Assembly: GCF_018417475.1 (NCBI RefSeq)
Contig: NZ_CP054856.1
Coordinates: 496,001-560,000, forward strand
Source of the DNA: Novosphingobium decolorationis
GTDB taxonomy: Bacteria > Pseudomonadota > Alphaproteobacteria > Sphingomonadales > Sphingomonadaceae
DNA length: 64,000 nucleotides
Direction of reading: 5' to 3'
The notes under the pieces were generated by a model. The model saw only the letters and a program-made list of their open reading frames with translations. It ran no database searches and was not told where the DNA came from. Shown here one piece after another: positions 1 to 64,000 of this stretch (positions within the stretch are counted from its first letter, which is position 1; each line of letters starts with the position of its first letter). A program made the position numbers and the translations under genes.

Positions 1-587
1 CAGGCAATCACCGCCTGTGGTGCCTCTCCCGCCAGGTATTCGGGCACCGTGATCTGGAGCACACCGCCCACCACGATGAGGACGCCGCCCACACCGACGC
101 GGCTCTGCACGAAGGTGCTCATCCAGGCCGACGCCGCAAGACCACCCAGTGCCAGACCGTAGAACAACGGCACGGGAACGCCGACACGGCTCGCGGCAAA
201 ATAGCACAGGAGCGGCGTCAGCAGGAAAAGCCCGGCGGTTCCGATCCGCCTGTTGATGTCAGGATCGTGGCTTCGGTGGCTGAGGAAGAGCGAAAGTCCG
301 GCGAACCAGCCCAGCATCAGCACGATCCGCGCAAAGCCTGGATAGAATCCTGTCAGCGCGCCTGCCAGCGCCTCGAACCCGAGCATGGCGGCGAGAAGCT
401 GGGTATCGCGCCCCTTGTGGCGCAGCAGCGCATAGACCGCGAGCAAGGCGAATGGCAGCGCCTCCAGAGCCATCCAGTAGACACCCGGAACCGGGGTGCG
501 CGAGACAAGGAACCAGGCATGACCGAGTGCCAGCGCAAGGCTGGTGAGGAGCCAGGGTCGTCGTTCCACGAGTGCGCGCCGGGGCAT
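1..587 (-). CDS. YhhN/TMEM86-family membrane protein (lysoplasmalogenase-like), 3' end cut by window edge
   Basis: An open minus-strand frame runs from an ATG at 585-587 to base 1 without a stop, giving 195 residues of a very hydrophobic protein. It begins [20 protein letters not shown] and continues as about seven to eight membrane segments with short loops, among them [16 protein letters not shown] and [19 protein letters not shown]. This matches the YhhN/TMEM86 family (usually 200-230 residues), whose animal members hydrolyse lysoplasmalogen; the bacterial role is poorly defined. The charged loop plus late small-residue helices ([16 protein letters not shown]) support the family call. Only the C-terminus is missing. 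It is divergent from trmFO with about 170 bases between. Family by eye; function inferred. Confidence 0.6.
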
Positions 588-759
588 ATCTGTCTTGCAA
601 CCTCCATCATCCGCGCCCCGCCACATCGGTGTATGGGTGCAAGCGCCTGAATATCCCTGTTTGTCCGTTCCAGCCCGGCAAGTCATCCCCCCAAATCGGG
701 TTCGTGCCCCGCAATCCCCCTCTTCCCGCCAGCGAGCAGAACGGCTAGGCGCCTCAGCC

Positions 760-2124
760 ATGACACAGAAGGTTCACATCATCGGCGGCGGCCTGGCCGG
801 CAGCGAGGCCGCCTGGCAGCTGGCCCGTCGCGGTTTTCAGGTCCGCATCTCGGAAATGCGCGGCACCGGCGAAGGCACGCCCGCGCATCAGACCGATGGC
901 CTGGCCGAGCTGGTGTGCTCGAACTCGTTCCGCTCGGACGACGATGAGAAGAACGCGGTCGGCCTCCTCCACCACGAAATGCGCGCCTGCGATTCGCTGA
1001 TCATGGGCGCAGCCAAGGTCGCTGCGGTCCCGGCCGGCTCCGCGCTCGCGGTCGACCGCGACGCGTTCTCCGCCGAAGTCGAGAAGCGCCTGTCCGCGCT
1101 GGACAACGTCGAGATCGTGCGCGAACGCGTCGATCAGCTTCCGACCGAGGGCACCACCATTGTCGCGACCGGCCCGCTCACCGCCGAGGCGCTGGCCGGC
1201 AGCATCGGCGCGGCGACTGGTGCGGACAGCCTGGCCTTCTTCGATGCCATTGCGCCCATCGTCTACCGCGACAGCATCGACATGGACATCTGCTGGATGG
1301 CCTCGCGCTGGGACAAGCCCTCCAAGGTCGGTGGCGGCACCAAGGACTACATCAACTGCCCGATGACCAAGGAGCAGTACATCGCCTTCCACCAGGGCCT
1401 GGTCGATGGCGAGAAGACCGTGTTCAAGGACTGGGAGGCCAACACCCCCTACTTCGACGGTTGCATGCCGATCGAGGTCATGGCCGAACGCGGGGTGGAA
1501 ACGCTGCGCTTCGGGCCGATGAAGCCGGTTGGCCTCGACAACCCGCACTGGGCGACCCCTGAGCATCCCAACGGCCGCTGGCCCTATGCCGTTGTCCAGC
1601 TGCGCCAAGACAACAAGCTGGGCACGCTGTGGAACATGGTCGGCTTCCAGACCAAGCTCAAGCATGCCGAACAGGTGCGCCTGTTCCGGACCATCCCGGG
1701 CCTGGAGAACGCCGAGTTCGCGCGCCTGGGCGGCCTGCACCGCAACACCTTCCTCAATTCCCCTGTCCTGCTCGACCGCCAGCTGCGCCTCAAGACTGCG
1801 CCGCACGTGCGCTTTGCGGGGCAGATCACGGGCTGTGAGGGGTATGTAGAGAGTTCCGCAGTCGGCCTCATGGCCGGCCTGATGACGGCGGCCGAACTGA
1901 CCGGGCGCACCTGGCAGGCCCCGCCCGCGACGACCGCGATGGGCGCCCTCCTCTCACACATCACCGGCGACGCGGAGGCCGAGAGCTTCCAGCCCATGAA
2001 CGTCAACTTCGGGCTCTTCCCACCACTCCACGAGGTCTCCAAGAAGCAGCGCAAGGAGGCCTACACCGCGCGCGCCAAGGAAGAGATCGGCCCCTGGATT
2101 GCCGGACTGACCCCGGCGAACTGA
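760..2124 (+). CDS. trmFO: methylenetetrahydrofolate--tRNA-(uracil-5-)-methyltransferase TrmFO
   Basis: This is a 454-residue protein matching full-length TrmFO, the folate- and FAD-dependent enzyme that methylates U54 of tRNA in the T-loop. The N-terminus carries the dinucleotide-binding [10 protein letters not shown] (about residues 9-18), followed by the family stretch [15 protein letters not shown] (about 51-65). The C-terminal part has the second flavin-contact region [20 protein letters not shown] chose the ATG at 760 because the FAD-binding strand starts straight after it; the frame is open upstream to 544, but those residues look non-coding. It is a housekeeping gene transcribed alone, with a convergent EF-hand gene downstream. 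The symbol is used because several family signatures are present. Confidence 0.95.
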
Positions 2125-2135
2125 CACTCATAACC

Positions 2136-2180
2136 CGCCTGTCCATCGCCCGACACCATTCGTCCAGCGTTGGACAGGCG
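2136..2180. repeat. 10-bp inverted repeat between convergent trmFO and EF-hand gene
   Basis: CGCCTGTCCA (2136-2145) is exactly complementary to TGGACAGGCG (2171-2180). A small inner hairpin GTCCA/TGGAC lies at 2162-2175. It sits just past the trmFO stop and just before the stop of the opposing gene, so a shared transcription-ending structure is plausible. There is no clear T-run on either strand. Confidence 0.45.
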
Positions 2181-2187
2181 CGGGGGC

Positions 2188-2679
2188 TCAATCGCAAGCG
2201 CACTTGGGTCTAGGCTTGGGCTTGGGCTTGCGCGGTGGCGGTGCCGTCCGCGCGAACTCTTTGGGCGTCAGCCAGTCGTTGCCATCGACATCGGCGTACT
2301 CGAACTTGTCGACCGTGGTGACGGCCCACTCCTCGAAGGTCAGCAGGTTGTTGCCGTCCTTGTCCAGCGCACGAAACGCCGCGGTCCGGGTCGAGAGCAT
2401 CTCGTTGCGCGATATACGACCATCGCTGTCGCGGTCATAGCGCGCGAAGCGGCGCTGCTCGCGCGAGAGTTCGTCGGCCTCGGGCGGCGCAGGCCCCACC
2501 AGAAGTTCCAGATCGTCCGCCGCATAGGACGGAAGCGCATCGTCATCCCCGCTCCCCAGCGTCGGAATGACATCAGGCGGCGGCGCGGCACTCTCGACAA
2601 GAGCGCGCCCCTGCAACCAGAACAGGCCAAGCGCAACGAGGCACAAGGCCCCGAAAGCTCCCAGCACGACGCGGCTCAT
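2188..2679 (-). CDS. EF-hand calcium-binding protein, membrane-anchored or secreted
   Basis: A 163-residue protein with an N-terminal hydrophobic segment (VVLGAFGALCLVALGLFWL, residues 4-22) that is either a signal peptide or an anchor. An acidic linker follows, then three EF-hand loops: DRDSDGRISRNE (82-93), DKDGNNLLTFEE (106-117) and DVDGNDWLTPKE (130-141). All three keep Asp at position 1 and Glu at position 12, so Ca2+ binding is expected. The tail alternates Lys and Pro and ends in CACD. I prefer the ATG at 2679 over a GTG two codons upstream because a G-rich ribosome site (AGGGGGG) then lies at a normal distance. No partner is evident; it may be a periplasmic calcium buffer or sensor. 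Confidence 0.75.
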   Translation of the reverse strand: MSRVVLGAFGALCLVALGLFWLQGRALVESAAPPPDVIPTLGSGDDDALPSYAADDLELLVGPAPPEADELSREQRRFARYDRDSDGRISRNEMLSTRTAAFRALDKDGNNLLTFEEWAVTTVDKFEYADVDGNDWLTPKEFARTAPPPRKPKPKPRPKCACD

Positions 2680-2754
2680 CTCCACCCCCCTTCGCCTGAG
2701 CCCAAGAGTGGCGGAGATCGTTCTCTACGTAAAATTACAGATCGTTCATCGCGG

Positions 2755-3468
2755 CTAGCGCCCGAGCAGCCCGACCCCGATGGCGCGCATCAAGGCGCCA
2801 GGCGAACGGGCCGCCTCTTCGCTGCCCTTGGCATGACGCCGGGCCGAAAGGACCTCGAGAACCTTGAGTGGGCGCAGCGCGCGCGGCACACGTCCACGCG
2901 TCGTCGCCCCGTTGTTGGCCAGGAGCCGCTCGACCGCGGCGCGCTCTTCTTCCTTGCTCAGGCGGACCGCAAGATCGGTCAGCGCCCAGGCGCGGCCGAT
3001 GGCTTCGGCCTGCCCGGCGGCTGCCGCGCAGCCGACCTCCTGGGCGAAGGCACCGAAAGCCCGCGCGCGACCGTCCGCCATGGATTGCAGAGCCCCGTGC
3101 GTCAGCGGCGCGGGCGCGGTCAGCGCTTCCCAGCCATCGACGAGCGCCACCGCGCCGTGATGTCCGCCCGTCCAGCTGCGAAAGGCCGCCAACAAGGGCT
3201 CGCCCTGCGGCCAGGCCGACGCATCCTGCCCCAGCGTCTCACGCCACCACGAGAGCCGCAATTGCGCCAGCATGGGCTCGGAGGAGTGGCGCAGCAGGTT
3301 GGCAAGTCGCGCGTCGAGTGCGAAGAGCGCGAGCGTCTGCTGGCGGGTGCGTTGCGGCGCATAGGACAGCGCAAGACGGGCAAGCGGGGAAAGCGAGGCA
3401 AGCAGGCTTTCCTCGATCTGCGCGGAGCTCAGCGGAGCGGGTCCGGCGGCGGATTCTTGTTCAGACAC
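2755..3468 (-). CDS. squalene/phytoene-synthase-fold protein, NDUFAF6-like
   Basis: The protein is 237 residues from a GTG at 3468; a longer 279-residue frame from an ATG at 3594 is possible, but its extra N-terminus looks unconserved and has no ribosome site. The recognisable part is ALDARLANLLR...MLAQLRLSWWRETL (about 50-79), typical of the trans-isoprenyl synthase fold. The paired Asp-rich DxxxD motifs that bind substrate diphosphate in true squalene/phytoene synthases are not visible: the first is reduced to FALDARLA and the second region reads WALTDLAVRLS. That pattern fits the non-catalytic branch that includes the mitochondrial complex I assembly factor NDUFAF6. A role in complex I assembly is inference only. 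Confidence 0.65.
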   Translation of the reverse strand: MSEQESAAGPAPLSSAQIEESLLASLSPLARLALSYAPQRTRQQTLALFALDARLANLLRHSSEPMLAQLRLSWWRETLGQDASAWPQGEPLLAAFRSWTGGHHGAVALVDGWEALTAPAPLTHGALQSMADGRARAFGAFAQEVGCAAAAGQAEAIGRAWALTDLAVRLSKEEERAAVERLLANNGATTRGRVPRALRPLKVLEVLSARRHAKGSEEAARSPGALMRAIGVGLLGR

Positions 3469-3744
3469 AGCTGCGTCTCTTAACTTCCGCCGCCACACTT
3501 GCAAGCGTTGCGCGCGCGCCAGGCCGGTCCGGGCCAGCGGCTGCACCGCGCAATTCCGCCATTCTTCCCCTTCGCAGACTGCAAACGATAGCATTGCGCC
3601 ATCAGGGAACCTGCCCAGACCGCCATTAACTACGATTGCTCCTCAATTCATAAGGAATTTAGCGGTATTCGGGACAGAGCTACCCCAGCAGGCATTTACC
3701 AACCGATGAACCATAGGACGCGTCCCCCGGGACAAGGTGATCGC

Positions 3745-5637
3745 ATGCGGCAGGTTCTGTCCTGCCTTCGAAGGCTTGCGCGTGAGCGCAGCGGCAACAC
3801 CTTCCTGATCTTTGCAGCTGCGGTGACGCCCTTGCTCGCGCTCGTCGGCGGAGGGATCGACATGGGTCGCAGCTACCTGTCCGAGACCCGCCTCCAGCAG
3901 GCCTGCGATTCGGGCGTGCTCGCCGCGCGCAAGGCGCTGGGCTCGCAGGTCGTGACCACCGGCACGGTTCCGACCGAAGTCTCGGTGATCGGCAACCGCT
4001 TCTTCAATGGCAACTTCGGCGAAGGCGCCTACGGCTCGCGCGATCGGACCTTCCAGATGGCGCTGGAGAGCGACTTCTCGATCTCCGGCCTGGCCAGTGC
4101 CTCGGTGCCCACCACGATCATGCGCATCTTTGGAAGAACGCATATTCCCGTCCGCGTACGCTGCGAGGCAAAGCTCAATTACTCGAACACCGACGTGATG
4201 ATGGTGCTCGATACGACCGGCTCGATGGACCTCACCAATGCCGGGGACAGCGAACCCAAGATCACGATCCTGCGCCGCGTGGTGAAGGACTTTCACGCCC
4301 AGCTGGAAGGCAGCAAGACGCCGGGCGTACGTATCCGCTATGGCTTCGTGCCCTATTCCACCAACGTCAACGTGGGGTACCTGCTGCGCTCGGACTGGAT
4401 GGTGAATACGGCCAGCTACGAAGGCCGCATCGCCAAGAGCACCGGCAAGACTGAAACGGTGCCGAAGTACAAGTACACCTACCAGACGCTCAGCGGAACG
4501 CGCGCCTCGCTGGCAAGCTGGTTCGACACCGAGTGTCCCGGCGACACCGCAACCTGGCAGATGATCGCCTATGGTTCGGGAACCGGATACGAGGTGTGGG
4601 ACACGCGCGTGAAAGGCGACACGTTCGCCTGCGCGCCCGCCGACGGCGGCTTCACCGTGACGCCGACCCGCTACACCGATTACGTCTACCGCACATTGAA
4701 GCAGGAAGATGGTGTCGAGACCAAGGAAGTCTACAAGTGGCAGTACGACAGCGTCGCGCTCGACGTGCGTTCGCTGAAGGGTTCATCAGGCAGCGCACTC
4801 TACAAGGGCGGCGCTCTTCGCGTGCGCATGTATGGCAATCCCTCGCCGACACCCGAGAACATGTCGGCGAGCTTTCGCGGCTGCATTGAAGAGCGCGACA
4901 CCTACCAGATCACCGATTATGACAATGTCGATCTCACCAAGGCGCTCGATCTCGATATCGACCGCGTCCCCCAGGCCACCCAGCCCGGCACCCAGTGGCG
5001 CCCGATCCTTCACGAGATTTCCTTCGAGCGCGCCTGGAAGGCGACCGGGGGAAGCTTCTCCAAGCAGCCGGTCATGACCGACGAGAACTTCCTGCAGGCC
5101 AGCAACTACGGCGTCACCGCCTGTCCTTCGCGCGCGCACAAGCTGGCCGAGATGACGGCGGGCGAAGTCGCGAGCTATGTGGACGCACTCAGGCCTGAAG
5201 GCAGCACGTACCACGACATCGGCATGATCTGGGGCGGACGCCTGCTGTCCCCCACCGGGATCTTCGCCAGCGAGAATGCGGACGTGAACCAGCGCCCGAC
5301 GACACGCCACCTGATCTTCCTGACCGATGGCGAGACGGCGCCCAATGACTTCAGCTATGGCAGTTACGGGATCGAGCCGCTGAGCGAGCGCCGCTGGTCG
5401 CCCTCCTCGCCCTACTCGCTGACGCAGACCGTGGAGAAGCGCTTCTCCTATGCCTGCAGCGAGGTGAAGAAAAAGAACATCACCGTCTGGGTGATCGGCT
5501 TCGGCACCGAAATGACCGACATGCTCAAGACCTGTGCGGGGCCGGGCCACTGGTTCCAGGCCGACAATGCGGACCAGCTCAACGACGCCTTCGATGCCAT
5601 CGCCAAGGCCATGGGCGACCTCAGGATCGTGCAATGA
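3745..5637 (+). CDS. TadG-like pilus-assembly protein with von Willebrand A domain
   Basis: A 630-residue protein with an N-terminal Arg-rich leader and one hydrophobic helix (TFLIFAAAVTPLLALVGGGIDMG, shown in part), the arrangement of TadE/TadG proteins anchored in the inner membrane with the body in the periplasm. A vWA domain begins near residue 150 with the metal-site motif DTTGSMD (about 156-162) and resumes near the end with HLIFLTDGE and ITVWVIGFGTEMTDML. A long insertion separates these halves. I chose ATG 3745, which follows AAGGTGA at 3734-3740; an in-frame ATG at 3706 has no ribosome site. It opens a three-gene overlapping unit. No Tad ATPase, secretin or prepilin gene is present in the window. 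Confidence 0.8.
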   Translation: MRQVLSCLRRLARERSGNTFLIFAAAVTPLLALVGGGIDMGRSYLSETRLQQACDSGVLAARKALGSQVVTTGTVPTEVSVIGNRFFNGNFGEGAYGSRDRTFQMALESDFSISGLASASVPTTIMRIFGRTHIPVRVRCEAKLNYSNTDVMMVLDTTGSMDLTNAGDSEPKITILRRVVKDFHAQLEGSKTPGVRIRYGFVPYSTNVNVGYLLRSDWMVNTASYEGRIAKSTGKTETVPKYKYTYQTLSGTRASLASWFDTECPGDTATWQMIAYGSGTGYEVWDTRVKGDTFACAPADGGFTVTPTRYTDYVYRTLKQEDGVETKEVYKWQYDSVALDVRSLKGSSGSALYKGGALRVRMYGNPSPTPENMSASFRGCIEERDTYQITDYDNVDLTKALDLDIDRVPQATQPGTQWRPILHEISFERAWKATGGSFSKQPVMTDENFLQASNYGVTACPSRAHKLAEMTAGEVASYVDALRPEGSTYHDIGMIWGGRLLSPTGIFASENADVNQRPTTRHLIFLTDGETAPNDFSYGSYGIEPLSERRWSPSSPYSLTQTVEKRFSYACSEVKKKNITVWVIGFGTEMTDMLKTCAGPGHWFQADNADQLNDAFDAIAKAMGDLRIVQ

Positions 5638-6230
5638 GCCGGCGCGATCTCTTCCAGGCCTGGGCACGGGACCAGCGCGGCGTTGCGGCGGTGGAGTTCG
5701 CGCTTGTAGCCCCCGTCATGCTGCTCACGATCTTCGGGCTCTTTGACCTGGGCTACAACGTCTACACCGCCGAACAGCTCGAAGGCTCGATCCAGAAGGC
5801 CGCGCGCGATTCGACCATCGAGGGCGCGGCGGGCCGCGCAAGCCAACTCGACGAGCGGGTGCGCGAGGCCGTCCATGCGATTGCACCGGCCGCCGAACTG
5901 ACCTTCGAGCGCACGGCCTACGCCTCGTTCTCGGACATCGGCGCGCCGGAGGACTTCACCGACGTCAACGGCGATGGCACCTGCAACGCGGGCGAACCGT
6001 TCGAGGACGCCAACGGCAACGGCACATGGGACGCAAGCCAGGGCACGCGCGGCCAGGGCAGCGCCCGCGATGCGGTGCTCTACGAGGTGGAGGTCACCTA
6101 TCCGCGCCCCTTCCCCGTCGCCGCGTTCCTGGGCATGAGCGACACCTTCACGATGCGCGCGCGCACGGTGCTGCGTAACCAGCCCTACGAGACCAACGAC
6201 GCTCCGCCCAGCATCGGGAACTGCCCATGA
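5634..6230 (+). CDS. TadE-like protein with calcium-loop-like insertion
   Basis: A 198-residue TadE-family protein. The N-terminus DQRGVAAVEFALVAPVMLLT is the classic TadE signature, with a single helix containing the AAVEFALV-P motif. Its start overlaps the stop of the upstream TadG-like gene (ATGA at 5634-5637), so translation is probably coupled. The middle carries an unusual acidic stretch, DVNGDGTCNAGEPF followed by EDANGNGTWDA, which reads like two linked Ca2+-binding loops. The C-terminal third is beta-rich, as expected for pseudopilin-like TadE proteins. The likely location is the inner membrane with a periplasmic body. The target surface structure is not identified. Confidence 0.8.
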   Translation: MSRRDLFQAWARDQRGVAAVEFALVAPVMLLTIFGLFDLGYNVYTAEQLEGSIQKAARDSTIEGAAGRASQLDERVREAVHAIAPAAELTFERTAYASFSDIGAPEDFTDVNGDGTCNAGEPFEDANGNGTWDASQGTRGQGSARDAVLYEVEVTYPRPFPVAAFLGMSDTFTMRARTVLRNQPYETNDAPPSIGNCP

Positions 6231-6916
6231 TCCGCCAGCTCTGCCCCGCGATCGCCACTGTCGCGCGCCGCCTCAAGGCCCTGCCCTGCGCCCGTGCCGG
6301 GGTCGCGGTAACCGAGACAGCCCTTGTGCTCCCGTTCTTTCTGGGGGCGGGCCTCGCCGGCATCGAGCTGGCCAACTACTCGCTGACGACGCTGCGCGTG
6401 GGCCAGCTGGCTGTCCAGGTCGCGGACAACGCCTCGCGCATCGGCGACATCTCGACCCTGGAGAACCGCAAGATCTACGAGGCCGACATCAACGACCTGC
6501 TTCTGGGCGCCAAGGTCCAGGCCGGATCGGGCATGGATCTCTACGAAAACGGGCGGGTGATCGTCAGCAGCCTGGAGGTCAATGCGGACGGGGATCAGTA
6601 CATCCACTGGCAGCGCTGCATGGGCACGCTCAAGATCGTGTCCAGCTACGGAAAAGAAGGCGATGAGCTGCCCGACGGCATCGGGCCGGATGATCGCAAG
6701 GTGCTCGCCCAAAGCGGCGATGCGGTCGTCTTCGTGGAGATCGCCTACACCTATCGGCCGCTCATTTCCGAAGCCCTGATGGGCGCACGCCGGATCGAGA
6801 GCACCGCCTCCTACACGGTGCGATCGAGCCGGGATCTCTCGCAGATCTACCAGGTCGAGGGCCAGGCCCACGCGCCCGTCTCCTCCTGCGACAAGTTCAC
6901 CGACACCACCGCCTGA
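6227..6916 (+). CDS. TadE-like protein, third gene of the tadG/tadE unit
   Basis: A 229-residue protein with an N-terminal cationic stretch and one hydrophobic segment, CARAGVAVTETALVLPFFLG, where the TETALVLPF motif corresponds to the AAVEFALV-P signature of TadE. The start overlaps the preceding stop by four bases (ATGA at 6227-6230). The C-terminal half has no recognisable domain beyond a Cys near the end (SSCDKFTD). With its two upstream partners it probably forms a small envelope complex or minor-pilin set. It is the last gene of the unit; a hairpin 15 bases beyond it may serve both strands. Confidence 0.75.
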   Translation: MIRQLCPAIATVARRLKALPCARAGVAVTETALVLPFFLGAGLAGIELANYSLTTLRVGQLAVQVADNASRIGDISTLENRKIYEADINDLLLGAKVQAGSGMDLYENGRVIVSSLEVNADGDQYIHWQRCMGTLKIVSSYGKEGDELPDGIGPDDRKVLAQSGDAVVFVEIAYTYRPLISEALMGARRIESTASYTVRSSRDLSQIYQVEGQAHAPVSSCDKFTDTTA

Positions 6917-6925
6917 GCGCCATGA

Positions 6926-6959
6926 GAAAAGGGCCCGCGACCGGATGGTCACGGGCCCC
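6926..6959 (-). terminator. Rho-independent terminator downstream of pdhB
   Basis: GGGCCCGCGACC (6931-6942) pairs with GGTCACGGGCCC (6947-6958) with one mismatch and a four-base loop. Read on the minus strand the stem is followed by TTTTC (6926-6930), so it can end the ftsB/pdhAB transcripts. On the plus strand the run after the stem is weaker (CTTCGT), so it may only partly stop the tadE transcript. Confidence 0.75.
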
Positions 6960-7001
6960 TTCGTCATTCCTTGCGCCGCGGTCAGGCCGCGGCAGTCACG
7001 A

Positions 7002-8387
7002 TCAGCGGTAGCAGACCTTCTTGACCGCTTCGATCACACGGTCGGTGTCGATCAGCGCAGCATGCTCGAGGTTCGCCGCATAAGGCAGCGGAACGTCTTC
7101 GTTGCACACGCGGGTGACCGGCGCGTCGAGATCGTCGAAGCCCTCTTCCATGCAGATCGAGGCGATCTCCGAGGCAATCGAGCAGACCGGGAAGCCTTCT
7201 TCGGCAACCACGATGCGGTTGGTCTTGGCGAGGCTCTCCAGCACCGCTTCCTTGTCGAGCGGACGCAGCGTGCGCAGGTCGAGGACTTCGGCATCAATGC
7301 CTTCCTCGGCGAGCTTCTCGGCGGCTTCCAGAGCCACGCCCACGCCGATCGAGTACGAGACGATGGTCACGTCCGAACCTTCGCGCATGATGCGGGCCTT
7401 GCCGATCGGCAGGACGTGATCATCAAGCTCGGGCAGCTCGAAGTTGCGACCGTAGACGAGCTCGTTCTCGAGGAAGACCACCGGGTCCTCGCTGCGGATC
7501 GCGGCCTTCAGGAGACCCTTGGCGTCCGAGGCATCGTAGGGCGCGATGACCACGAGGCCGGGAACGCTGGCGTACCACGGACCGTAGTTCTGCGAGTGCT
7601 GCGCACCCACGCGCGAGGCCGCGCCGTTGGGACCACGGAACACGATCGGGCAGCGCATCTGGCCACCGGACATGTAGTTGGTCTTGGCGGCCGAGTTGAT
7701 GATGTGGTCAATCGCCTGCATGGCGAAGTTGAACGTCATGAACTCGACGACGGGACGCAGGCCGCCCATCGCGGCGCCCGTGCCGATACCGGCAAAGCCG
7801 TACTCGGTGATCGGGGTGTCGATCACGCGCTTGGGGCCGAATTCGTCGAGCAGGCCCTGGGTCACCTTGTAGGCGCCCTGGTACTCGGCGACTTCCTCGC
7901 CCATCACGAAGACGCGCTCGTCGCGGCGCATTTCCTCGGCCATCGCGTCGCGCAGCGCGTCGCGCACGGTCGAGGTCTTCATGTTGGTGCCATGTGGCAC
8001 TTCGGGGTCGCGCTTCTTGGGCTTTTCCTCGGTCGCGAGCTTGGCGGTGCCGCTGGTGGCCGAAACGTCCTGGATGACGTCCGACTTGACCTGCTGCGCT
8101 TCGACCTTGGGTTCGGCGGGCGCTTCGATCGAGGAAGCGTCTTCGCCTTCGCCGGCCAGCATGGCAATGACCGTGCCGACCTTCACGCCTTCGGTGCCTT
8201 CCTCGACGAGGATCTTGCCGACGGTACCTTCATCGATGGATTCGAATTCCATCGTCGCCTTGTCGGTCTCGATTTCGGCGAGGATCGTGCCCGAGGACAC
8301 TTCGTCGCCTTCCTTGACCAGCCACTTGGCAAGCTTGCCCTCTTCCATCGTCGGGGAGAGCGCGGGCATCTTCAGTTCAATCGCCAT
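7002..8387 (-). CDS. pdhB: pyruvate dehydrogenase E1 component, beta subunit, with N-terminal lipoyl domain
   Basis: The 461-residue protein begins with a complete lipoyl domain: [20 protein letters not shown] and the lipoyl-lysine motif ETDKATMEF, with Lys43 as the modified residue. An acidic/Ala linker follows, then the E1-beta transketolase-like domain from about residue 137 ([51 protein letters not shown]). The lipoyl fusion is common in alphaproteobacterial E1-beta. It forms the alpha2beta2 enzyme that decarboxylates pyruvate and transfers acetyl groups to the E2 lipoyl domains. Its ATG shares one base with the pdhA stop, so the two subunits are translationally coupled. The E2 gene is not in the window. 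Confidence 0.96.
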
Positions 8388-9475
8388 CAGTAGCGCTCCA
8401 CCAGCACGTCAGTATAGAGTTCGGACATTTCGGGTTCGGGCGAGCTTTCCGCAAAGTCGGCGGCCTCGGTGATGGCCTTGCGCACGGTCTTGTCGAGATC
8501 CTTGAGCGATTCTTCGCTCACGCCCAGTTCGACCAGTTCGGCCTTGGCGTGTTCGATCGGATCACGCTTGTCGCGAACGCCCTGCACTTCCTCGCGGCTG
8601 CGATACTTGGCCGGGTCGGACATCGAGTGACCACGGTAGCGGTAGGTGTTCAGTTCCATGAGCACGGGACCATTGCCGGCGCGCACGTATTCGAGCGCGA
8701 TCTCGGCGGCCTTGCGCACTTCGAGGACATCCATGCCATCGACCTGCATGCCCGGAATGCGGAACGCGCTGCCGCGGCGGTAGAAGTGGGTTTCGGCCGA
8801 GGAACGCTTGACTGCGGTGCCCATGGCGTACTGGTTGTTCTCGATCACGAAGATGATCGGGAGCTTCCACAGCGCGGCCATGTTGAAGGCCTCGTAGACC
8901 TGGCCCTGGTTCGCGGCGCCATCGCCGAAGTAGGACATGGCGACGCCGCCGTCCTCGTTGTACTTGTGCGCGAAGGCCAGGCCCGCACCCAGCGGCACCT
9001 GCGCGCCGACGATGCCGTGGCCGCCGTAGAACTTGTGCTCGACACTGAACATGTGCATCGAGCCGCCCTTGCCCTTGGAGATGCCCGCGGCACGTCCGGT
9101 GAGCTCGGCCATGATGACCTTGGGGTCGATGCCGTAGGCCAGCATGTGGCCGTGGTCACGGTAGCCGGTGATGACCGAGTCCTTGTCGCCGTCGAGCGCG
9201 GACTGCAGGCCCACCGCAACGGCTTCCTGGCCGATGTAGAGGTGGCAGAAGCCACCGATCAGGCCAAGACCGTAGAGCTGGCCCGCCTTCTCTTCGAAAC
9301 GCCGGATGAGCAGCATCTGCTCATAGAGCTTGAGCAGCTCTTCCTTGTCCGCCTTGTAGCGCTTGTCGCCTTCGAGCGCCTGCTGGAGGCTGCCGAGATC
9401 GAAGTCGTCTTGGGTGGCTGGCGTTACCGGCGTATCGGTCGTGCCGGACGCGGCGTCAGTCTTTGTTTTGGGCAA
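8387..9475 (-). CDS. pdhA: pyruvate dehydrogenase E1 component, alpha subunit
   Basis: A 362-residue E1-alpha from a probable TTG start at 9473-9475, preceded at five bases by a strong ribosome site (AGGGGGAG, 9481-9488 on the minus strand). A longer in-frame start at 9511 exists. The thiamine-diphosphate motif starts with [11 protein letters not shown] (GDG at about 184-186) and ends with [11 protein letters not shown] (NN about 213-214). The phosphorylation-loop region [16 protein letters not shown] of the E1-alpha family is also present. It decarboxylates pyruvate together with the beta subunit encoded next to it. The gene order ftsB-pdhA-pdhB on one strand is common in alphaproteobacteria. 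Confidence 0.95.
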
Positions 9476-9657
9476 TGCTGCTCCCCCTGGGGTAAGGATG
9501 GCTTCGTCCACGCGATATAGGGAGATCGCTTGGATACGGGAAGCGTTCCAACCCTGAATCGAGGGCGATTCAAAGCACTTTTTGTACCATTCGACGCAAC
9601 TAGCCTTGCAAAAAAGTGCATAGCCGCCGTTTTCCGGGACGCGCGGGAGGGCGCAAA

Positions 9658-9969
9658 TCAGGGAAGCAGGAGAACCTTTTCATCGGGACGGGCGACATTG
9701 AGATTGCTGCGCAGCAATTCGCCGGCAAGATCGGGATCAACGTGGTCCGGTGCGAGCAGGTTCACCCGGTTGCGCAAGCGGTCACGCTTGTCCTGCAAGT
9801 CGACAAGGCTCGTCCGGCGCTGTTCGAGCACGCGCTGGTTTTCCCCCCAGGCGAGCAGACCGCTCGGCCCGGCCACGGCAAAGGCACCCATGAGCAGAAG
9901 CGCCGCCACGGGCAGCCCCTGCACAAGTCGCTTTCGCACGATGGTGGTATCGCCCCGCATGGTCCTCAT
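9658..9969 (-). CDS. ftsB: septum formation initiator FtsB/DivIC family protein
   Basis: A small 103-residue bitopic protein. A short cationic N-terminus (DTTIVRKRL) is followed by a single membrane helix (VAALLLMGAFAVAGPSGLLAW) and a coiled-coil stretch rich in Gln, Arg and Leu (ENQRVLEQRRTSLVDLQDKR, continuing to LRNRVNLL). It ends with a short periplasmic tail. Size and architecture fit FtsB, which pairs with FtsL and FtsQ in the divisome. The position directly upstream of pdhA supports the call, as the same order occurs in related genomes (general knowledge). The start is uncertain: ATGs at 9969 and 9960 and a longer in-frame start at 10005 are all possible. Confidence 0.75.
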   Translation of the reverse strand: MRTMRGDTTIVRKRLVQGLPVAALLLMGAFAVAGPSGLLAWGENQRVLEQRRTSLVDLQDKRDRLRNRVNLLAPDHVDPDLAGELLRSNLNVARPDEKVLLLP

Positions 9970-10230
9970 GACTTCGATAGAATCACAACTGATTCGCCCT
10001 GACAAGCGCTAATTCTAGGCGATTCGCCCTTTTCGATACAGAGGCGCGCACATCAGTCCGTCCGATACCCGGAACGAATTGTGTCGATAAGTTGCAAGCC
10101 CCTGCAACGAGCCTCCTGAAACGCAGGCAAACGCGATTGGTTCCACGTCGAGACCGCCCCTTCGCGCCAGCCTTTTCCCAAGACTTTCCGCCACTTCCCA
10201 GCGAGGGCGCGGCACACCCTAAAGTCCGCT

Positions 10231-10260
10231 AATGCGAATCTCTTGCAAAACTCTTGCAAA
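10231..10260 (+). promoter_or_regulatory. candidate Fur-type operator, distal site, with CTCTTGCAAA direct repeat
   Basis: AATGCGAATCTCTTGCAAA (10231-10249) resembles the proteobacterial 19-bp Fur palindrome of the type AATGCGAATcATTCGCATT. CTCTTGCAAA is repeated at 10240-10249 and 10251-10260, eleven bases apart, about one helical turn. Placement ahead of an exbB-exbD-tonB-siderophore-receptor run supports iron control. Assigned by eye. Confidence 0.45.
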
Positions 10261-10271
10261 CCTTCGCAACC

Positions 10272-10290
10272 CATGCGAATGGTTCGCAAC
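10272..10290 (+). promoter_or_regulatory. candidate Fur-type operator, proximal site
   Basis: TGCGAA (10274-10279) and TTCGCA (10283-10288) form a perfect 6-3-6 inverted repeat, within CATGCGAATGGTTCGCAAC. This is closer to the Fur consensus than the distal site and lies 53 bases before the exbB start codon, where a bound repressor would block a promoter or early elongation. Confidence 0.6.
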
Positions 10291-10342
10291 AACATACAGC
10301 AGACATCTCCGGGCAACGCTCGGAACATCAGGGGGACATACG

Positions 10343-11110
10343 ATGATCACTGGCAAGAGGCTTGGGGTGCCTGCCATGATTGCTGCACTGCTCGCGACCA
10401 GCCCGGCCCATGCCGCGGCCATCGCCCTTCCCGAAAATCTCTCGGTCGGGGCCATGTTCTGGCAGGCCGACTGGCTCGTCAAAATCGTCATGATCGGCCT
10501 GGGTCTCGCCTCGCTCGCGACCTGGACGATCTTCGTCGCCAAGCTCATGGAGCTGCGCAAGGCCAACGCGGCCGAGAAGCAGGTCCACGACCAGCTCGTC
10601 TCGCTGCGCTCGCTGCGCGACGCCGCGCTCGACGGCAACCTTGCCTTCACCCCGCTGGTGCGCGAGGCGCTCGCCGAACTGCGCCTCTCCAGTGATGCGC
10701 TTTCCGATCCCGAAGGCATCAAGGAGCGTGTCGTCTCCCGCTTCCAGCGTCACGAAGCGCTGGTGACCCGGCGCATGACCCGCGGCGTCAACGTGCTCGC
10801 CACAATCGGGGCGACCGCGCCTTTCGTCGGCCTGTTCGGAACGGTCTGGGGTATCATGAACAGCTTCATCGGCATTGCCGAGAAGCAGACCACGAACCTC
10901 GCCGTTGTCGCGCCCGGCATCGCCGAGGCCCTGCTGGCGACCGCCATCGGCCTTGTCGCGGCGATCCCGGCCGTCGTCATCTACAACCACTTCGCGCGCC
11001 AGATCGCCGCGCACAAGGCACTCGTTTCCGACAGCGCGGCCGCCATCCTGCGCCTCGTCTCGCGCGACCTCAGCCGCGGGCAGCCGATCCCGCTCGCCAA
11101 GGAAGGCTGA
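10343..11110 (+). CDS. exbB: ExbB/TolQ-family proton channel protein of the TonB system
   Basis: A 255-residue protein. The ATG at 10343 follows a strong AGGGGGA, and the frame upstream looks non-coding. It starts with a cleavable-looking signal segment (VPAMIAALLATSPAHAAAIA), as in ExbB proteins with an N-terminal extension. Three membrane segments follow; the conserved block is TIGATAPFVGLFGTVWGIMN then VAPGIAEALLATAIGLVAAIPA, the MotA/TolQ/ExbB signature in TM2 and TM3. With ExbD and TonB it converts the proton gradient into force for outer-membrane receptors. The first gene of an exbB-exbD-tonB-receptor run behind Fur-like sites, so it is probably iron-regulated. Confidence 0.92.
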   Translation: MITGKRLGVPAMIAALLATSPAHAAAIALPENLSVGAMFWQADWLVKIVMIGLGLASLATWTIFVAKLMELRKANAAEKQVHDQLVSLRSLRDAALDGNLAFTPLVREALAELRLSSDALSDPEGIKERVVSRFQRHEALVTRRMTRGVNVLATIGATAPFVGLFGTVWGIMNSFIGIAEKQTTNLAVVAPGIAEALLATAIGLVAAIPAVVIYNHFARQIAAHKALVSDSAAAILRLVSRDLSRGQPIPLAKEG

Positions 11111-11116
11111 CGCGGG

Positions 11117-11542
11117 ATGGCGATCCAGCTCTCCGACGGCGGCGAGGACCTGCCGGTCAACCACGACATCAACGTGACGCCCTTCATCGACGTCATGCTG
11201 GTCCTGCTCATCATCTTCATGGTGGCCGCGCCGCTCGCGACCGTCGACGTCAAGGTCGACCTGCCGTCTTCGACCGCAGCGCCCGCACCCAAGCCCGAGG
11301 CTCCCGTCTACCTGACGTTGCGCCAGAGCGGCGAGATGCGCGTGGGCGAGACGGTGGTCTCTCCCGCAGCACTTGGCGAGGCGATCACCCGCGCCACTTC
11401 GGGGGACCGGGAACAGCGCGTGTTCCTGCGCGCGGACAAGAACGTGACCTACGAAGCGATCATGGACGCGATGAATGTCCTGCGCGCAGCGGGCTATCGC
11501 CATGTTGCCCTTGTTGGCGCGGAAATGGGCGCGGGAGCCTGA
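11117..11542 (+). CDS. exbD: ExbD/TolR-family protein of the TonB system
   Basis: A 141-residue protein with a short cytoplasmic N-terminus, one membrane helix and a periplasmic domain. The helix region INVTPFIDVMLVLLIIFMVA carries the invariant Asp of the proton pathway in FIDVML. The periplasmic part ends with the family pattern FLRADKNVTYEAIMDAMNVL and a Gly/Ala-rich tail. It lies six bases after exbB and two bases before tonB, a tight operon. It partners ExbB in energising TonB. Confidence 0.93.
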   Translation: MAIQLSDGGEDLPVNHDINVTPFIDVMLVLLIIFMVAAPLATVDVKVDLPSSTAAPAPKPEAPVYLTLRQSGEMRVGETVVSPAALGEAITRATSGDREQRVFLRADKNVTYEAIMDAMNVLRAAGYRHVALVGAEMGAGA

Positions 11543-11544
11543 CC

Positions 11545-12330
11545 ATGCGCAGCCCCGACCTCCTCGATCCGGGCGCGCGCCAGCGTTGGGCCGGGGCCAC
11601 CGGCATTGCCCTTGGGGGACATGCCCTGGCGCTTGGCGCAGTGCTCCTGTGGAGCCGCGACGCAGCGCCGCCCCCGCCCGAGCCCGTGGTCCTTGTCGAA
11701 TTGCCCGAAGGCGCCTCGGCCCCGGCGGCCTCGCAGGCTGACGCTGAAGCCGCCGCCACGCCCGAAACCACGCCGCAACCGCCTCAGCCGACGCAGGCCC
11801 AGCCCGCGCGCGCCGAGCCGATCCCGCCTCTGCAGACGGCCGATCCGGTGCCGAGCGAACCGCGCCCGATGCCGCGTCCCATGCCCGTCGCCCTTGCGCA
11901 AAGTGCGCCACTCGCGGCGCCTGAGCGAGCCGTCTCCGTGCCTGCCCCTGCCCCGCCGGCTCCCGCGCCGGCGAGCCGCAGCACGGGCAGTGGCAAGAGG
12001 GGCGATGGCCCGGGCACCAGCGCCAAGGCACGCAAGGCCCAGGCCGACTACTTCGCGATGATCGCCGCACATCTGCAGCGCAAGAAGAGCTATCCCACGG
12101 AAGCCAAGAAGGCGCGCCAGCAGGGCACCGTGACGGTGCGCTTCACCGTGGCGCGCGACGGATCGGTCAGCGCCGTCTCGATCAAGACCTCGAGCGGGCA
12201 CGACCTGCTTGATGGGGCGACGCTCGACCTCTTGCGCCGCGTGGCCCCGCTGCCGCGCATGCCGTCTTCCATGGAGCGCGACAGCGTCACGCTGGCGCTT
12301 CCGATTGATTACTCGCTGCGCACCGACTGA
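11545..12330 (+). CDS. tonB: TonB-family energy transducer
   Basis: A 261-residue protein with the three TonB regions. An N-terminal membrane anchor (IALGGHALALGAVLLWSRDA) is followed by a long Pro/Ala/Glu-rich spacer (about residues 40-150) that would span the periplasm. The C-terminal domain includes AHLQRKKSYPTEAKKARQQG, then VTVRFTVARDGSVSAVSI and the LLDGATLDLLRRVAPLP block of the TonB_C fold. The SYPTEAKKA motif contacts the TonB box of receptors. It is placed between exbD and a siderophore receptor, so this TonB probably serves mainly iron uptake, though it may drive other receptors in the window too. Confidence 0.9.
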   Translation: MRSPDLLDPGARQRWAGATGIALGGHALALGAVLLWSRDAAPPPPEPVVLVELPEGASAPAASQADAEAAATPETTPQPPQPTQAQPARAEPIPPLQTADPVPSEPRPMPRPMPVALAQSAPLAAPERAVSVPAPAPPAPAPASRSTGSGKRGDGPGTSAKARKAQADYFAMIAAHLQRKKSYPTEAKKARQQGTVTVRFTVARDGSVSAVSIKTSSGHDLLDGATLDLLRRVAPLPRMPSSMERDSVTLALPIDYSLRTD

Positions 12331-12383
12331 CCGGCGCGCCGCCACAATCCAGAACCGATCACATTCGTAATGAGGGAAGTTTC

Positions 12384-14735
12384 GTGAAAAAGAACTCCGG
12401 GGGAATCCTGCGTCCAACCAGCCTGCGCGCAACTGGCCTGCGTGCCTCGGGACTGCGCCGCTCGGGCACGGCCGCCCTGCTGGGCGTGACCGCCGCCACG
12501 TTCGCCGTGCCGGCCATCGCGCAGGAGGTCGAGGACGAGGAAGAGATCCAGCTCGAAACGCTGCAGATCGAGGACCGTGCGGCCGACGTCAATCCCTACA
12601 CCTCGCAGGGCGCGCCCTACAAGGCGCGCGTCTCGGCCGACCCGCGCCGCGTGAAGCCGCTCGCCGAAACCCCCGCCACCATCACCGTTGTCACCGAGAC
12701 GCAGATGGAGGAAGCGGGCACGACCGACCTCAAGGAAGTGCTGCGCCTGCAGCCGGGCGTTACCATCGGCACGGGTGAAAACGGCAACGCCTTCGGCGAC
12801 CGCTACATCATCCGCGGCGAGGAAGCGCGCAGCGACGTCTTCGTCGATGGCCTGCGCGATCCGGGCATGACCACGCGCGAGAGCTTCGCGGTCGATCAGG
12901 TCGAGATCACCAAGGGTCCCAGCGCGACCTTCGCCGGGCGCGGTGCCTCGGGCGGCGCGGTCAATGCGATCACCAAGTCGGCGAGCACCGACTACTCGTT
13001 CCACAAGGTGGACCTGGGCGTGGGTACCGACAGCTTCTGGCGCGGCACGCTCGACACCAACTGGGCGCTGGGCGAGAACGTCGCGGTCCGCGCCAACCTC
13101 CTCTACGCCAACCAGGACGTGCCCGACCGCGATCCCGCCTACCGCGAGCGCTGGGGCGCCGCTGTCTCGGGCCTCGTGCGGGTGAGCGAGGACGTGCGCG
13201 TCCAGCTCGACTACTACCACCTCACCGCCAAGGACCGCCCGGACCTGGGCGTCTACGTCGCGGCCAGCGATGCCGATGGCTACGGCGAGACCTTCGATGA
13301 CCTGCCCAGCTATGCGCAGGACGAGGACTTCCTGAAGTCCGACGTCGACACGGTCACGGGCCGCATCTTCATTACCCCGATGGACGGCTTCGAGATCGTC
13401 AACTCGACCCGCTATGGCGAGAGCCACAACGGCTACGTCGCGACCGGCGCGCGCGGGAACAGCACCGGCGGCTCGATCTCGCTCAGCACCCACCAGGGCT
13501 GGCAGGACGTGAGCTACTTCGTGAACCAGCTCAACGTGATCGGCCGCTTCGAGACGGCGGGCCTAGCCCACAACCTGATCGTGGGCAGCGAATATTCGGA
13601 TCACAAGGTCCGCAACGGCACCTATAGCACGACGGCCATGGGCACGCCCAATTGCGGCACCACCCGCCCCGGCTATTGCATCACCGATGAAAACGGCGAG
13701 CAGATCGTCGAGGACAGCGCGATCCGCAACCTCCTGCAGCGCGACATCACCAAGTCCAGCTGGGACTCCTTGTGGCACATGCGCACCTTGTCCTTCTACG
13801 CGATGGACACCGTGGATGTGACGCCCTGGCTTTCGCTCAACGGCGGCGTGCGCGCCGATGCCATCGACTTCGCGCTCTCCACCTACAGCGCGAGCAGCGA
13901 CGCGCGCACGGACTACTACATCAACGACACCTTGTGGAACGGCCATGCCGGGGTGAGCCTGAAGCCGATGGAAGAGCTCATGCTCTACTTCACCTGGTCG
14001 ACCGGCTCGAACGTCAACGGCGGCGAATCCGATCTTGGCGCCAACTGTGGCTATGGCGGCCTGTGCGTCGATCAGAACATCCCCCTTTCGGCCGGCAAGC
14101 CCGAGAGTTCGGAGTCCTTCGAAGTCGGCGCCAAGTGGGACCTGTTCGACGACCGCCTGCTGCTCACCGTGGCGGCCTTCCAGACCACCAAGGACGATGT
14201 CTACGAAACCGCCGGCCGGGGTAGCGACTACACCCCGAGCGGCTCGCTCAACACTGGCAAGACCCGCGTGAAGGGCCTCGAGATCGGCCTTGTCGGCAAC
14301 ATCACCAACCGCCTCTCGGCGCAGATCGGCGGCTCGATCATGGATGCCAAGGTGCTCGACAGCTACAGCGATGCCAACATCGGCCTGACGCTGGCGAACT
14401 TCGCGGACAACCAGGTGACGGGCCAGGTACGCTACCAGGCGACCGATGCCTTCGCCTTCGGTGTGACCGGCACCTACAAGAGCGCGATGTACGCAGGCCA
14501 GCCCGACGCGGCGGCAAGCTACAACGCGCAGATCGGCCGCTACACTTTCCGCGTGCCCTCCTCGACCGTGTTCGACGCCTTCGCCGAGTACAAGTTCAAC
14601 ACGAACTTCTCCGCGCGCATCAACGTCCAGAACATCGGCGACGAGGACTACTATACCGCCGCATACCGTTCGGGTGCCTTCCTCTACAAGGGGGACGAAC
14701 GCCGCGGGACGATTACCCTGACCGGCCGCTTCTGA
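12384..14735 (+). CDS. TonB-dependent siderophore receptor, catecholate type (Fiu-like)
   Basis: A 783-residue outer-membrane receptor with a GTG start at 12384 after GAGGGAAG. The signal peptide ends near VPAIAQEVEDEEE, and an acidic TonB-box region (EIQLETLQIEDRAADV) follows. The plug has the siderophore-receptor motifs PLAETPATITVVTETQM, LKEVLRLQPGVTIGTGENGN and RYIIRGEEARSDVFVDGLRD, closest to the Fiu/catecholate branch. The beta-barrel ends in an aromatic residue (LTGRF). The next gene is a PiuC-type dioxygenase, a frequent neighbour of Fiu-like receptors (general knowledge). Ligand choice is inferred from these similarities, not proven. Confidence 0.88.
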   Translation: MKKNSGGILRPTSLRATGLRASGLRRSGTAALLGVTAATFAVPAIAQEVEDEEEIQLETLQIEDRAADVNPYTSQGAPYKARVSADPRRVKPLAETPATITVVTETQMEEAGTTDLKEVLRLQPGVTIGTGENGNAFGDRYIIRGEEARSDVFVDGLRDPGMTTRESFAVDQVEITKGPSATFAGRGASGGAVNAITKSASTDYSFHKVDLGVGTDSFWRGTLDTNWALGENVAVRANLLYANQDVPDRDPAYRERWGAAVSGLVRVSEDVRVQLDYYHLTAKDRPDLGVYVAASDADGYGETFDDLPSYAQDEDFLKSDVDTVTGRIFITPMDGFEIVNSTRYGESHNGYVATGARGNSTGGSISLSTHQGWQDVSYFVNQLNVIGRFETAGLAHNLIVGSEYSDHKVRNGTYSTTAMGTPNCGTTRPGYCITDENGEQIVEDSAIRNLLQRDITKSSWDSLWHMRTLSFYAMDTVDVTPWLSLNGGVRADAIDFALSTYSASSDARTDYYINDTLWNGHAGVSLKPMEELMLYFTWSTGSNVNGGESDLGANCGYGGLCVDQNIPLSAGKPESSESFEVGAKWDLFDDRLLLTVAAFQTTKDDVYETAGRGSDYTPSGSLNTGKTRVKGLEIGLVGNITNRLSAQIGGSIMDAKVLDSYSDANIGLTLANFADNQVTGQVRYQATDAFAFGVTGTYKSAMYAGQPDAAASYNAQIGRYTFRVPSSTVFDAFAEYKFNTNFSARINVQNIGDEDYYTAAYRSGAFLYKGDERRGTITLTGRF

Positions 14736-14811
14736 TAGGCCATGGCGTGGCGGGCGTGCTCGGGCATGTCCGCCGCGCTGCATATCCTTTCTTGCCCGGA
14801 CACCACGACGC

Positions 14812-15495
14812 ATGCTGATTGTCATCGAGAACCTGCTCGGTCCCGACGAGGTCGCGGATCTGCGCGCGCGCCTCAACGAGGCGCGCTGGATCGACGGAAA
14901 CCAGACCGCGGGCACCCGCTCCATCGCGGTCAAGCAGAACCTCCAGGTCGACCGCGAGTGCCCGGTGGGCCACGAGCTTTCCAACATCCTCTTGCGGCGT
15001 CTCGGCGAAACCCCGCGCTTCGTCTCGGCCTCGCTGGCCGAGAAGATCTGGCCCCCGGTATTCAACGCCTACCAGGACGGCGGGCATTACGGCACCCATG
15101 TCGATTCCGCGCTGATGCGCGACAATGCGCGCGGCCTGACGCTGCGCAGTGATCTCTCCGCCACGATCTTCCTCTCCGATCCCGACAGCTATGAAGGTGG
15201 CGAACTGGTCATCGAGCAGGAGTACGGCGCGCAAGGCGTGAAGCTCGCGGCCGGTGACATGGTCCTCTACCCTTCCAGCAGCTTGCACCAGGTCACGCCC
15301 GTCACCTCGGGCCAGCGCCTCTGCGCGATCCTGTGGCTGCAAAGCGCGGTAGCCGACGCGGCCGAGCGGGCGCTGCTCTACGATCTCGACCAGTCCATCC
15401 AGGCCCTGTCGAGCGACCGGGCCGTCGATGATCCTGACGTCGACCGGCTGATCCACGTCTACCACAACCTCGTGCGCCGCTGGGCGCAGGTCTGA
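14812..15495 (+). CDS. piuC: Fe(II)/2-oxoglutarate-dependent dioxygenase, PiuC/PKHD type
   Basis: A 227-residue protein starting MLIVIENLLGPDEVADLRAR, the usual N-terminus of PiuC-type PKHD hydroxylases. The iron ligands are visible as HVD (His96, Asp98) and a distal His159 in SSSLHQVTPV, and Arg169 in SGQRL would bind 2-oxoglutarate. The conserved FNAYQDGGHYGTHVDSA and YEGGELVIE blocks are present. It sits 76 bases after the siderophore receptor on the same strand. PiuC proteins are often found with Fiu-like receptors and catecholate or beta-lactam-siderophore uptake. The true substrate is unknown. Confidence 0.88.
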   Translation: MLIVIENLLGPDEVADLRARLNEARWIDGNQTAGTRSIAVKQNLQVDRECPVGHELSNILLRRLGETPRFVSASLAEKIWPPVFNAYQDGGHYGTHVDSALMRDNARGLTLRSDLSATIFLSDPDSYEGGELVIEQEYGAQGVKLAAGDMVLYPSSSLHQVTPVTSGQRLCAILWLQSAVADAAERALLYDLDQSIQALSSDRAVDDPDVDRLIHVYHNLVRRWAQV

Positions 15496-15500
15496 GAGCG

Positions 15501-16085
15501 ATGAAGCGCGCGCGCCTCTCGCTCCTGGTCAGCCTGGCGCTGGCCATTCCCGGCCTGCTCATGGTCTGGGACCTGCTCGCGAACGCGGCCTGGCCGATGG
15601 ACCTGCTGGCACCCAGCGGGGAGCTTGCCGTGCGCCTGATGGTCCTGGCGATGCTGCCCGGCCCGCTTGTCGAACTGGTCGGGACCAACCGCTTTCTCAA
15701 GGGATGGCTGCCGATCCGCCGTAACCTCGGCGTCGCAGCCTCCGGTTACGGCCTGCTGCACCTTGCCTTCTACGTCATCGACATGACGCCCGCGGGCATT
15801 GTCTCCGAACTTGGCCTCCCCGGCATCTGGACAGGCTGGCTTGCGCTGGCTCTCCTCATGGTCCCCGCCTCGATCAGTTTCAACACGGCTGTTCGCTGGC
15901 TCGGCCGCCGCTGGAAGACGCTGCAGCGCCTCGTCTACCCTGCCCTTCTCCTGGCCCTTGCACACTGGTTGCTGCTGGGCTGGAGTTCCACCCCCGCCCT
16001 CGTCCACGTCGCCCCGCTCGTCCTCGTCTGGGCCGCCCGCGCGTGGAAACGCCATCGCATCCGCAAGGGAGCCTTCACCGCATGA
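15501..16085 (+). CDS. ferric-reductase-like transmembrane protein (MsrQ/YedZ-type fold)
   Basis: A 194-residue protein with about six membrane helices. Possible heme-ligand histidines are His87 (SGYGLLHLAFYVIDM), His155 (LLALAHWLLLGW) and His169 (ALVHVAPLVLVWAA). Size and layout fit the ferric-reductase-like domain family that includes MsrQ. It starts five bases after piuC, and its stop overlaps the start of the next gene. No MsrP partner or cytoplasmic flavin domain is present here, so a role moving electrons for iron reduction is suggested by context rather than shown. Confidence 0.75.
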   Translation: MKRARLSLLVSLALAIPGLLMVWDLLANAAWPMDLLAPSGELAVRLMVLAMLPGPLVELVGTNRFLKGWLPIRRNLGVAASGYGLLHLAFYVIDMTPAGIVSELGLPGIWTGWLALALLMVPASISFNTAVRWLGRRWKTLQRLVYPALLLALAHWLLLGWSSTPALVHVAPLVLVWAARAWKRHRIRKGAFTA

Positions 16086-16402
16086 CCCGCCTGTTCACCT
16101 CGCTCGCCTGCGCGGGCCTCGCCCTCTCGGCCCTTGGCCTTTCCGCCCCGGCCCTCGCCGATGGTGATGTCGCCTGCAAGGCCGGTCCCGAGGCCAATTG
16201 GAAGCCCATCGAAAAGCTCAAGAAGAAGATCTGGCAGGAAGGCTGGACGCTTCTCAAGATGCAGGTCGAGGGCGACTGCTACGAGGTATATGCCCGCAAC
16301 AACGCAGGCCAGGTGCTCGAAGCGTTCTACCACCCGGTGACGCTGGAGAAGCTCGTCGTCTATCGTCGGGGCACCGAGATCTACCGCAAGAAGGGCTTCT
16401 AA
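16082..16402 (+). CDS. small secreted PepSY-like protein
   Basis: A 106-residue protein from ATG 16082, overlapping the previous stop by four bases (ATGA). The N-terminus MTRLFTSLACAGLALSALGL is a signal peptide with a likely cut after APALADG. The mature part resembles the PepSY-like fold: WKPIEKLKKKIWQEGWTLLK, then CYEVYARNNAGQVLEAFYHP. The overlap with a ferric-reductase-like gene suggests a periplasmic partner for it; PepSY and ferric-reductase proteins often travel together (general knowledge). Its stop overlaps the stop of the opposing outer-membrane-factor gene at 16399-16402. Confidence 0.75.
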   Translation: MTRLFTSLACAGLALSALGLSAPALADGDVACKAGPEANWKPIEKLKKKIWQEGWTLLKMQVEGDCYEVYARNNAGQVLEAFYHPVTLEKLVVYRRGTEIYRKKGF

Positions 16403-17916
16403 GGGGCACCCTCTCCCCCTGCTGGATCGCCCGGCGGCACATTGCCCACCGCCTTGTTGACCGCAATGAAGCGGGTGCGCAGGTTGCCCTCGCTTTGGGC
16501 AAGCTCGCGCTGTGCACCCAGCACGGCGCGGCGCGCATCAAGCAGCGGCAGGTAGCTGACGTTGCCCGCCGCATAGTTCGCCTGCACCAGATCACGCCGC
16601 CGCTCGGCGCCGGCAAGGCGCGCGGCCAGTTCATCGCGGCGGCTGCGCTCGGCGCCATAGCCATTGAGCGCGTCATCGATTTCCTGCCAGGCGCTCAGCA
16701 CCGTCTGCTGGAAGCGCACCGCGGCCTCGCGCTGCTCGATCCGGCGCAGCGCGACAACTCGGCGGCGGCGCCCGCCATCGAAGAGCGGCAGGTTGAGGCT
16801 CGGCCCCACCGACCAGGTGCGACTGCCCCAGTCGAACAGGTTTTCACTGCGATAGGACTCCAGGCTGAAGCCTCCCCCCAGGCGAATGCTGGGATAGAGG
16901 TCGGCCACGGCAACCCCGATCTCGGCCGTGGCCGCATGGAGCTGCGCGCCCGCCGCGCGCACATCGGGCCGCCCCAGCGCCACCTCGGACGGGAGCCCCA
17001 GCCCCAGATCCGGATCACTCGGCACCCCCGTACCGGCAGGCGGATCGAGAAGGTCCTGCAATCCCCCCGGGCGCTCTCCGGTCAGGACCGCCAGCGCGTT
17101 GATGAGCGCAGCCTCCTGCGCGCGGAGCGGGGCAAGAGTGGCCTGCGCACCGGCGCGCGCCATCGTTTCGCCTTCGAGCACCGCGTGCCCGTCGAGCCCG
17201 GCTCGAACCCGCGCGCCGACGATCTCCTCACGCTCTGTCAGGATGTCCCGGTCCTCTTGCGCCAAGGCCAGTTGGCGCTGCACACTGCGCAGTTCGACAT
17301 AGCTGCGCGCGACCTCGCTCGCCACCGTCAGGCGCGCCTGCTCGAGCGTCGCGGCCTGCCCTTCCACGCGGGCATCGGCGACCTCCAGCGAACGGCGCAC
17401 CTTGCCCCACAGGTCCGGCTCCCACCCGGCATCGAAACCGCCCTGGAAGAGCGTGAAGGGATTGGCGAGGAAGCGCGCCATCTGGTCGCGCTCGGCCTCA
17501 CTGCCGATCACGTCGAACAGGCGGGTCGAGGCGCCGTTCTCGCTCAACCGCTGGCGCGTGAGCGAACCCGACAGGTTGACCTGGGGCAGCCCCGCCGCCT
17601 TCGCTCCGCCGCGCTGCACCCGTGCGGCTGCAAAATGGAGCGCAGCGCTCGCAATATCCGGGTTCGCCACCAGGGCGCGCGCCTCCAGATCGTTCAGCAC
17701 CGGATCGCCCCAGAGCGTCCACCAGTCGGCGGGCAGCGCCGCACCATCCGTCGAAGTGGTGTGCAGCGTACCATCGCCCGAGCGCCAACTGTGCCAATCA
17801 GCCGGGGCCTCCAACGACGGCGCTGCATAGTCCGGCCCCACCGTGCAGGCCCCCAGCGTGAGGGCGAGGAGCAGGGGCGAAGCCGTCGTTCGTGCACGCG
17901 AAGAATGGTGGGTCAT
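16399..17916 (-). CDS. outer-membrane efflux lipoprotein (TolC/NodT family)
   Basis: A 505-residue protein from ATG 17916, which places a lipoprotein signal at the very N-terminus with lipobox LTLGAC (Cys24). An upstream ATG at 17967 would overlap the previous gene and spoil the signal. Two repeats of the outer-membrane-efflux fold are visible by their helical motifs (ATLEQARLTVASEVARSYVE and PSIRLGGGFSLESYRSENLF). It is the last gene of the ABC efflux operon and provides the exit duct. Its stop overlaps the opposing PepSY-like gene by four bases. Confidence 0.9.
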   Translation of the reverse strand: MTHHSSRARTTASPLLLALTLGACTVGPDYAAPSLEAPADWHSWRSGDGTLHTTSTDGAALPADWWTLWGDPVLNDLEARALVANPDIASAALHFAAARVQRGGAKAAGLPQVNLSGSLTRQRLSENGASTRLFDVIGSEAERDQMARFLANPFTLFQGGFDAGWEPDLWGKVRRSLEVADARVEGQAATLEQARLTVASEVARSYVELRSVQRQLALAQEDRDILTEREEIVGARVRAGLDGHAVLEGETMARAGAQATLAPLRAQEAALINALAVLTGERPGGLQDLLDPPAGTGVPSDPDLGLGLPSEVALGRPDVRAAGAQLHAATAEIGVAVADLYPSIRLGGGFSLESYRSENLFDWGSRTWSVGPSLNLPLFDGGRRRRVVALRRIEQREAAVRFQQTVLSAWQEIDDALNGYGAERSRRDELAARLAGAERRRDLVQANYAAGNVSYLPLLDARRAVLGAQRELAQSEGNLRTRFIAVNKAVGNVPPGDPAGGEGAP

Positions 17917-17939
17917 GCAGCGTCTCGCAGGTTCGAGGT

Positions 17940-19052
17940 TCAGGCCAGACGGTGGCGAAAGAGCCATGCCGCAAGCGGCAGTGTCAGCGCCGCGATCACG
18001 AACATGGGGATGAAGTCGTGGTAGATGTCGGTGATCCCTGCGCCCTCCAGATAGACCCGCCGCACAAGGTCGACGCCAAAGCGCAAGGGGTTCGCGTAGG
18101 TCGCGACCTGAAGCACCTCGGGCATATTGCGCACGGGGGTGATGAGGCCCGAAAGCAGCGTCAGTGGCATGATGATGAGAAAGGTATAAAGCATCGCCTG
18201 CTGCATGTTGAGCGCCACCGAGGACAGCGACATGCCGATCCCGACCGAAGCCCCGGTAAAGCCCAGCAAGCCAAGGTAGAGCAGCCAGACCGATCCGCTC
18301 ATCGGGATGTCGAACCAGAACAGCGAGATCAGCAGCACGATCGTGGATTGCAGCATGCCGACGACAATCGAGGGCACCGCCTTGCCGACCAGAATCTGCA
18401 AGGGGGTAAGCGGGGTGACGAGGAGCTGGTCGAAAGTCCCCTGCTCGCGCTCACGCGCGACCGAGAGCGCGGCGAGGAGCAGCGTCTGCAGCATGCTCAG
18501 CGTCGCGACCATGGCGGGCACGATCTGCCAGCGCGATTCCAGGTTCGGGTTGAACCAGGCGCGGCGCACCAGTTCGAGCCCCGCCCCGCCCCCACGCGCC
18601 GCGTTGAAGGCCACCACCACAGATGCGACGTAGCCCGAGGCCGAACCCGCTGTCGTCGAATTGCGCCCATCGAGAATCAGTTGCACCGGGGCCCGGCGCC
18701 CGGCGGCGAGGCTCTCGGCGAAGTCCGCAGGTATCGCGATGACCATGAGCGCGCGCTGCTCGTCGATCACCAGCGCGATCTGGTGGGCGTTGGCGAGCGT
18801 CGCCTCGCGCCGGAACACCCCCGTCCCATCGAGCCGGGCCAGCAGTTCGCTGGAGGCCGCGCTGTGGCTCTGGTCGAGCACCGCGTAGGGCACGTTGGTA
18901 AGGTCGAAGGAGGCCGCATAGCCGAACAGCAAGGTCTGCACGAAAGCGGGCGCGAACAGGACGATACGGTTGGCCGGGTCCTTGAAGATCGCGAGCAGCT
19001 CCTTGCGGATCAGCGTGAGGATCGGGAAGATCAGGGCGCTCAGGGCCTCCAT
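17940..19052 (-). CDS. ABC-2 type transporter permease (YbhR-like)
   Basis: A 370-residue membrane protein. One helix lies near the N-terminus (NRIVLFAPAFVQTLLFGYAA), followed by a large periplasmic part and five more helices in the C-terminal half. The ABC2 signature REREQGTFDQLLVTPLTPLQ lies before the fourth helix. This is the layout of YbhR/YbhS/YhhJ exporters. It follows a second permease with a ten-base gap and precedes the outer-membrane factor by 23 bases. The two permeases should pair as a heterodimer above the double ATPase. The transported compound is unknown. Confidence 0.88.
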   Translation of the reverse strand: MEALSALIFPILTLIRKELLAIFKDPANRIVLFAPAFVQTLLFGYAASFDLTNVPYAVLDQSHSAASSELLARLDGTGVFRREATLANAHQIALVIDEQRALMVIAIPADFAESLAAGRRAPVQLILDGRNSTTAGSASGYVASVVVAFNAARGGGAGLELVRRAWFNPNLESRWQIVPAMVATLSMLQTLLLAALSVAREREQGTFDQLLVTPLTPLQILVGKAVPSIVVGMLQSTIVLLISLFWFDIPMSGSVWLLYLGLLGFTGASVGIGMSLSSVALNMQQAMLYTFLIIMPLTLLSGLITPVRNMPEVLQVATYANPLRFGVDLVRRVYLEGAGITDIYHDFIPMFVIAALTLPLAAWLFRHRLA

Positions 19053-19062
19053 CGGCGCGCCT

Positions 19063-20199
19063 TCAGTCGAGCCGCTTGCGCACGGTGCGCCGCGTCAGGA
19101 AAGTGAGAAGAAGCGCATAGCCCCCCAGGATCGCGCAGCTGCGCGCGACCATTGCCCAGTCGGTCCCGGCCAGAAACAGCGTCTTGATGAGCGTCATGAA
19201 GTGGGTGGCGGGCACGATCTGGGCGGCGATCTCGACACCGATCGGCACGTTGCGCAAGTCGAACACGAAGCCTGACAGCATCATCGCGGGCATGAAGCTG
19301 GTGAGGAGCGCCACCTGGCTCGCCGCGAACTGGTTGCGGGTCGCCCCCGAAATCCAGAGCCCCAGGAGCAGCGAGACGATGAGGTACATCGTCGAGGAGA
19401 CGAGGACCGCCAGCAGCGAGCCGCGGATCGGCACATCGAAAAGGACGCGCGCGGCCACCAGGCACATGGCGAGGTCGACAAGTCCGACAAGAATGTAGGG
19501 CGCGAGCTTGGCGAGCACGATCTCGAGGGGGCGCACCGGGGTCACGAACAGCGATTCCAGCGTGCCGCGCTCCCACTCGCGCGCTACCAAGAGCGAGGTC
19601 AGGAACGCGCCCACCAGCGTCATGATGAGAACGACGAGCCCCGGCACCAGGTACCAGGTGCTGTTCGAGGTCTCGTTGAACCAGACGCGCTGCACGATCT
19701 CCACCTGTCCGGCGCCGGACAGCGCGCCCTCCCCGCGATCACCACGGTGCTCCAGTGTCTTGGAGATGGATCCTGAAAGATAGGCTTCCAGCGTGCTGGC
19801 CGTCACCGAATCGATCCCGTTGAGGACGACCTGCACGCGTCCGCTGCCCGCTGCATACCGGCGCGCGAAGTCGACCGGGAGATGGACGATGGCATCCACG
19901 CGGCCATCGCCCAGCAGGTGCTCGGCCTCGGCCATGCTCGTGACCCGTCGCGGCGCGAGATAGCGCGAGCCCTCCAGCCCCGAGACCACCTCGCGTGCAG
20001 CCACAGACGGCGTGTCGATGACGACGGCGACAGGCGCGTTGCGCACGTCGAAGGAGAGGCCGTAGCCGAACAGCAGGATTAGCGCGAGCGGGAGCAGGAA
20101 CCCCACGAGGAGGTTCGAGCGGTCTCGCACCATCTGGCGCATTTCCTTGCGCACCAGCGCAGTCAGGCGCTGGACAAAGCCCGATCCTGGCGCGCTCAT
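19063..20199 (-). CDS. ABC-2 type transporter permease (YbhS-like)
   Basis: A 378-residue permease with the same plan as its downstream neighbour: an N-terminal helix (LLVGFLLPLALILLFGYGLS), a periplasmic domain of about 150 residues, and a C-terminal bundle. The motif REWERGTLESLFVTPVRPLE is the ABC2 membrane signature. Its start overlaps the stop of the double-ATPase gene by four bases, so the products are probably made in step. It pairs with the 17940-19052 permease in a drug or envelope-compound exporter of the YbhGFSR type. Confidence 0.88.
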   Translation of the reverse strand: MSAPGSGFVQRLTALVRKEMRQMVRDRSNLLVGFLLPLALILLFGYGLSFDVRNAPVAVVIDTPSVAAREVVSGLEGSRYLAPRRVTSMAEAEHLLGDGRVDAIVHLPVDFARRYAAGSGRVQVVLNGIDSVTASTLEAYLSGSISKTLEHRGDRGEGALSGAGQVEIVQRVWFNETSNSTWYLVPGLVVLIMTLVGAFLTSLLVAREWERGTLESLFVTPVRPLEIVLAKLAPYILVGLVDLAMCLVAARVLFDVPIRGSLLAVLVSSTMYLIVSLLLGLWISGATRNQFAASQVALLTSFMPAMMLSGFVFDLRNVPIGVEIAAQIVPATHFMTLIKTLFLAGTDWAMVARSCAILGGYALLLTFLTRRTVRKRLD

Positions 20200-22037
20200 G
20201 CCACGCTCTCCGGCGCGGCGGCTCTGCTCCGCTCCTGCGCTCGCGCGGTCTCGACAATGGCGATGAAGGCGCTGTTCATGTCCTGCCCCCGCGGGCCCGC
20301 CTCCTCGCGCACTTCGCGCGGAGTCCCCAGCGCAAGCAGACGGCCCGCGTCCTGGATTGCGATGCGGTCACAGTACTCGGCCTCTTCCATGAAGTGCGTG
20401 GTCACGATGATCGTCACGCCCTCCTGCGAAAGCTGGGTGATCGTGCGCCAGAACGCGCGCCGGGCCAGGGGGTCGATGCCGCTGGTGGGCTCGTCGAGGA
20501 ACAGGATCCGGGGCCCGTGCAAGAGCCCTGCCGCCATCGCCAGGCGCTGCTTGTAGCCGTGCGGAAGAGTGCCGCTCTGCGCCTGGGGGGCGAGATCGAA
20601 GCGGGTCTCGATGGCGCGTACCCGCGCACGGAGGGACCGGCCACGCAGGCCGTAGGCGCCGCCGAAGAACTCCAGGTTCTCGCGCACCGAGAGGTTCGCA
20701 TAGAGCGAGAACTTCTGCGCCACGTACCCGATGCGCCGCCGCGCCGTCGCGCGCGCCTGGCGCAGGTTCACCCCCGCCACCTCCAGATGCCCGCTGGTCG
20801 CCGGAAGCAGCCCGCAGAGCATGCGGAAGGTGGTTGTCTTGCCCGCGCCATTGGGACCCAGGAGACCGAATATCTCGCCCGGCCGAACATCGAAACTGGT
20901 GCTGGCAACCGCGGTGAAGTCGCCGAAACGGCGCACCAGGTCGCGCACGACGATGATCGGCGCGCTGTCCTGTTCCCGCTCCGGCCCGGCGCTGGACAGG
21001 ACCGCTTCCCCGCCCTGATCCGGCCCACCCTGGTCGGGCGTGGTCGGCTCGTCTCCCTCCTCGTGCGCCCGCAACAGAAGCATGAAGGCGTCTTCCAGTT
21101 CCTCCTCGCGGGCCCGCACTTCGCAGCCGGCCAGCAGATCGTCGAGACTGTCCGCTGCGCATTCAGGTCGGCGGATGAAATGAACCTCGCCCCCGCTCGG
21201 CACGGCATCGACAATCCGGCCCGGCGCATCAATCAGGCGCGCCTGCAAGTCGCGGGCGGGCTCACGCTCGCGCGGCGCGGCGACGTACGTGAGCCCGGCA
21301 ACCCGCGCGCGCAATTCACCGGGTGTGCCTTCAGCCAGTTGTTCGCCCTTGTTGAAAACATGGACCCGCTCGCAGCGCGCCGCCTCGTCCATGTAGGCCG
21401 TGCTGACCAGAACGCTGAGCCCCTCTTCGGCAATCATCTGTTCGATGATCTCCCACAAGTCACGGCGCGAGAGAGGATCGACCCCCACGCTCGGCTCGTC
21501 GAGCAGCAAGAGATCGGGTACACGCACCAGCGTGCAGGCGAGGCCCAGCTTCTGCTTCATGCCACCTGAAAGATTGCCTGCCGGACGCGCAGTAAAGCGC
21601 GCGAGGTCGGTCATCTCCAGGAGCCGGGCGAACCGCTCGCGTCGCAGGTTCGCGGGCACGCCGTGAAGATCGGCGTAGAGATCGAGGTTCTCCTGGATAC
21701 TGAGATCTTCATAGAGCCCGAAGCGCTGGGGCATGTAGCTGATGCGGCTCTGAATTTCCTGTGCGTCCTGCGCGGCGTCATGCCCCAGCACATGCAGTGC
21801 GCCTCCATCGGCTCGCAGCAACCCCGCGATCATGCGCATCAGCGTTGTCTTGCCGGCCCCATCGGGACCGACGAGCGCGGTCAACCGGCCCGCTGCGACC
21901 TCGAAGGACACACCTTTCAGGGCGTCGAAGGGCGCGCCGTCAGGCCCCTCGAAACGCTTGACCAGATCGCGCGCGACGATGATCGGCGGCGCGTGCTCCA
22001 CCTCTCCGACCTCACGGATGTCCAGCGCTGGACTCAC
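20196..22037 (-). CDS. double-ATPase ABC transporter protein (YbhF-like)
   Basis: A 613-residue protein with two ABC ATPase domains in tandem. Domain 1 has Walker A GPDGAGKTT (57-65), signature LSGGM (156-160) and Walker B LLLLDEP (176-182). Domain 2 has Walker A GPNGAGKTT (393-401) and Walker B ILFLDEP (510-516), but its signature reads LPHGYKQ (490-496) instead of LSGGQ. A linker rich in Gly, Asp and Pro (about 328-355) joins them. It overlaps the genes on both sides by four bases. It powers the two permeases; the degenerate signature suggests that one of the two composite ATP sites is weak. Confidence 0.92.
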   Translation of the reverse strand: MSPALDIREVGEVEHAPPIIVARDLVKRFEGPDGAPFDALKGVSFEVAAGRLTALVGPDGAGKTTLMRMIAGLLRADGGALHVLGHDAAQDAQEIQSRISYMPQRFGLYEDLSIQENLDLYADLHGVPANLRRERFARLLEMTDLARFTARPAGNLSGGMKQKLGLACTLVRVPDLLLLDEPSVGVDPLSRRDLWEIIEQMIAEEGLSVLVSTAYMDEAARCERVHVFNKGEQLAEGTPGELRARVAGLTYVAAPREREPARDLQARLIDAPGRIVDAVPSGGEVHFIRRPECAADSLDDLLAGCEVRAREEELEDAFMLLLRAHEEGDEPTTPDQGGPDQGGEAVLSSAGPEREQDSAPIIVVRDLVRRFGDFTAVASTSFDVRPGEIFGLLGPNGAGKTTTFRMLCGLLPATSGHLEVAGVNLRQARATARRRIGYVAQKFSLYANLSVRENLEFFGGAYGLRGRSLRARVRAIETRFDLAPQAQSGTLPHGYKQRLAMAAGLLHGPRILFLDEPTSGIDPLARRAFWRTITQLSQEGVTIIVTTHFMEEAEYCDRIAIQDAGRLLALGTPREVREEAGPRGQDMNSAFIAIVETARAQERSRAAAPESVA

Positions 22038-23035
22038 TTCTGTCCACCGATGTCCAGACGCACCGTGACCGGCTGGCCAAGACGCAAGGCCTCACGGGTG
22101 TCCGAGACGATCACGCGCACCTCGTAGACCAGCGCCGTGCGCAGCTCCTCGGTCTCGACCGACTTGGGCGTGAACTCGGCGACCGAGGAAATGTAGCCGA
22201 CCTGCCCCTTCACCGGCGCGTCGGGCGCACTGTCGCTGGTTACATGCGCGGCCATGCCGGGATGAACCCGTCCCAGGTCCGCCTCACCGACGTAGACACG
22301 CACCCACTTGGGCGACAGGAGCGCCAGATCCAGCACCGGCCGCTGGGGCGATGCCATGTCCCCCTCCTCAAGCAGCCGCGCCCGGACGACCCCGCGATGG
22401 GGCGCGCGCAGGACGCCCATCTCGACGCGGTGGCGCAGCAACGCGGCCTGCGCTTCGGCGGCCTGGACTTGCGCGGCGGCGGTGGCCACCTGCTCGGCGC
22501 GCGGCCCCTTGCGCGCGAGTGTCAGCGCCTGTCCGGCTTCCCCGGCGCGCGCCGCCGCCGCTTCGGCCGCGCTCCTTGCCGCGTCGAGATCCTGCGTGCT
22601 GACCGCCCGGCCGTCAGTTGCGGCACGTGCCTGCTGCATACGGGCAAGGTCCTGGCGGGTGCGAGCGGCTTCGGCCTGCGCCGCGCGCCGCGCCTCACGA
22701 GCCTGGGCAATTTCCTCGGGGCGCGAGCCGTTGCGCAGTTGGTCCAGTTGCGCGCGGCGAGCCGCCAGTTCCGCCTCGGCCTGGCGGGCCTGCAGCGCGA
22801 GCGTCTCGGTATCGAGCCGGGCGACGATATCTCCGGCGGCCACCGTATCCCCCTCCTCGACGTTCAGCTCGGCAAGGCGCCCAGCCTCCTCGAACGCCAG
22901 CGAGACCTGACGCACATCGACATTCCCATGCAGTTCGAGGACCCCGTCCCGGTCATCACCCCGCCCCAGGAACCAGAAGAGAGTGAGCGCCACGAGGACA
23001 AGCGCCAGCAGCGCGGCTCCGACCGATTTCTTCAT
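22034..23035 (-). CDS. HlyD-family membrane fusion protein (YbhG-like)
   Basis: A 333-residue protein from ATG 23035 (MKKSVGAALLALVLVALTLF), giving an N-terminal anchor; the frame is open further upstream, but those residues look non-coding. The biotinyl-lipoyl-like half-motif GRLAELNVEEGDTVAAGDIV (about 50-70) opens the protein. A long helical hairpin rich in Ala, Arg and Gln follows, and the second half-motif is VLRAPHRGVVRARLLEEGDM. It bridges the inner-membrane permeases and the outer-membrane factor. First gene of the minus-strand operon, divergent from the ABC-F gene with 199 bases between. Confidence 0.9.
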   Translation of the reverse strand: MKKSVGAALLALVLVALTLFWFLGRGDDRDGVLELHGNVDVRQVSLAFEEAGRLAELNVEEGDTVAAGDIVARLDTETLALQARQAEAELAARRAQLDQLRNGSRPEEIAQAREARRAAQAEAARTRQDLARMQQARAATDGRAVSTQDLDAARSAAEAAAARAGEAGQALTLARKGPRAEQVATAAAQVQAAEAQAALLRHRVEMGVLRAPHRGVVRARLLEEGDMASPQRPVLDLALLSPKWVRVYVGEADLGRVHPGMAAHVTSDSAPDAPVKGQVGYISSVAEFTPKSVETEELRTALVYEVRVIVSDTREALRLGQPVTVRLDIGGQK

Positions 23036-23234
23036 GCCCCTTACGAACCCCCGAGTCGTTTCCGCACCGCAATCCGACAGGAAGACTGCCACCACCGCGC
23101 GCCCAAGAAAACCGCGCCAGATCAAATTGGACGAATGTCTTTGCAGCCCGATTGCACTGCAACACGCCCGACCCCATCGGAGACAGGCCATCTGCCGCTT
23201 GGGAAATCGGCCCGGTCCTGCTACGCGGCCCGCC

Positions 23235-25115
23235 ATGCTGACGATCCGCGACATCACCGTGCGCCTTGGGGGCCGCACCATCCTCGACCAGGCCAGTGCG
23301 ACCATCCCCAACGGGGGCAAGGTCGGCCTCATCGGCCGCAACGGCGCGGGCAAGTCGACGCTGGTCAAGACCGTGATCGGCGAGCTGGAACCCGATGGCG
23401 GTTCGGTCGACCTGCCGCGCCGCGCGCGCCTTGGTTACATTGCGCAGGAAGCACCCAGCGGCACCAAGACCCCGTTCGAGGCGGTGCTGGACGGCGACAC
23501 CGAACGCACACAGCTGCTCGCGGAAGCCGAGACCTGCACCGATCCCAATCGCCTGGGCGATGTGCACGAGCGCCTGATCGCGATCGACGCCTACTCGGCC
23601 CCCGCCCGCGCCGCGCGGATCCTCGTCGGCCTCGGCTTCGACGAGGAGATGCAGGGCCAACCGCTGGACAGCTTCTCGGGCGGGTGGAAGATGCGCGTCG
23701 CGCTGGCCGCGCTGCTCTTCTCCCAGCCCGACGTGCTGCTGCTCGACGAGCCCTCGAACCACCTCGATATCGAAGCCACGCTCTGGCTGGAAAGCTTCCT
23801 CTCGAGCTATCCCGGCACGCTGATCGTCATCAGCCACGAACGCAGCCTCCTCAACCGCGTGGTCGACCACATCTGCCACTTGCAGAACGGCAAGCTCACG
23901 CTCTATCCCGGCACCTACGACAGCTTCGAGCGCCTGCGCGCCGAACGCGCGGCGCAGGCCGAAGCCGCCAAGGCGAGCCAGGAAGCCCAGCGCAAGAAGC
24001 TGGCGGATTACGTCGCACGCAACTCCGCGCGCGCCTCGACCGCCAAGCAGGCCCAGTCGCGCGCGAAGATGCTGGCCCGCATGCAGCCGATCGCGACGCT
24101 CGCCGAAGATCCCTCGATGCGCTTCGAGTTTCCGAGTCCCGACGAACTGCGCCCGCCGTTGGTCACGCTCGACATGGCCGCCGTCGGATACGAAGAAGGC
24201 AAGCCGATCCTGCGCCGGCTCAACCTGCGCATCGATCCCGACGACCGCATTGCCCTGCTTGGACGCAACGGCAACGGCAAGACCACGCTCGCGCGCCTGA
24301 TCGCGCGCCAGCTCGAGCCGATGGAAGGCGAAACCAACTTCTCGCCGCGCATCCGCATCGGCTACTTCACCCAGTACCAGGTCGAGGAACTGCCCGAAGG
24401 CTCAACCCCGCTCGAACTGATGACCCGCGCCATGCCCGACAAGCCGCCGCAGGCCGTGCGGAACCAGCTCGGCCGCTTCGGCTTCTCGGGCGACCGGGCG
24501 ACTTCGGACACGCACACCATGTCGGGCGGCGAACGTGCACGCCTGGCGCTGGCGCTGGTCACGCGCGATGCGCCGCACATGCTCATCCTCGACGAGCCGA
24601 CAAACCACCTCGATGTCGACGCGCGCGAAGCGCTGGTCCAGGCGCTCAACGCCTATGAAGGCGCCGTCATCCTCGTCAGCCACGACCGCCACATGGTGGA
24701 ACTCGCCGCCGACCGCCTCGTGCTTGTCGATAAGGGTGAGGCCCGGGCCTACGACGGTTCGATGGACGACTACATCGACTTCGTCCTGGGACGGAACCAA
24801 CCCAAGGCCGAGGAACCGCAGCGCGCAAACGAAGCCAAGCCCGCCCGCAAGTCAGGCGCAGTCGCGCGCGAGGAGCTGAAGGCCCTGCGCCGCAAGGTGA
24901 CCGAGGCCGAGACGGCGATGAAGCGCCTCCAGACCCGGCTCGCCGCGCTCGACGCGGCCCTGGTCGATCCCGCGAGCGCCAAGGGCGACCTCAAGGGCCT
25001 GGGCCTCGGCGCCATCGGACAGAAGCACACCGAAGTGACCGAAGCGCTGGACGAAGCCGAGATGACCTGGCTCGAAGCCAGCGAGGCGCTCGACGAGGTC
25101 ATGGGGAACGGGTGA
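23235..25115 (+). CDS. ABC-F family ATPase (Uup/YheS-like)
   Basis: A 626-residue protein from ATG 23235 with two ATPase domains and no membrane segment, as in ABC-F proteins that act on the ribosome. Domain 1 shows GRNGAGKSTLVKTVIG, SGGWKMRVALAALL and LLLDEPSNHLDIE. Domain 2 shows GRNGNGKTTLARL, MSGGERARLALAL and LILDEPTNHLDVD. The interdomain linker contains the charged helix AAKASQEAQRKKLADYVARN typical of the P-site tRNA interaction motif region. A C-terminal coiled coil (REELKALRRKVTEAETAMKR) fits Uup/YheS-like members. The subtype is not certain. Confidence 0.92.
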   Translation: MLTIRDITVRLGGRTILDQASATIPNGGKVGLIGRNGAGKSTLVKTVIGELEPDGGSVDLPRRARLGYIAQEAPSGTKTPFEAVLDGDTERTQLLAEAETCTDPNRLGDVHERLIAIDAYSAPARAARILVGLGFDEEMQGQPLDSFSGGWKMRVALAALLFSQPDVLLLDEPSNHLDIEATLWLESFLSSYPGTLIVISHERSLLNRVVDHICHLQNGKLTLYPGTYDSFERLRAERAAQAEAAKASQEAQRKKLADYVARNSARASTAKQAQSRAKMLARMQPIATLAEDPSMRFEFPSPDELRPPLVTLDMAAVGYEEGKPILRRLNLRIDPDDRIALLGRNGNGKTTLARLIARQLEPMEGETNFSPRIRIGYFTQYQVEELPEGSTPLELMTRAMPDKPPQAVRNQLGRFGFSGDRATSDTHTMSGGERARLALALVTRDAPHMLILDEPTNHLDVDAREALVQALNAYEGAVILVSHDRHMVELAADRLVLVDKGEARAYDGSMDDYIDFVLGRNQPKAEEPQRANEAKPARKSGAVAREELKALRRKVTEAETAMKRLQTRLAALDAALVDPASAKGDLKGLGLGAIGQKHTEVTEALDEAEMTWLEASEALDEVMGNG

Positions 25116-25186
25116 GGCCGGTAAGCCCAATGCCAGGGCGGACATCCGCGAACACCAGTAAGCATATAGAAATTAAGAAGGAAGTT

Positions 25187-25206
25187 CCGAGGGCCATTGC
25201 CCTCGG
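25187..25206. repeat. 8-bp hairpin, first of three tandem inverted repeats
   Basis: CCGAGGGC (25187-25194) pairs perfectly with GCCCTCGG (25199-25206) around a CATT loop. It lies 71 bases after the ABC-F stop. No T-run follows on the plus strand, so it is not a standard terminator. Confidence 0.6.
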
Positions 25207-25220
25207 GCCCCTCAAACTGT

Positions 25221-25266
25221 CGGCCTCACCTTTCACGCGCTGCCGTGGCTGCGAAAGGTGAGGTCG
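25221..25266. repeat. 11-14 bp inverted repeat, second of three
   Basis: CCTCACCTTTC (25224-25234) and GAAAGGTGAGG (25253-25263) are perfect complements, extended by three more pairs including one G-T wobble to 25221/25266. The 18-base loop is GC-rich. This is the longest perfect stem in the gap. Confidence 0.65.
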
Positions 25267-25278
25267 CCGATTTTGGGG

Positions 25279-25300
25279 TCAAGGGGTAATAACCCCTTGA
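25279..25300. repeat. 9-bp hairpin next to an A/T run, third of three
   Basis: TCAAGGGGT (25279-25287) pairs with ACCCCTTGA (25292-25300) around AATA, followed by AAAAAATA. On the minus strand the T-run precedes the stem, which is the wrong order for a terminator on that strand. Confidence 0.6.
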
Positions 25301-25431
25301 AAAAATACCCTTCCTGGTCCTGCACGTGTCTACTCGCTGACCATCACGCTTGCCTAGAGCCCCCTGGATCAAGGCGCTGAGAGCGCACGTTTACCAGCGC
25401 TGGACATAGACCTGTCCGACGCTAGCCAACG

Positions 25432-25459
25432 AAAAAGGGCCGGACACGTGGTCCAGCCC
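25432..25459 (-). terminator. Rho-independent terminator of the DEAD-box helicase gene
   Basis: On the minus strand, GGGCTGGACCACGTGTCCGGCCC folds as GGGC/GCCC and GGAC/GTCC pairs with one internal mismatch, and is followed by TTTTTCG. It begins about 30 bases after the helicase stop codon. Confidence 0.75.
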
Positions 25460-25490
25460 TCTTCTTTGCCTCAAGCGCGCGCGGCGACGA

Positions 25491-27290
25491 TCAGCCCCGG
25501 CGGCTCTTGCCCTTCGGGCCGCCACCGTGGCCACCGTGGCTCGAGGCGCCGCGGTGCGGGCCTTCGCGGCGCGGACCGTCGCGGCGCGGCGGCTTGCCGC
25601 CACCGTTGAACGGACGGGCCTTGCGCGGCGGACCGTCGTTGCCGCCACGCGGACCACCACGGAAACCACCGGGGCGTCCCGGCGGCGGCGCGGCCGAACG
25701 CTCGAAGCGGATGGCCTTCTCGAAGTCATCGTCTTCCGAACCGGCGGTCTTCTCTACGGTCTGGGCAAAACGGTCGGCCATGGCGGCCGGGATCTCGACG
25801 AAGGTCTCATGCACGAGAATGCGGATCTGGCCGATGACATCGCTCGACACGTGGCCACGACGGCACACGACCGGGAGCACCCAGCGCGGCTCGGCCTGGT
25901 CCTTGCGGCCGATGTTCATGCGGAACCAGACCGCGTCCTCGAAGCCTTCGCCCCGCTTGCCACGGCCCGGCTTCTCGACCTTGCCGAGGAGTTCCTCGGG
26001 CTGCGGCATCGTTTCGCGCTGCGCAGCGACGAGAGCCGCTGCGAGGTCTTCGGCCGGAACCTTCTCCATAAGTGCGCGGGCGATCTCGCGGTCGTCCTCG
26101 GTGATTTCGCGCGGCGCGGTCAGCGCCTCGATGATGCGCTCACGGTCCTTGGCACGAATGACCTCAGGGCCGGGAACTTCGGTCCACTCGGCCGGGATCT
26201 TCGCGTCGCGCAGCATGTATTCAACGCGGCGACGGCGTGAATGCGGAACGAGCAGGACGGCGGTGCCCTTCTTGCCCGCACGGCCGGTACGGCCCGAACG
26301 GTGCTGGAGCGTCTCGGCATCGCGCGGGATCTCGACGTGGACGACGAGCGTCAGCGTGGGAAGGTCGATACCGCGCGCGGCGACGTCGGTCGCAACGCAC
26401 ACACGAGCACGCTTGTCACGCAGCGCCTGGAGCGCGTTGTTACGCTCGTTCTGCGAGTGCTCGCCCGAAAGCGCCACGGCGGAGAAGCCGCGCTCGACCA
26501 GTTGCGCGTGCAGGTGCTTCACCTTGTCGCGCGTCGCGCAGAACAGGATCGCGGTCTCGGCCTCATGGAAGCGCAGGATGTTGATCGCCGCGTTCTCGAC
26601 GTCCGAAGGAGACACCGTCACCGCCTGGTAGGCGATGTCGCCGTGGCCGCGGCTTTCGCCCACGGTCGAAATGCGCAGCGCGTTGTTCTGGTACTGACGT
26701 GCCAGCTGCTCGATGCCGCGCGGCATGGTCGCCGAGAAGAGCAGCGTACGGCGCTCGGCCGGGGTCGCGTCGAGGAGTTCCTCAAGGTCTTCGCGAAAGC
26801 CCATGTCGAGCATCTCGTCGGCCTCGTCGAGGACAGCCACGCGCAGCTCGGAGAGGTCGAGCTTGCCACGCTCAAGGTGGTCGCGCAGACGGCCGGGGGT
26901 GCCCACGACAATCGCGGCGCCCTTCTCCAGCTTCTTGCGCTCGGCCACGGGGTCCATGCCGCCCACGCACGTCACGATACGCGCGTTGGTGGGGGCGTAG
27001 AGCCAGCTCAGTTCGCGGCTGACCTGCAGAGCGAGTTCGCGGGTCGGGGCGATGACCAGTGCGAGCGGCGTGCGCGCATAGGGCAGGTCCTCGGCCGCAA
27101 GCATCTGCTCGGCCATGGCGAGGCCGAACGCCACCGTCTTGCCCGAGCCCGTCTGCGCCGAGACGAGAAGGTCGCGGCCTTCCGCTTCCCCTTCGCAGAC
27201 AGCCTCCTGCACGGCGGTCAGCTTTTCATAGCCCTGGCCGGTCAGCGCGGCTGCAAGAGGTTCGGGGAGGTGTTCAAAATTGGAAGGCAT
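25491..27290 (-). CDS. DEAD-box ATP-dependent RNA helicase with DbpA-type RNA-binding domain
   Basis: A 599-residue helicase from ATG 27290 (MPSNFEHLPEPLAAAL). The motifs appear in order: Q-motif region KLTAVQEAV, SAQTGSGKT, PTRELALQ, GTPGRLRDH, DEADEMLDMGF, SATMPRG, FCATRDK, VATDVAARGID and HRSGRTGRAG. After the core, VWFRMNIGRKDQAEPRWVLP to FVEIPAAMADRF reads as a DbpA-like RNA-binding domain. The tail is rich in Arg, Gly and Pro (RPGGFRGGPRGG), suited to binding RNA. This is the CsdA/DeaD class, involved in ribosome assembly and cold growth in relatives. A hairpin lies just upstream of the start codon. Confidence 0.93.
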   Translation of the reverse strand: MPSNFEHLPEPLAAALTGQGYEKLTAVQEAVCEGEAEGRDLLVSAQTGSGKTVAFGLAMAEQMLAAEDLPYARTPLALVIAPTRELALQVSRELSWLYAPTNARIVTCVGGMDPVAERKKLEKGAAIVVGTPGRLRDHLERGKLDLSELRVAVLDEADEMLDMGFREDLEELLDATPAERRTLLFSATMPRGIEQLARQYQNNALRISTVGESRGHGDIAYQAVTVSPSDVENAAINILRFHEAETAILFCATRDKVKHLHAQLVERGFSAVALSGEHSQNERNNALQALRDKRARVCVATDVAARGIDLPTLTLVVHVEIPRDAETLQHRSGRTGRAGKKGTAVLLVPHSRRRRVEYMLRDAKIPAEWTEVPGPEVIRAKDRERIIEALTAPREITEDDREIARALMEKVPAEDLAAALVAAQRETMPQPEELLGKVEKPGRGKRGEGFEDAVWFRMNIGRKDQAEPRWVLPVVCRRGHVSSDVIGQIRILVHETFVEIPAAMADRFAQTVEKTAGSEDDDFEKAIRFERSAAPPPGRPGGFRGGPRGGNDGPPRKARPFNGGGKPPRRDGPRREGPHRGASSHGGHGGGPKGKSRRG

Positions 27291-27539
27291 CAACGGTTCA
27301 TGCCGCCAAAAAGCGGCCTCTCGGTCAGGGGGATTCGGGAAGCTGGCCCGCACATCGGGCAAACAGTCGGCGCCCCCATAGACGAAAGCGCGCCACAATG
27401 CGCGCCCCAATTTCGTTTTCGGGCGATTTTTTATCGAGGCTGTCCCGTTCCGCGCCGGGCCGAGTGCCGGAAATGAACCGCACGCCCCGCCCACTCGAAG
27501 GGGAAAGGAGCCCCCCTTCCCCCTTCCCGGCACCAGATT

Positions 27540-29606
27540 TCAGAAACTTGGCTCCAGCCGCACGGCCATACCGCCACCGGGAGCCATCCACATGTCGAGG
27601 CTGTCCCCTTGCTTCACCGTCTTTGTATCATAGGCAATGGCATGGCGCGTTTCATCGAGATAGGACGCGCCTTCGCCATCCTTCCAGATCGTTGCCGTAT
27701 ACGTCCGCCCCGGATCGAGAAAATCGAAATCGACGCGCACCGTGCGCGGCGTTGCATCGTTGACCCCGCCGACGAACCAGCGCGGGCTCTTGCGATCCTT
27801 GCGCGCAAGGACCGCATAATCGCCCACTTCGCCTGCGAGGAGATGACTTTCCGACCAGTCGGTCGGCACGCTGGAGATGAAGTCCATCTCGCGCGGGTGC
27901 TTCTCCAGTTCCTCGATGAAGTCCGCCGCCATCTGGATAGGCGAATAGAGCGTGACGTAGAGCCCAAGTTGCTTGGCCAGCGTGGAAGCGAGCGGCACAC
28001 CCTCGGCGCCGGTGAGGCTTAGAATGCCCGGGGTGAAGTCCATCGGACCGGACAGCATACGGGTGTAGACCAGCGTCGGCTCGTGATCCGGCCCGTTCGC
28101 ATAGGCACCCCAGGCGTTGTATTCCATGCCGCGTGCGCCCTCGCGCGAGACCCAGTTGGGCCAGGTGCGGCGAAGGCCGGTGTCCTTGATCGGCTCGTGC
28201 GTGTTGACGGCCACATGGTGCTGTGCCGCCACCTTCACCACGTCGAGGTAGTGGTTCGCCATGCGCTGGCCGTCGTGCCAGGCGGTGCGCACCGCGCCGG
28301 GCGCTTCGCCATAACGCTCGGTGTCGGCGATGATCCCGCCCGCATCGGTCACGTATCCGGTCTTCACGACATCGACGCCCAGCCGCTCGTAAAGCGCCAT
28401 CGCATCGTCGAGCTGGGCTTCGTAGTTGGCGATGTTCCCGCCTGTCTCATGGTGCCCGATGAGACGCACGCCCTTGCTGCGGGCATAGGATGTCACCGCG
28501 TCGATATCGAAGTCCGGCACGGCCCTGGTGAAGCTGAAGTCCTGTCCATGCCCCAACCAATTGCCGTTCCAGCCCTTGTCCCATCCCTCGACAAGGACGC
28601 CCCGAAATCCATTCTTAGCGGCAAAATCGATATAGGCCCGGGTGCGGGCGGTGGTGGCGCCATGGCGCGGGCCTTCGCCCCAGGTCCAGTCGCCCCGGAT
28701 CATGCCCCACCAGATGCCGATGTACCGTCCCGGCTCGAACCAGCTGACATCGCCCAGCGTGTTGGGCTCATTGAGGTTGAGTTCCAGGTCGTTCTCGACA
28801 AGGCCCGCCGCATCCTCGGCAATGCGGATCGTACGCCAGGGCGTTGCGAAGGGAAGATCGCGCACGACGGCGGGGCCATTGGCGGACGGGGCAAGTTCGG
28901 TCCGGAAGCTCTGGCCATCGGCCCGGCGTAGGCGATAGCCCGCGTAATCGACGAGGGCCGCCTCGTGAAACGAGAGGTGCGTGCCGTCCTCCAGCTTCAT
29001 CGTGATCGGCGTGTGCGCCGTGGACACCGCGTCGATGGCGGTGAGCTGGTAGACCTGCTCGTAGCGGTTCCATTCCCCACCCGCGATCCACCAGGCTTCG
29101 CCCTTGGGCGCGATGGTGAAGCCGGTCGCTTCCTCGGCGATGCGCATGGTCTTGAGCGCGGGCTGCTCGGGCAGTTCATAGCGAAAACCGATGCCGTCAT
29201 CGAAGAGGCGGAAACGGACGTTCATCCGCCGCGCGCCGTCCTCTTCGGACTGCACGAAACGCACTAGCACCTCGTTGTGACGGTCATGCACGAAGCGGCG
29301 CTCGCCCCAGGGCTGCTCCCAGGTCTCTTCGCCCTGTGCCCGCTCGCTCCCCGCAATCGAGAAACCCCGTACCATGGGAAGACCGTCGGCCAGGACGAAG
29401 CCCAGCCGACTGGGCGCGACAAGGAGCTTACCCTTGCGCGAGAGCGACCATTCCGGCCGGGCATCGTTGTCGGTCGTCACCCGAAGAACCAAGCTTCCAT
29501 CGGGTGAACTGGCCGAAACTTCCTTGGGCTCAGTCGCTCCTGCGCGTATCCCATGGCAGGTGGCAAGAACCAGTCCGGCGGCGGCCAGAAGGCTCAGCGG
29601 TTTCAT
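27540..29606 (-). CDS. glycoside hydrolase family 97 alpha-glucosidase (SusB-like)
   Basis: A 688-residue exported enzyme (signal peptide MKPLSLLAAAGLVLATCHGI). The N-terminal beta-sandwich (SPDGSLVLRVTTDNDARPEW) and the central barrel (WGMIRGDWTWGEGPRHGATT, FRGVLVEGWDKGWNGNW) match GH97. Candidate acid residues lie in VNTHEPIKDTGLRRT and REGARGMEYNAWG, where inverting members carry their calcium-linked glutamates. I therefore lean to an inverting, SusB-type enzyme releasing glucose from starch oligosaccharides. It starts two bases after the GH13 glucosidase stop, so the two are co-transcribed in the starch locus. The subtype needs alignment. Confidence 0.9.
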   Translation of the reverse strand: MKPLSLLAAAGLVLATCHGIRAGATEPKEVSASSPDGSLVLRVTTDNDARPEWSLSRKGKLLVAPSRLGFVLADGLPMVRGFSIAGSERAQGEETWEQPWGERRFVHDRHNEVLVRFVQSEEDGARRMNVRFRLFDDGIGFRYELPEQPALKTMRIAEEATGFTIAPKGEAWWIAGGEWNRYEQVYQLTAIDAVSTAHTPITMKLEDGTHLSFHEAALVDYAGYRLRRADGQSFRTELAPSANGPAVVRDLPFATPWRTIRIAEDAAGLVENDLELNLNEPNTLGDVSWFEPGRYIGIWWGMIRGDWTWGEGPRHGATTARTRAYIDFAAKNGFRGVLVEGWDKGWNGNWLGHGQDFSFTRAVPDFDIDAVTSYARSKGVRLIGHHETGGNIANYEAQLDDAMALYERLGVDVVKTGYVTDAGGIIADTERYGEAPGAVRTAWHDGQRMANHYLDVVKVAAQHHVAVNTHEPIKDTGLRRTWPNWVSREGARGMEYNAWGAYANGPDHEPTLVYTRMLSGPMDFTPGILSLTGAEGVPLASTLAKQLGLYVTLYSPIQMAADFIEELEKHPREMDFISSVPTDWSESHLLAGEVGDYAVLARKDRKSPRWFVGGVNDATPRTVRVDFDFLDPGRTYTATIWKDGEGASYLDETRHAIAYDTKTVKQGDSLDMWMAPGGGMAVRLEPSF

Positions 29607-29608
29607 CG

Positions 29609-31267
29609 TTATCTCTCTCCCTCTTCGATCCAGATCGCCGCGTGCGGGGGCAGTTCGTCAAGGCGCCCCTCGCCTGTCCATAGGGCGGCGTCGAAATTGG
29701 TATGTGCAAGCAGATTTCCGGCAGCGGTCAGATCCTCCGGCCAAGGCTGCGCGGCTTCGCTGAAGTTGAACACCGCGAGCACGCTCTGGCTCATGTGGCT
29801 GCGGCGAAGGACCAGCCGGTGCGCATCGGCGAGCAGCACGGCGCAGCCCCCTTCGCGCAATGCGGGCGAGGCCTTGCGGATCTGCTGCACGTGCACGGTC
29901 AGGTTGAGCTGCGAGGCCGGATCGGCCTCTTGCCCATCAACGGCCCGCGCGAGGTTCTGGCCGCTCAGGGGCAACCACGGGTATCCCCCTTGTGTGAAGC
30001 CCCCATGCACATCGTCCCCGAGCCAGGGCAGCGGCGTGCGCACCCCGTCGCGCGACAGGGTCAGCGGCCAGTTGGCGATGGCCTCCGGGTCCTGCAGCAA
30101 GTCGAAGGGGACTTCATCCTGGAGCAGCCCGAGTTCCTCGCCCTGGTAGAGGATGAGATTGCCGCGCAGCGCGAAGAACAGCATCGCCTTCAGGCGGGCG
30201 AAGGCGGGGCGCGCGTCTTCATCGGCACACCAGCGCGAGAGGGCGCGCGGCGCATCGTGGTTCTCGAAGGCCCAGCTCGGCCAGCCGCCGACCTCGGGCC
30301 CGTCCCAGGCCTCAAGTGCCTGCTGGACAAGCGCCGGGGTAAGCGCCGGTGCGTAGAGGAAGTCGAAGCCATAGGCGCTGTCGAGCCGGTCGGGTCCGCG
30401 CGTGAATTCGTGCATCTCGGCCAGTGCGTTGCGCCCGCCCACTTCGGCGAGCGAGAAGGTGCCCGGATAGCTGGCAATCAGCGCCTGCAACCGCTCGATG
30501 AACTGCGGGATATCGGGGTGCGACTGGTTGTAGGCCTGAAGCTGGAAATCGAAGGGCCGTGTGCGCACCTCGCCGGTATCGGGCGCAGGCGGATTGTCGC
30601 GCAGCAGCGGGTCGTGCATCGTGAAGTTGAGCGCATCGATGCGAAAGCCCGCGACGCCCCGCTCCAGCCAGAAGCGCGCCACATCCAGCAGCGCTTCCTG
30701 CACCTTGGGATTATGGACGTTGAGCTGGGGCTGCTCCTTCAGGAAATTGTGAAGGTAGTACTGCCCGCGACGCGCGTCCCAACACCAGGCCGGACCGCCG
30801 AACACGGACTGCCAGTTGTTGGGCGGGGAGCCGTCGGGCTTGGGGTCTGCCCAAACGTACCAATCGGCATGCGAATTGCGGCGCGAGGCCCGGCTCTCGA
30901 CAAACCAGGGATGTGCATCGGAGGTATGCGCGTAGACCTGGTCGACGATGACCTTGAGGCCCAGTTCTGCAGCGCGCGCGACCAGGGCATCGAAATCCGC
31001 GAGCGTCCCGAAGATCGGATCGACGTCGCAATAGTCGGCGATGTCATAGCCGAAGTCTGCCATGGGCGAGGTGTAGAACGGGGATATCCAGATCCCCTCG
31101 ACACCCAGGCGCGCCACGTGGTCGAGGCGCTGCGTGATGCCCGCCAGGTCTCCCACGCCATCGCCGTTGCTGTCCAGGAAGCTGCGCGGATAGATCTGGT
31201 AGATCGTCGCACCGTGCCACCAGGCACCCGCTTCGCGGTCGGTTTGATTTGCCACAGGGCTCGTCAT
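29609..31267 (-). CDS. GH13 alpha-glucosidase (oligo-1,6-/maltose-type)
   Basis: A 552-residue protein from ATG 31267 without a signal peptide, so probably cytoplasmic. The start WWHGATIYQIYPRSFLDSNG is typical of GH13 glucosidases. The conserved regions are visible: DQVYAHTSDAHPWF, GFRIDALNF (nucleophile Asp), SLAEVGG (acid Glu) and FENHDAPRALSRW (transition-state Asp). It hydrolyses short alpha-glucosides brought in by the MFS transporter of the same locus (inference). It is one link in a chain with the upstream amylase (52-base gap) and the downstream GH97 enzyme (two bases). Confidence 0.92.
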   Translation of the reverse strand: MTSPVANQTDREAGAWWHGATIYQIYPRSFLDSNGDGVGDLAGITQRLDHVARLGVEGIWISPFYTSPMADFGYDIADYCDVDPIFGTLADFDALVARAAELGLKVIVDQVYAHTSDAHPWFVESRASRRNSHADWYVWADPKPDGSPPNNWQSVFGGPAWCWDARRGQYYLHNFLKEQPQLNVHNPKVQEALLDVARFWLERGVAGFRIDALNFTMHDPLLRDNPPAPDTGEVRTRPFDFQLQAYNQSHPDIPQFIERLQALIASYPGTFSLAEVGGRNALAEMHEFTRGPDRLDSAYGFDFLYAPALTPALVQQALEAWDGPEVGGWPSWAFENHDAPRALSRWCADEDARPAFARLKAMLFFALRGNLILYQGEELGLLQDEVPFDLLQDPEAIANWPLTLSRDGVRTPLPWLGDDVHGGFTQGGYPWLPLSGQNLARAVDGQEADPASQLNLTVHVQQIRKASPALREGGCAVLLADAHRLVLRRSHMSQSVLAVFNFSEAAQPWPEDLTAAGNLLAHTNFDAALWTGEGRLDELPPHAAIWIEEGER

Positions 31268-31319
31268 GCTACGCAGTATCCCTTTTCGCATGTCACTGTG
31301 CGCCGAAGTCCGCCAGAAA

Positions 31320-33164
31320 CTAACGCCGGGCCTCGCACAGGGCGAAGCCGAAGGGGGCCAGCGTGATGGCGAGACTTCCCGCTGCAATCGATTTTGTAAC
31401 GCAGCCGTGGCCCGCAATCTCGCGGAACTGCGCTGAATTTGGATCGACTGCCACTACAGCCTCTAACGCCTGCCCCGAAGTATTGAAAACCATAACAATT
31501 TCATGGCCATCGCGCGGATCGAAGCGCGAGACCGCAAAGAGCCCGGGGGCGGTTTCGGACGCCGCGCGCAGCCGTGTCGCGCCGCTCTGCAGAGCTGGCG
31601 TGTGCGCACGCAGCTGCGCCATCTGCGATATGAAGCGATAGAGCGGATGCGTAGTATCGAAATTGGCCTCAGCGCTTGTCGCGTCGGTGCCCAGCAGGTC
31701 CTGCGTGTTGAAGGCGGCGACCTGCGAGGCGAACATGTCCTGGCGCGCCTCCTTGTCACCGCCGGTGCCGACAAATCCCTGCTCGTCGCCGGCATAGATC
31801 GTGGGGACGCCGCGCAAGCTCAGCAGCAGCGCGTGGGCGAGCGTGACCCGCGCAAGAAGCTCTTCGCGCGATATGCCGGGGTTGGCCTTCTCCAGAAGCA
31901 TGGCGATTCGGCCCGCATCGTGATTACCCAGGAACGTGGGCAGCCGGTTGGCCGCTTCGGTTCCGCCCGCGTAGAGCGTGTCGTCCATCGGCAACCGGGC
32001 GAGTTCAGCCTGGCCGCCACCTGCCGAAAGAGCATGGATCACCGCGTACATCAGGCCGAAATCGAGCACGGCGGGAAAACCGGCCGCATGGGTCCAGGAT
32101 GCGAGCAAGGCCGGGTCGTAACGCTCGGTCGCGACTTCGCCGAAGATGTGGAAGTTGGGAATGCCCCCCTGTCGTGCGCGCTCCTCCATGGCGGGCACGA
32201 AAGCCTGCCAGAATTCAGGGTTCACATGGCGGGCGGTATCGATCCGGAAGCCGTCGATGCCATAGCGATCTATCCAGGCGCCGTAGATCTCGATCATCCC
32301 CTCGACAACGCGCGGATGTTCGGTCGCCAGGTCATCAAGGCCGATGAAATCGCCGTACTGCGCGCTCTCCCCGGTCCAGTCGGTGTCGCCCCGGTTGTGG
32401 TAGTAGATCGGGTCGTTGAGCCACTTCGGGGTCTTCGCCGCGCGTTCGCCCTCCGACACGCGCGGAGCATAGGCAAAACCGGGATCGGTCAGCTTCGCCC
32501 AGTTGGCAGGTGCGGGATCGTGGTCGCCCACAAAGCCCGGGTTGATCGGCGCCCCCTGAACCCCGCCTCGGGTCGAGAAGGGATATTGCGCCTTGCTGCG
32601 GTAGGCATAGCCGCTCTCGGCGCCATCGGTATAGGTGATCACGTCGGCTGTGTGGTTGACGATGATGTCCATGTAGACCTTCATGCCACGCGCGTGGGCC
32701 GCTTTCACGAAGGCGGCGAACTCGGCCTCGGTGCCAAGGTGCGGGTCGAGTGACGTGAAATCGGTGATCCAGTAGCCGTGGTAGCCGGCGCTCTCCTGGC
32801 CCGGCGCGCCTTGCACCGGCTTGTTGCGAAAGACCGGGCCGACCCAGATCGCGGTGGCGCCCAGGCCCTGGATATAGTCCAGCCGCGAAGTCAGTCCCGC
32901 CAGGTCGCCGCCATGATAGAAGCCCTTGTCAGCCGGATCGAAGCCCGTCGCGAGCCTGTCCCCTGCGTACCCTCCCCGATCATTGTCCGGATCGCCGTTC
33001 TCGAAGCGGTCGGGCAGGAGAAAGTAGATCACCTCCTGTTCGGGCGCACGCGCGCGCAGGGCGGTCAGCGCGTCGGACAGCACCGCGTCCCGCGAATGCC
33101 CAGCGCTGGACAGCAGTGCCAGGCTTGAAGCCGCAAGGGCCAGTGTCGTGGCTCGGATCATCAT
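31320..33164 (-). CDS. exported GH13 alpha-amylase-family enzyme
   Basis: A 614-residue protein with a signal peptide (MMIRATTLALAASSLALLSS) and the GH13 core. The conserved regions are IIVNHTADVITY, FRIDTARHVNPEFW (nucleophile Asp), HIFGEVATERYDP (acid Glu) and PTFLGNHDAGRIAM (third acid). The N-terminus contains VIYFLLPDRFENGDPDND, a calcium-site motif of secreted amylases and cyclomaltodextrinase-like enzymes. It should cleave starch or dextrins in the periplasm after uptake through the neighbouring TonB receptor. Start is ATG 33164 or the next codon, 33161. Confidence 0.92.
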   Translation of the reverse strand: MMIRATTLALAASSLALLSSAGHSRDAVLSDALTALRARAPEQEVIYFLLPDRFENGDPDNDRGGYAGDRLATGFDPADKGFYHGGDLAGLTSRLDYIQGLGATAIWVGPVFRNKPVQGAPGQESAGYHGYWITDFTSLDPHLGTEAEFAAFVKAAHARGMKVYMDIIVNHTADVITYTDGAESGYAYRSKAQYPFSTRGGVQGAPINPGFVGDHDPAPANWAKLTDPGFAYAPRVSEGERAAKTPKWLNDPIYYHNRGDTDWTGESAQYGDFIGLDDLATEHPRVVEGMIEIYGAWIDRYGIDGFRIDTARHVNPEFWQAFVPAMEERARQGGIPNFHIFGEVATERYDPALLASWTHAAGFPAVLDFGLMYAVIHALSAGGGQAELARLPMDDTLYAGGTEAANRLPTFLGNHDAGRIAMLLEKANPGISREELLARVTLAHALLLSLRGVPTIYAGDEQGFVGTGGDKEARQDMFASQVAAFNTQDLLGTDATSAEANFDTTHPLYRFISQMAQLRAHTPALQSGATRLRAASETAPGLFAVSRFDPRDGHEIVMVFNTSGQALEAVVAVDPNSAQFREIAGHGCVTKSIAAGSLAITLAPFGFALCEARR

Positions 33165-33253
33165 GGCCTCCTCGAAAGAGATCGCGGGGGTGAAAGCGGG
33201 TCAGGGGTGGGCCCGGCCGGGACGTTCAATCGGACGGCCCCACCCCCTGTGTA

Positions 33254-33300
33254 CGGCAGCCAGTCCGGACCGGGAGGAGCCAGTCCGGGCCTTGCTGCCG
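33254..33300. repeat. inverted repeat with internal direct repeat between receptor and amylase genes
   Basis: CGGCAGC (33254-33260) pairs with GCTGCCG (33294-33300), and GCCAGTCCGG occurs twice in the same orientation (33259-33268, 33279-33288). A second, imperfect GC-rich stem lies at about 33202-33248. Both fall in the 142-base gap between the receptor stop and the amylase start. Confidence 0.55.
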
Positions 33301-33306
33301 AAACGG

Positions 33307-36066
33307 TCAGAACTTGTAGGTGAACCCGGCGAGGAACCGGCGTCCATAGCTCTGGTAATCGATCACCTGGCGCGCATCGCCGGGATTGGCGGTGATGAAG
33401 GGCTCGTCGGTCAGGTTCTGCCCCTGGAGGTAGAGCGAGAGCCCCTCCAGCGCGCTGCCCGGCTGGAATTCGTAGCCCAGCTGCCCGTCGACGATGAACT
33501 CCGAGGCCGCACGGCGCCGCACGCGCGCCGCACCGAAGCCGGAAACTTCGCCCACGAAGGTCGATCGATAGCGCACCGATCCGCGCGCGCTGAAGCCTGC
33601 CTTCTCGAAGTAGGCCGTGCCGTTGGCCACCCACTTGGAATAGCCCGGCAGGTCCTCCGAAGCGCCGCCCGGCACTGGCGAGATCTTCGTTTTGGTATAG
33701 GCAACAGAACCCGTCACACCGAAGCCTTCCAGCGCCTCGACGAAGGTTTCGAAGGGAAGTGTCGTCGCCACTTCCACGCCGTAGAGCTTGCCGCCCTCCC
33801 CGTTCACCGGAACATTGAGCTGGGCATACGGCGCAATCGTGATGCCATCGCCCGGGCTCGGCAGCGCCAGCGCCGAGGTGGGCACTGTCACGTCTAGATT
33901 GTAGACGTAGCTCTTGAGATCCTTCCAGTAGAACTGCGCGGCGATGTAGCCCTTGCTCGCGAAGTACTTCTCGAAGGTGAGGTCGATGGCGTTGGCGCGC
34001 CAGGGGCGAAGATCGGGGTTGCCCGAAGAGCCGGTCACCTGCGCCACGTCACCCGTGACGGTGTAGCCCCAGCTGAGCGAGGCGCGCATATCGTCGAGGC
34101 GCGGGCGGATGATCTCGCGCGCGGCGGCAAAGCGGATCACGAAATCGCTCGGGAAACGCAGCGAGAGGTTGAGGCTGGGGAGCACATCAAGGTAGTCGGT
34201 GCTCTCGTTACGCTCCGAAGCGCCGATGTCGGGCGAACCATTGGCGTTGGTTCCCAGGTACACCGCCGTCGCCCCCTTCGAGTTCTGGTCGACCCAGTTG
34301 GCCTGCACCCCCACGTTGCCGGTCAGATGCGCCGAGCCGATCTCCGCATCGATGTTCGCCTGGGTATAGGCGGTCATGATCTTCTCGCGGATCGCGTAGG
34401 CCTTGACCACCACGTCGCCGTAGGGGTTGGCGACAAGGTTGTAGAGACCGGCATCGACCAGCGCGACCGGATCGTAGCTGACCATCGAGCCCAGCCCCAG
34501 ATAGTCGAGATCGGTCGCGCCCAGGCGCGCGTCCTCGGGGATCGGGACCGAGACCGTGCCATCGGTGTTGGCGGCAAGGCCCAGGAAATACTCCTCGGGC
34601 ACCAGCCGCTTGGAGCGGGTGGTGTAGTTGAGCCCGGCCTGCACCGAACGCAGGGGCCCGCGATCAATCTCCTTGGCGACTTCGAGGCGCAGCTGCCACA
34701 GCTCGTCCCGGATCTTGCGGTCGTTGTAGTAGCCGTCCTGCCCGCCGGTGATGGTCGTCCCGTCCGGCCCGATCTGCGTGCCGCCCCAGCCTTGCGGGCT
34801 GGTCAGCTGGATCAGATCGTAGTCGGCATAGTCGAGCAGGTGGGTAAACACCGTCCCGCCCGAGGAACTGGAAAAGCCGATGGTGTCGGTCGCGCCCTCA
34901 CCCGCACGGCCCGTGCCCGAGTAGGTTTCGACCACGAGTTCGTTGCGGTCGGTGCGCGAGTAGCTGACGTCGGCAACGGCGTTCCAGCCATCGTCGCCCT
35001 TCCAGGTGTTGTTCCACCCGAACGAGTAGAGCTTGGCGTGGCGCTGGAACGCGTCGTTACGCAGCACTCCCTTCACATCGTCGAAGGCCCCTTGCGTGAT
35101 GAGACCGTCCGAGGCGCTGTAGTCGTCCTGGAGCGAAGCCCCCGACCAGAACAGCGGCAGCTCGATCCCGCGCTTGAACTGGTCGTCCTTGAAGTCGGAA
35201 TAGAACGCATCGAGTGTCGAGGTGAAGTTGGGAGACGGGCGCCATTGCAGCGTGCCGTTGAGCCCGAGGCGCTTGAGCTTGGTCGAGGTGACATAGGACT
35301 TCGAGCCCCCGATCACGCGGTTGCCGTCCGGCCCATCGGCGTAGCCCCAGGCGTTGAATTCCTCGACCTGATAGGGCTCATCCAGATAGCTGGCGCCAAG
35401 AGCGATGCCTAGGGTGTCGTTCGCAAACTGGTCGACATAGAGCGCGTTCATGCGAAACCCGGTGTCCGAGGACCCTGCGTTGAGTTTGCCCTGATCGGTG
35501 TAGGTCCCGCGCGCGCCGACGCTGACGATGCGCTTGGTACCATCGAGCGGGCGGACCGTGCGCATGTCGACCGTGCCGGAGAGGCCCTGGCCGATGAGGC
35601 TGGCCATCGGTGTCTTGTAGACATTGACCGCGTTGACGATCTCGGACGGGTACTGGTCATACTCGACCGCGCGGTTGTCGCCGGTCGAGGTCTGTTCGCG
35701 CCCGTTGAGAAGCGTGGTCGAGAAGTCCGGCGCAAAGCCGCGAATGGAGATTGCGTTCGAGCGCCCGTTGACGCGCTGCGAGGTCAGGCCCGGCAGGCGC
35801 GCGATCGATTCCGCGATGGAAGCGTCGGGCAGCTTGCCGATGTCCTCGGCCGATATCGATTCCACGATCTGCTCGGCCTCGCGCTTCTCGCCCACCGCGC
35901 TGGCCAGGCTGGCGCGGTAGCCGGTGACGATGATCGCGCCTTCCTCGGTGAGCGGCTCGGCGGCCTCCTGCGCCAGCGCCGTGCCGGGCATGACGGCCAG
36001 CATCGCGGCGACCAGTGCGCCCCGTGAAATCGCGACCTTGCTCGCAGTATACGTACGAAAATGCAT
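33307..36066 (-). CDS. TonB-dependent receptor of the starch/maltodextrin locus
   Basis: A 919-residue receptor with a signal peptide ending in PGTALAQEAAE and a TonB-box-like EGAIIVTGYRASLASAVGEK. The plug motifs are SISAEDIGKLPDASIAESIA, RLPGLTSQRVNGRSNAISIR, GFAPDFSTTLLNGREQTS and IVNAVNVYKTPMASLIGQG, all typical of the sugar-linked receptor subgroup found in Caulobacter and sphingomonads. The barrel ends RRFLAGFTYKF with the expected aromatic C-terminus. It heads the minus-strand run of two GH13 and one GH97 enzymes, divergent from a LacI regulator, so maltodextrins are the probable substrate. Confidence 0.92.
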   Translation of the reverse strand: MHFRTYTASKVAISRGALVAAMLAVMPGTALAQEAAEPLTEEGAIIVTGYRASLASAVGEKREAEQIVESISAEDIGKLPDASIAESIARLPGLTSQRVNGRSNAISIRGFAPDFSTTLLNGREQTSTGDNRAVEYDQYPSEIVNAVNVYKTPMASLIGQGLSGTVDMRTVRPLDGTKRIVSVGARGTYTDQGKLNAGSSDTGFRMNALYVDQFANDTLGIALGASYLDEPYQVEEFNAWGYADGPDGNRVIGGSKSYVTSTKLKRLGLNGTLQWRPSPNFTSTLDAFYSDFKDDQFKRGIELPLFWSGASLQDDYSASDGLITQGAFDDVKGVLRNDAFQRHAKLYSFGWNNTWKGDDGWNAVADVSYSRTDRNELVVETYSGTGRAGEGATDTIGFSSSSGGTVFTHLLDYADYDLIQLTSPQGWGGTQIGPDGTTITGGQDGYYNDRKIRDELWQLRLEVAKEIDRGPLRSVQAGLNYTTRSKRLVPEEYFLGLAANTDGTVSVPIPEDARLGATDLDYLGLGSMVSYDPVALVDAGLYNLVANPYGDVVVKAYAIREKIMTAYTQANIDAEIGSAHLTGNVGVQANWVDQNSKGATAVYLGTNANGSPDIGASERNESTDYLDVLPSLNLSLRFPSDFVIRFAAAREIIRPRLDDMRASLSWGYTVTGDVAQVTGSSGNPDLRPWRANAIDLTFEKYFASKGYIAAQFYWKDLKSYVYNLDVTVPTSALALPSPGDGITIAPYAQLNVPVNGEGGKLYGVEVATTLPFETFVEALEGFGVTGSVAYTKTKISPVPGGASEDLPGYSKWVANGTAYFEKAGFSARGSVRYRSTFVGEVSGFGAARVRRRAASEFIVDGQLGYEFQPGSALEGLSLYLQGQNLTDEPFITANPGDARQVIDYQSYGRRFLAGFTYKF
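36047..36056. promoter_or_regulatory. GTATACGTAC motif at the start of the receptor gene
   Basis: GTATACGTAC lies inside codons 4-7 of the receptor gene. Nine of its bases (TACGTATAC on the reverse strand) are shared with the palindrome at 36209-36220 in front of the LacI gene, so it could be an auxiliary operator. Confidence 0.35.
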
Positions 36067-36207
36067 TCCCTGTTACCTCCCAATACCGCGTGACGGTTCT
36101 GAAGACCGATTGCGGCGTCCGCTCCCAAGGGCGAGTGCGCTTCGAAGACGGCGCGACTCATTTCCTGCCTTCGGCATAGACGCGGGATTGGTTACGCATA
36201 ATATGGC

Positions 36208-36220
36208 ATACGTATACGTA
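36208..36220. promoter_or_regulatory. candidate LacI-family operator between receptor and regulator genes
   Basis: TACGTATACGTA (36209-36220) is a perfect 12-base palindrome in the 293-base gap between the divergent receptor and lacI-type genes, and ATACGTAT overlaps it. LacI-family repressors bind such even palindromes with a central CG or TA. Its position between the two genes suits control of both. Confidence 0.5.
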
Positions 36221-36359
36221 GAGCGAACGGGGCCTCGCGCCGTGGCACCCGGGCAACATACGCAAAACTGCGTGATCGCCCGGAAATCCGCGCCACAAGG
36301 CCCAACCGAACGCCGCGATTGTGCGCAGCATGAGAGCGCCAGGGGAGAGGGAGAACTAC

Positions 36360-37397
36360 ATGGGGCGCAAGCCTTCCAACCGGCCGACGAGCTTTGACAT
36401 CGCCTATAGGGCGGGCGTCTCGCAGCCGACCGTCAGCCGGGCGCTCCGCGGCAGCCCATCGATCAGCGAAGCGACCCGAAAGCGCATCGAAACCATCGCA
36501 CGCGAACTCAACTACTCGGTCGACAAGAATGCTTCCTCGCTGCGCTCGAAACGGACCAACACCATCGCGCTGCTCTTCTTCGAGGAAGACACCCCGGGCG
36601 ATTCCAAGATCAACCCCTTCTTTCTCGCCATGCTCGGCGCGATCACGCGGCACAGCGCCAAGCGCGGGCTCGACCTGCTCATCTCCTTCCAGCGCATGGA
36701 GGACGACTGGCACGTGCGCTATCTCGACAGCCACCGCGCCGACGGGCTGATCCTGCTGGGTTATGGCGACTACACACTCTACCGCAGCCGCCTGCGCGAC
36801 CTGGTCGAGCATGGCACGCATTTCGTGCGGTGGGGGGCGGTCGACGATCCGGCCTTTGGCGCCGCGATCGGTTCGGACAACGTGCAGGCGGGCCGAATGG
36901 CAGGCGAGCACCTGCTGGACCAGGGGCATCGCCGCATCGCCTTCCTCGGTCAGGCAGATGAGCACTACCCCGAGTTCGCAGACCGCTATGGCGGACTGTG
37001 CGAGGCGCTCGATGCGGCCGGTATCGCGCCCGACGAGGCCCTCCGGCGCGACACGATCAGCCACGAAGACCTTGGCCGCGCGGCCATGCAGGACATCCTT
37101 GATGCGGGCACCCGGTTCGACGCGGTCTTTGCGGCCAGCGACCTCATTGCGCTGGGCGCCATGGCGGCCTTGCGCTCTGCGGGAAAGCGCATCCCCGAGG
37201 ACGTGGCCGTGATCGGCTTCGACGATCTGCCCGCCGCCGCCATGGCCTCACCCGGCCTCACCACCATCGCCCAGGACATGCGCGCGGCAGGCGAGCGGCT
37301 GATCGATGCCCTGCTCGCCCGGATCGAGGAGCGCGCGCCGCCCTCCCCGCTGATCGGCACACGGCTTATCGTTCGTGAAAGCACGATGCCCGGTTAG
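36360..37397 (+). CDS. LacI-family transcriptional regulator of the starch locus
   Basis: A 345-residue regulator from ATG 36360 after GGGGAGAGGGAG. The helix-turn-helix is TSFDIAYRAGVSQPTVSRAL, followed by the hinge ATRKRIETIARELNYSVDKN. The periplasmic-binding-protein-like sensor runs from about residue 60 with FDAVFAASDLIALGAMAALR and VIGFDDLPAAAM near its end. It is divergent from the maltodextrin receptor and upstream of an MFS sugar transporter, so it probably represses both and is relieved by a maltose-type sugar. Candidate operators share the core TACGTATAC. Confidence 0.92.
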   Translation: MGRKPSNRPTSFDIAYRAGVSQPTVSRALRGSPSISEATRKRIETIARELNYSVDKNASSLRSKRTNTIALLFFEEDTPGDSKINPFFLAMLGAITRHSAKRGLDLLISFQRMEDDWHVRYLDSHRADGLILLGYGDYTLYRSRLRDLVEHGTHFVRWGAVDDPAFGAAIGSDNVQAGRMAGEHLLDQGHRRIAFLGQADEHYPEFADRYGGLCEALDAAGIAPDEALRRDTISHEDLGRAAMQDILDAGTRFDAVFAASDLIALGAMAALRSAGKRIPEDVAVIGFDDLPAAAMASPGLTTIAQDMRAAGERLIDALLARIEERAPPSPLIGTRLIVRESTMPG

Positions 37398-37427
37398 CTT
37401 CGAAACGGACCCAGAAGTGGGCCGCGT

Positions 37428-37440
37428 ATTCGTATGCGTG
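37428..37440. promoter_or_regulatory. ATTCGTATGCGTG motif in front of the MFS gene
   Basis: This 13-base element matches the candidate operator ATACGTATACGTA at 36208-36220 in ten positions, and lies about 90 bases before the MFS transporter start, within the gap following the lacI-type gene. It may be a second operator for the same regulator. Confidence 0.3.
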
Positions 37441-37530
37441 ATTGCCGCAGACCCCGGCTCGTGCAAAGGCCATGGGCCTGAAGCGCACGGTGGCAGACCA
37501 TCGGCAGACAAGATGGGAAAGGACGGCCGG

Positions 37531-39084
37531 ATGGCTACAGGCAGCGAGGCCGAATTGCCCGGAGAGGCCACCGCACTCTCGGAAAAACCCCGGCAGGGCT
37601 GGCTGGGCCTGTGCAACATCAGCGTCGGTTTCTTCGGCATTCAGGTCGGTTTCGCGCTGCAGAACGCGAACATGAGCCGGGTCTTCCAATCGCTGGGTTC
37701 GTCCATCGATGACCTGCCCGCACTCTGGGTGGCCGCGCCGCTGACGGGCCTCCTCGTCCAGCCCGTCATCGGCCACCTTTCGGACCGCACCTGGCTCGGC
37801 AGGCTCGGGCGGCGGCGGCCCTATTTCCTGGCAGGCGCACTTCTGGCAGCCGCCTCGCTGCTGGCTATGCCCGGCAGCACGAGCCTCCTGATGGCGGCCC
37901 TCCTGCTCTGGACACTGGATGCCAGTCTCAATGTCTCGATGGAGCCGTTTCGGGCTTTTGTCGGCGACATGCTGCGCCGCGACCAGCATACCGCGGGTTA
38001 CGGAGTGCAGACCGCCTTCATCGGCGCAGGCGCGGTCGTGGGCTCGCTCTTCCCCTACCTCCTCGAGCATCTGGGCGTTGCGAATGTCGCCGCAGACGGC
38101 GCGATCCCCGAGACGGTGCGGATCAGCTTCCAGGCCGGCGCGGCCCTGCTCGTCATCGCCGTGCTGTGGACCGTCCTGTCCACCCGCGAATATGCACCCG
38201 AGGACATGCGCGCCTTTGCGGGTAGCGGAGACAATGTCACGCAGTCCGCAACGCTGGACGCACTGGCAACTCGCAAATCCACGACCGGCCTCGCCTGGAT
38301 CGGCCTTGGCGCCGCGCTGGCTCTCGCCGTCTGGCACTGGAGCCTCGAAAAGGAAGTCTACCTCCTCGCCGCGCTGCTTGCCGCCTATGGCCTCGCGGTA
38401 AACCTTGCGGCCCGGCGCGCACGGCAGGGCAAGGAAAGCTCGATGCTTACAGGGATCGTGGGTGACTTTGCCGGAATGCCGCCCCTGATGAAGCGCCTGG
38501 CCCTTGTCCAGTTCTTCAGCTGGTCGGCGCTCTTCATCATGTGGATCCACACGACACCGGTTGTGGCGAGCACCCATTTCGGCGCCGCCTCGCCGCTCGA
38601 TCCGGCCTATCAGGAGGCGGGCAACTGGGTCGGCGTGCTCTTCGCGGTTTACAACGGCGTGGCGGCCTTTGCCGCTCTGCTGCTGCTCCCGCTCCTGTCC
38701 AGCCGGCTGGGCAAGGTGCGCACCCACGCGCTGTGCCTGCTCGCAGGCGCGCTGGGCTTTGCAGGCTTCCTCGTGGTGCGCGATCCCACCTGGCTGATCG
38801 CCTGCGAGATCGGCATCGGTATTGCCTGGGCCTCGATCCTCGCGATGCCTTACGCCATCCTCGCCAGCCACCTGCCGCAAGCCAAGCTCGGCGTCTACAT
38901 GGGTCTCTTCAACGTCTTCGTGGTCCTGCCCCAACTGCTCGTCGCGACGGTCATGGGGACGGTGATGAAGGCCTTCTTCCCCCAGGCGCCGATCTGGACG
39001 ATGGCCTTTGCTGCGGGAACGCTGGCTCTCGCCGCGCTACTTGCGCTTCGCGTCGATCCCGACCAGGGCCGCGCGGCGTCCTAG
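37531..39084 (+). CDS. MFS transporter, sugar:cation symporter type
   Basis: A 517-residue protein with about twelve membrane helices, from ATG 37531 after GGAAAGGA; longer in-frame starts lack a ribosome site. It has the loop signature GHLSDRTWLGRLGRRRPYFL between helices 2 and 3, characteristic of the SLC45/SUT-like sugar transporters. GFFGIQVGFALQNANMSRVF in the first helix is also typical of these bacterial maltose/sucrose carriers. It most likely brings maltose-type sugars across the inner membrane for the cytoplasmic GH13 glucosidase. Its stop codon overlaps the stop of the opposing GntR gene by four bases. Confidence 0.88.
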   Translation: MATGSEAELPGEATALSEKPRQGWLGLCNISVGFFGIQVGFALQNANMSRVFQSLGSSIDDLPALWVAAPLTGLLVQPVIGHLSDRTWLGRLGRRRPYFLAGALLAAASLLAMPGSTSLLMAALLLWTLDASLNVSMEPFRAFVGDMLRRDQHTAGYGVQTAFIGAGAVVGSLFPYLLEHLGVANVAADGAIPETVRISFQAGAALLVIAVLWTVLSTREYAPEDMRAFAGSGDNVTQSATLDALATRKSTTGLAWIGLGAALALAVWHWSLEKEVYLLAALLAAYGLAVNLAARRARQGKESSMLTGIVGDFAGMPPLMKRLALVQFFSWSALFIMWIHTTPVVASTHFGAASPLDPAYQEAGNWVGVLFAVYNGVAAFAALLLLPLLSSRLGKVRTHALCLLAGALGFAGFLVVRDPTWLIACEIGIGIAWASILAMPYAILASHLPQAKLGVYMGLFNVFVVLPQLLVATVMGTVMKAFFPQAPIWTMAFAAGTLALAALLALRVDPDQGRAAS

Positions 39085-39758
39085 TCCATGTCCTCGGCGC
39101 ACGGCGCGCCGCGTGTCGCGGCCTCGTTCGCGCGCAAGCGATAGGCATGGGCGGCGCGGCGGATATGGTTGCGCGCAATGGCGCCCGCCCAGGCGACATC
39201 GTGGGCGGTGAAGGCCGCAATCAGGTCGCGGTGGTCACGCTGGCTCTGTTCAAGGTCCGAGACAGTGTAGCGTTCGGCCGTGCGGTGGATGATCACCTGG
39301 TTGACGATGATCCGCATCATCTGGTTCAGCGGCTCGGAGCGCGCCGCCGCCAGCAAGGTCGCGTGGAAACGCCGGTTGCCTTCGACGAAGCCCGGGATGT
39401 CAGCCTCCCCGCCCAGCGCCGCATCGATGAAGTCGGCGTGAGTGCGCAGCTCCGCGATCTCGTCAGGCGTGATCAGTTCGGCCGCGCGCTCGGCGCAGTG
39501 CGCCTCGAGCTTGGCGCGCAGGGTGAAGAGTTCTTCCACCTCGCCATCGGACCACAGCGGCACGAACACCCGCCGCGTGCCGGAGCGCTGCAGCAGCGTT
39601 TCGGAGACAAGCCGCGCAATCGCCTCGCGCACAGGCGTGCGCGAGGTGCCGCAGTAGCTCGCGAATTCGTCCTCGGGCACGAACATGCCCGGCTCGAAAT
39701 CGCCCGCCAGAATACCTGCACGGATCTGGCGATATACCTGCTCTGATGTCTTGGCCAT
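39081..39758 (-). CDS. GntR-family regulator with FCD domain
   Basis: A 225-residue protein from ATG 39758, six bases after GGGAG; a TTG two codons upstream is less likely. The winged-helix domain is EQVYRQIRAGILAGDFEPGM followed by CGTSRTPVREAIARLVSE, the classic GntR recognition helix. The FCD ligand domain follows with EELFTLRAKLEAHCAERAAE, RRFHATLLAAARSEPLNQMM and a metal-site His in SQRDHRDLIAAF. Such regulators usually respond to small organic acids. It lies 120 bases downstream of the TonB receptor on the same strand and probably controls the divergent catabolic operon. Ligand unknown. Confidence 0.9.
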   Translation of the reverse strand: MAKTSEQVYRQIRAGILAGDFEPGMFVPEDEFASYCGTSRTPVREAIARLVSETLLQRSGTRRVFVPLWSDGEVEELFTLRAKLEAHCAERAAELITPDEIAELRTHADFIDAALGGEADIPGFVEGNRRFHATLLAAARSEPLNQMMRIIVNQVIIHRTAERYTVSDLEQSQRDHRDLIAAFTAHDVAWAGAIARNHIRRAAHAYRLRANEAATRGAPCAEDMD

Positions 39759-39878
39759 GTTCAACTCCCGGAGCGTGCGCCCGGCATTCCAATGGGTAAA
39801 CAGTCAGGCTCCCTAGCGCCGGGTGGGTGGGCAGCGCAACGCGCAAAGTGCGCGCGCCGCCCGCCCAACCGCGCCCTG

Positions 39879-42335
39879 TCAGAAGCTGAAGCCCGCTTCC
39901 ACGCCGATCTGGCGCAGCGCGCCCGGCGTCAGGAACGCACCGCCGAACTCGGGCGCAGGGATCACCTCTTCCAGGTAGCGCTTCTTGAAGAAGTTGTTGA
40001 CGAAGCCTGTCAGGTGCCAGCCTTCGCCCTTCAGCCCGGCCCGCAGGTTCACGATGCCATAGGCATCGCGCCGGGTCTGCGAATAGTCCGCCGTGCCTAG
40101 CCCGGGGTAGAACACGTCGAAGATCGTGCGGCGCTGCTGGTCCTGCACGACATGGAACCAGGTCGGCCCGGTCAGGAGGTAGTCTGCAAGGAAGGTGAAA
40201 TCGACGCGGTCGCTGACCGGCTGGATCACCGAGGCCCCGACGTTCAGCGTATAGTCGGCCGAATAGGGCGACTTGTTCCCTTCGGTATTGGGCCGCACCG
40301 AGTTGGTGATGATCTTGCTGTCGAGGACGTTGCCGCCTGCATCGAGCGTGAAGCCCGGAGCGACCTTCCAGACCACGCCCAGTTCCGCCCCCATCAGGCG
40401 CACCTTGTCGATGTTGGAGACGACGCGCAGGATCCCGAAGGTGCCGGTGTAGAACTCGAAGAACTGCATGTCCTCGACGATGTTGCGATAGACAGCGCCG
40501 TTGATCTGCACATCGCCGTTGGCCAGGCCGATCTTGAAGCCCGCCTCCAGTGCGTGGCTGACCTCCTTCTTGTAATCATCGTCAATGGCGAGGTTCGAGC
40601 CCAGGAGGTCGTTGTAATAGGTGTCGATCAGCGCGGCGCTGCCCTGGCTGTTGAAGCCGCCCGCCTTGAAGCCCACGCCATAGTCCAGATAGACATTGAT
40701 GTCGGGCGTGAACTCGTAGCGCAAGGTGACCTTGGGCTGGAGCTGCTCGTAGGCCCGTTTCTGGAATTCCAGCGTGCCCACCTCATAGCCCGGATTGATC
40801 GAGGCCCCGGTGATGGGATCGAGGACATCGGGCACGAGCGGAGTGACGGTGCGCTCCTCGCGGTCGAAACGCAGCGCACCCGACAAGGTGAGCGCCCGCG
40901 TCGGGCTCCATTCCAGTGATCCAAAGCCAGCATAGACATTGGTCTTGAAGCGGTCGTTGAAGAGCTGCGAGGTCTGGTTGGGTGTGCCGGGCGCATTGTA
41001 GAGGTTGGAATTGACCGGCCCGCCGTCATCCTCGTTGAGCGCGGTCGCATAGTGGCGGTTGATGTGGAGGTAGTAGGCCCCGACCGACCATTGCAGCGGC
41101 CCGCCCGTGTCCGAAGCAAGCCGGATTTCCGCGCTGATGTCGCGCTGGTCGCGCAAGGTCACCTGAATACCGTCGCAGGCGGTCGGGCTATAGGCCCCAA
41201 GCGTCGAGCCACCGGGCGTCGGCGCCAGATAGAGCGGCGGGGCGAGCACCACACCCGCATCGTAAAGCGCCGCAGTCGAGGCGATGCACGCGTCCTGGCC
41301 GTTGAAGCGCCCAAACGAGGCGGCGGTCGTGTCGGCATAGAACGTCTCGTCGATGTCCGAGAAGGACACCCAGGTCGTCAGCTTCGCTCCATCGAAGGCG
41401 TAGTCCGCCTTGAGCGAGGCCTCGATCGTGCGCAGGGTGTCGATCGAGGGGACGTTGCGCTGCCACTCGAAACGCGCGGTGTTCACGTCCTGGTAGTATT
41501 CCGGGATGCCCAGCGCGCTGGCAAAGTCGGGCATCTCGAAAGCCGCGTTGTAGTTGAGCGCCGCGGCCTCGATTTTGTTGTAGCGAAACTTGACATCAAG
41601 GCTCAGCCGGTCCGTCGGCTCGGAAACGAGGCGTCCGCCCAGCCCCCAGCCTTCGTACTGGTCGATGGTCTTGCCGCGCGTGCGCGGATCGGGTCCGGTG
41701 TTGGTATAGAAGCCGTCGGTCGCCCGGTACTGGCCGAAGAGGACAAAACCGGTGTTGCCCCCCAGCGGACCCGAGATCGAACCTTCCAGAAGCTTGCTGT
41801 CCTGCGTGGCCCAATAGGCACGCCCTTCGGCCTCGAGACGGTCCGAGGGCTTCTTCGTTGTCATCACGATCACGCCCGCGGTTGCGCCGCGTCCGTAGTA
41901 GGCGCCCTGCGGTCCCTTGAGGATCTCGAACTGCTGGAGCGCGCCCTGGTACTGGTTGACCGCCGCCGTGTTGGTCTTGAGAATGCCGTCAACCACCAGC
42001 GCGACGTTGTTCTCCGCATCACGCGCGCCGTTGACGCCGCGGATATTGATCTGCGCATCGCCGACCTGCGCGGCGTTGGAGACGATCGTAACGCCCGGCG
42101 TTGCCGCAATCGCCTGCTCGGTCGTCACGATTCCCTTGGCTTCCAGGTCCGCGCCGGTCAGCACCGTGACCGAGGCGGGCACGTCGCTCAGGCTCTCGTT
42201 CTGGCGGCGCGCGGTAACGGTGATCTGATTGCCGGTCAGTTCCGCTCCCGAAGAGGTGGACTGCGCCGCGACCGGGTTGGCGCCCACAACGCCAAGCGCG
42301 ACACCTGCGAGAAGAATTACCTTCTTGTGCTGCAT
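39879..42335 (-). CDS. TonB-dependent receptor linked to the hyuAB/CoA-transferase module
   Basis: An 818-residue receptor with signal peptide MQHKKVILLAGVALGVVGAN and a likely TonB box in GNQITVTARRQNESLSDVPA. The plug motifs are SLSDVPASVTVLTGADLEAK, TPGVTIVSNAAQVGDAQINI, RGVNGARDAENNVALVVDGI and QQFEILKGPQGAYYGRGATA, matching the large group of sphingomonad receptors for non-sugar substrates. The barrel ends in LRQIGVEAGFSF. It is divergent from the HMG-CoA-lyase-like gene across a 363-base control region, so it probably imports the substrate that operon degrades. Confidence 0.92.
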   Translation of the reverse strand: MQHKKVILLAGVALGVVGANPVAAQSTSSGAELTGNQITVTARRQNESLSDVPASVTVLTGADLEAKGIVTTEQAIAATPGVTIVSNAAQVGDAQINIRGVNGARDAENNVALVVDGILKTNTAAVNQYQGALQQFEILKGPQGAYYGRGATAGVIVMTTKKPSDRLEAEGRAYWATQDSKLLEGSISGPLGGNTGFVLFGQYRATDGFYTNTGPDPRTRGKTIDQYEGWGLGGRLVSEPTDRLSLDVKFRYNKIEAAALNYNAAFEMPDFASALGIPEYYQDVNTARFEWQRNVPSIDTLRTIEASLKADYAFDGAKLTTWVSFSDIDETFYADTTAASFGRFNGQDACIASTAALYDAGVVLAPPLYLAPTPGGSTLGAYSPTACDGIQVTLRDQRDISAEIRLASDTGGPLQWSVGAYYLHINRHYATALNEDDGGPVNSNLYNAPGTPNQTSQLFNDRFKTNVYAGFGSLEWSPTRALTLSGALRFDREERTVTPLVPDVLDPITGASINPGYEVGTLEFQKRAYEQLQPKVTLRYEFTPDINVYLDYGVGFKAGGFNSQGSAALIDTYYNDLLGSNLAIDDDYKKEVSHALEAGFKIGLANGDVQINGAVYRNIVEDMQFFEFYTGTFGILRVVSNIDKVRLMGAELGVVWKVAPGFTLDAGGNVLDSKIITNSVRPNTEGNKSPYSADYTLNVGASVIQPVSDRVDFTFLADYLLTGPTWFHVVQDQQRRTIFDVFYPGLGTADYSQTRRDAYGIVNLRAGLKGEGWHLTGFVNNFFKKRYLEEVIPAPEFGGAFLTPGALRQIGVEAGFSF

Positions 42336-42698
42336 CTGATGATTTCCCCTGAACCTCGAATTGTCTTACTTTGCAAACATTTCATCGAGCGCCCGGCCGG
42401 TTTCGGCTCTTGGCGGCATCAAGGTGACTGCGATTTACATATTTGTACACAAAAATATTCAAGCATCATTCGCCAAACATCGCACCTAGCCCTAATGACG
42501 CAAGTTACAGCAAGGTAATGCGCGAGACAGGCACTGGCATCTGGACCGCGAAATCCATTTCGTGTACAGTTTTGGAAACACCTCCAGCGGAAGGCACGGA
42601 AGGCAGCCACCAGCCTTCGCCCGCCCCACCCACCGCTCCGCACATGCAATGCGCTCCAGGCCCTCCCCGGTCCTGAGCCAAGGAAAGGCCCGAACCGC
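42336..42698. other. divergent control region of the receptor and catabolic operon
   Basis: This 363-base gap is more AT-rich near 42430-42480 than its surroundings and contains two TGTACA-centred elements (42442-42453 and 42573-42578). No gene is supportable here. It must carry the promoters of both the receptor and the HMG-CoA-lyase-like operon. Confidence 0.55.
42442..42453. promoter_or_regulatory. candidate GntR-type operator
   Basis: TTTGT (42442-42446) and ACAAA (42449-42453) form an inverted repeat with a two-base spacer, TTTGTACACAAA. GntR/FadR-subfamily regulators bind short palindromes of the form GT-N-AC, so this fits the GntR/FCD gene at 39081-39758. A related TGTACA element is at 42573-42578. 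Confidence 0.5.
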
Positions 42699-43622
42699 GT
42701 GACGGTAAAGTCGATCGAATTCATGGAAGTAGGCCCGCGCGACGGCCTGCAGAACGAAAAGACATTGATCTCGACCCAGGACAAGCTCGAACTGGTGCGC
42801 CGCGCCATCGACGCCGGTGCCCGCCGCATCGAGGTGACCAGCTTCGTGAACCCGCGCCGCGTGCCCCAGATGGCCGATGCGGCCGAGGTCTGCGCGGGAC
42901 TGCCCGAGGTCGAAGGCGTTCTCTACACAGGCCTCGTCATGAACGCGAAGGGCGGCGAGCGCGCCATCGCCACGGGACGCATCCACGAACTCGGTGCCGT
43001 CTGCGTCGCCTCGGACCGCTTCGCCATCGCCAACCAGGGCCAGACCAGCCTCGAATCGGTCGACGCCGCCAAGGGCCTCATCGCCATGGCCCAGGATGCA
43101 GGCCTGCGCGGCCAGGCCACCATCGGCGCGGCCTTCGGCTGCCCCTTCGAAGGTGAGATCGCCGAGGAACACGTCGTCGAAATGGCCCGCAAGCTGGCAG
43201 AGGCCAACCCGGTCGAGATCGCGCTGGCCGACACCATCGGCGTCGCCGATCCGGCCCACGTCTCCCGCCTCGTGCGCGCCGTCAGCGAAGCGATCGGCTC
43301 TACCCCTGTGCGCGTCCATTTCCACAACACCCGCGGCACCGGCATCGCCAATGTCTGGGCGGCGGTGGAAGCGGGCGCACGCGTCGTCGATGCCGCCCTC
43401 GGCGGCCTTGGCGGCTGCCCCTTCGCCCCCGGCGCGGCCGGCAATGTCGCCAGCGAGGACGTGGTCTACATGCTCCACCGCGCAGGCGTTGCGACCGGCA
43501 TGGATCTTGGCAAGCTTGTCGAGGCAAACCAGTGGCTTGCCACGGTCATGGAGCGCACCCTGCCGTCCATGGTCGCCCGCGCACCCGCCTTTCCCAAGCC
43601 AGTCGAAACCGCCGAGGCCTGA
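42699..43622 (+). CDS. hydroxymethylglutaryl-CoA lyase-like enzyme
   Basis: A 307-residue protein of the HMG-CoA lyase family, GTG start at 42699 after AAGGAAAGG. The metal site motif is EVGPRDGLQNE (about residues 10-20), the second metal motif is VHFHNTRGTGIAN, and the family signature GGLGGCPFAPGAAGN carries the active-site Cys240. These enzymes split a 3-hydroxy-3-methylglutaryl-CoA-type substrate into acetyl-CoA and a keto acid by retro-aldol chemistry. It is the first gene of a run with hydantoinase A/B and a CoA-transferase, so its natural substrate may differ from HMG-CoA. Leucine-degradation partners are not nearby. Confidence 0.9.
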   Translation: MTVKSIEFMEVGPRDGLQNEKTLISTQDKLELVRRAIDAGARRIEVTSFVNPRRVPQMADAAEVCAGLPEVEGVLYTGLVMNAKGGERAIATGRIHELGAVCVASDRFAIANQGQTSLESVDAAKGLIAMAQDAGLRGQATIGAAFGCPFEGEIAEEHVVEMARKLAEANPVEIALADTIGVADPAHVSRLVRAVSEAIGSTPVRVHFHNTRGTGIANVWAAVEAGARVVDAALGGLGGCPFAPGAAGNVASEDVVYMLHRAGVATGMDLGKLVEANQWLATVMERTLPSMVARAPAFPKPVETAEA

Positions 43623-43758
43623 GCGTGGCGGCGGCGCCAACTTATCCGATAGGCGGGACCAGCCTCCGCCTGGCGGATGTTTGTGCGCCAGTCGTTTTCA
43701 TATTCCTCCGACATGCGGCCTATTCGCTGGCGCATAGTCTTCGAACAAGGTGAAACAC

Positions 43759-45807
43759 ATGACCTATCGTTTGGGTGTCGACGTTGGCGGCACCTTCACC
43801 GACCTTTTGCTGTTCAACCAGGAAGACGGCTCGTTTTTCCGTCACAAGACGCCGTCGACGCCGCATGACAGTTCGGAAGGTATTCTGAACGGGCTCGGCG
43901 CGATCTGCGAGAAGGCGGGGATCACGCCGGCGGATATCGAGTTCTTCCTGCACGGCACCACCGTCGCCACCAACGCCGTGCTTGAAGGCAAGGGCGCGCG
44001 CGTGGGCCTCATCACGTCCGAAGGCTACCGCCAGGTCATGCAGATCGCGCGCTCGTTCGTGCCGGGCGGTCTGGCGGGTTGGATCGTGTGGCCCAAGCCC
44101 GTGCCGCTCGCCGCTCTGGAAGACACTTTCGAGGTTGCCGGGCGCATGAACGCGCAGGGCGAGGAAGTGCGCGCGATCGACGAAGCCCAGATCCGCGACG
44201 TGCTGACCAGGCTCAAGGCCTCGGGCGTCCAAGCGCTCACCGTTTCGCTCATGAACGGCTACTTGAACGGCGCGCACGAGAGCCGCATCGGCGAACTCGC
44301 CGCCGAGATCTGCCCCGAGCTTCCGGTCTCGCTCTCCCACGAAGTCCTGCCCGAGATGCAGGAATACGAGCGCACGCTGACCACCGTCGCCAACGCCGCG
44401 GTGCGGCCCGTGGTGGGCAACTACGTGCGTAACCTGCGCTCGAACCTGCGTTCGGGCGGCATGGCGGGCTCGCTCTCGCTGCTGCGCTCGGACGGTGGTC
44501 TCATGTCCTCGGAGAAGTCCGAAGAGCACCCCGTCGCGCTCCTCATGTCGGGTCCGGCAGGCGGCGTCACCGGCGCGCTGTGGGTCGGCAAGAACGCTGG
44601 CATCAAGAACATCCTGACGCTGGACGTGGGCGGCACCTCGACCGACGTCGCGCTCATCGAAAACCTCGAGGCACGCCGCGTGCGCACCACCGAAGTGGGC
44701 CACCTCTCGGTGCGCGCTTCGGCTCTGGATGTGAAGACCGTGGGTGCGGGCGGCGGCTCGATCGCCTATGTCCCCGAGCTCACCGGCGCGCTGCGCGTCG
44801 GACCGGAATCGGCCGGCGCCGTCCCGGGCCCGGTGGCCTACAACAAGGGCGGCACGCTGCCGACCGTGACCGACGCCAACGTGGTCCTGGGCTACCTCCC
44901 CGAGAACCTTCTGGGCGGGACCTTCAAGCTCGACCGGGAAGGCGCCAAGGCGGCTGTCCAGACCGTCGCCGACAAGCTCGGCATCGATGTCATGGAGGCC
45001 GCGCGCGGCATCATCGACATCGTCAACGAGAACATGTTCGGCGCGCTGCGCATGATCTCGGTCCAGCAGGGCTACGATCCGCGTCACTTCGCGGTCATGG
45101 GCTTTGGCGGGGCGGGTCCGCTCCACGTCAACGCCGTCGCCAAGCTGATGGGCTCCTGGCCCGCCGTCTCGCCGGTGTCCCCGGGCGTCCTGTGCGCGCT
45201 GGGCGATGCGACCACGCGCATGCGCACCGAGACCGCGCGTTCGTACTCCAAGTCGTTCTCCAGCACCGAGGAAGCCGACGTTCTCGCCCAGCTCGAAGAG
45301 ATGGCCGCGCAGACCACGAAGGAACTCACCAGCGAGGGCATCGACGCCAGCGACGTCACCGTCGAGTTCGAACTCGACGTGCGCTACGAGGGCCAGGCCT
45401 TCGAAGTGCCGCTCTCCATCGATCCCGAGACCTTCAAGTCGGGTGGCCTTGCCGCGATCATCGCGCGCTTCGATGATGAGCACGAGCGCCTCTTCACCTT
45501 CAAGATGGATAGCGAGCACGAACTCGTGAACCTGCGCGCCGTGGCGCTCGGCCCCGTCCTCGACCTCGAAGCCCAGCGCCTTCCCGAAGGCAACGGCGAT
45601 CCCATCGAGGCCAAGGTGCGCGACCACCAGCTGTGGGCCGATGGCAAGATGGTCCCTGCCGTGATCTACGACCGTTCCAAGCTCAAGGCGAACGACGTGA
45701 TCCAGGGCCCGGCCATCGTCACCGAGATGGACTCCACCACGCTCATCGAAGCCGACTGCACCGGCACCGTCGATGCCTTTGGCAACATCCTCATCAACCT
45801 GAAGTGA
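43759..45807 (+). CDS. hydantoinase/oxoprolinase family protein, subunit A (HyuA-like)
   Basis: A 682-residue protein from ATG 43759 after AAGGTG; an in-frame ATG three codons upstream is less well placed. It has the ATPase-fold N-terminus YRLGVDVGGTFTDLLLFNQE and a second phosphate-binding motif LTLDVGGTSTDVALIENL, as in HyuA, acetone carboxylase and acetophenone carboxylase large subunits. The family uses ATP to open cyclic amides or to carboxylate ketones. It lies 16 bases before the matching B subunit. No biotin or acetone-carboxylase gamma subunit is present, which leans toward amide-ring opening but does not settle it. Confidence 0.9.
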   Translation: MTYRLGVDVGGTFTDLLLFNQEDGSFFRHKTPSTPHDSSEGILNGLGAICEKAGITPADIEFFLHGTTVATNAVLEGKGARVGLITSEGYRQVMQIARSFVPGGLAGWIVWPKPVPLAALEDTFEVAGRMNAQGEEVRAIDEAQIRDVLTRLKASGVQALTVSLMNGYLNGAHESRIGELAAEICPELPVSLSHEVLPEMQEYERTLTTVANAAVRPVVGNYVRNLRSNLRSGGMAGSLSLLRSDGGLMSSEKSEEHPVALLMSGPAGGVTGALWVGKNAGIKNILTLDVGGTSTDVALIENLEARRVRTTEVGHLSVRASALDVKTVGAGGGSIAYVPELTGALRVGPESAGAVPGPVAYNKGGTLPTVTDANVVLGYLPENLLGGTFKLDREGAKAAVQTVADKLGIDVMEAARGIIDIVNENMFGALRMISVQQGYDPRHFAVMGFGGAGPLHVNAVAKLMGSWPAVSPVSPGVLCALGDATTRMRTETARSYSKSFSSTEEADVLAQLEEMAAQTTKELTSEGIDASDVTVEFELDVRYEGQAFEVPLSIDPETFKSGGLAAIIARFDDEHERLFTFKMDSEHELVNLRAVALGPVLDLEAQRLPEGNGDPIEAKVRDHQLWADGKMVPAVIYDRSKLKANDVIQGPAIVTEMDSTTLIEADCTGTVDAFGNILINLK

Positions 45808-45823
45808 GCGAAGGAACTCTCTA

Positions 45824-47704
45824 ATGCCCGCACAGATCATTCAGGCCAACGAAACCCCCTTCGAGAAGATCGAGATCGATCCGGTCACCCTCGAAGTCAT
45901 CGAGAACGCCCTTCGCAACGCCCGCATCGAGATGGACGCGACCCTCGTGCGCACCGCCATGTCGCCGGGCATCCGCGAACAGGGTGACGCCTTCCCGCTC
46001 ATCGCCGACCACAAGGGACGCATGATCGTGGGCCAGTTCGGCTCCTACATCGGCCCCTTCCTCGAAGGCTATGAAGGCACCGTGGAAGACGGCGACATGA
46101 TCTTCCTGTCCGACCCCTACTCGGTCGGCGGCGCGATCAGCCACTGCAACGACTGGCTCGTCCTGCTCCCCGTCTTCAAGGACGGCCGCCTCATCGCCTA
46201 CACCTCGATGTTCGGCCACCAGAGCGACATCGGCGGCATGGTGCCGGGCTCCATGCCGATCCACGCCACCGAGATCTTCCAGGAAGGCGTGCGCATCCCG
46301 CCCGTCAAGATCTGGAAGAAGGGTGAGTACAACGAGGACCTCATCAAGCTGGTCATGCACCAGTCGCGCATGCCCGACTGGTGCAAGGCGGACCTGAACG
46401 CGCTGATCGCCTCGTGCCGTGTTGCCGCCAACCGCGTGGTCGAGATGGCCGAGCGCTTCGGCGATGACATCTTCGTCTCGGCGACCAACCTGCTCCTGGA
46501 TCGCAACTACCGCGCCATGCAGCAGCTCATCGAGAGCTCGATCGGCGAGACGCCCGTCTCGTTCGAGGACTACATCTGCGACGATGGCATGGGTTTTGGC
46601 CCCTACAAGATCAAGTGCACGATGTGGAAGGAGAACGGCCGCGTCGTTCTCGACTTCGACGGCACCGATCCGCAGTCGCAGGCCTCGATCAACATGCTGC
46701 TCAATGAGAACATGATGCGCATGTTCTTCGGCATCTACATGATCATGGTCTTCGATCCGCAGATCCTGTTCAACGACGGCTACTACCCGCTGATCGACAT
46801 CCGGATCCCGGAAGGCTCGCTGCTCAAGCCCAGGTTCCCGGCCGCGCTCTCGGGCCGTACCCACGTGCTCGGACGCCTGTTCGACATCATGGGCGGCCTG
46901 CTGGGCCAGAAGACCCCTGAGTTCCTCAACGCCGCGGGCTTCTCCTCCTCGCCGCACCTGTTCTATGCAGGCCACGACAAGGCGGGCAAGTGGTTCCAGC
47001 TCTTCCAGATCGGCTTTGGCGGCATCCCGGGTCGTCCGATGGGCGACGGACCCGACGGCCACTCGCTGTTCCCCGGCTTCACCAACGTGCCCAACGAGTT
47101 CCTCGAGCGCTACTTCCCGCTCGAGATCGTCAAGTACGAGACGGTCGCCGACAGCGGCGGTGCGGGTCTGCACCGCGGCGGCAACGGCATCAACATGGTC
47201 TACCGCTTCTATGAGCCGGGCGTCATCGCGATCCACGACGACCGCTGGTTCGTGCCGCCCTGGGGCGTCAACGGCGGTCTTCCGGGCAAGCGCGCCAAGA
47301 AAATCCTGACCAAGGCCGACGGCACCCAGATCGTGGTCGGCAACAAGCTGGAAGACTACCCCGTCGAAGCGGGCGATGAACTCCAGTTCATCACCTGGGG
47401 CGGCGGTGGCTGGGGCGACCCGCTCGAGCGCGACCCGGCCCTCGTCCTCAAGGAAATCGGCCAGGGCCTCGTCACCGAGACCGGCGCCCTCGACTACGGC
47501 GTCGTCATCAAGGACGGCGCGGTCGACGAGACGGCCACCCAGGCCCTGCGCGAAAAGATGCGCACCGAGCGCGGCGAGGTCGAGGTCTTCAACTTCGGCC
47601 CCGACATCGAAACCTTGCGCAAGAACTGCCTCGAAGAAACCGGCCTCCCCGCTCCCAAGCAGCCCATGTGGCGGCATGCGGACATCGCGGAGGCAGCGGA
47701 GTAA
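45824..47704 (+). CDS. hydantoinase B/oxoprolinase family protein (HyuB-like)
   Basis: A 626-residue protein of the HyuB family. Typical blocks are DPVTLEVIENALRNARIEMD at the N-terminus, GDMIFLSDPYSVGGAISHCN and HQSDIGGMVPGSMPIHATEI in the middle, and GGAGLHRGGNGINMVYRFYE with VITWGGGGWGDPLERDP-like residues toward the C-terminus. It forms a complex with HyuA and carries the hydrolytic or carboxylating centre. It follows HyuA by 16 bases and precedes the CoA-transferase by three, so these are clearly one unit. Substrate unknown. Confidence 0.9.
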   Translation: MPAQIIQANETPFEKIEIDPVTLEVIENALRNARIEMDATLVRTAMSPGIREQGDAFPLIADHKGRMIVGQFGSYIGPFLEGYEGTVEDGDMIFLSDPYSVGGAISHCNDWLVLLPVFKDGRLIAYTSMFGHQSDIGGMVPGSMPIHATEIFQEGVRIPPVKIWKKGEYNEDLIKLVMHQSRMPDWCKADLNALIASCRVAANRVVEMAERFGDDIFVSATNLLLDRNYRAMQQLIESSIGETPVSFEDYICDDGMGFGPYKIKCTMWKENGRVVLDFDGTDPQSQASINMLLNENMMRMFFGIYMIMVFDPQILFNDGYYPLIDIRIPEGSLLKPRFPAALSGRTHVLGRLFDIMGGLLGQKTPEFLNAAGFSSSPHLFYAGHDKAGKWFQLFQIGFGGIPGRPMGDGPDGHSLFPGFTNVPNEFLERYFPLEIVKYETVADSGGAGLHRGGNGINMVYRFYEPGVIAIHDDRWFVPPWGVNGGLPGKRAKKILTKADGTQIVVGNKLEDYPVEAGDELQFITWGGGGWGDPLERDPALVLKEIGQGLVTETGALDYGVVIKDGAVDETATQALREKMRTERGEVEVFNFGPDIETLRKNCLEETGLPAPKQPMWRHADIAEAAE

Positions 47705-47707
47705 ACC

Positions 47708-48898
47708 ATGGAAAATACAGGAGCCCTCAAGGGACTTCGCGTCGTGGAAATGGGCCAGCTTCTGGCTGGCCCGTTCGCCGGACAGCTTCTGGGCGACATG
47801 GGCGCCGACATCATCAAGGTGGAGCCGCCCGGCAAGGGCGACCCGCTGCGTGTCTGGGGCCAGGGCGAGAAGAAGGTCAGCTGGGAAGTGGTCGCGCGCA
47901 ACAAGCGTGCGGTCTCGGCCAACATGCGCGTGCCCGAAGGCCAGAAGCTGGTGCGCGAGCTCATCCGCCACGCCGACATCGTGATCGAGAACTTCCGCCC
48001 CGGCACGATGGAGAAGTGGGGCCTTGATCCCAGGCAGCTGCTCGAAGAGCAGCCCAGCCTCATCATCTCGCGCATGTCGGGCTACGGCCAGACCGGCCCC
48101 TACTCCTCGCGCGCCGGCTTTGGCGGCATCGGCGAGGCCATGGGTGGCTGGCGCTACATCGTGGGCGAACCTGACCGTGCGCCGAGCCGCATGGGCGTCT
48201 CGATTGGCGACACCCTCACCGCCACCTACGGCGTCATGGGCATCCTCGCCGCGCTCCACGTGCGCGACACCACCGGCAAGGGCCAGATCATCGACGCGGC
48301 GCTCTACGAAAGCGTGCTGCAGATCACCGAGAGCCTGGTTTCAGAATACGACAGCTCGGGCTTCATCCGCGAGCGCACTGGCTCGATCCTGCCGGGCATC
48401 GCGCCCTCCAACGTCTATTATTGCAGCGACGGCGAATACATGATCGGGGCCAACGCCGATCCCTTGTGGAAGCGCCTGTCGGCCGCCATGGGCAAGCCGG
48501 AACTGGGTGATGATCCGCGCTATGCCACCCACATCGCACGCGGGCAGAACCAGACCGAACTCGACGAGATGATCAACGCCTGGACCAAGGGCTACACCAT
48601 CGAGGAGATGGACGCGCTGATGAGCGAGTACGGCATTCCCGCCGGCCGCGTCTACCGCGCGCCCGAGATGCTCGCCGACCCGCACTTCCAGGCCCGCGAG
48701 GCCATCGTCGAAGTCGAGACCGAAACCCACGGCAAGCTCAAGATGCAGAACGCCTTCCCCAAGCTGTCGGCCACGCCCAGCTGCATTCGTCGTCCGGCAC
48801 CCTCGCGCGTTGGCCAGCACAACGCGGAGATCTATGGCGAACTGCTGGGTCTCGATGCCGAGGCGCTCGCCAGGATGGAAGCCGATGGGATCGTCTGA
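47708..48898 (+). CDS. CaiB/BaiF family III CoA-transferase
   Basis: A 396-residue protein. The family opening LKGLRVVEMGQLLAGPFAGQ is followed by LLGDMGADIIKVEPPGKGDP, the CoA-binding signature. GQTGPYSSRAGFGGIGEAMG and GKGQIIDAALYESVLQITES mark the middle; the usual nucleophile in this region is Asp, and here the aligned residue may be the Glu of ALYES. The enzyme would move CoA from a donor such as succinyl-CoA onto an organic acid. It is the last gene of the operon and is followed by a strong terminator. Family III members include transferases for glutarate and 3-hydroxy-3-methylglutarate. Confidence 0.92.
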   Translation: MENTGALKGLRVVEMGQLLAGPFAGQLLGDMGADIIKVEPPGKGDPLRVWGQGEKKVSWEVVARNKRAVSANMRVPEGQKLVRELIRHADIVIENFRPGTMEKWGLDPRQLLEEQPSLIISRMSGYGQTGPYSSRAGFGGIGEAMGGWRYIVGEPDRAPSRMGVSIGDTLTATYGVMGILAALHVRDTTGKGQIIDAALYESVLQITESLVSEYDSSGFIRERTGSILPGIAPSNVYYCSDGEYMIGANADPLWKRLSAAMGKPELGDDPRYATHIARGQNQTELDEMINAWTKGYTIEEMDALMSEYGIPAGRVYRAPEMLADPHFQAREAIVEVETETHGKLKMQNAFPKLSATPSCIRRPAPSRVGQHNAEIYGELLGLDAEALARMEADGIV

Positions 48899-48924
48899 TC
48901 CTCAAGGCTTTTGAGACCACATAC

Positions 48925-48965
48925 GATGGCGCGGCGATCCTGCGATTGCCGCGCCATCTTGTTTT
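48925..48965 (+). terminator. Rho-independent terminator of the HMGL-hyuAB-CoA-transferase operon
   Basis: GATGGCGCGGC (48925-48935) pairs perfectly with GCCGCGCCATC (48948-48958) with a 12-base loop, followed by TTGTTTT. It starts 26 bases after the CoA-transferase stop. Confidence 0.85.
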
Positions 48966-49010
48966 CGCCTTCCCCGACCCGATATCGGAACCCTGGGAAG
49001 GAGACGTAGC

Positions 49011-49238
49011 ATGATCTTCAGAACTTCACCCATGGCGTCCGCAGCGCTCCTTGCGGCCTGTGCCGCGCTTGGCCTTGGTGCCTGTTCGCCGGAGCCCGCC
49101 AAAGAATACACGGCCGACGTCGAGGACAAGAGCGGGGGCGAACTGATCGTCACCGACGTCGACGAGACCGGCGTGGACGTGAAGGTGCCCGACACGCCGA
49201 TGACCAACGTGCCGCCCGAGGACAAGGCCGGCAACTAG
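49011..49238 (+). CDS. small secreted lipoprotein of unknown function
   Basis: A 75-residue protein with a ribosome site AAGGAGA eight bases before the ATG. The signal peptide carries a lipobox ALGLGACS, so Cys25 would be lipidated. The mature part is acidic and low in complexity (YTADVEDKSGGELIVTDVDE). I do not recognise the family. It stands alone between the operon terminator and a convergent dehydrogenase gene. The good ribosome site and intact lipobox support a real gene. Confidence 0.7.
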   Translation: MIFRTSPMASAALLAACAALGLGACSPEPAKEYTADVEDKSGGELIVTDVDETGVDVKVPDTPMTNVPPEDKAGN

Positions 49239-49265
49239 GCGGTCAATTAGGCCAAAGCCCTTTCC

Positions 49266-50276
49266 TCAGGCCAGCAAGGCAACCGAAACCGCGTGAAGCG
49301 GAGCGCCTTGCGCCTCGTAGGCCGAGAGGTTGGCGACGGTCGTCTCGGCAATCGCGGTCATCGCCTCGCGCGTGAAGAAGCCCTGGTGGCCGGTGATGAG
49401 GACATTGGGAAAGGTCATCAGGCGCACGAAGACATCGTCGCGAATGACCGTGTCGGAGAGGTTCTCGAAAAAGAGATCGCCCTCCTCCTCGTAGACGTCG
49501 AGCCCGACGTTGCCGACCTTGCCACTCTTGAGCCCGGCAATGACCGCGCGGGCGTCCATCACCGCGCCCCGGCTCGTGTTGATGAGCATGACGCCCGGCT
49601 TCATGCGCGCGATTGCGCCACGCCCGATGAGGTGATGGGTGGCGGGCGTGAGCGGGCAGTGGAGGCTGATGATGTCGCAGCGCCCCAGGAGATCATCGAA
49701 CGAGGTGTATTCGCCGCCCAGCTGCGCCAGTTCAGGGCTGGGCGAAGGGTCGCTTGCCAGCACCTCGCAGCCAAAGCCCTTCAGTATCCGCGCGACGTTG
49801 AGGCCGATGCGCCCGGTCCCGACGATCCCGGCGGTCTTGCCCCGCATGTCGAAGCCGAGCAGCCCGTCGAGCGCGAAGTTGCCCTCGCGCACCCGCGCAT
49901 AGGCCTTGTGGATGCGCCGGTTGAGCGCGAGCATGAGTGCGACGGCGTGCTCGGCAATGGCGTCGGGCGAATAGGCGGGAACCCGCGCCAGAGCGATCTT
50001 GAGCCGGGCCGCGGCCTCCAGGTCGACGTTGTTGAACCCTGAACAGCGCAGCGCAACAAGGCGAATGCCGTGTCGCGCGAGGATCTCCAGCTCAGGCTTT
50101 CCCAGCGCATCGTTGACGAAGGCGCAGACCGCCTCGAAGCCCTGTGCAAAATGCGCCGAATGGGCCGACAACCGGGTATCGAAAAACGTCAGTTCGTGTG
50201 GGCTTCCGGCCAGCCGATTGGCCTCCTCCAGGAATGTCCGATCGTACGAACGCGTGCTGAAGACGACGACCTTCAT
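49266..50276 (-). CDS. ldhA: D-isomer 2-hydroxyacid dehydrogenase, fermentative D-lactate dehydrogenase type
   Basis: A 336-residue protein of the LdhA class, starting MKVVVFSTRSYDRTFLEEAN. The NAD motif is AGIVGTGRIGLNVARILKGF (GxGxxG), with the catalytic Arg in MLINTSRGAVMD, Glu in VGLDVYEEEG and His in LITGHQGFFTREAM. The typical residues FNNVDLEAA and AYSPDAIAEHAVALML are also present. It reduces pyruvate to D-lactate with NADH, an electron outlet at low oxygen. It is monocistronic, convergent with the lipoprotein gene and divergent from a P-type ATPase. Confidence 0.9.
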   Translation of the reverse strand: MKVVVFSTRSYDRTFLEEANRLAGSPHELTFFDTRLSAHSAHFAQGFEAVCAFVNDALGKPELEILARHGIRLVALRCSGFNNVDLEAAARLKIALARVPAYSPDAIAEHAVALMLALNRRIHKAYARVREGNFALDGLLGFDMRGKTAGIVGTGRIGLNVARILKGFGCEVLASDPSPSPELAQLGGEYTSFDDLLGRCDIISLHCPLTPATHHLIGRGAIARMKPGVMLINTSRGAVMDARAVIAGLKSGKVGNVGLDVYEEEGDLFFENLSDTVIRDDVFVRLMTFPNVLITGHQGFFTREAMTAIAETTVANLSAYEAQGAPLHAVSVALLA

Positions 50277-50417
50277 GCTTTATCCTCCCCGAGGTCCGAA
50301 GACCGCCACCGGTGCAATCATTCGTAACATCCGTGCTGCATTGCACAAGGCCCGAGGGGGCGATAGGCTTGCCCCGCGCCCGCACCGGGCACGCCATCGC
50401 GCAGGGGGACAAGGGTC

Positions 50418-53090
50418 TTGCTCGAAGCGAAAATTCCCGAAGATCGGGGCTGGCATGCCCTCGATCCCGTCACTGTCGCCGCCGATCTGGGAGCGGGCAG
50501 CGCCGGGCTCTCCGGGTCCGAGGCTGCCCGCCGCCTCGAACGCTACGGCCCCAATCTTCTTCCCCGCGTAAAGCCGCCGCATCCGCTCATGCGGTTTGCC
50601 GCGCAGTTCAACAACGCGCTTATCTATTTCCTCCTGGCTTCGGCGGCGGCCGCCTTCGTGCTCGACCACGCGATCGATGCCGGTGTGATCCTTGCCGTGG
50701 TCCTCATCAATGCCTTCGTCGGCGTGATCCAGGAGGGCAAGGCGGAGAAGGCGCTCGCAGGGATGGAGAACCTTGTCGGCGAGGAAGCCCATGTCCTTCG
50801 CGACGGGCACCGCCAGCCCGTCCCCGCCGGAAGTCTGGTGCCGGGCGACACGGTCCTTGTCGAGGCAGGCGACCGGGTGCCTGCGGACCTTCGCATCGTG
50901 CGCGCCCGCGCGCTCTCGATCGAGGAAGCCGCACTCACCGGGGAATCGGTCGCCGCCGATAAGCAGGAGGAGGCCGTCGAGCCCGATGCGCCGCTCGCCG
51001 AGCGCACGTCGATGGCCTATTCGGGCACACTTGTCGTGCGCGGGCAGGCGACAGGCATTGTCGTCGCGACCGGCGCCAGCACCCAGATCGGCAAGATCGG
51101 CGCTCTCCTCCAGTCGGTGCCGCGCCTTGTCACCCCGCTCCTGAAGCAGATCGACCAGTTCGGCACACGCCTCACGCTCCTCATCCTCATGGGCAGCGCC
51201 GCGCTCTTCGCATTTTCGGTGACCGCGCGCTCCTACCCCTGGGTCGATGCCCTCATCGCTGTTGTCGCGCTGGCGGTCGGCGCAATCCCCGAAGGGCTCC
51301 CCGCCGTCATCACCATCACGCTGGCCATCGGCGTCCAGCGCATGGCGCGGCGCAAGGCGGTGATCCGCAAGCTCCCGGCGGTCGAGACGCTGGGCGCGAC
51401 CTCGGTCATCTGCAGCGACAAGACCGGCACGCTCACCCGCAACGCGATGACCGTGACCCGCCTCTTCACGCCTGAGGGGGAGTGGCTGGTTTCGGGCAGC
51501 GGCTATGCCCCCGAAGGTGCGATCAAGGCCCGGGAGCACGAGACCGCTCGTCCCGGCGAGATTCTGAACTGCGGCGCACTGTGCAACGATGCGCGCCTCC
51601 ACCACGAAGACGGCAACTGGAGCGTGGTGGGCGATCCCATGGAGGGCGCGCTCCTCGCGCTCGCTGGCAAGGCCGGGCTCGACACCGCCGAACTCCATGC
51701 GGACTGGACGCGCCTCGACGAAATTCCCTTCGATGCGGCCTACCGCCTGATGGCAACACTGGTGCGCAGCCCTAAGGGCGAGGCCATCGCCTTCGTCAAG
51801 GGCGCGCCGGAAGCGGTGCTCGCGCTGGGCGCGGCAGGCACCGATTTCGAGCGCTGGCACGGCATCACCCGCCAGGCCGCCGCCCAAGGTGAGCGCATCC
51901 TGGGCTTTGCCGCCATCACGCTTGCGCCGGGCACCACCCGCCTGCGCTTCGAGGACCTGCAGGGCGCGCGCATCCTGGGTCTCATGGCCTTCGTAGATCC
52001 GCCGCGCGAAGAGGCCCGCATCGCCATCGGCGAATGCCGCTCGGCCGGAATTGCGGTCAAGATGATCACCGGAGACCATGCCGCAACGGCCGTGGCCATT
52101 GCCCGGCAGCTCGAGATCGAGGACGAACCGCGCGCGCTCACCGGCGCGCAGATCGAGGCCATGAGCGACGAGGAACTGCGCCGCGAGGTGCCCGAAGTCG
52201 CCGTGTTCGCGCGCGCCAGTCCCGAGCACAAGCTGCGTATCGTGCGTGCGCTCCAGTCGCACGGCCAGATCGTCGCGATGACCGGCGACGGGGTCAACGA
52301 TGCGCCCTCGCTGCGCCAGGCCGATGTCGGCACGGCCATGGGCGCCAGCGGCACGCAGGCCGCGCGCGAGGCCTCGGAAATGGTGCTTCTCGACGACAAC
52401 TTCGCCTCCATCGTCGCGGCCGTGCGCGAGGGACGCACCGTCTACGACAACATCCGCAAGGTCATCGCCTGGACGCTGCCCACCAACGGCGGCGAAATCA
52501 TCGCCGTGGTCCTGGCGATCATCCTCGACCTTGCCCTGCCGATGACCGCAACGCAGATCCTGTGGATCAACCTCATCACCTCGGTCACGCTGGGCCTCGT
52601 GCTCGCCTTCGAACCTTCCGAGCCGGGCATCATGGAACGTGCGCCGCGCGCCAAGGACAGCCCCTTGCTGTCCGGCTTCATCCTGTGGCGCGTGGGCCTC
52701 GTCTCGCTGCTCTTCGCCGTGGCGCTGCTGGGGGTCTACTTCGCCGCCCTCAACACGGGAACGGACATCGCGACGACCCGCACGATGGTGGTCAACATGC
52801 TGGTGATCGCGGAGATCTTCTACCTCTTCAACGTGCGCTACATGCATGTTCAGTCACTCAGCTGGCACGGGATCCTGGGCACGCGTGCGGTGCTCGTCGC
52901 GGTAGGCACGGTTGCGCTGGCGCAAGTGTGCTTCACCTACCTCCCGCCGTTCCAGGCCGTGTTCGAGACCCGCCCGCTCAGCTTCACGCAAGGGGCAACG
53001 CTCATCGCGATCGGCGCTGTGATCTTCATTCTCCTGGAGCTCGAGAAACTGCTGGTCCGGCGCCTGGGCTGGTTTGCCGAACTCGACTGA
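50418..53090 (+). CDS. P-type cation-transporting ATPase (P2-like, specificity uncertain)
   Basis: An 890-residue pump with a TTG start at 50418 preceded by GGGGGAC. It has the actuator motif TGES (174-177), phosphorylation motif ICSDKTGTLT (Asp334), KGAPEAVL in the nucleotide domain and TGDGVNDAPSLRQAD in the hinge. The M4 motif VGAIPEGLP (287-295) is of P2 type. In M6 the stretch ILWINLITSVTLGL has Ser where Ca2+ pumps have the site-II Asp, so a Ca2+-ATPase label is unsafe and a monovalent cation or other ion is possible. It is not in an obvious operon. Confidence 0.88.
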   Translation: MLEAKIPEDRGWHALDPVTVAADLGAGSAGLSGSEAARRLERYGPNLLPRVKPPHPLMRFAAQFNNALIYFLLASAAAAFVLDHAIDAGVILAVVLINAFVGVIQEGKAEKALAGMENLVGEEAHVLRDGHRQPVPAGSLVPGDTVLVEAGDRVPADLRIVRARALSIEEAALTGESVAADKQEEAVEPDAPLAERTSMAYSGTLVVRGQATGIVVATGASTQIGKIGALLQSVPRLVTPLLKQIDQFGTRLTLLILMGSAALFAFSVTARSYPWVDALIAVVALAVGAIPEGLPAVITITLAIGVQRMARRKAVIRKLPAVETLGATSVICSDKTGTLTRNAMTVTRLFTPEGEWLVSGSGYAPEGAIKAREHETARPGEILNCGALCNDARLHHEDGNWSVVGDPMEGALLALAGKAGLDTAELHADWTRLDEIPFDAAYRLMATLVRSPKGEAIAFVKGAPEAVLALGAAGTDFERWHGITRQAAAQGERILGFAAITLAPGTTRLRFEDLQGARILGLMAFVDPPREEARIAIGECRSAGIAVKMITGDHAATAVAIARQLEIEDEPRALTGAQIEAMSDEELRREVPEVAVFARASPEHKLRIVRALQSHGQIVAMTGDGVNDAPSLRQADVGTAMGASGTQAAREASEMVLLDDNFASIVAAVREGRTVYDNIRKVIAWTLPTNGGEIIAVVLAIILDLALPMTATQILWINLITSVTLGLVLAFEPSEPGIMERAPRAKDSPLLSGFILWRVGLVSLLFAVALLGVYFAALNTGTDIATTRTMVVNMLVIAEIFYLFNVRYMHVQSLSWHGILGTRAVLVAVGTVALAQVCFTYLPPFQAVFETRPLSFTQGATLIAIGAVIFILLELEKLLVRRLGWFAELD

Positions 53091-53168
53091 TCTCGCCCCT
53101 CCCTGGCCCGGCTTGCTGATCCTTCACGGGTTGCGCGCAACGAAAATCTGTGTCCAACTGGATCGTAT

Positions 53169-53210
53169 CGCATGCCCATGCGTTGCAGTTGATGCGCGAT
53201 TGTACGCGCA
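53169..53210. repeat. two short inverted repeats upstream of the trehalase-like domain gene
   Basis: CGCATG-CC-CATGCG (53169-53182) is a perfect 6-2-6 inverted repeat. TGCGCG-ATTGTA-CGCGCA (53193-53210) is a perfect 6-6-6 hairpin. They lie 34 to 75 bases before the GTG start at 53244 and could be an operator pair or leader structure. Confidence 0.45.
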
Positions 53211-53243
53211 GGGCTCCAGACACGCGATACGAGAGGGAGGGCA

Positions 53244-53939
53244 GTGGCTGTGCACACGGCGCTTGGCGAACACGGCATGATCGGCGACACGCGCTCGAGC
53301 GCCCTTGTCGACCGTACCGGCACGATCACCCGCCTGACCTGGCACGTACCGGGCGCGGCCGCCCCGCTCCACGCCCAGGACCTGCGCCCGGGCGGCATTT
53401 CGGCGTTCCGGCTCGAAGACGCGCAGCCGCTGGCGCAAAGCTACCGCGCGGGCACGACCATTCTCGACACCTACTTCGCAGGGCCTACCGGCGCAATCAA
53501 GCTGACCGACTTCATGCCCGTGGCCCTGCCCGGCCCTGGCGATGCGGACGAGGCGGGCGGCGGCATCCGGGACGGCGCGCGCATCGTGCGCTTCCTGACC
53601 TGCACGCGCGGCACCATGGCGGGCCGCCTCATTCTCAACCTCGATGGCCAGGCGCGCGCGCCGGAGCAACTGGCGCCGAACCTTTGGACGGTGCCGCTGG
53701 GCGAGATCACGCTGCGTCTTGAAGGCGCGCTCGACATTGCGGTCAATGGTAGCCGCCTTGCCATGCCCTTCACGCTGAAAGCCGGGGAACAGGCGCATCT
53801 GGCGCTATCCTGCGATGCAGGAACCCAGGCCGAACAGGTCCGCAGCGTCTCGGCGGCCCGCAAGGCGCTGGCGCAATGCGACGCCTTCTGGCGCGCCGAG
53901 GGCGCCCCCACCCAGGGCGCGAGTTCGCCCCGGGCCTGA
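53244..53939 (+). CDS. stand-alone trehalase/glucoamylase N-terminal-like domain protein
   Basis: A 231-residue protein with a GTG start at 53244 after GAGGGAGG. LGEHGMIGDTRSSALVDRTG near the N-terminus matches the opening of GH15 trehalase/glucoamylase N-terminal domains, which read like DYGLIGD-TAALV-DG. Beta-rich sequence follows (AGTTILDTYFAGPTGAIKLT). The catalytic alpha-barrel of GH15 enzymes (about 400 more residues) is absent, and the convergent BCCT gene begins its stop 11 bases downstream, so there is no room for it. The ORF is otherwise clean. It may be a sugar-binding relic or a free module. Function unknown. Confidence 0.65.
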   Translation: MAVHTALGEHGMIGDTRSSALVDRTGTITRLTWHVPGAAAPLHAQDLRPGGISAFRLEDAQPLAQSYRAGTTILDTYFAGPTGAIKLTDFMPVALPGPGDADEAGGGIRDGARIVRFLTCTRGTMAGRLILNLDGQARAPEQLAPNLWTVPLGEITLRLEGALDIAVNGSRLAMPFTLKAGEQAHLALSCDAGTQAEQVRSVSAARKALAQCDAFWRAEGAPTQGASSPRA

Positions 53940-53949
53940 GCCCCTGCGT

Positions 53950-55527
53950 TTACTCGGCCGCGAGGGCCTCTTCGCGCGCAGCTTCGTCTTGGGCGGGGAC
54001 CCGGGCGAGGAGCATCTTGATCAGCCCGAAGCACATGAGCAGCAGGACCGCGGCAAAGGGCAGGCCCGTCACGATGGCCGCTGTCTTCAGCGCCTGCAGC
54101 CCCCCCCCGTAGAGCAGCGCCCCGGCAAGCGCGCCGATCGAGATTGCCCAGGTCACGCGCGGTACGAAGCCCGCCTCATGATGCCCGCCCGAGGCGATCA
54201 TCGCGGTGACGAGCGCGCCCGAATCCGCCGAGGTCACGAAGAACGTGGTCACGATCACCACGGCCAGCCCCGACACGATTCCGCTCAGGGGAAAGTTGCC
54301 GAGGAAGGCAAACAGGGCATCAGGCATCGAGGCGTTGACCGCCTCGGACAGGCCCCCGGCCCCGAACAGCTCGATATGAAGCGCGGTATCGCCTAAGATG
54401 GTCATCCAGGCGAACGTCACGAGACTGGGGACGATGAGCACGCCCGAAATGAACTCGCGCACCGTGCGGCCATAGGAAATGCGCGCGATGAAGATGCCCA
54501 CGAAAGGCGACCAGCTCACCCACCAGGCATAGTAGAACATCGTCCAGCTGCTCTGCCAGTCCTCGTCGGTGTAGCTCTCGGTCCAGGTCGAGAGATAGAT
54601 GAAGCGCTGGAAATAGTAGCCCAGGTTCTGGATGAAACTGTCGAGCAGGTAGACCGTGGGGCCGACCACGAAGACGAACAGCGCCAGCAGCAGCGCCAAC
54701 CCCATGTTGAGCTCGGAGAGGCGCTTGATGCCAGCGTCGAGCCCCATCGCCACGGACAGCGTGGCGAGCGCGGTCACGACGACAATGATGATGGCGCGGA
54801 CCATGCCCCCCTCGGGCGCGCCGAAGAGGAGGGTCAGCCCGGCGTTGATCTGCGAGGCGCCGAAGCCCAGCGAGGCGGCCACCCCGCACACGGTCGCGGT
54901 GATCGCCATGATGTCGACCAGATCGACGACCAGCGTCGGGATGCGCGGGAAGGCTGCGCGCAGGAACGTGCCCAGGTTGAGCGGCAGCTTGCGGTTGTAG
55001 GCGATATAGGCGAGCCCCAGGCCGATGATCGCGTAGATCGACCAGGCATGCAGGCCCCAGTGCAGGTAAGTGAGCCCCATGGCATGCTGCGCATTGCGCG
55101 CAAGACCCTGAGGCAGTGTGGCGCCGGGATCGGAGAACGAGGAAATCGGCGGATTGGAGAAGTGCATGATCGGCTCGGCGACACCGTAGAAGAGCAGGCC
55201 GATGCCCATCCCTGCACTGAACAGCATCGCGAACCAGCTGGTCGCGCTGTAGGTGGGCTTCGCATCCGCTCCGCCAAGGCGCACATGCCCGATCCGCGAG
55301 ATGGCGAGAAACGCGCTCGTAACCAGCATGACATTGGCCGTCGCCACGAAAAGCCAGCCAAAATTATGGGTCGCAAAGGCCTGAATGGCCTCGAAACGGG
55401 CGGTAGCAACATCTGTATCGTAGAGCGCGAAGACTATGAGCCCACCGATCGCGGCAATTGCGCCAAAGAACACGCCAGGTTTAAAATCTGCAATCGGACT
55501 GGATACATTGCTGCCTTGACTTGCCAC
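53950..55527 (-). CDS. BCCT-family transporter for betaine/carnitine/choline-type compounds
   Basis: A 525-residue protein from a GTG at 55527 preceded by TGGGGGTG; a TTG at 55575 would add 16 residues but has no ribosome site. About twelve membrane helices are evident. The glycine stretch LFSAGMGIGLLFYGVAEPIM is the BetP-like motif linked to Na+-coupled uptake, and the aromatic binding box YYAWWVSWSPFVGIFIARIS is the substrate site. BCCT carriers import compatible solutes such as glycine betaine under osmotic stress. The gene is convergent with the trehalase-like domain gene and divergent from a TonB receptor. The exact substrate is not known. Confidence 0.92.
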   Translation of the reverse strand: MASQGSNVSSPIADFKPGVFFGAIAAIGGLIVFALYDTDVATARFEAIQAFATHNFGWLFVATANVMLVTSAFLAISRIGHVRLGGADAKPTYSATSWFAMLFSAGMGIGLLFYGVAEPIMHFSNPPISSFSDPGATLPQGLARNAQHAMGLTYLHWGLHAWSIYAIIGLGLAYIAYNRKLPLNLGTFLRAAFPRIPTLVVDLVDIMAITATVCGVAASLGFGASQINAGLTLLFGAPEGGMVRAIIIVVVTALATLSVAMGLDAGIKRLSELNMGLALLLALFVFVVGPTVYLLDSFIQNLGYYFQRFIYLSTWTESYTDEDWQSSWTMFYYAWWVSWSPFVGIFIARISYGRTVREFISGVLIVPSLVTFAWMTILGDTALHIELFGAGGLSEAVNASMPDALFAFLGNFPLSGIVSGLAVVIVTTFFVTSADSGALVTAMIASGGHHEAGFVPRVTWAISIGALAGALLYGGGLQALKTAAIVTGLPFAAVLLLMCFGLIKMLLARVPAQDEAAREEALAAE

Positions 55528-55600
55528 CCGGACGACACCCCCAACACTGAAATGAGATTTACTTAGCCTGTTCAAAATATCAGAAATAATAAACCAAATA

Positions 55601-55628
55601 GCGAATTGAATATCATATCAAAATTCGC
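55601..55628. repeat. 7-bp inverted repeat in the AT-rich region
   Basis: GCGAATT (55601-55607) pairs perfectly with AATTCGC (55622-55628) across 14 AT-rich bases. It lies upstream of the BCCT gene and could be a regulator site or a leader hairpin. Confidence 0.5.
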
Positions 55629-55645
55629 GTTGTGGAATTGAGTTT

Positions 55646-55694
55646 ATCACATCCCGAAACGGCTTCTAAACCTGTCTACAAGCCGTGTGGTGAT
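55646..55694. repeat. two-part imperfect inverted repeat
   Basis: ACGGCTT (55659-55665) pairs with AAGCCGT (55680-55686), and the flanking ATCAC (55646-55650) pairs with GTGAT (55690-55694), with a short bulge between. The stem is about 200 bases upstream of the receptor start. Confidence 0.5.
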
Positions 55695-55896
55695 TATGCA
55701 ACAACTGCCGAGAACCTGTAACTTTTCTCAAGCGCAAGGGTTGGCATGTACACGTTGATTGGATAGCTGACCTGCGCGGGCCACCAAGGTCTCATTTCCT
55801 TGCATGTCACCTCCCGGCATCTTGTCCCGCTTGGCAGCGCTGTCTCCCACGCGCTGCCCCGTCGCGAACGTTCCGAACAACAACAGGGGAACATAC

Positions 55897-58572
55897 ATGT
55901 TCAAGCATTGCACCGGCGCGTCCGTTGGCGCGCTGGCAATCGCTATCGCCACCCCGGTCGCAGCCCAGAATACTCCGGCCCAGCCCACCAGTACCCAGGC
56001 CGCTCCGGCCCAGCAGCGCAAGGGCGGTCTCACCGAAATCGTGGTGACCGCCACCAAGCGCACCGAAAGCCTCCAGGACGTCGCCGTCTCGGTCAATGCA
56101 CTGGGCACCGAGGAACTCGAAAACCTCGGCGTGCAGACCTTTGACGACTACCTCGAGCAGCTTCCCAACGTCACTGCAGGCGGCGGCGGCCCGGGCCAGA
56201 GCACGATCTACATTCGTGGCCTCGCCTCGACCACGCCCAACCTCACCACCGCGGGCGTCGCGGGCCTTGCCCCCAACGTCGCAATGTACCTCGACGAACA
56301 GCCGCTCGCGCAGCCGGGCCGCAACCTCGACGTCTACGCCGCCGACCTTGAGCGCATCGAAGTTCTTGCAGGCCCGCAGGGCACGCTCTTCGGCGCCAGC
56401 TCGCAGGCGGGCGTGGTGCGCCTCATCACCAACAAGCCCGACCTCCTGGGCTTCGATGCCGCCGCCAAGGGCGGTGTTTCGTGGACCAAGAACGGCGAGC
56501 CCAGCTACAACGCCGAGCTCATGCTCAACGTGCCGGTGACCGAGACGCTGGCCGTGCGCGGCGTCGTCTACATGGACGACCAGGGCGGCTACATCGACAA
56601 CGTCAAGGGCACGCGTTCGGTCGCCGACAGCGCCCGCTTCCGCGAGGAAGGCGCGCAGCGCTACAACGGCGTTCCGGTGGGTGCGAACCGCGCTGGCCTG
56701 CAGGCCGGGGCCGACCTCTCGAACGTCAACTTCATCGAGGCCGACAACACCAACCTCGTCGAAGACAACTTCAACGACACCACCTACACCGGTTTCCGCG
56801 TTTCGGCGCTGTGGGAGGTGGCTCCCGACTGGCAGATCACGGTCAGCCACGCGCGCCAGGGTCTCGATTCCGACGGCGTGTTCTTCGCCGACCCGGAACT
56901 GGGCCTGGATGACCTCGAAGTGCAGCGCTTCCAGCCCGATCGCCTCGAAGACAACTTCTCGAACACCGCCTGGACCGTCGAGGGACGCCTGGGCATGCTC
57001 GACCTCGTCTACACCGGCGCCTTCACTGACCGCGAGACCTCGCAGCAGGTGGACTACTCCGACTACCTCTACGTCGGCCAGTACCTGCCCTACTACATCT
57101 GCGACAGCTCGGTCTCGTACCCGGGTGACAACGGGCCGATGGGCACCTGCCAGGCGCCCAACCTCTACGTCACCTCGGACAGCAAGACCAAGCAGTTCAC
57201 CCAGGAACTGCGCGTCAGCACACCGGCGGAGAACCGTTGGCGCGTCACCGCAGGCGGCTTCTACTCGAAGCTGACCTTGGAAGAGCGCAACGACTTCATC
57301 TACCCCGGCAGCCAGTACGTGGACCTGTGGGGCGAAACCGGCTTCCCCGAGAACTTCCCCTTCCCGGGTGCCTGGCAGAGCGATCCGGGCCCCTTCCCCA
57401 ACGGCACCAACTTCCGCAACGACATCAAGCGTTCGGATGAGCAGTTCGGCATCTTCGGCGAGGCCTCCTACGACCTCGTCCCCGACCTTCTCAGCGTCAC
57501 GCTGGGCGCGCGCTACTACAACGTGGCAGTCGACCTGAAGGGCACGGCGAACAGCTCGTTCTGCAACGCCGGCGGCACCGATGCGAACGCCTTTGGCACC
57601 AACCTCTCGGACCTCTACGACGGGGACGGCGAGTTCACCTTCATCGGTTCGTGCGGTGATACGCTGGGTCTGACCTTCAACCAGGGCGACAGCATCCAGG
57701 ACATCATGGACGCAGGCCTCACCGAAGGCCAGGCCATGCAGGTCTTCAATGCCCTCTCGGCACCGGACAAGGCCAAGACCGAAGGCGTCATCTTCAAGGG
57801 CTCGCTGACCTTCACGCCCACCGAGGACGTCATGTTCTACGCGACGTACTCGGAAGGCTTCCGTCCGGGCCTGCTCAACCGTCCCGGCGGCGCGGTCAGC
57901 CCCTCGGGTTACATGGTGCCCTTCGAGCTGCAGACCGACGAGGTCAACAACTACGAGATCGGCTGGAAGACCGAACTGTTCGACCGCCAGCTGCGCTTCA
58001 ACGGCAGCGCGTTCTACGTCGACATCTCGAACCTGCAGACCACGATCTTCGACACCTCGATCGTCAACCTGTTCTTCTCGGACAACGCGGCCGACGCGCG
58101 CATCCTGGGCGTCGAGGGTGACTTCGCCTTCGCTCCCTACGCGGTGCCGGGTCTGACCGTTGCCGGTGCCTTCTCGGTGCTCGACACCAAGATCACCGAG
58201 GTGCTGACGCCGACCGACGATGTCACCAAGGGCAACTCGCTGGCCTACGCGCCGTCCTTCCAGGGCAACCTGCGCGTGCGTTACGAGTGGGATCTGGGCG
58301 ACACGGGCCTTGTCGCCCACGTCATGCCGCAGATGGTGCATTCAGGTTCGAAGTACACCGACATCATCAACATCAACCGTCTGAAGCTCGACAGCTACAC
58401 CACCTTCTCGATGACCGCAGGCGTCAAGAAGGACGACTGGTCGGTCGAGGTCTTCGGCGAGAACCTGACCGACAAGCGCGCGCAGGTCTCGGGCAACTTC
58501 TACTACGATGCCCCGCGCATCAACACCAACCGTCCGCTGACGGTGGGTGTGCGCGTCGGCTGGCACTACTGA
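55897..58572 (+). CDS. TonB-dependent receptor upstream of a TPR-sulfotransferase
   Basis: An 891-residue receptor from ATG 55897 after CAGGGGAAC. The signal peptide ends near ATPVAAQNTPAQ and the TonB box is GLTEIVVTATKRTESLQDVA. Plug motifs include AVSVNALGTEELENLGVQTF, DLERIEVLAGPQGTLFGASS and AGVVRLITNKPD, the IroN/BtuB-like pattern of the large sphingomonad receptor group. The barrel ends TVGVRVGWHY. It is followed by a hairpin and a TPR-sulfotransferase gene. No substrate-specific enzyme is adjacent, so the ligand cannot be guessed. Confidence 0.92.
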   Translation: MFKHCTGASVGALAIAIATPVAAQNTPAQPTSTQAAPAQQRKGGLTEIVVTATKRTESLQDVAVSVNALGTEELENLGVQTFDDYLEQLPNVTAGGGGPGQSTIYIRGLASTTPNLTTAGVAGLAPNVAMYLDEQPLAQPGRNLDVYAADLERIEVLAGPQGTLFGASSQAGVVRLITNKPDLLGFDAAAKGGVSWTKNGEPSYNAELMLNVPVTETLAVRGVVYMDDQGGYIDNVKGTRSVADSARFREEGAQRYNGVPVGANRAGLQAGADLSNVNFIEADNTNLVEDNFNDTTYTGFRVSALWEVAPDWQITVSHARQGLDSDGVFFADPELGLDDLEVQRFQPDRLEDNFSNTAWTVEGRLGMLDLVYTGAFTDRETSQQVDYSDYLYVGQYLPYYICDSSVSYPGDNGPMGTCQAPNLYVTSDSKTKQFTQELRVSTPAENRWRVTAGGFYSKLTLEERNDFIYPGSQYVDLWGETGFPENFPFPGAWQSDPGPFPNGTNFRNDIKRSDEQFGIFGEASYDLVPDLLSVTLGARYYNVAVDLKGTANSSFCNAGGTDANAFGTNLSDLYDGDGEFTFIGSCGDTLGLTFNQGDSIQDIMDAGLTEGQAMQVFNALSAPDKAKTEGVIFKGSLTFTPTEDVMFYATYSEGFRPGLLNRPGGAVSPSGYMVPFELQTDEVNNYEIGWKTELFDRQLRFNGSAFYVDISNLQTTIFDTSIVNLFFSDNAADARILGVEGDFAFAPYAVPGLTVAGAFSVLDTKITEVLTPTDDVTKGNSLAYAPSFQGNLRVRYEWDLGDTGLVAHVMPQMVHSGSKYTDIININRLKLDSYTTFSMTAGVKKDDWSVEVFGENLTDKRAQVSGNFYYDAPRINTNRPLTVGVRVGWHY

Positions 58573-58580
58573 TCGCATCT

Positions 58581-58609
58581 CCCGGCGCCTTCTGCGTGAA
58601 GGCGCCGGG
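58581..58609 (+). terminator. strong hairpin between receptor and sulfotransferase genes
   Basis: CCCGGCGCCTTC (58581-58592) pairs perfectly with GAAGGCGCCGGG (58598-58609) with a five-base loop, starting eight bases after the receptor stop. No T-run follows, so it may stabilise the receptor mRNA or attenuate rather than fully stop transcription. Confidence 0.55.
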
Positions 58610-58681
58610 GATCGGACAATCCGGCGGCAGGCGGGCATCGGACCTTGCCTGCCGCTTGGCGTTTGCGGCAAGGACATTCCC

Positions 58682-60673
58682 ATGGCATCGCGTGACCCCA
58701 ATCCCGCTCCTTCCTCCCTTGATGAAGCCGCCGTGCTGAAAGAGGCCCGGGAGGCCATGCAGCGCGGCCAGTTCGCGCCCGCGCTGGGGGTATTGGCGCC
58801 CCTTCTCGACGCCGGGGAGCCGAGCGCCGAAGGGCTCTACATGGCCGCCGTCGCGTGCCGTTACCTCAAGCGCTTCGCCGAGGCTGAAAGTCACCTTTCC
58901 GCCCTGTCCGCCGCGCAGCCTGAATATGGCCGCGCCTGGCAGGAAGCGGGCCATCTCGCCCGCGACCGGGGCGATGTGCCGGGAGCCCTGCGCGCCTACG
59001 CCCGCGCGACCCGCTACAACCCGGTACTCGACGCCAGCTGGCGCGCGCAGGCCGATCTTCTCGCCCGCACCGGACGAAGCGTCGAGGCCGCGCAGGCCCG
59101 CACCCAGGCCGAGCGCATCGCGGCCCTTCCCCGTGAGCTTCTGGCCGTCTCCAATCACCTCCACGAAGGCCGCCTGCTACGCGCCGAGGAGATCTGCCGG
59201 GCCTACCTCCGGACCCACCGCACCGACATCGAGGGCATGCGCCTGCTGGCCGAAATCGCCAGCCGCCTTGGCATCCTCGACGACGCGGAGTTTCTTTTGG
59301 AAAGTGCGGTTACTTTTTCTCCCGACACTGTGCAGCTGCGGCTCGACTACATCCAGGTCCTGCGCAAGCGCCAGAAATTCACGCAGGCGCTGGAGCAGGC
59401 CGAAGCCCTCCACACCCGCGATCCCGAAAGCCCCGTCTTCGCCTCGCACCTCGCCATCGAGGCCATGCAGACCGGCGACTACGCCCGCGCCTTCGCCCTG
59501 TTCGACGCGGTGCTGGACAAGCTCCCCCAGGACCCCGCCACGCTCACCAGCAAGGGCCATGCGCTCAAGACCACCGGCGCGCAGGACGAAGCCGTCGCCT
59601 CCTACCGCGCCGCCATCGCCGCCAAGCCCGAACACGGCGATGCCTGGTACGCGCTGGCCAACCTCAAGACCTGGCGCTTTTCCGAGGACGAGCGCGCGCG
59701 CATGGAAGACCTGCTGGCTCAGCCCGACCTTGCCTTCATGGACCGCGTCCACCTGACCTTCGCCGCCGCCAAGGCCGCCGAGGACGAAGGGCTTCATGCG
59801 CAGGCCTTTGCCCACTACGCGCACGGCAACGAGCTCAAGCTGCGCCAGAGCCGTTATGATGCGGACCGCATGCACACAGAGATCGCCGCGCAGATCGAGG
59901 CCTGCACGTCCGAACTCTTCGCGCGCCAGGGGGGCAAGGGCCACGCCGCGTCGGACCCGATCTTTATCGTGGGCCTGCCGCGCGCGGGCTCGACCCTGCT
60001 CGAACAGATTCTTGCCTCGCACCCGATGATCGACGGCACGCTGGAGCTGCCCGACATCCTTGCCACCGCGCACCGCCTGCGTGGCCGCAAGGCGAGCGCG
60101 CCCCGCTACCCGCAGATCCTGCATGAACTGTCGGCGGAGCAGCTGGAGGGGCTGGGCAGGAGCTACATCGAGAACACCCGCATCCACCGCCAGGGCGCGC
60201 CGCTGTTCATCGACAAGATGCCCAACAACTTCCGGCATATCGGCCTCATCCACCTGATCCTCCCCAACGCGAAGATCATCGATGCGCGCCGTGATGCGAT
60301 GGATTGCTGCTTCTCTGGCTTCAAGCAGCTCTTCGCCGAGGGCCAGGAGTTTACCTATGGCCTCGCCGAAATCGGCCGCTACTACCGCGACTACGTGGCG
60401 CTGATGGAGCACTGGGACCAAGTGCTTCCCGGCCGTGTCCTGCGCGTCCAACACGAGGACGTGCTCGACGATCTGGAAGGCCAGGTGCGCCGCATGCTGG
60501 ACTATATCGGGGTCCCCTTCGATCCGGCCTGCCTGGACTTTCACAAAACCGACCGCGCGGTGCGCACGGCCAGCTCCGAACAGGTCCGCCGCCCCATCTC
60601 GCGCGCGGGCGTGGGGGCGTGGAAGCCGTACGAAGAATGGCTCGGTCCGCTGCGCACGGCTCTGGAAGGCTGA
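58682..60673 (+). CDS. TPR-repeat protein with C-terminal sulfotransferase domain
   Basis: A 663-residue protein from ATG 58682 after AAGGAC. The N-terminal 400 residues are helical repeats (ALRAYARATRYNPVLDASWR and YRAAIAAKPEHGDAWYALAN are clear TPR units). The C-terminal part has the sulfotransferase phosphate-binding loop IFIVGLPRAGSTLLEQILAS (about 427-446), with FIDKMPNNFRHIGLIHLILP and DARRDAMDCCFSGFKQLF as the other co-substrate motifs. The predicted co-substrate is PAPS; the acceptor is unknown. Such TPR-sulfotransferases are frequent beside TonB receptors in sphingomonads (general knowledge). Confidence 0.88.
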   Translation: MASRDPNPAPSSLDEAAVLKEAREAMQRGQFAPALGVLAPLLDAGEPSAEGLYMAAVACRYLKRFAEAESHLSALSAAQPEYGRAWQEAGHLARDRGDVPGALRAYARATRYNPVLDASWRAQADLLARTGRSVEAAQARTQAERIAALPRELLAVSNHLHEGRLLRAEEICRAYLRTHRTDIEGMRLLAEIASRLGILDDAEFLLESAVTFSPDTVQLRLDYIQVLRKRQKFTQALEQAEALHTRDPESPVFASHLAIEAMQTGDYARAFALFDAVLDKLPQDPATLTSKGHALKTTGAQDEAVASYRAAIAAKPEHGDAWYALANLKTWRFSEDERARMEDLLAQPDLAFMDRVHLTFAAAKAAEDEGLHAQAFAHYAHGNELKLRQSRYDADRMHTEIAAQIEACTSELFARQGGKGHAASDPIFIVGLPRAGSTLLEQILASHPMIDGTLELPDILATAHRLRGRKASAPRYPQILHELSAEQLEGLGRSYIENTRIHRQGAPLFIDKMPNNFRHIGLIHLILPNAKIIDARRDAMDCCFSGFKQLFAEGQEFTYGLAEIGRYYRDYVALMEHWDQVLPGRVLRVQHEDVLDDLEGQVRRMLDYIGVPFDPACLDFHKTDRAVRTASSEQVRRPISRAGVGAWKPYEEWLGPLRTALEG

Positions 60674-60772
60674 CCCAGGCGCGGCTTTTCATGCACCGCA
60701 ACAGTTGCGCACGCCATCTCTAGGGCAACGCAACTTACGGTGAATTTGCGGCGAAATGGCAGCTACACTCGA

Positions 60773-60786
60773 TTGTCTTTGATCAA
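60773..60786 (+). promoter_or_regulatory. candidate FNR/FixK-type binding site upstream of phaC
   Basis: TTGTCTTTGATCAA matches the consensus TTGAYNNNNRTCAA in nine of ten defined positions. It lies 96 bases before the PHA synthase start codon, a usual position for activation by an FNR/FixK regulator at low oxygen. No regulator gene of this type is in the window. Confidence 0.5.
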
Positions 60787-60881
60787 GGACATTGCACTGC
60801 AACAATTGGACGCTCATCCTGCGCGTACTACGTGGGTTGCTTCGAGGCGAAGCGACACGCGACGCAACGCGGAGCCTGACG

Positions 60882-62663
60882 ATGACTTCTCCCGCCCCCG
60901 CGCCCGGATCGACCGGCGCGTCCTCATCCCCGCGCGAGCCGCTGGATGGCATTGCCCAGACGCTCGACCGCTCGGCCTCGGCGGCAATTGCCCAGGCGAC
61001 CAGCGGGCTTTCGCCGGCCACCATGATCCTCGCGGCAACCGACTGGGCGCTCCACCTCGCTTCGGCACCCGGCAAGCAGATGCAGCTTGCCGCCAAGGCC
61101 GGGGGCAAGGCGCTGCGCCTGATGGGCTACACCGCGCGCGCCACCCGCGACCCGGAGACCCCGCGCGTGGTCGAGCCCCTGCCGCAGGACCGACGCTTCC
61201 AGGGCCCCGAATGGCATGAGGCACCCTACAACGTGTGGGCCCAGGCCTTCCTCCTCAACCAGCAGTGGTGGGAAGCGGCGACGACCGGCATCGGCGGCGT
61301 CTCGAAGCACCACGAGGACATGGTCTCCTTCGCCGCGCGGCAGATCCTCGACATCTTCGCCCCCACCAATTTCATCGCCACCAACCCGGTGCTGCAGAAG
61401 CGCATCGCCGAGACCGGGGGCAAGTGCCTTGCCGACGGGCTCGACTACTTCTTCGAGGACATGCGCCGCTACCTGACCGGACGCCCCGCCGCGGGCACCG
61501 AAGCCTTCGAGGTCGGCACCGACGTTGCAGCCGCGGACGGCAAGGTCGTCTACCGCAACCGCCTCATCGAACTCATCCAGTACGCCCCCACGACCGAGAC
61601 GGTCCGGCCCGAGCCGGTGCTGATCGTGCCCGCCTGGATCATGAAGTACTACATCCTCGATCTCTCGACCCGCAACTCGCTGGTCGAGTGGCTGCGCGCG
61701 CAAGGCTATACCGTCTTCATGATCTCGTGGCACAACCCCGATGGCCACGACCGGGACCTCGACATGGACGACTACCGGCGCCTGGGTCCTCTCGCCGCGC
61801 TCGACGCCATCAGCGCGATCACGGGCGCTGCGAAGATCCACGGCGCAGGCTATTGTCTGGGCGGCACGCTCCTTTCCATCGCGGCCGCCGCCATGGCGCG
61901 CGAGGGGGATGAACGCCTCGCCAGCCTCACCCTCCTGGCCGCGCAGACCGAGTTCAGCGAGCCGGGCGAGCTGGGCCTCTTCATCGACGAGAGCCAGCTT
62001 CATGTGCTGGAGAACATGATGTGGAGCCGGGGCTATCTGGAGAGCGACCAGATGGGCGGCGCCTTCCAGATCCTGCGCTCGAACGACCTCATCTGGTCGC
62101 ATATGCTCCAGACCTACCTGATGGGCGAGCGGGCCGACATCAACGACCTCATGGCCTGGAACGCGGACGGCACGCGCATGCCCTATGCCATGCACAGCGA
62201 GTACTTGCGCAAGCTCTTCCTCCACGACGATCTGGCCGAAGGGCGTTTCCGCGTCGATGGCCATGTCGTGACGATGGAGGACATTACGGTCCCCGTCTTC
62301 GCCGTGGGCACCGAGCGCGACCACGTGGCGCCCTGGCGCTCGGTCTACAAGATCCACCTTCTCACCAATACGGCGGTGACCTTCGTGCTGACGAGCGGGG
62401 GGCACAACGCCGGAATCGTTTCCGAACCGGGCCATCCCCACCGCCACTACCGCATCGCCACCCATCCTCATCCCAACGGTAATCTCGCGCCCGAGGAATG
62501 GTGCGAGCGCGCCGCGCTCAAGGACGGATCGTGGTGGCTCGACTGGGGCGCCTGGCTCGATGCCAACTCGGGCGAGCCGACCGCGCCGCCCCCGCTGGGC
62601 AACGCGGACAAGGGCTATCCCCCCTTGTGCAACGCGCCCGGCCGCTACGTGCTCGAGAAATAG
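60882..62663 (+). CDS. phaC: class I poly(3-hydroxyalkanoate) synthase PhaC
   Basis: A 593-residue protein from ATG 60882 after GGAG. The PhaC N-terminal domain is recognisable in FAARQILDIFAPTNFIATNP and FFEDMRRYLTGRP. The lipase-like box is HGAGYCLGGTL with nucleophile Cys325, the Asp of the triad is in AVGTERDHVAPWRSVYKIHL and the His in TSGGHNAGIVSEPG. The length is of class I type, so it should polymerise short-chain 3-hydroxyacyl-CoA without a PhaE or PhaR subunit. It starts the operon with the MaoC-Pta fusion 13 bases downstream, and a candidate FNR/FixK site lies upstream. Confidence 0.93.
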   Translation: MTSPAPAPGSTGASSSPREPLDGIAQTLDRSASAAIAQATSGLSPATMILAATDWALHLASAPGKQMQLAAKAGGKALRLMGYTARATRDPETPRVVEPLPQDRRFQGPEWHEAPYNVWAQAFLLNQQWWEAATTGIGGVSKHHEDMVSFAARQILDIFAPTNFIATNPVLQKRIAETGGKCLADGLDYFFEDMRRYLTGRPAAGTEAFEVGTDVAAADGKVVYRNRLIELIQYAPTTETVRPEPVLIVPAWIMKYYILDLSTRNSLVEWLRAQGYTVFMISWHNPDGHDRDLDMDDYRRLGPLAALDAISAITGAAKIHGAGYCLGGTLLSIAAAAMAREGDERLASLTLLAAQTEFSEPGELGLFIDESQLHVLENMMWSRGYLESDQMGGAFQILRSNDLIWSHMLQTYLMGERADINDLMAWNADGTRMPYAMHSEYLRKLFLHDDLAEGRFRVDGHVVTMEDITVPVFAVGTERDHVAPWRSVYKIHLLTNTAVTFVLTSGGHNAGIVSEPGHPHRHYRIATHPHPNGNLAPEEWCERAALKDGSWWLDWGAWLDANSGEPTAPPPLGNADKGYPPLCNAPGRYVLEK

Positions 62664-62676
62664 GACCCACGCCCCG

Positions 62677-64000
62677 ATGTCGACCGACCAGACCATTACC
62701 AACCGCACGTTCGACGAGATCGCCGTAGGGGACAGCGCCAGCGTCGTCCGCACGCTCACCCAGCGCGACATCCACCTCTTCGCGCTCGTCTCGGGCGACG
62801 TGAACCCGGCCCATGTCGATATCGACTATGCCGAGCACGACATGTTCCACAAGGTGATCGCCCATGGCATGTGGGGCGCGGGCCTGATCTCAGCGGTCCT
62901 GGGCACCGAGCTTCCGGGCCCCGGCACGATCTACCTCGGCCAATCGCTGCGCTTCACCGCGCCGGTGGCGCTGGGCGACACGATCACCGCCACGGTCACC
63001 GTCACCGAACGGCGTGAGGACAAGAAGCGCCTCAAGCTCGACTGCACCTGCACCAACCAGGAGGGCACCACCGTCATCACCGGCGAGGCCAGCGTCATCG
63101 CCCCGACCGAACGCGTTGCGCGCCCGCGCGTCGCCCTGCCCGACATCCGCCTTTCCGACCACGGCCAGTACCAGCGCCTGATCGAGGCCGCCAAGGGCGG
63201 TGCGAACGTCCCCACCGCCGTCGTCCACCCCTGCTCGGCCACTGCAATCACCGCGGCCTGCGAATCCGCCGAGGCAGGCTTCATCGCCCCCATCCTCGTC
63301 GGCCCTCGTGCGCGCATCGAAGAGGCTGCCGAGAAGGCGGGCAAGGACATCTCGGCCATGCGTATCGTCGAGAGCGCGCACAGCCACCAGTCCGCCCAGC
63401 GCGCGGTCGAGCTTGTCCACGCAGGCGAGGCGCAGCTCCTGATGAAGGGCGCCCTCCACACCGACGAGCTGATGGGCGCCGTCGTCGCCCGCAGCGGAGG
63501 GCTGCGCACCGAGCGGCGCATCAGCCACGCCTATGTGATGGACGTGCCCGGCCACGCCGAGCCGATCATCATCACCGATGCGGCCATCAACATTGCGCCC
63601 GACCTCGCCTGCAAGGCCGACATCATCCGCAACGCCATCGACCTTGCCCATGTCATCGGCAAGGAGACCCCGCGCGTCGCGATCCTGGCGGCGGTCGAGA
63701 CGGTGAACCCGGCCATGCCCGCAACGCTCGACGCCGCGGCGCTGTGCAAGATGGCCGACCGGGGCCAGATCACCGGAGGCCTGCTCGACGGGCCGCTCGC
63801 CTTCGACAACGCCGTGAGCGAGAGCGCCGCGCGCGAGAAAGGCATCGTCTCGCCCGTGGCGGGCAAGGCCGACATCCTCGTCGTGCCCGATCTGGAGGCG
63901 GGCAACATGCTCGCCAAGCAGCTTACCTTCCTCAGCGATGCGGACGCGGCGGGCGTCGTCCTGGGCGCGCGCGTACCGATGATCCTGACCAGCCGGGCCG
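62677..64000 (+). CDS. bifunctional enoyl-CoA hydratase/phosphate acetyltransferase, 3' end cut by window edge
   Basis: An open frame from ATG 62677 to the end of the window, 441 codons, no stop seen. The N-terminal part is a MaoC hot-dog hydratase: ALVSGDVNPAHVDIDYAEHD and MFHKVIAHGMWGAGLISAVL contain the Asp-His hydratase pair. From about residue 150 it turns into a phosphotransacetylase/butyryltransferase domain, with LVGPRARIEEAAEKAGKDIS, MKGALHTDELMGAVVARSGG and FDNAVSESAAREKGIVSPVA. The fusion can interconvert acyl-CoA and acyl-phosphate. It is 13 bases after phaC, so the two are co-transcribed; an acetate kinase gene may follow beyond the edge (inference). Confidence 0.92.
   Translation, partial: MSTDQTITNRTFDEIAVGDSASVVRTLTQRDIHLFALVSGDVNPAHVDIDYAEHDMFHKVIAHGMWGAGLISAVLGTELPGPGTIYLGQSLRFTAPVALGDTITATVTVTERREDKKRLKLDCTCTNQEGTTVITGEASVIAPTERVARPRVALPDIRLSDHGQYQRLIEAAKGGANVPTAVVHPCSATAITAACESAEAGFIAPILVGPRARIEEAAEKAGKDISAMRIVESAHSHQSAQRAVELVHAGEAQLLMKGALHTDELMGAVVARSGGLRTERRISHAYVMDVPGHAEPIIITDAAINIAPDLACKADIIRNAIDLAHVIGKETPRVAILAAVETVNPAMPATLDAAALCKMADRGQITGGLLDGPLAFDNAVSESAAREKGIVSPVAGKADILVVPDLEAGNMLAKQLTFLSDADAAGVVLGARVPMILTSRA

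Follow-up and report, generated by a model that had tools for sequence, protein, structure and literature searches.

The 64-kb stretch of the Novosphingobium decolorationis genome analysed here (the window) contains a six-gene catabolic module that is a conserved gene set, more than a group of chance neighbours. Its gene content, its conservation, a palindrome recurring at its promoters and the exchange of its hyuAB genes between two catabolic contexts were established computationally. That the genes form a substrate-induced module for the use of an exogenous cyclic amide, with a complete scheme from import to cleavage under GntR control, is a reading about whose correctness we are evenly divided; within it, the substrate is most likely a cyclic imide carrying or leading to a branched, 3-hydroxylated dicarboxylate.

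The module comprises genes for a GntR/FCD regulator, a TonB-dependent receptor, an HMG-CoA-lyase-family (HMGL) protein, HyuA, HyuB and a CaiB-type CoA-transferase (Table 1). All six are intact, with every frame open (39081–48898), and the open reading frames and Pfam domains confirm the set and positions given in an earlier note on this DNA. The tight spacing from hyuA onward described there corresponds to gaps of 16 nt (HyuA-HyuB) and 3 nt (HyuB-CaiB); 127 nt separate HMGL from HyuA, for which ATG 43759 looks a likelier start than 43750. The proposed terminator is found as a 15-pair hairpin. The region has seven terminator-like sites, no excess over the 6 ± 3 in shuffled sequences, and the stems of the other six have 5 pairs versus 15 at this site. 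The flanking genes (LacI and MFS upstream, 2-hydroxyacid dehydrogenase and P-type ATPase downstream) were rejected as members, since among the loci compared they adjoin the module only in L038, a near relative (91% DNA identity).

Table 1. Features of the module, in positions of the window
Feature	Position	Strand	Basis
GntR/FCD regulator, probably the module's ligand-sensing regulator	39081-39764	-	Pfam FCD 81.5 bits, GntR 55.1 bits
TonB-dependent outer-membrane receptor, probable substrate importer	39879-42335	-	Pfam plug and barrel
Probable GntR/FCD operator palindrome TTGTACACAA, receptor/lyase intergenic	42443-42452		Predicted, comparison with relatives
Possible second imperfect site TCGTGTACAG, also in L038	42560-42569		Pattern listing; weak
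HMG-CoA-lyase-family acyl-CoA lyase	42699-43622	+	PF00682 152.7 bits; NF004283 308 bits
HyuA, ATP-dependent hydantoinase/lactamase alpha-type subunit	43750-45807	+	Pfam Hydantoinase_A 287.7 bits
HyuB, predicted metal-binding ring-opening subunit	45824-47704	+	Pfam Hydantoinase_B 474.7 bits
CaiB/family III CoA-transferase	47708-48898	+	PF02515 405.9 bits
Terminator-like hairpin, operon end	48925-48958	+	15-pair stem, 10 G-C, T-rich tail

Among 80 GTDB loci whose HyuB is close to the window's, 39 (module loci, L038 among them) have both HMGL and CaiB of the module; these 80 are the best of 118 found, are biased to close HyuB and include several near-copies of one another. The regulator gene of the module's cluster occurs at 35 of the 39 and the TonB receptor at 33, families being counted anywhere within an examined stretch of at most 10 kb per side, often shorter, with genes called by a simple codon-usage caller retrained for each locus. 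A more divergent version of the core (GntR, HMGL, CaiB, HyuA, HyuB and isochorismatase) is carried by an Acidiphilium conjugative plasmid, where HyuB is 57% identical and a porin and an MFS transporter lie alongside; no TonB receptor was found in the examined stretch of this plasmid. The recurrence at 39 loci, together with the plasmid version, takes the module beyond chance. The catabolic module suggested earlier is thus real, and its genes do stay together in relatives, the point on which the suggestion had been made to depend.

The receptor and HMGL genes are divergently transcribed, with an operator-type site between them. The palindrome TTGTATACAA recurs at module promoters in relatives and is probably the GntR operator; GntR may bind it and, through operators of this type, would control both divergent transcripts. 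Its strict form was derived by comparing relatives, that is, picked after looking, and in this form, TTGTNNACAA, it occurs once in the 64 kb, with 0.14 occurrences expected by chance and a presence in 13 of 100 shuffles. A palindrome of the TTGTATACAA type is absent from 7 of 43 loci. These 43 rows, used also for the HyuB tree, comprise the 39 module loci, the window and three loci added by hand, which the 39/80 tally counts among its 41 non-module loci: L077, whose contig ends before CaiB, L084, with CaiB found by tblastn only, and L087, where CaiB was found and HMGL was not called. The motif TNGTNNNACNA, which we take to be the FCD consensus, has 5 sites in the window versus 4.57 expected, none of them inside the module.

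To our knowledge, few of the many HyuA/HyuB proteins have known substrates. Both Pfam domains, two adjacent subunits and the metal ligands of HyuB (D55, H107, D110 and H132, an Asp-His-Asp-His tetrad kept relative to CapB) place the window's pair in this superfamily. The top NCBIfam model of HyuA is the caprolactamase subunit CapA (529 bits), and HyuB scores 209 bits against CapB, both below the 1000-bit equivalog cut-offs. Pairwise alignment of 15 listed CapAB pocket residues gave 1 identical, 10 different and 4 in gaps, and the vicinal disulfide Cys410-Cys411 is replaced by Ser-Leu. With neither the disulfide nor the hydrophobic pocket kept, a caprolactamase proper was rejected.

An isochorismatase-like amidohydrolase is encoded at 26 of the 39 module loci, directly 3' of CaiB in 21. 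Neither such an enzyme nor a hydratase adjoins the window's module; the best amidohydrolase match in this genome, 41% identical to that of locus L109, lies about 105 kb away, at 432.8 kb. The solved structures closest to the amidohydrolase are those of an N-carbamoylsarcosine amidohydrolase and of 3ot4/3uao, an isochorismatase-family entry that is presumably the maleamate amidohydrolase NicF. Enzymes of the isochorismatase family also hydrolyse N-carbamoyl compounds, and a second neighbour, present at 16 of the 39 module loci, is a hydantoin-racemase-like protein; both facts are as compatible with a hydantoin as with an imide.

These neighbours bear on the possible use of hydantoins or other cyclic ureides, in which HyuAB would open a 5-substituted hydantoin, the isochorismatase-like enzyme and the racemase-like protein would serve as carbamoylase and racemase, and CaiB-HMGL would process the carbon skeleton. 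In the PDB, HyuB comes closest to an N-methylhydantoinase, the N. capsulatum amidohydrolase is annotated as an N-carbamoylsarcosine amidohydrolase, and the nearest solved relatives of the racemase-like protein are hydantoin and allantoin racemases. However, all 17 aligned racemase-like proteins have Thr and Ser at the two positions that we take to be the catalytic cysteines of hydantoin racemases, so the gene was rejected as decisive for hydantoins; none was called in the window's module, and an amino acid product would leave the CoA-transferase and the lyase with no obvious use. A hydantoin route is conceivable but rather doubtful.

Ketone carboxylation, the other half of the "cyclic amide or ketone" that the earlier note had assigned to HyuAB, appears improbable. 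An acetone/acetophenone-carboxylase-like HyuAB, with CaiB-HMGL handling the keto acid, would belong to the same superfamily, and HyuA does match ApcC at 317 bits and HyuB ApcD at 116 bits, both under the cut-offs of 1500; but the caprolactamase models are closer, and the open reading frames of the operon include no further evident carboxylase subunit gene. With the isochorismatase-like enzyme at 26 module loci, HyuAB is more likely a ring-opening amidohydrolase than a carboxylase. The amide half of the assignment is thus favoured, in line with the best HyuA model, caprolactamase, though far under its cut-off.

The lyase belongs to the HMG-CoA lyase family by the subfamily model NF004283 (308 bits, cut-off 246), and alignment with human HMGCL matches its motifs GPRDG, HFH and GGCPFAPGAAGN. 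We propose that it is an alkylmalyl-CoA or citramalyl-CoA-type lyase. As noted earlier, no leucine-pathway genes adjoin it (open reading frames and Pfam around the lyase); nor is it the sole candidate HMG-CoA lyase, a second HMGL-family protein over the cut-off being encoded in the genome. Among 98 genomes, this one included, 12 have an HMGL protein at 429–467 bits, the range expected of a leucine-pathway lyase (LiuE), and the other listed matches reach at most 323; in six of the 12, another HMGL with a lower score lies no more than 5 kb from HyuB. Fifteen of the 98 have a leucine-type carboxylase without HMGL (E 1e-40). As the high-scoring lyases stand apart as a class of their own, and as these 15 genomes have the carboxylase without an HMGL, the window's lyase is probably not that of the leucine pathway. 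That it is the genome's ordinary leucine HMG-CoA lyase, beside HyuAB by chance, would fit a genome in which only two HMGL proteins exceed the cut-off, neither high-scoring, but is very improbable in view of these counts and of a CitE-like lyase candidate (named by eye) in the genome's own carboxylase cluster, such a CitE-like (R)-HMG-CoA lyase serving leucine in M. tuberculosis according to an excerpt of PMC6689899. N. aromaticivorans DSM 12444, a strain with an RB-TnSeq library (PMC11737130), reportedly encodes a close homologue (79%) of the lyase.

The Asp of VSIGD in CaiB is aligned to its counterpart in structurally solved family III transferases, placing the protein in this family. Four contexts were examined among 67 plasmid records found with the Acidiphilium lyase, not the window's, as query. 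The CaiB-HMGL pair lies beside LeuC-LeuD in US6-1, beside LeuC-LeuD and an ICL/PEP-mutase-family enzyme on two Methylobacterium plasmids, and beside an ICL-family enzyme on a Comamonadaceae plasmid; a LeuCD-HMGL-CaiB set is also present in this genome at 451–455 kb. Such associations point to alkylmalate chemistry. Within the examined stretches of the 39 module loci, LeuC and LeuD were each found at one and the ICL-family enzyme at two. The best curated model of the latter is methylisocitrate lyase, under its cut-off, and its best solved relative is 4iqd; others include the petal death protein and 2,3-dimethylmalate lyase.

A sister context unites HyuAB with LeuCD and/or the ICL-family enzyme. 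On the HyuB tree, built by a quick method with long branches flagged for L058, L070 and L108, the module label requires five changes, all forced by starred branches. HyuAB and HMGL-CaiB have therefore been joined or separated several times, and hyuAB has been exchanged between the two contexts; the window's copy appears to derive from the second, parallel one. The earlier note mentions neither this second context and the exchange nor the shared GntR-type operator.

For the preferred cyclic-imide route, we infer every reaction, their order and the substrate class from the gene families. The cyclic amide would be imported by the TonB receptor and its ring opened by HyuAB at the expense of ATP, yielding an amic acid. 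The second C-N bond would be removed by the isochorismatase-like amidohydrolase, here possibly the distant 432.8-kb copy, to give a branched dicarboxylate, to which a LeuCD-type hydratase would add a hydroxyl if the diacid is unsaturated. CaiB would then form the CoA ester, and the lyase would cleave it to acetyl-CoA and a 2-oxo acid. A bolder extension, which we think unlikely, would make the module the first pathway recognised for alkylated cyclic imides that enter through a TonB receptor, e.g., maleimides from tetrapyrrole breakdown. The imide would be opened at the expense of ATP, de-amidated and hydrated before a CoA-dependent cleavage of the alkylmalyl-CoA, and the interchangeable HyuAB would be shared with a CoA-free sister route through LeuCD and the ICL-family lyase.

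All enzyme families of the module are already known; targeted literature searches found no description of this combination. The presence of a receptor, a regulator, a probable operator, a second amidohydrolase and a C-C lyase in one conserved neighbourhood defines a narrower, directly testable substrate class. Among the closest characterized systems is CapAB of Pseudomonas jessenii, an ATP-dependent caprolactamase (PMC8453981, in part). The window proteins share its two-subunit architecture and Asp-His-Asp-His ligands but fall far under the CapA/CapB cut-offs and keep a single one of the 15 pocket residues. The HyuABC(E) hydantoin operons, as in Pseudomonas sp. NS671, likewise have HyuA and HyuB. 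As in these operons, relatives of our module add a further C-N hydrolase and, in some cases, a racemase-like protein; unlike in them, however, this hydrolase is isochorismatase-type, the racemase-like protein lacks both catalytic cysteines, and HMGL, CaiB, a receptor and GntR are added. Citramalate CoA-transferase is a family III enzyme and citramalyl-CoA lyase a member of the HMGL family. The (R)-specific forms are listed as EC 2.8.3.20 and EC 4.1.3.46 in an excerpt of PMC8307300. By reaction logic, the window's pair may act similarly, transferring CoA to an alkylmalate and cleaving the product to acetyl-CoA and a 2-oxo acid, but here coupled to a ring-opening enzyme. The dimethylmaleate hydratase and dimethylmalate lyase pair operates in nicotinate fermentation, a setting unlike that of the aerobic sphingomonads. 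The sister context resembles this pair in that HyuAB is joined there by LeuCD, an ICL-family enzyme or both, whereas its ICL-family enzyme is closest to 4iqd and, under the cut-off, to the methylisocitrate lyase model, and the window's module would work by CoA chemistry.

All six genes that the earlier note had placed in a catabolic module (a GntR/FCD regulator, a TonB receptor, an HMGL-family lyase, HyuA, HyuB and a CaiB family III CoA-transferase) are intact at their claimed positions, as judged by gene calls, Pfam and open frames. The receptor and GntR genes run leftward and lyase-HyuA-HyuB-CaiB rightward from a common intergenic region, and a 15-pair hairpin lies 3' of CaiB. The closest named relative found, Novosphingobium sp. 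BW1, is 91% identical to the window across 19.2 kb.

Scanning GTDB genome contigs with HyuB revealed 118 relatives, the best 80 of which underlie the following counts. The genes stay together in relatives, as the note's module reading requires: in 39 of the 80 loci, the stretch around HyuB also contains an HMGL and a CaiB belonging to the module families. Among these 39, GntR (35) and the receptor (33) are accompanied by an isochorismatase-like amidohydrolase (26; directly 3' of CaiB in 21), a racemase-like protein (16) and a SnoaL-like protein (14). The other 41 loci carry an ICL/PEP-mutase-family enzyme (19), aldehyde dehydrogenase (19), amidohydrolase (16), LeuD (10) or HMGL (6); absences are soft, because several contigs are short. 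In the N. capsulatum record, as annotated, the receptor, GntR, HMGL, HyuA, HyuB, CaiB and amidohydrolase are consecutive. Acidiphilium multivorum JZ-6 has a distant version (HyuB 57% identical) on a conjugative plasmid; it is accompanied by porin and MFS genes, with no receptor within the stretch examined around it.

The palindrome TTGTATACAA emerged when the intergenic region between receptor and lyase was compared across the window and six relatives; this or TTGTACACAA is present in all seven. The sequence TTGTNNACAA has 55 copies across 43 module loci (886 kb) versus 3 across the other loci (668 kb). It is intergenic and 5' of a module gene in 32 of the 43, lies only within called gene starts, probably called too far upstream, in four further loci (L098, L105, L107, L112), and was not found before module genes in seven (L058, L070, L073, L076, L078, L082, L090). 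The window has one occurrence (0.14 expected), and since 13 of 100 shuffled sequences also contain it, the palindrome is convincing through comparison of loci, not from the window alone. The module's GntR presumably binds it. In many loci the racemase-like protein (e.g., in L082 and L109) adjoins the palindrome; all 17 aligned members of its family have Thr and Ser at what we take to be the catalytic Cys positions of hydantoin racemases. The EutA/arylmalonate-decarboxylase-like protein (L039 and seven family members) of the sister context, a parallel neighbourhood joining HyuAB with LeuCD and/or an ICL-family enzyme, also seems, from its sequence, to lack catalytic Cys residues at the positions assumed.

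Coordinates of the module, adjoining features and related regions
Feature	Location	Content
Module	window 39081-48925	
Probably an ordinary sugar-uptake locus adjoining the module, outside it	window 33307-39084	TonB receptor, LacI-type regulator (by eye), sucrose-symporter-like MFS (below model's cut-off)
Common intergenic region	window 42336-42698	
TTGTNNACAA	window 42443-42452	
Match to BW1 sister copy of hyuAB block	window 43758-47673	95% identity
Region resembling sister context	own genome 425-465 kb	amidohydrolase, LeuCD-HMGL-CaiB, insertion-sequence-like genes (last by eye); no hyuAB called
Second HMGL	own genome 453 kb	
Further cluster	own genome 1768-1777 kb	LeuCD-FAD monooxygenase-ICL-like
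L136	own genome C1:1888-1895 kb	NifV-, NifS-, NifU-, FixAB-like genes (by eye), suggesting nitrogen fixation
L135, leucine-type cluster	own genome C1:2001-2009 kb	carboxylase subunits with acyl-CoA dehydrogenase, MaoC-like, CitE-like, SCOT-like genes (mostly by eye)
L126	own genome C1:2592-2600 kb	HyuA-HyuB fusion (1198 aa) adjoining carboxylase; carboxylase beta subunit 76% identical to that of leucine-type carboxylase
L125	own genome C1:3053-3065 kb	HyuB-HyuA pair (27% and 39% identical to the module's) near CaiB-like, acyl-CoA dehydrogenase-like, CitE-like genes (some by eye)
Racemase-like protein	L082:5431-6180	
EutA/arylmalonate-decarboxylase-like protein	L039:3741-4487	

By HyuB, the window and L038, the BW1 module locus, nest inside the sister-context clade of the tree with starred support, but their HMGL belongs to the module clade. 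L038 and the BW1 sister context (L039) lie on a single contig, about 125 kb from each other. A block of 3,935 bases over hyuAB is 99.87% identical between them; they are otherwise unlike, with no second match longer than 150 bases outside this block. Given this clade conflict and shared block, HyuAB is probably interchangeable between the two contexts. The genome of N. decolorationis encodes three HyuB, two of them 29% and 27% identical to that of the module, and hyuAB appears to have been lost from its sister-like region.

Two HMGL proteins of this genome exceed the cut-off of the HMG-CoA lyase model NF004283, the module lyase (308 bits) and a second (274 bits), so the former is not the only HMGL-family protein above the cut-off; the earlier note had considered the case of a sole HMG-CoA lyase. 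HMGL matches of 429-467 bits occur in 12 of 98 genomes (own included), all other listed matches reaching at most 323; in 6 of these 12, a lower-scoring HMGL lies within 5 kb of HyuB. No HMGL was found at E 1e-40 in 23 of the 98 genomes, 15 of which have a leucine-type carboxylase, which we only infer to be methylcrotonyl-CoA carboxylase because no curated model confirms it. The separate 429-467-bit class and the carboxylase genomes without HMGL speak against a leucine role for the module lyase. The leucine-type cluster L135 contains no HMG-CoA lyase and, by analogy, looks like the (R)-HMG-CoA route of M. tuberculosis, where leucine is served by a CitE-like (R)-HMG-CoA lyase (PMC6689899).

The nearest curated models of HyuA and HyuB are caprolactamase, with scores far under cut-offs. 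HyuB conserves the metal ligands of CapB, the HyuB-type subunit of caprolactamase CapAB; of 15 CapB pocket residues listed in PMC8453981, 1 is identical, 10 are different and 4 fall in gaps. For the amidohydrolase of locus L109, the closest solved relatives are N-carbamoylsarcosine amidohydrolase and the putative isochorismatase 3ot4/3uao. Hydantoins and imides would both fit the module as substrates in the predicted reactions; we lean towards imides, since a dicarboxylate is the more natural starting point for CoA-linked C-C cleavage. No description of this gene combination was found in the open-licence literature, which was queried for the combination and for imide or maleimide degradation.

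Four contexts of the CaiB-HMGL pair were examined, from 67 plasmid records found. The pair is accompanied by LeuC-LeuD in N. pentaromativorans US6-1, by LeuC-LeuD and an ICL-family enzyme on two Methylobacterium plasmids, and by an ICL-family enzyme on a Comamonadaceae plasmid; we therefore propose alkylmalate chemistry as a reading of this company. Among curated models, the ICL-family enzyme of sister-context locus L049 scores best against methylisocitrate lyase (252.5 bits, below the cut-off of 354.4); the solved chains closest to this enzyme are 4iqd, petal death protein and 2,3-dimethylmalate lyase. The citramalate enzymes of Chloroflexus presumably belong to the same two families as CaiB and HMGL.
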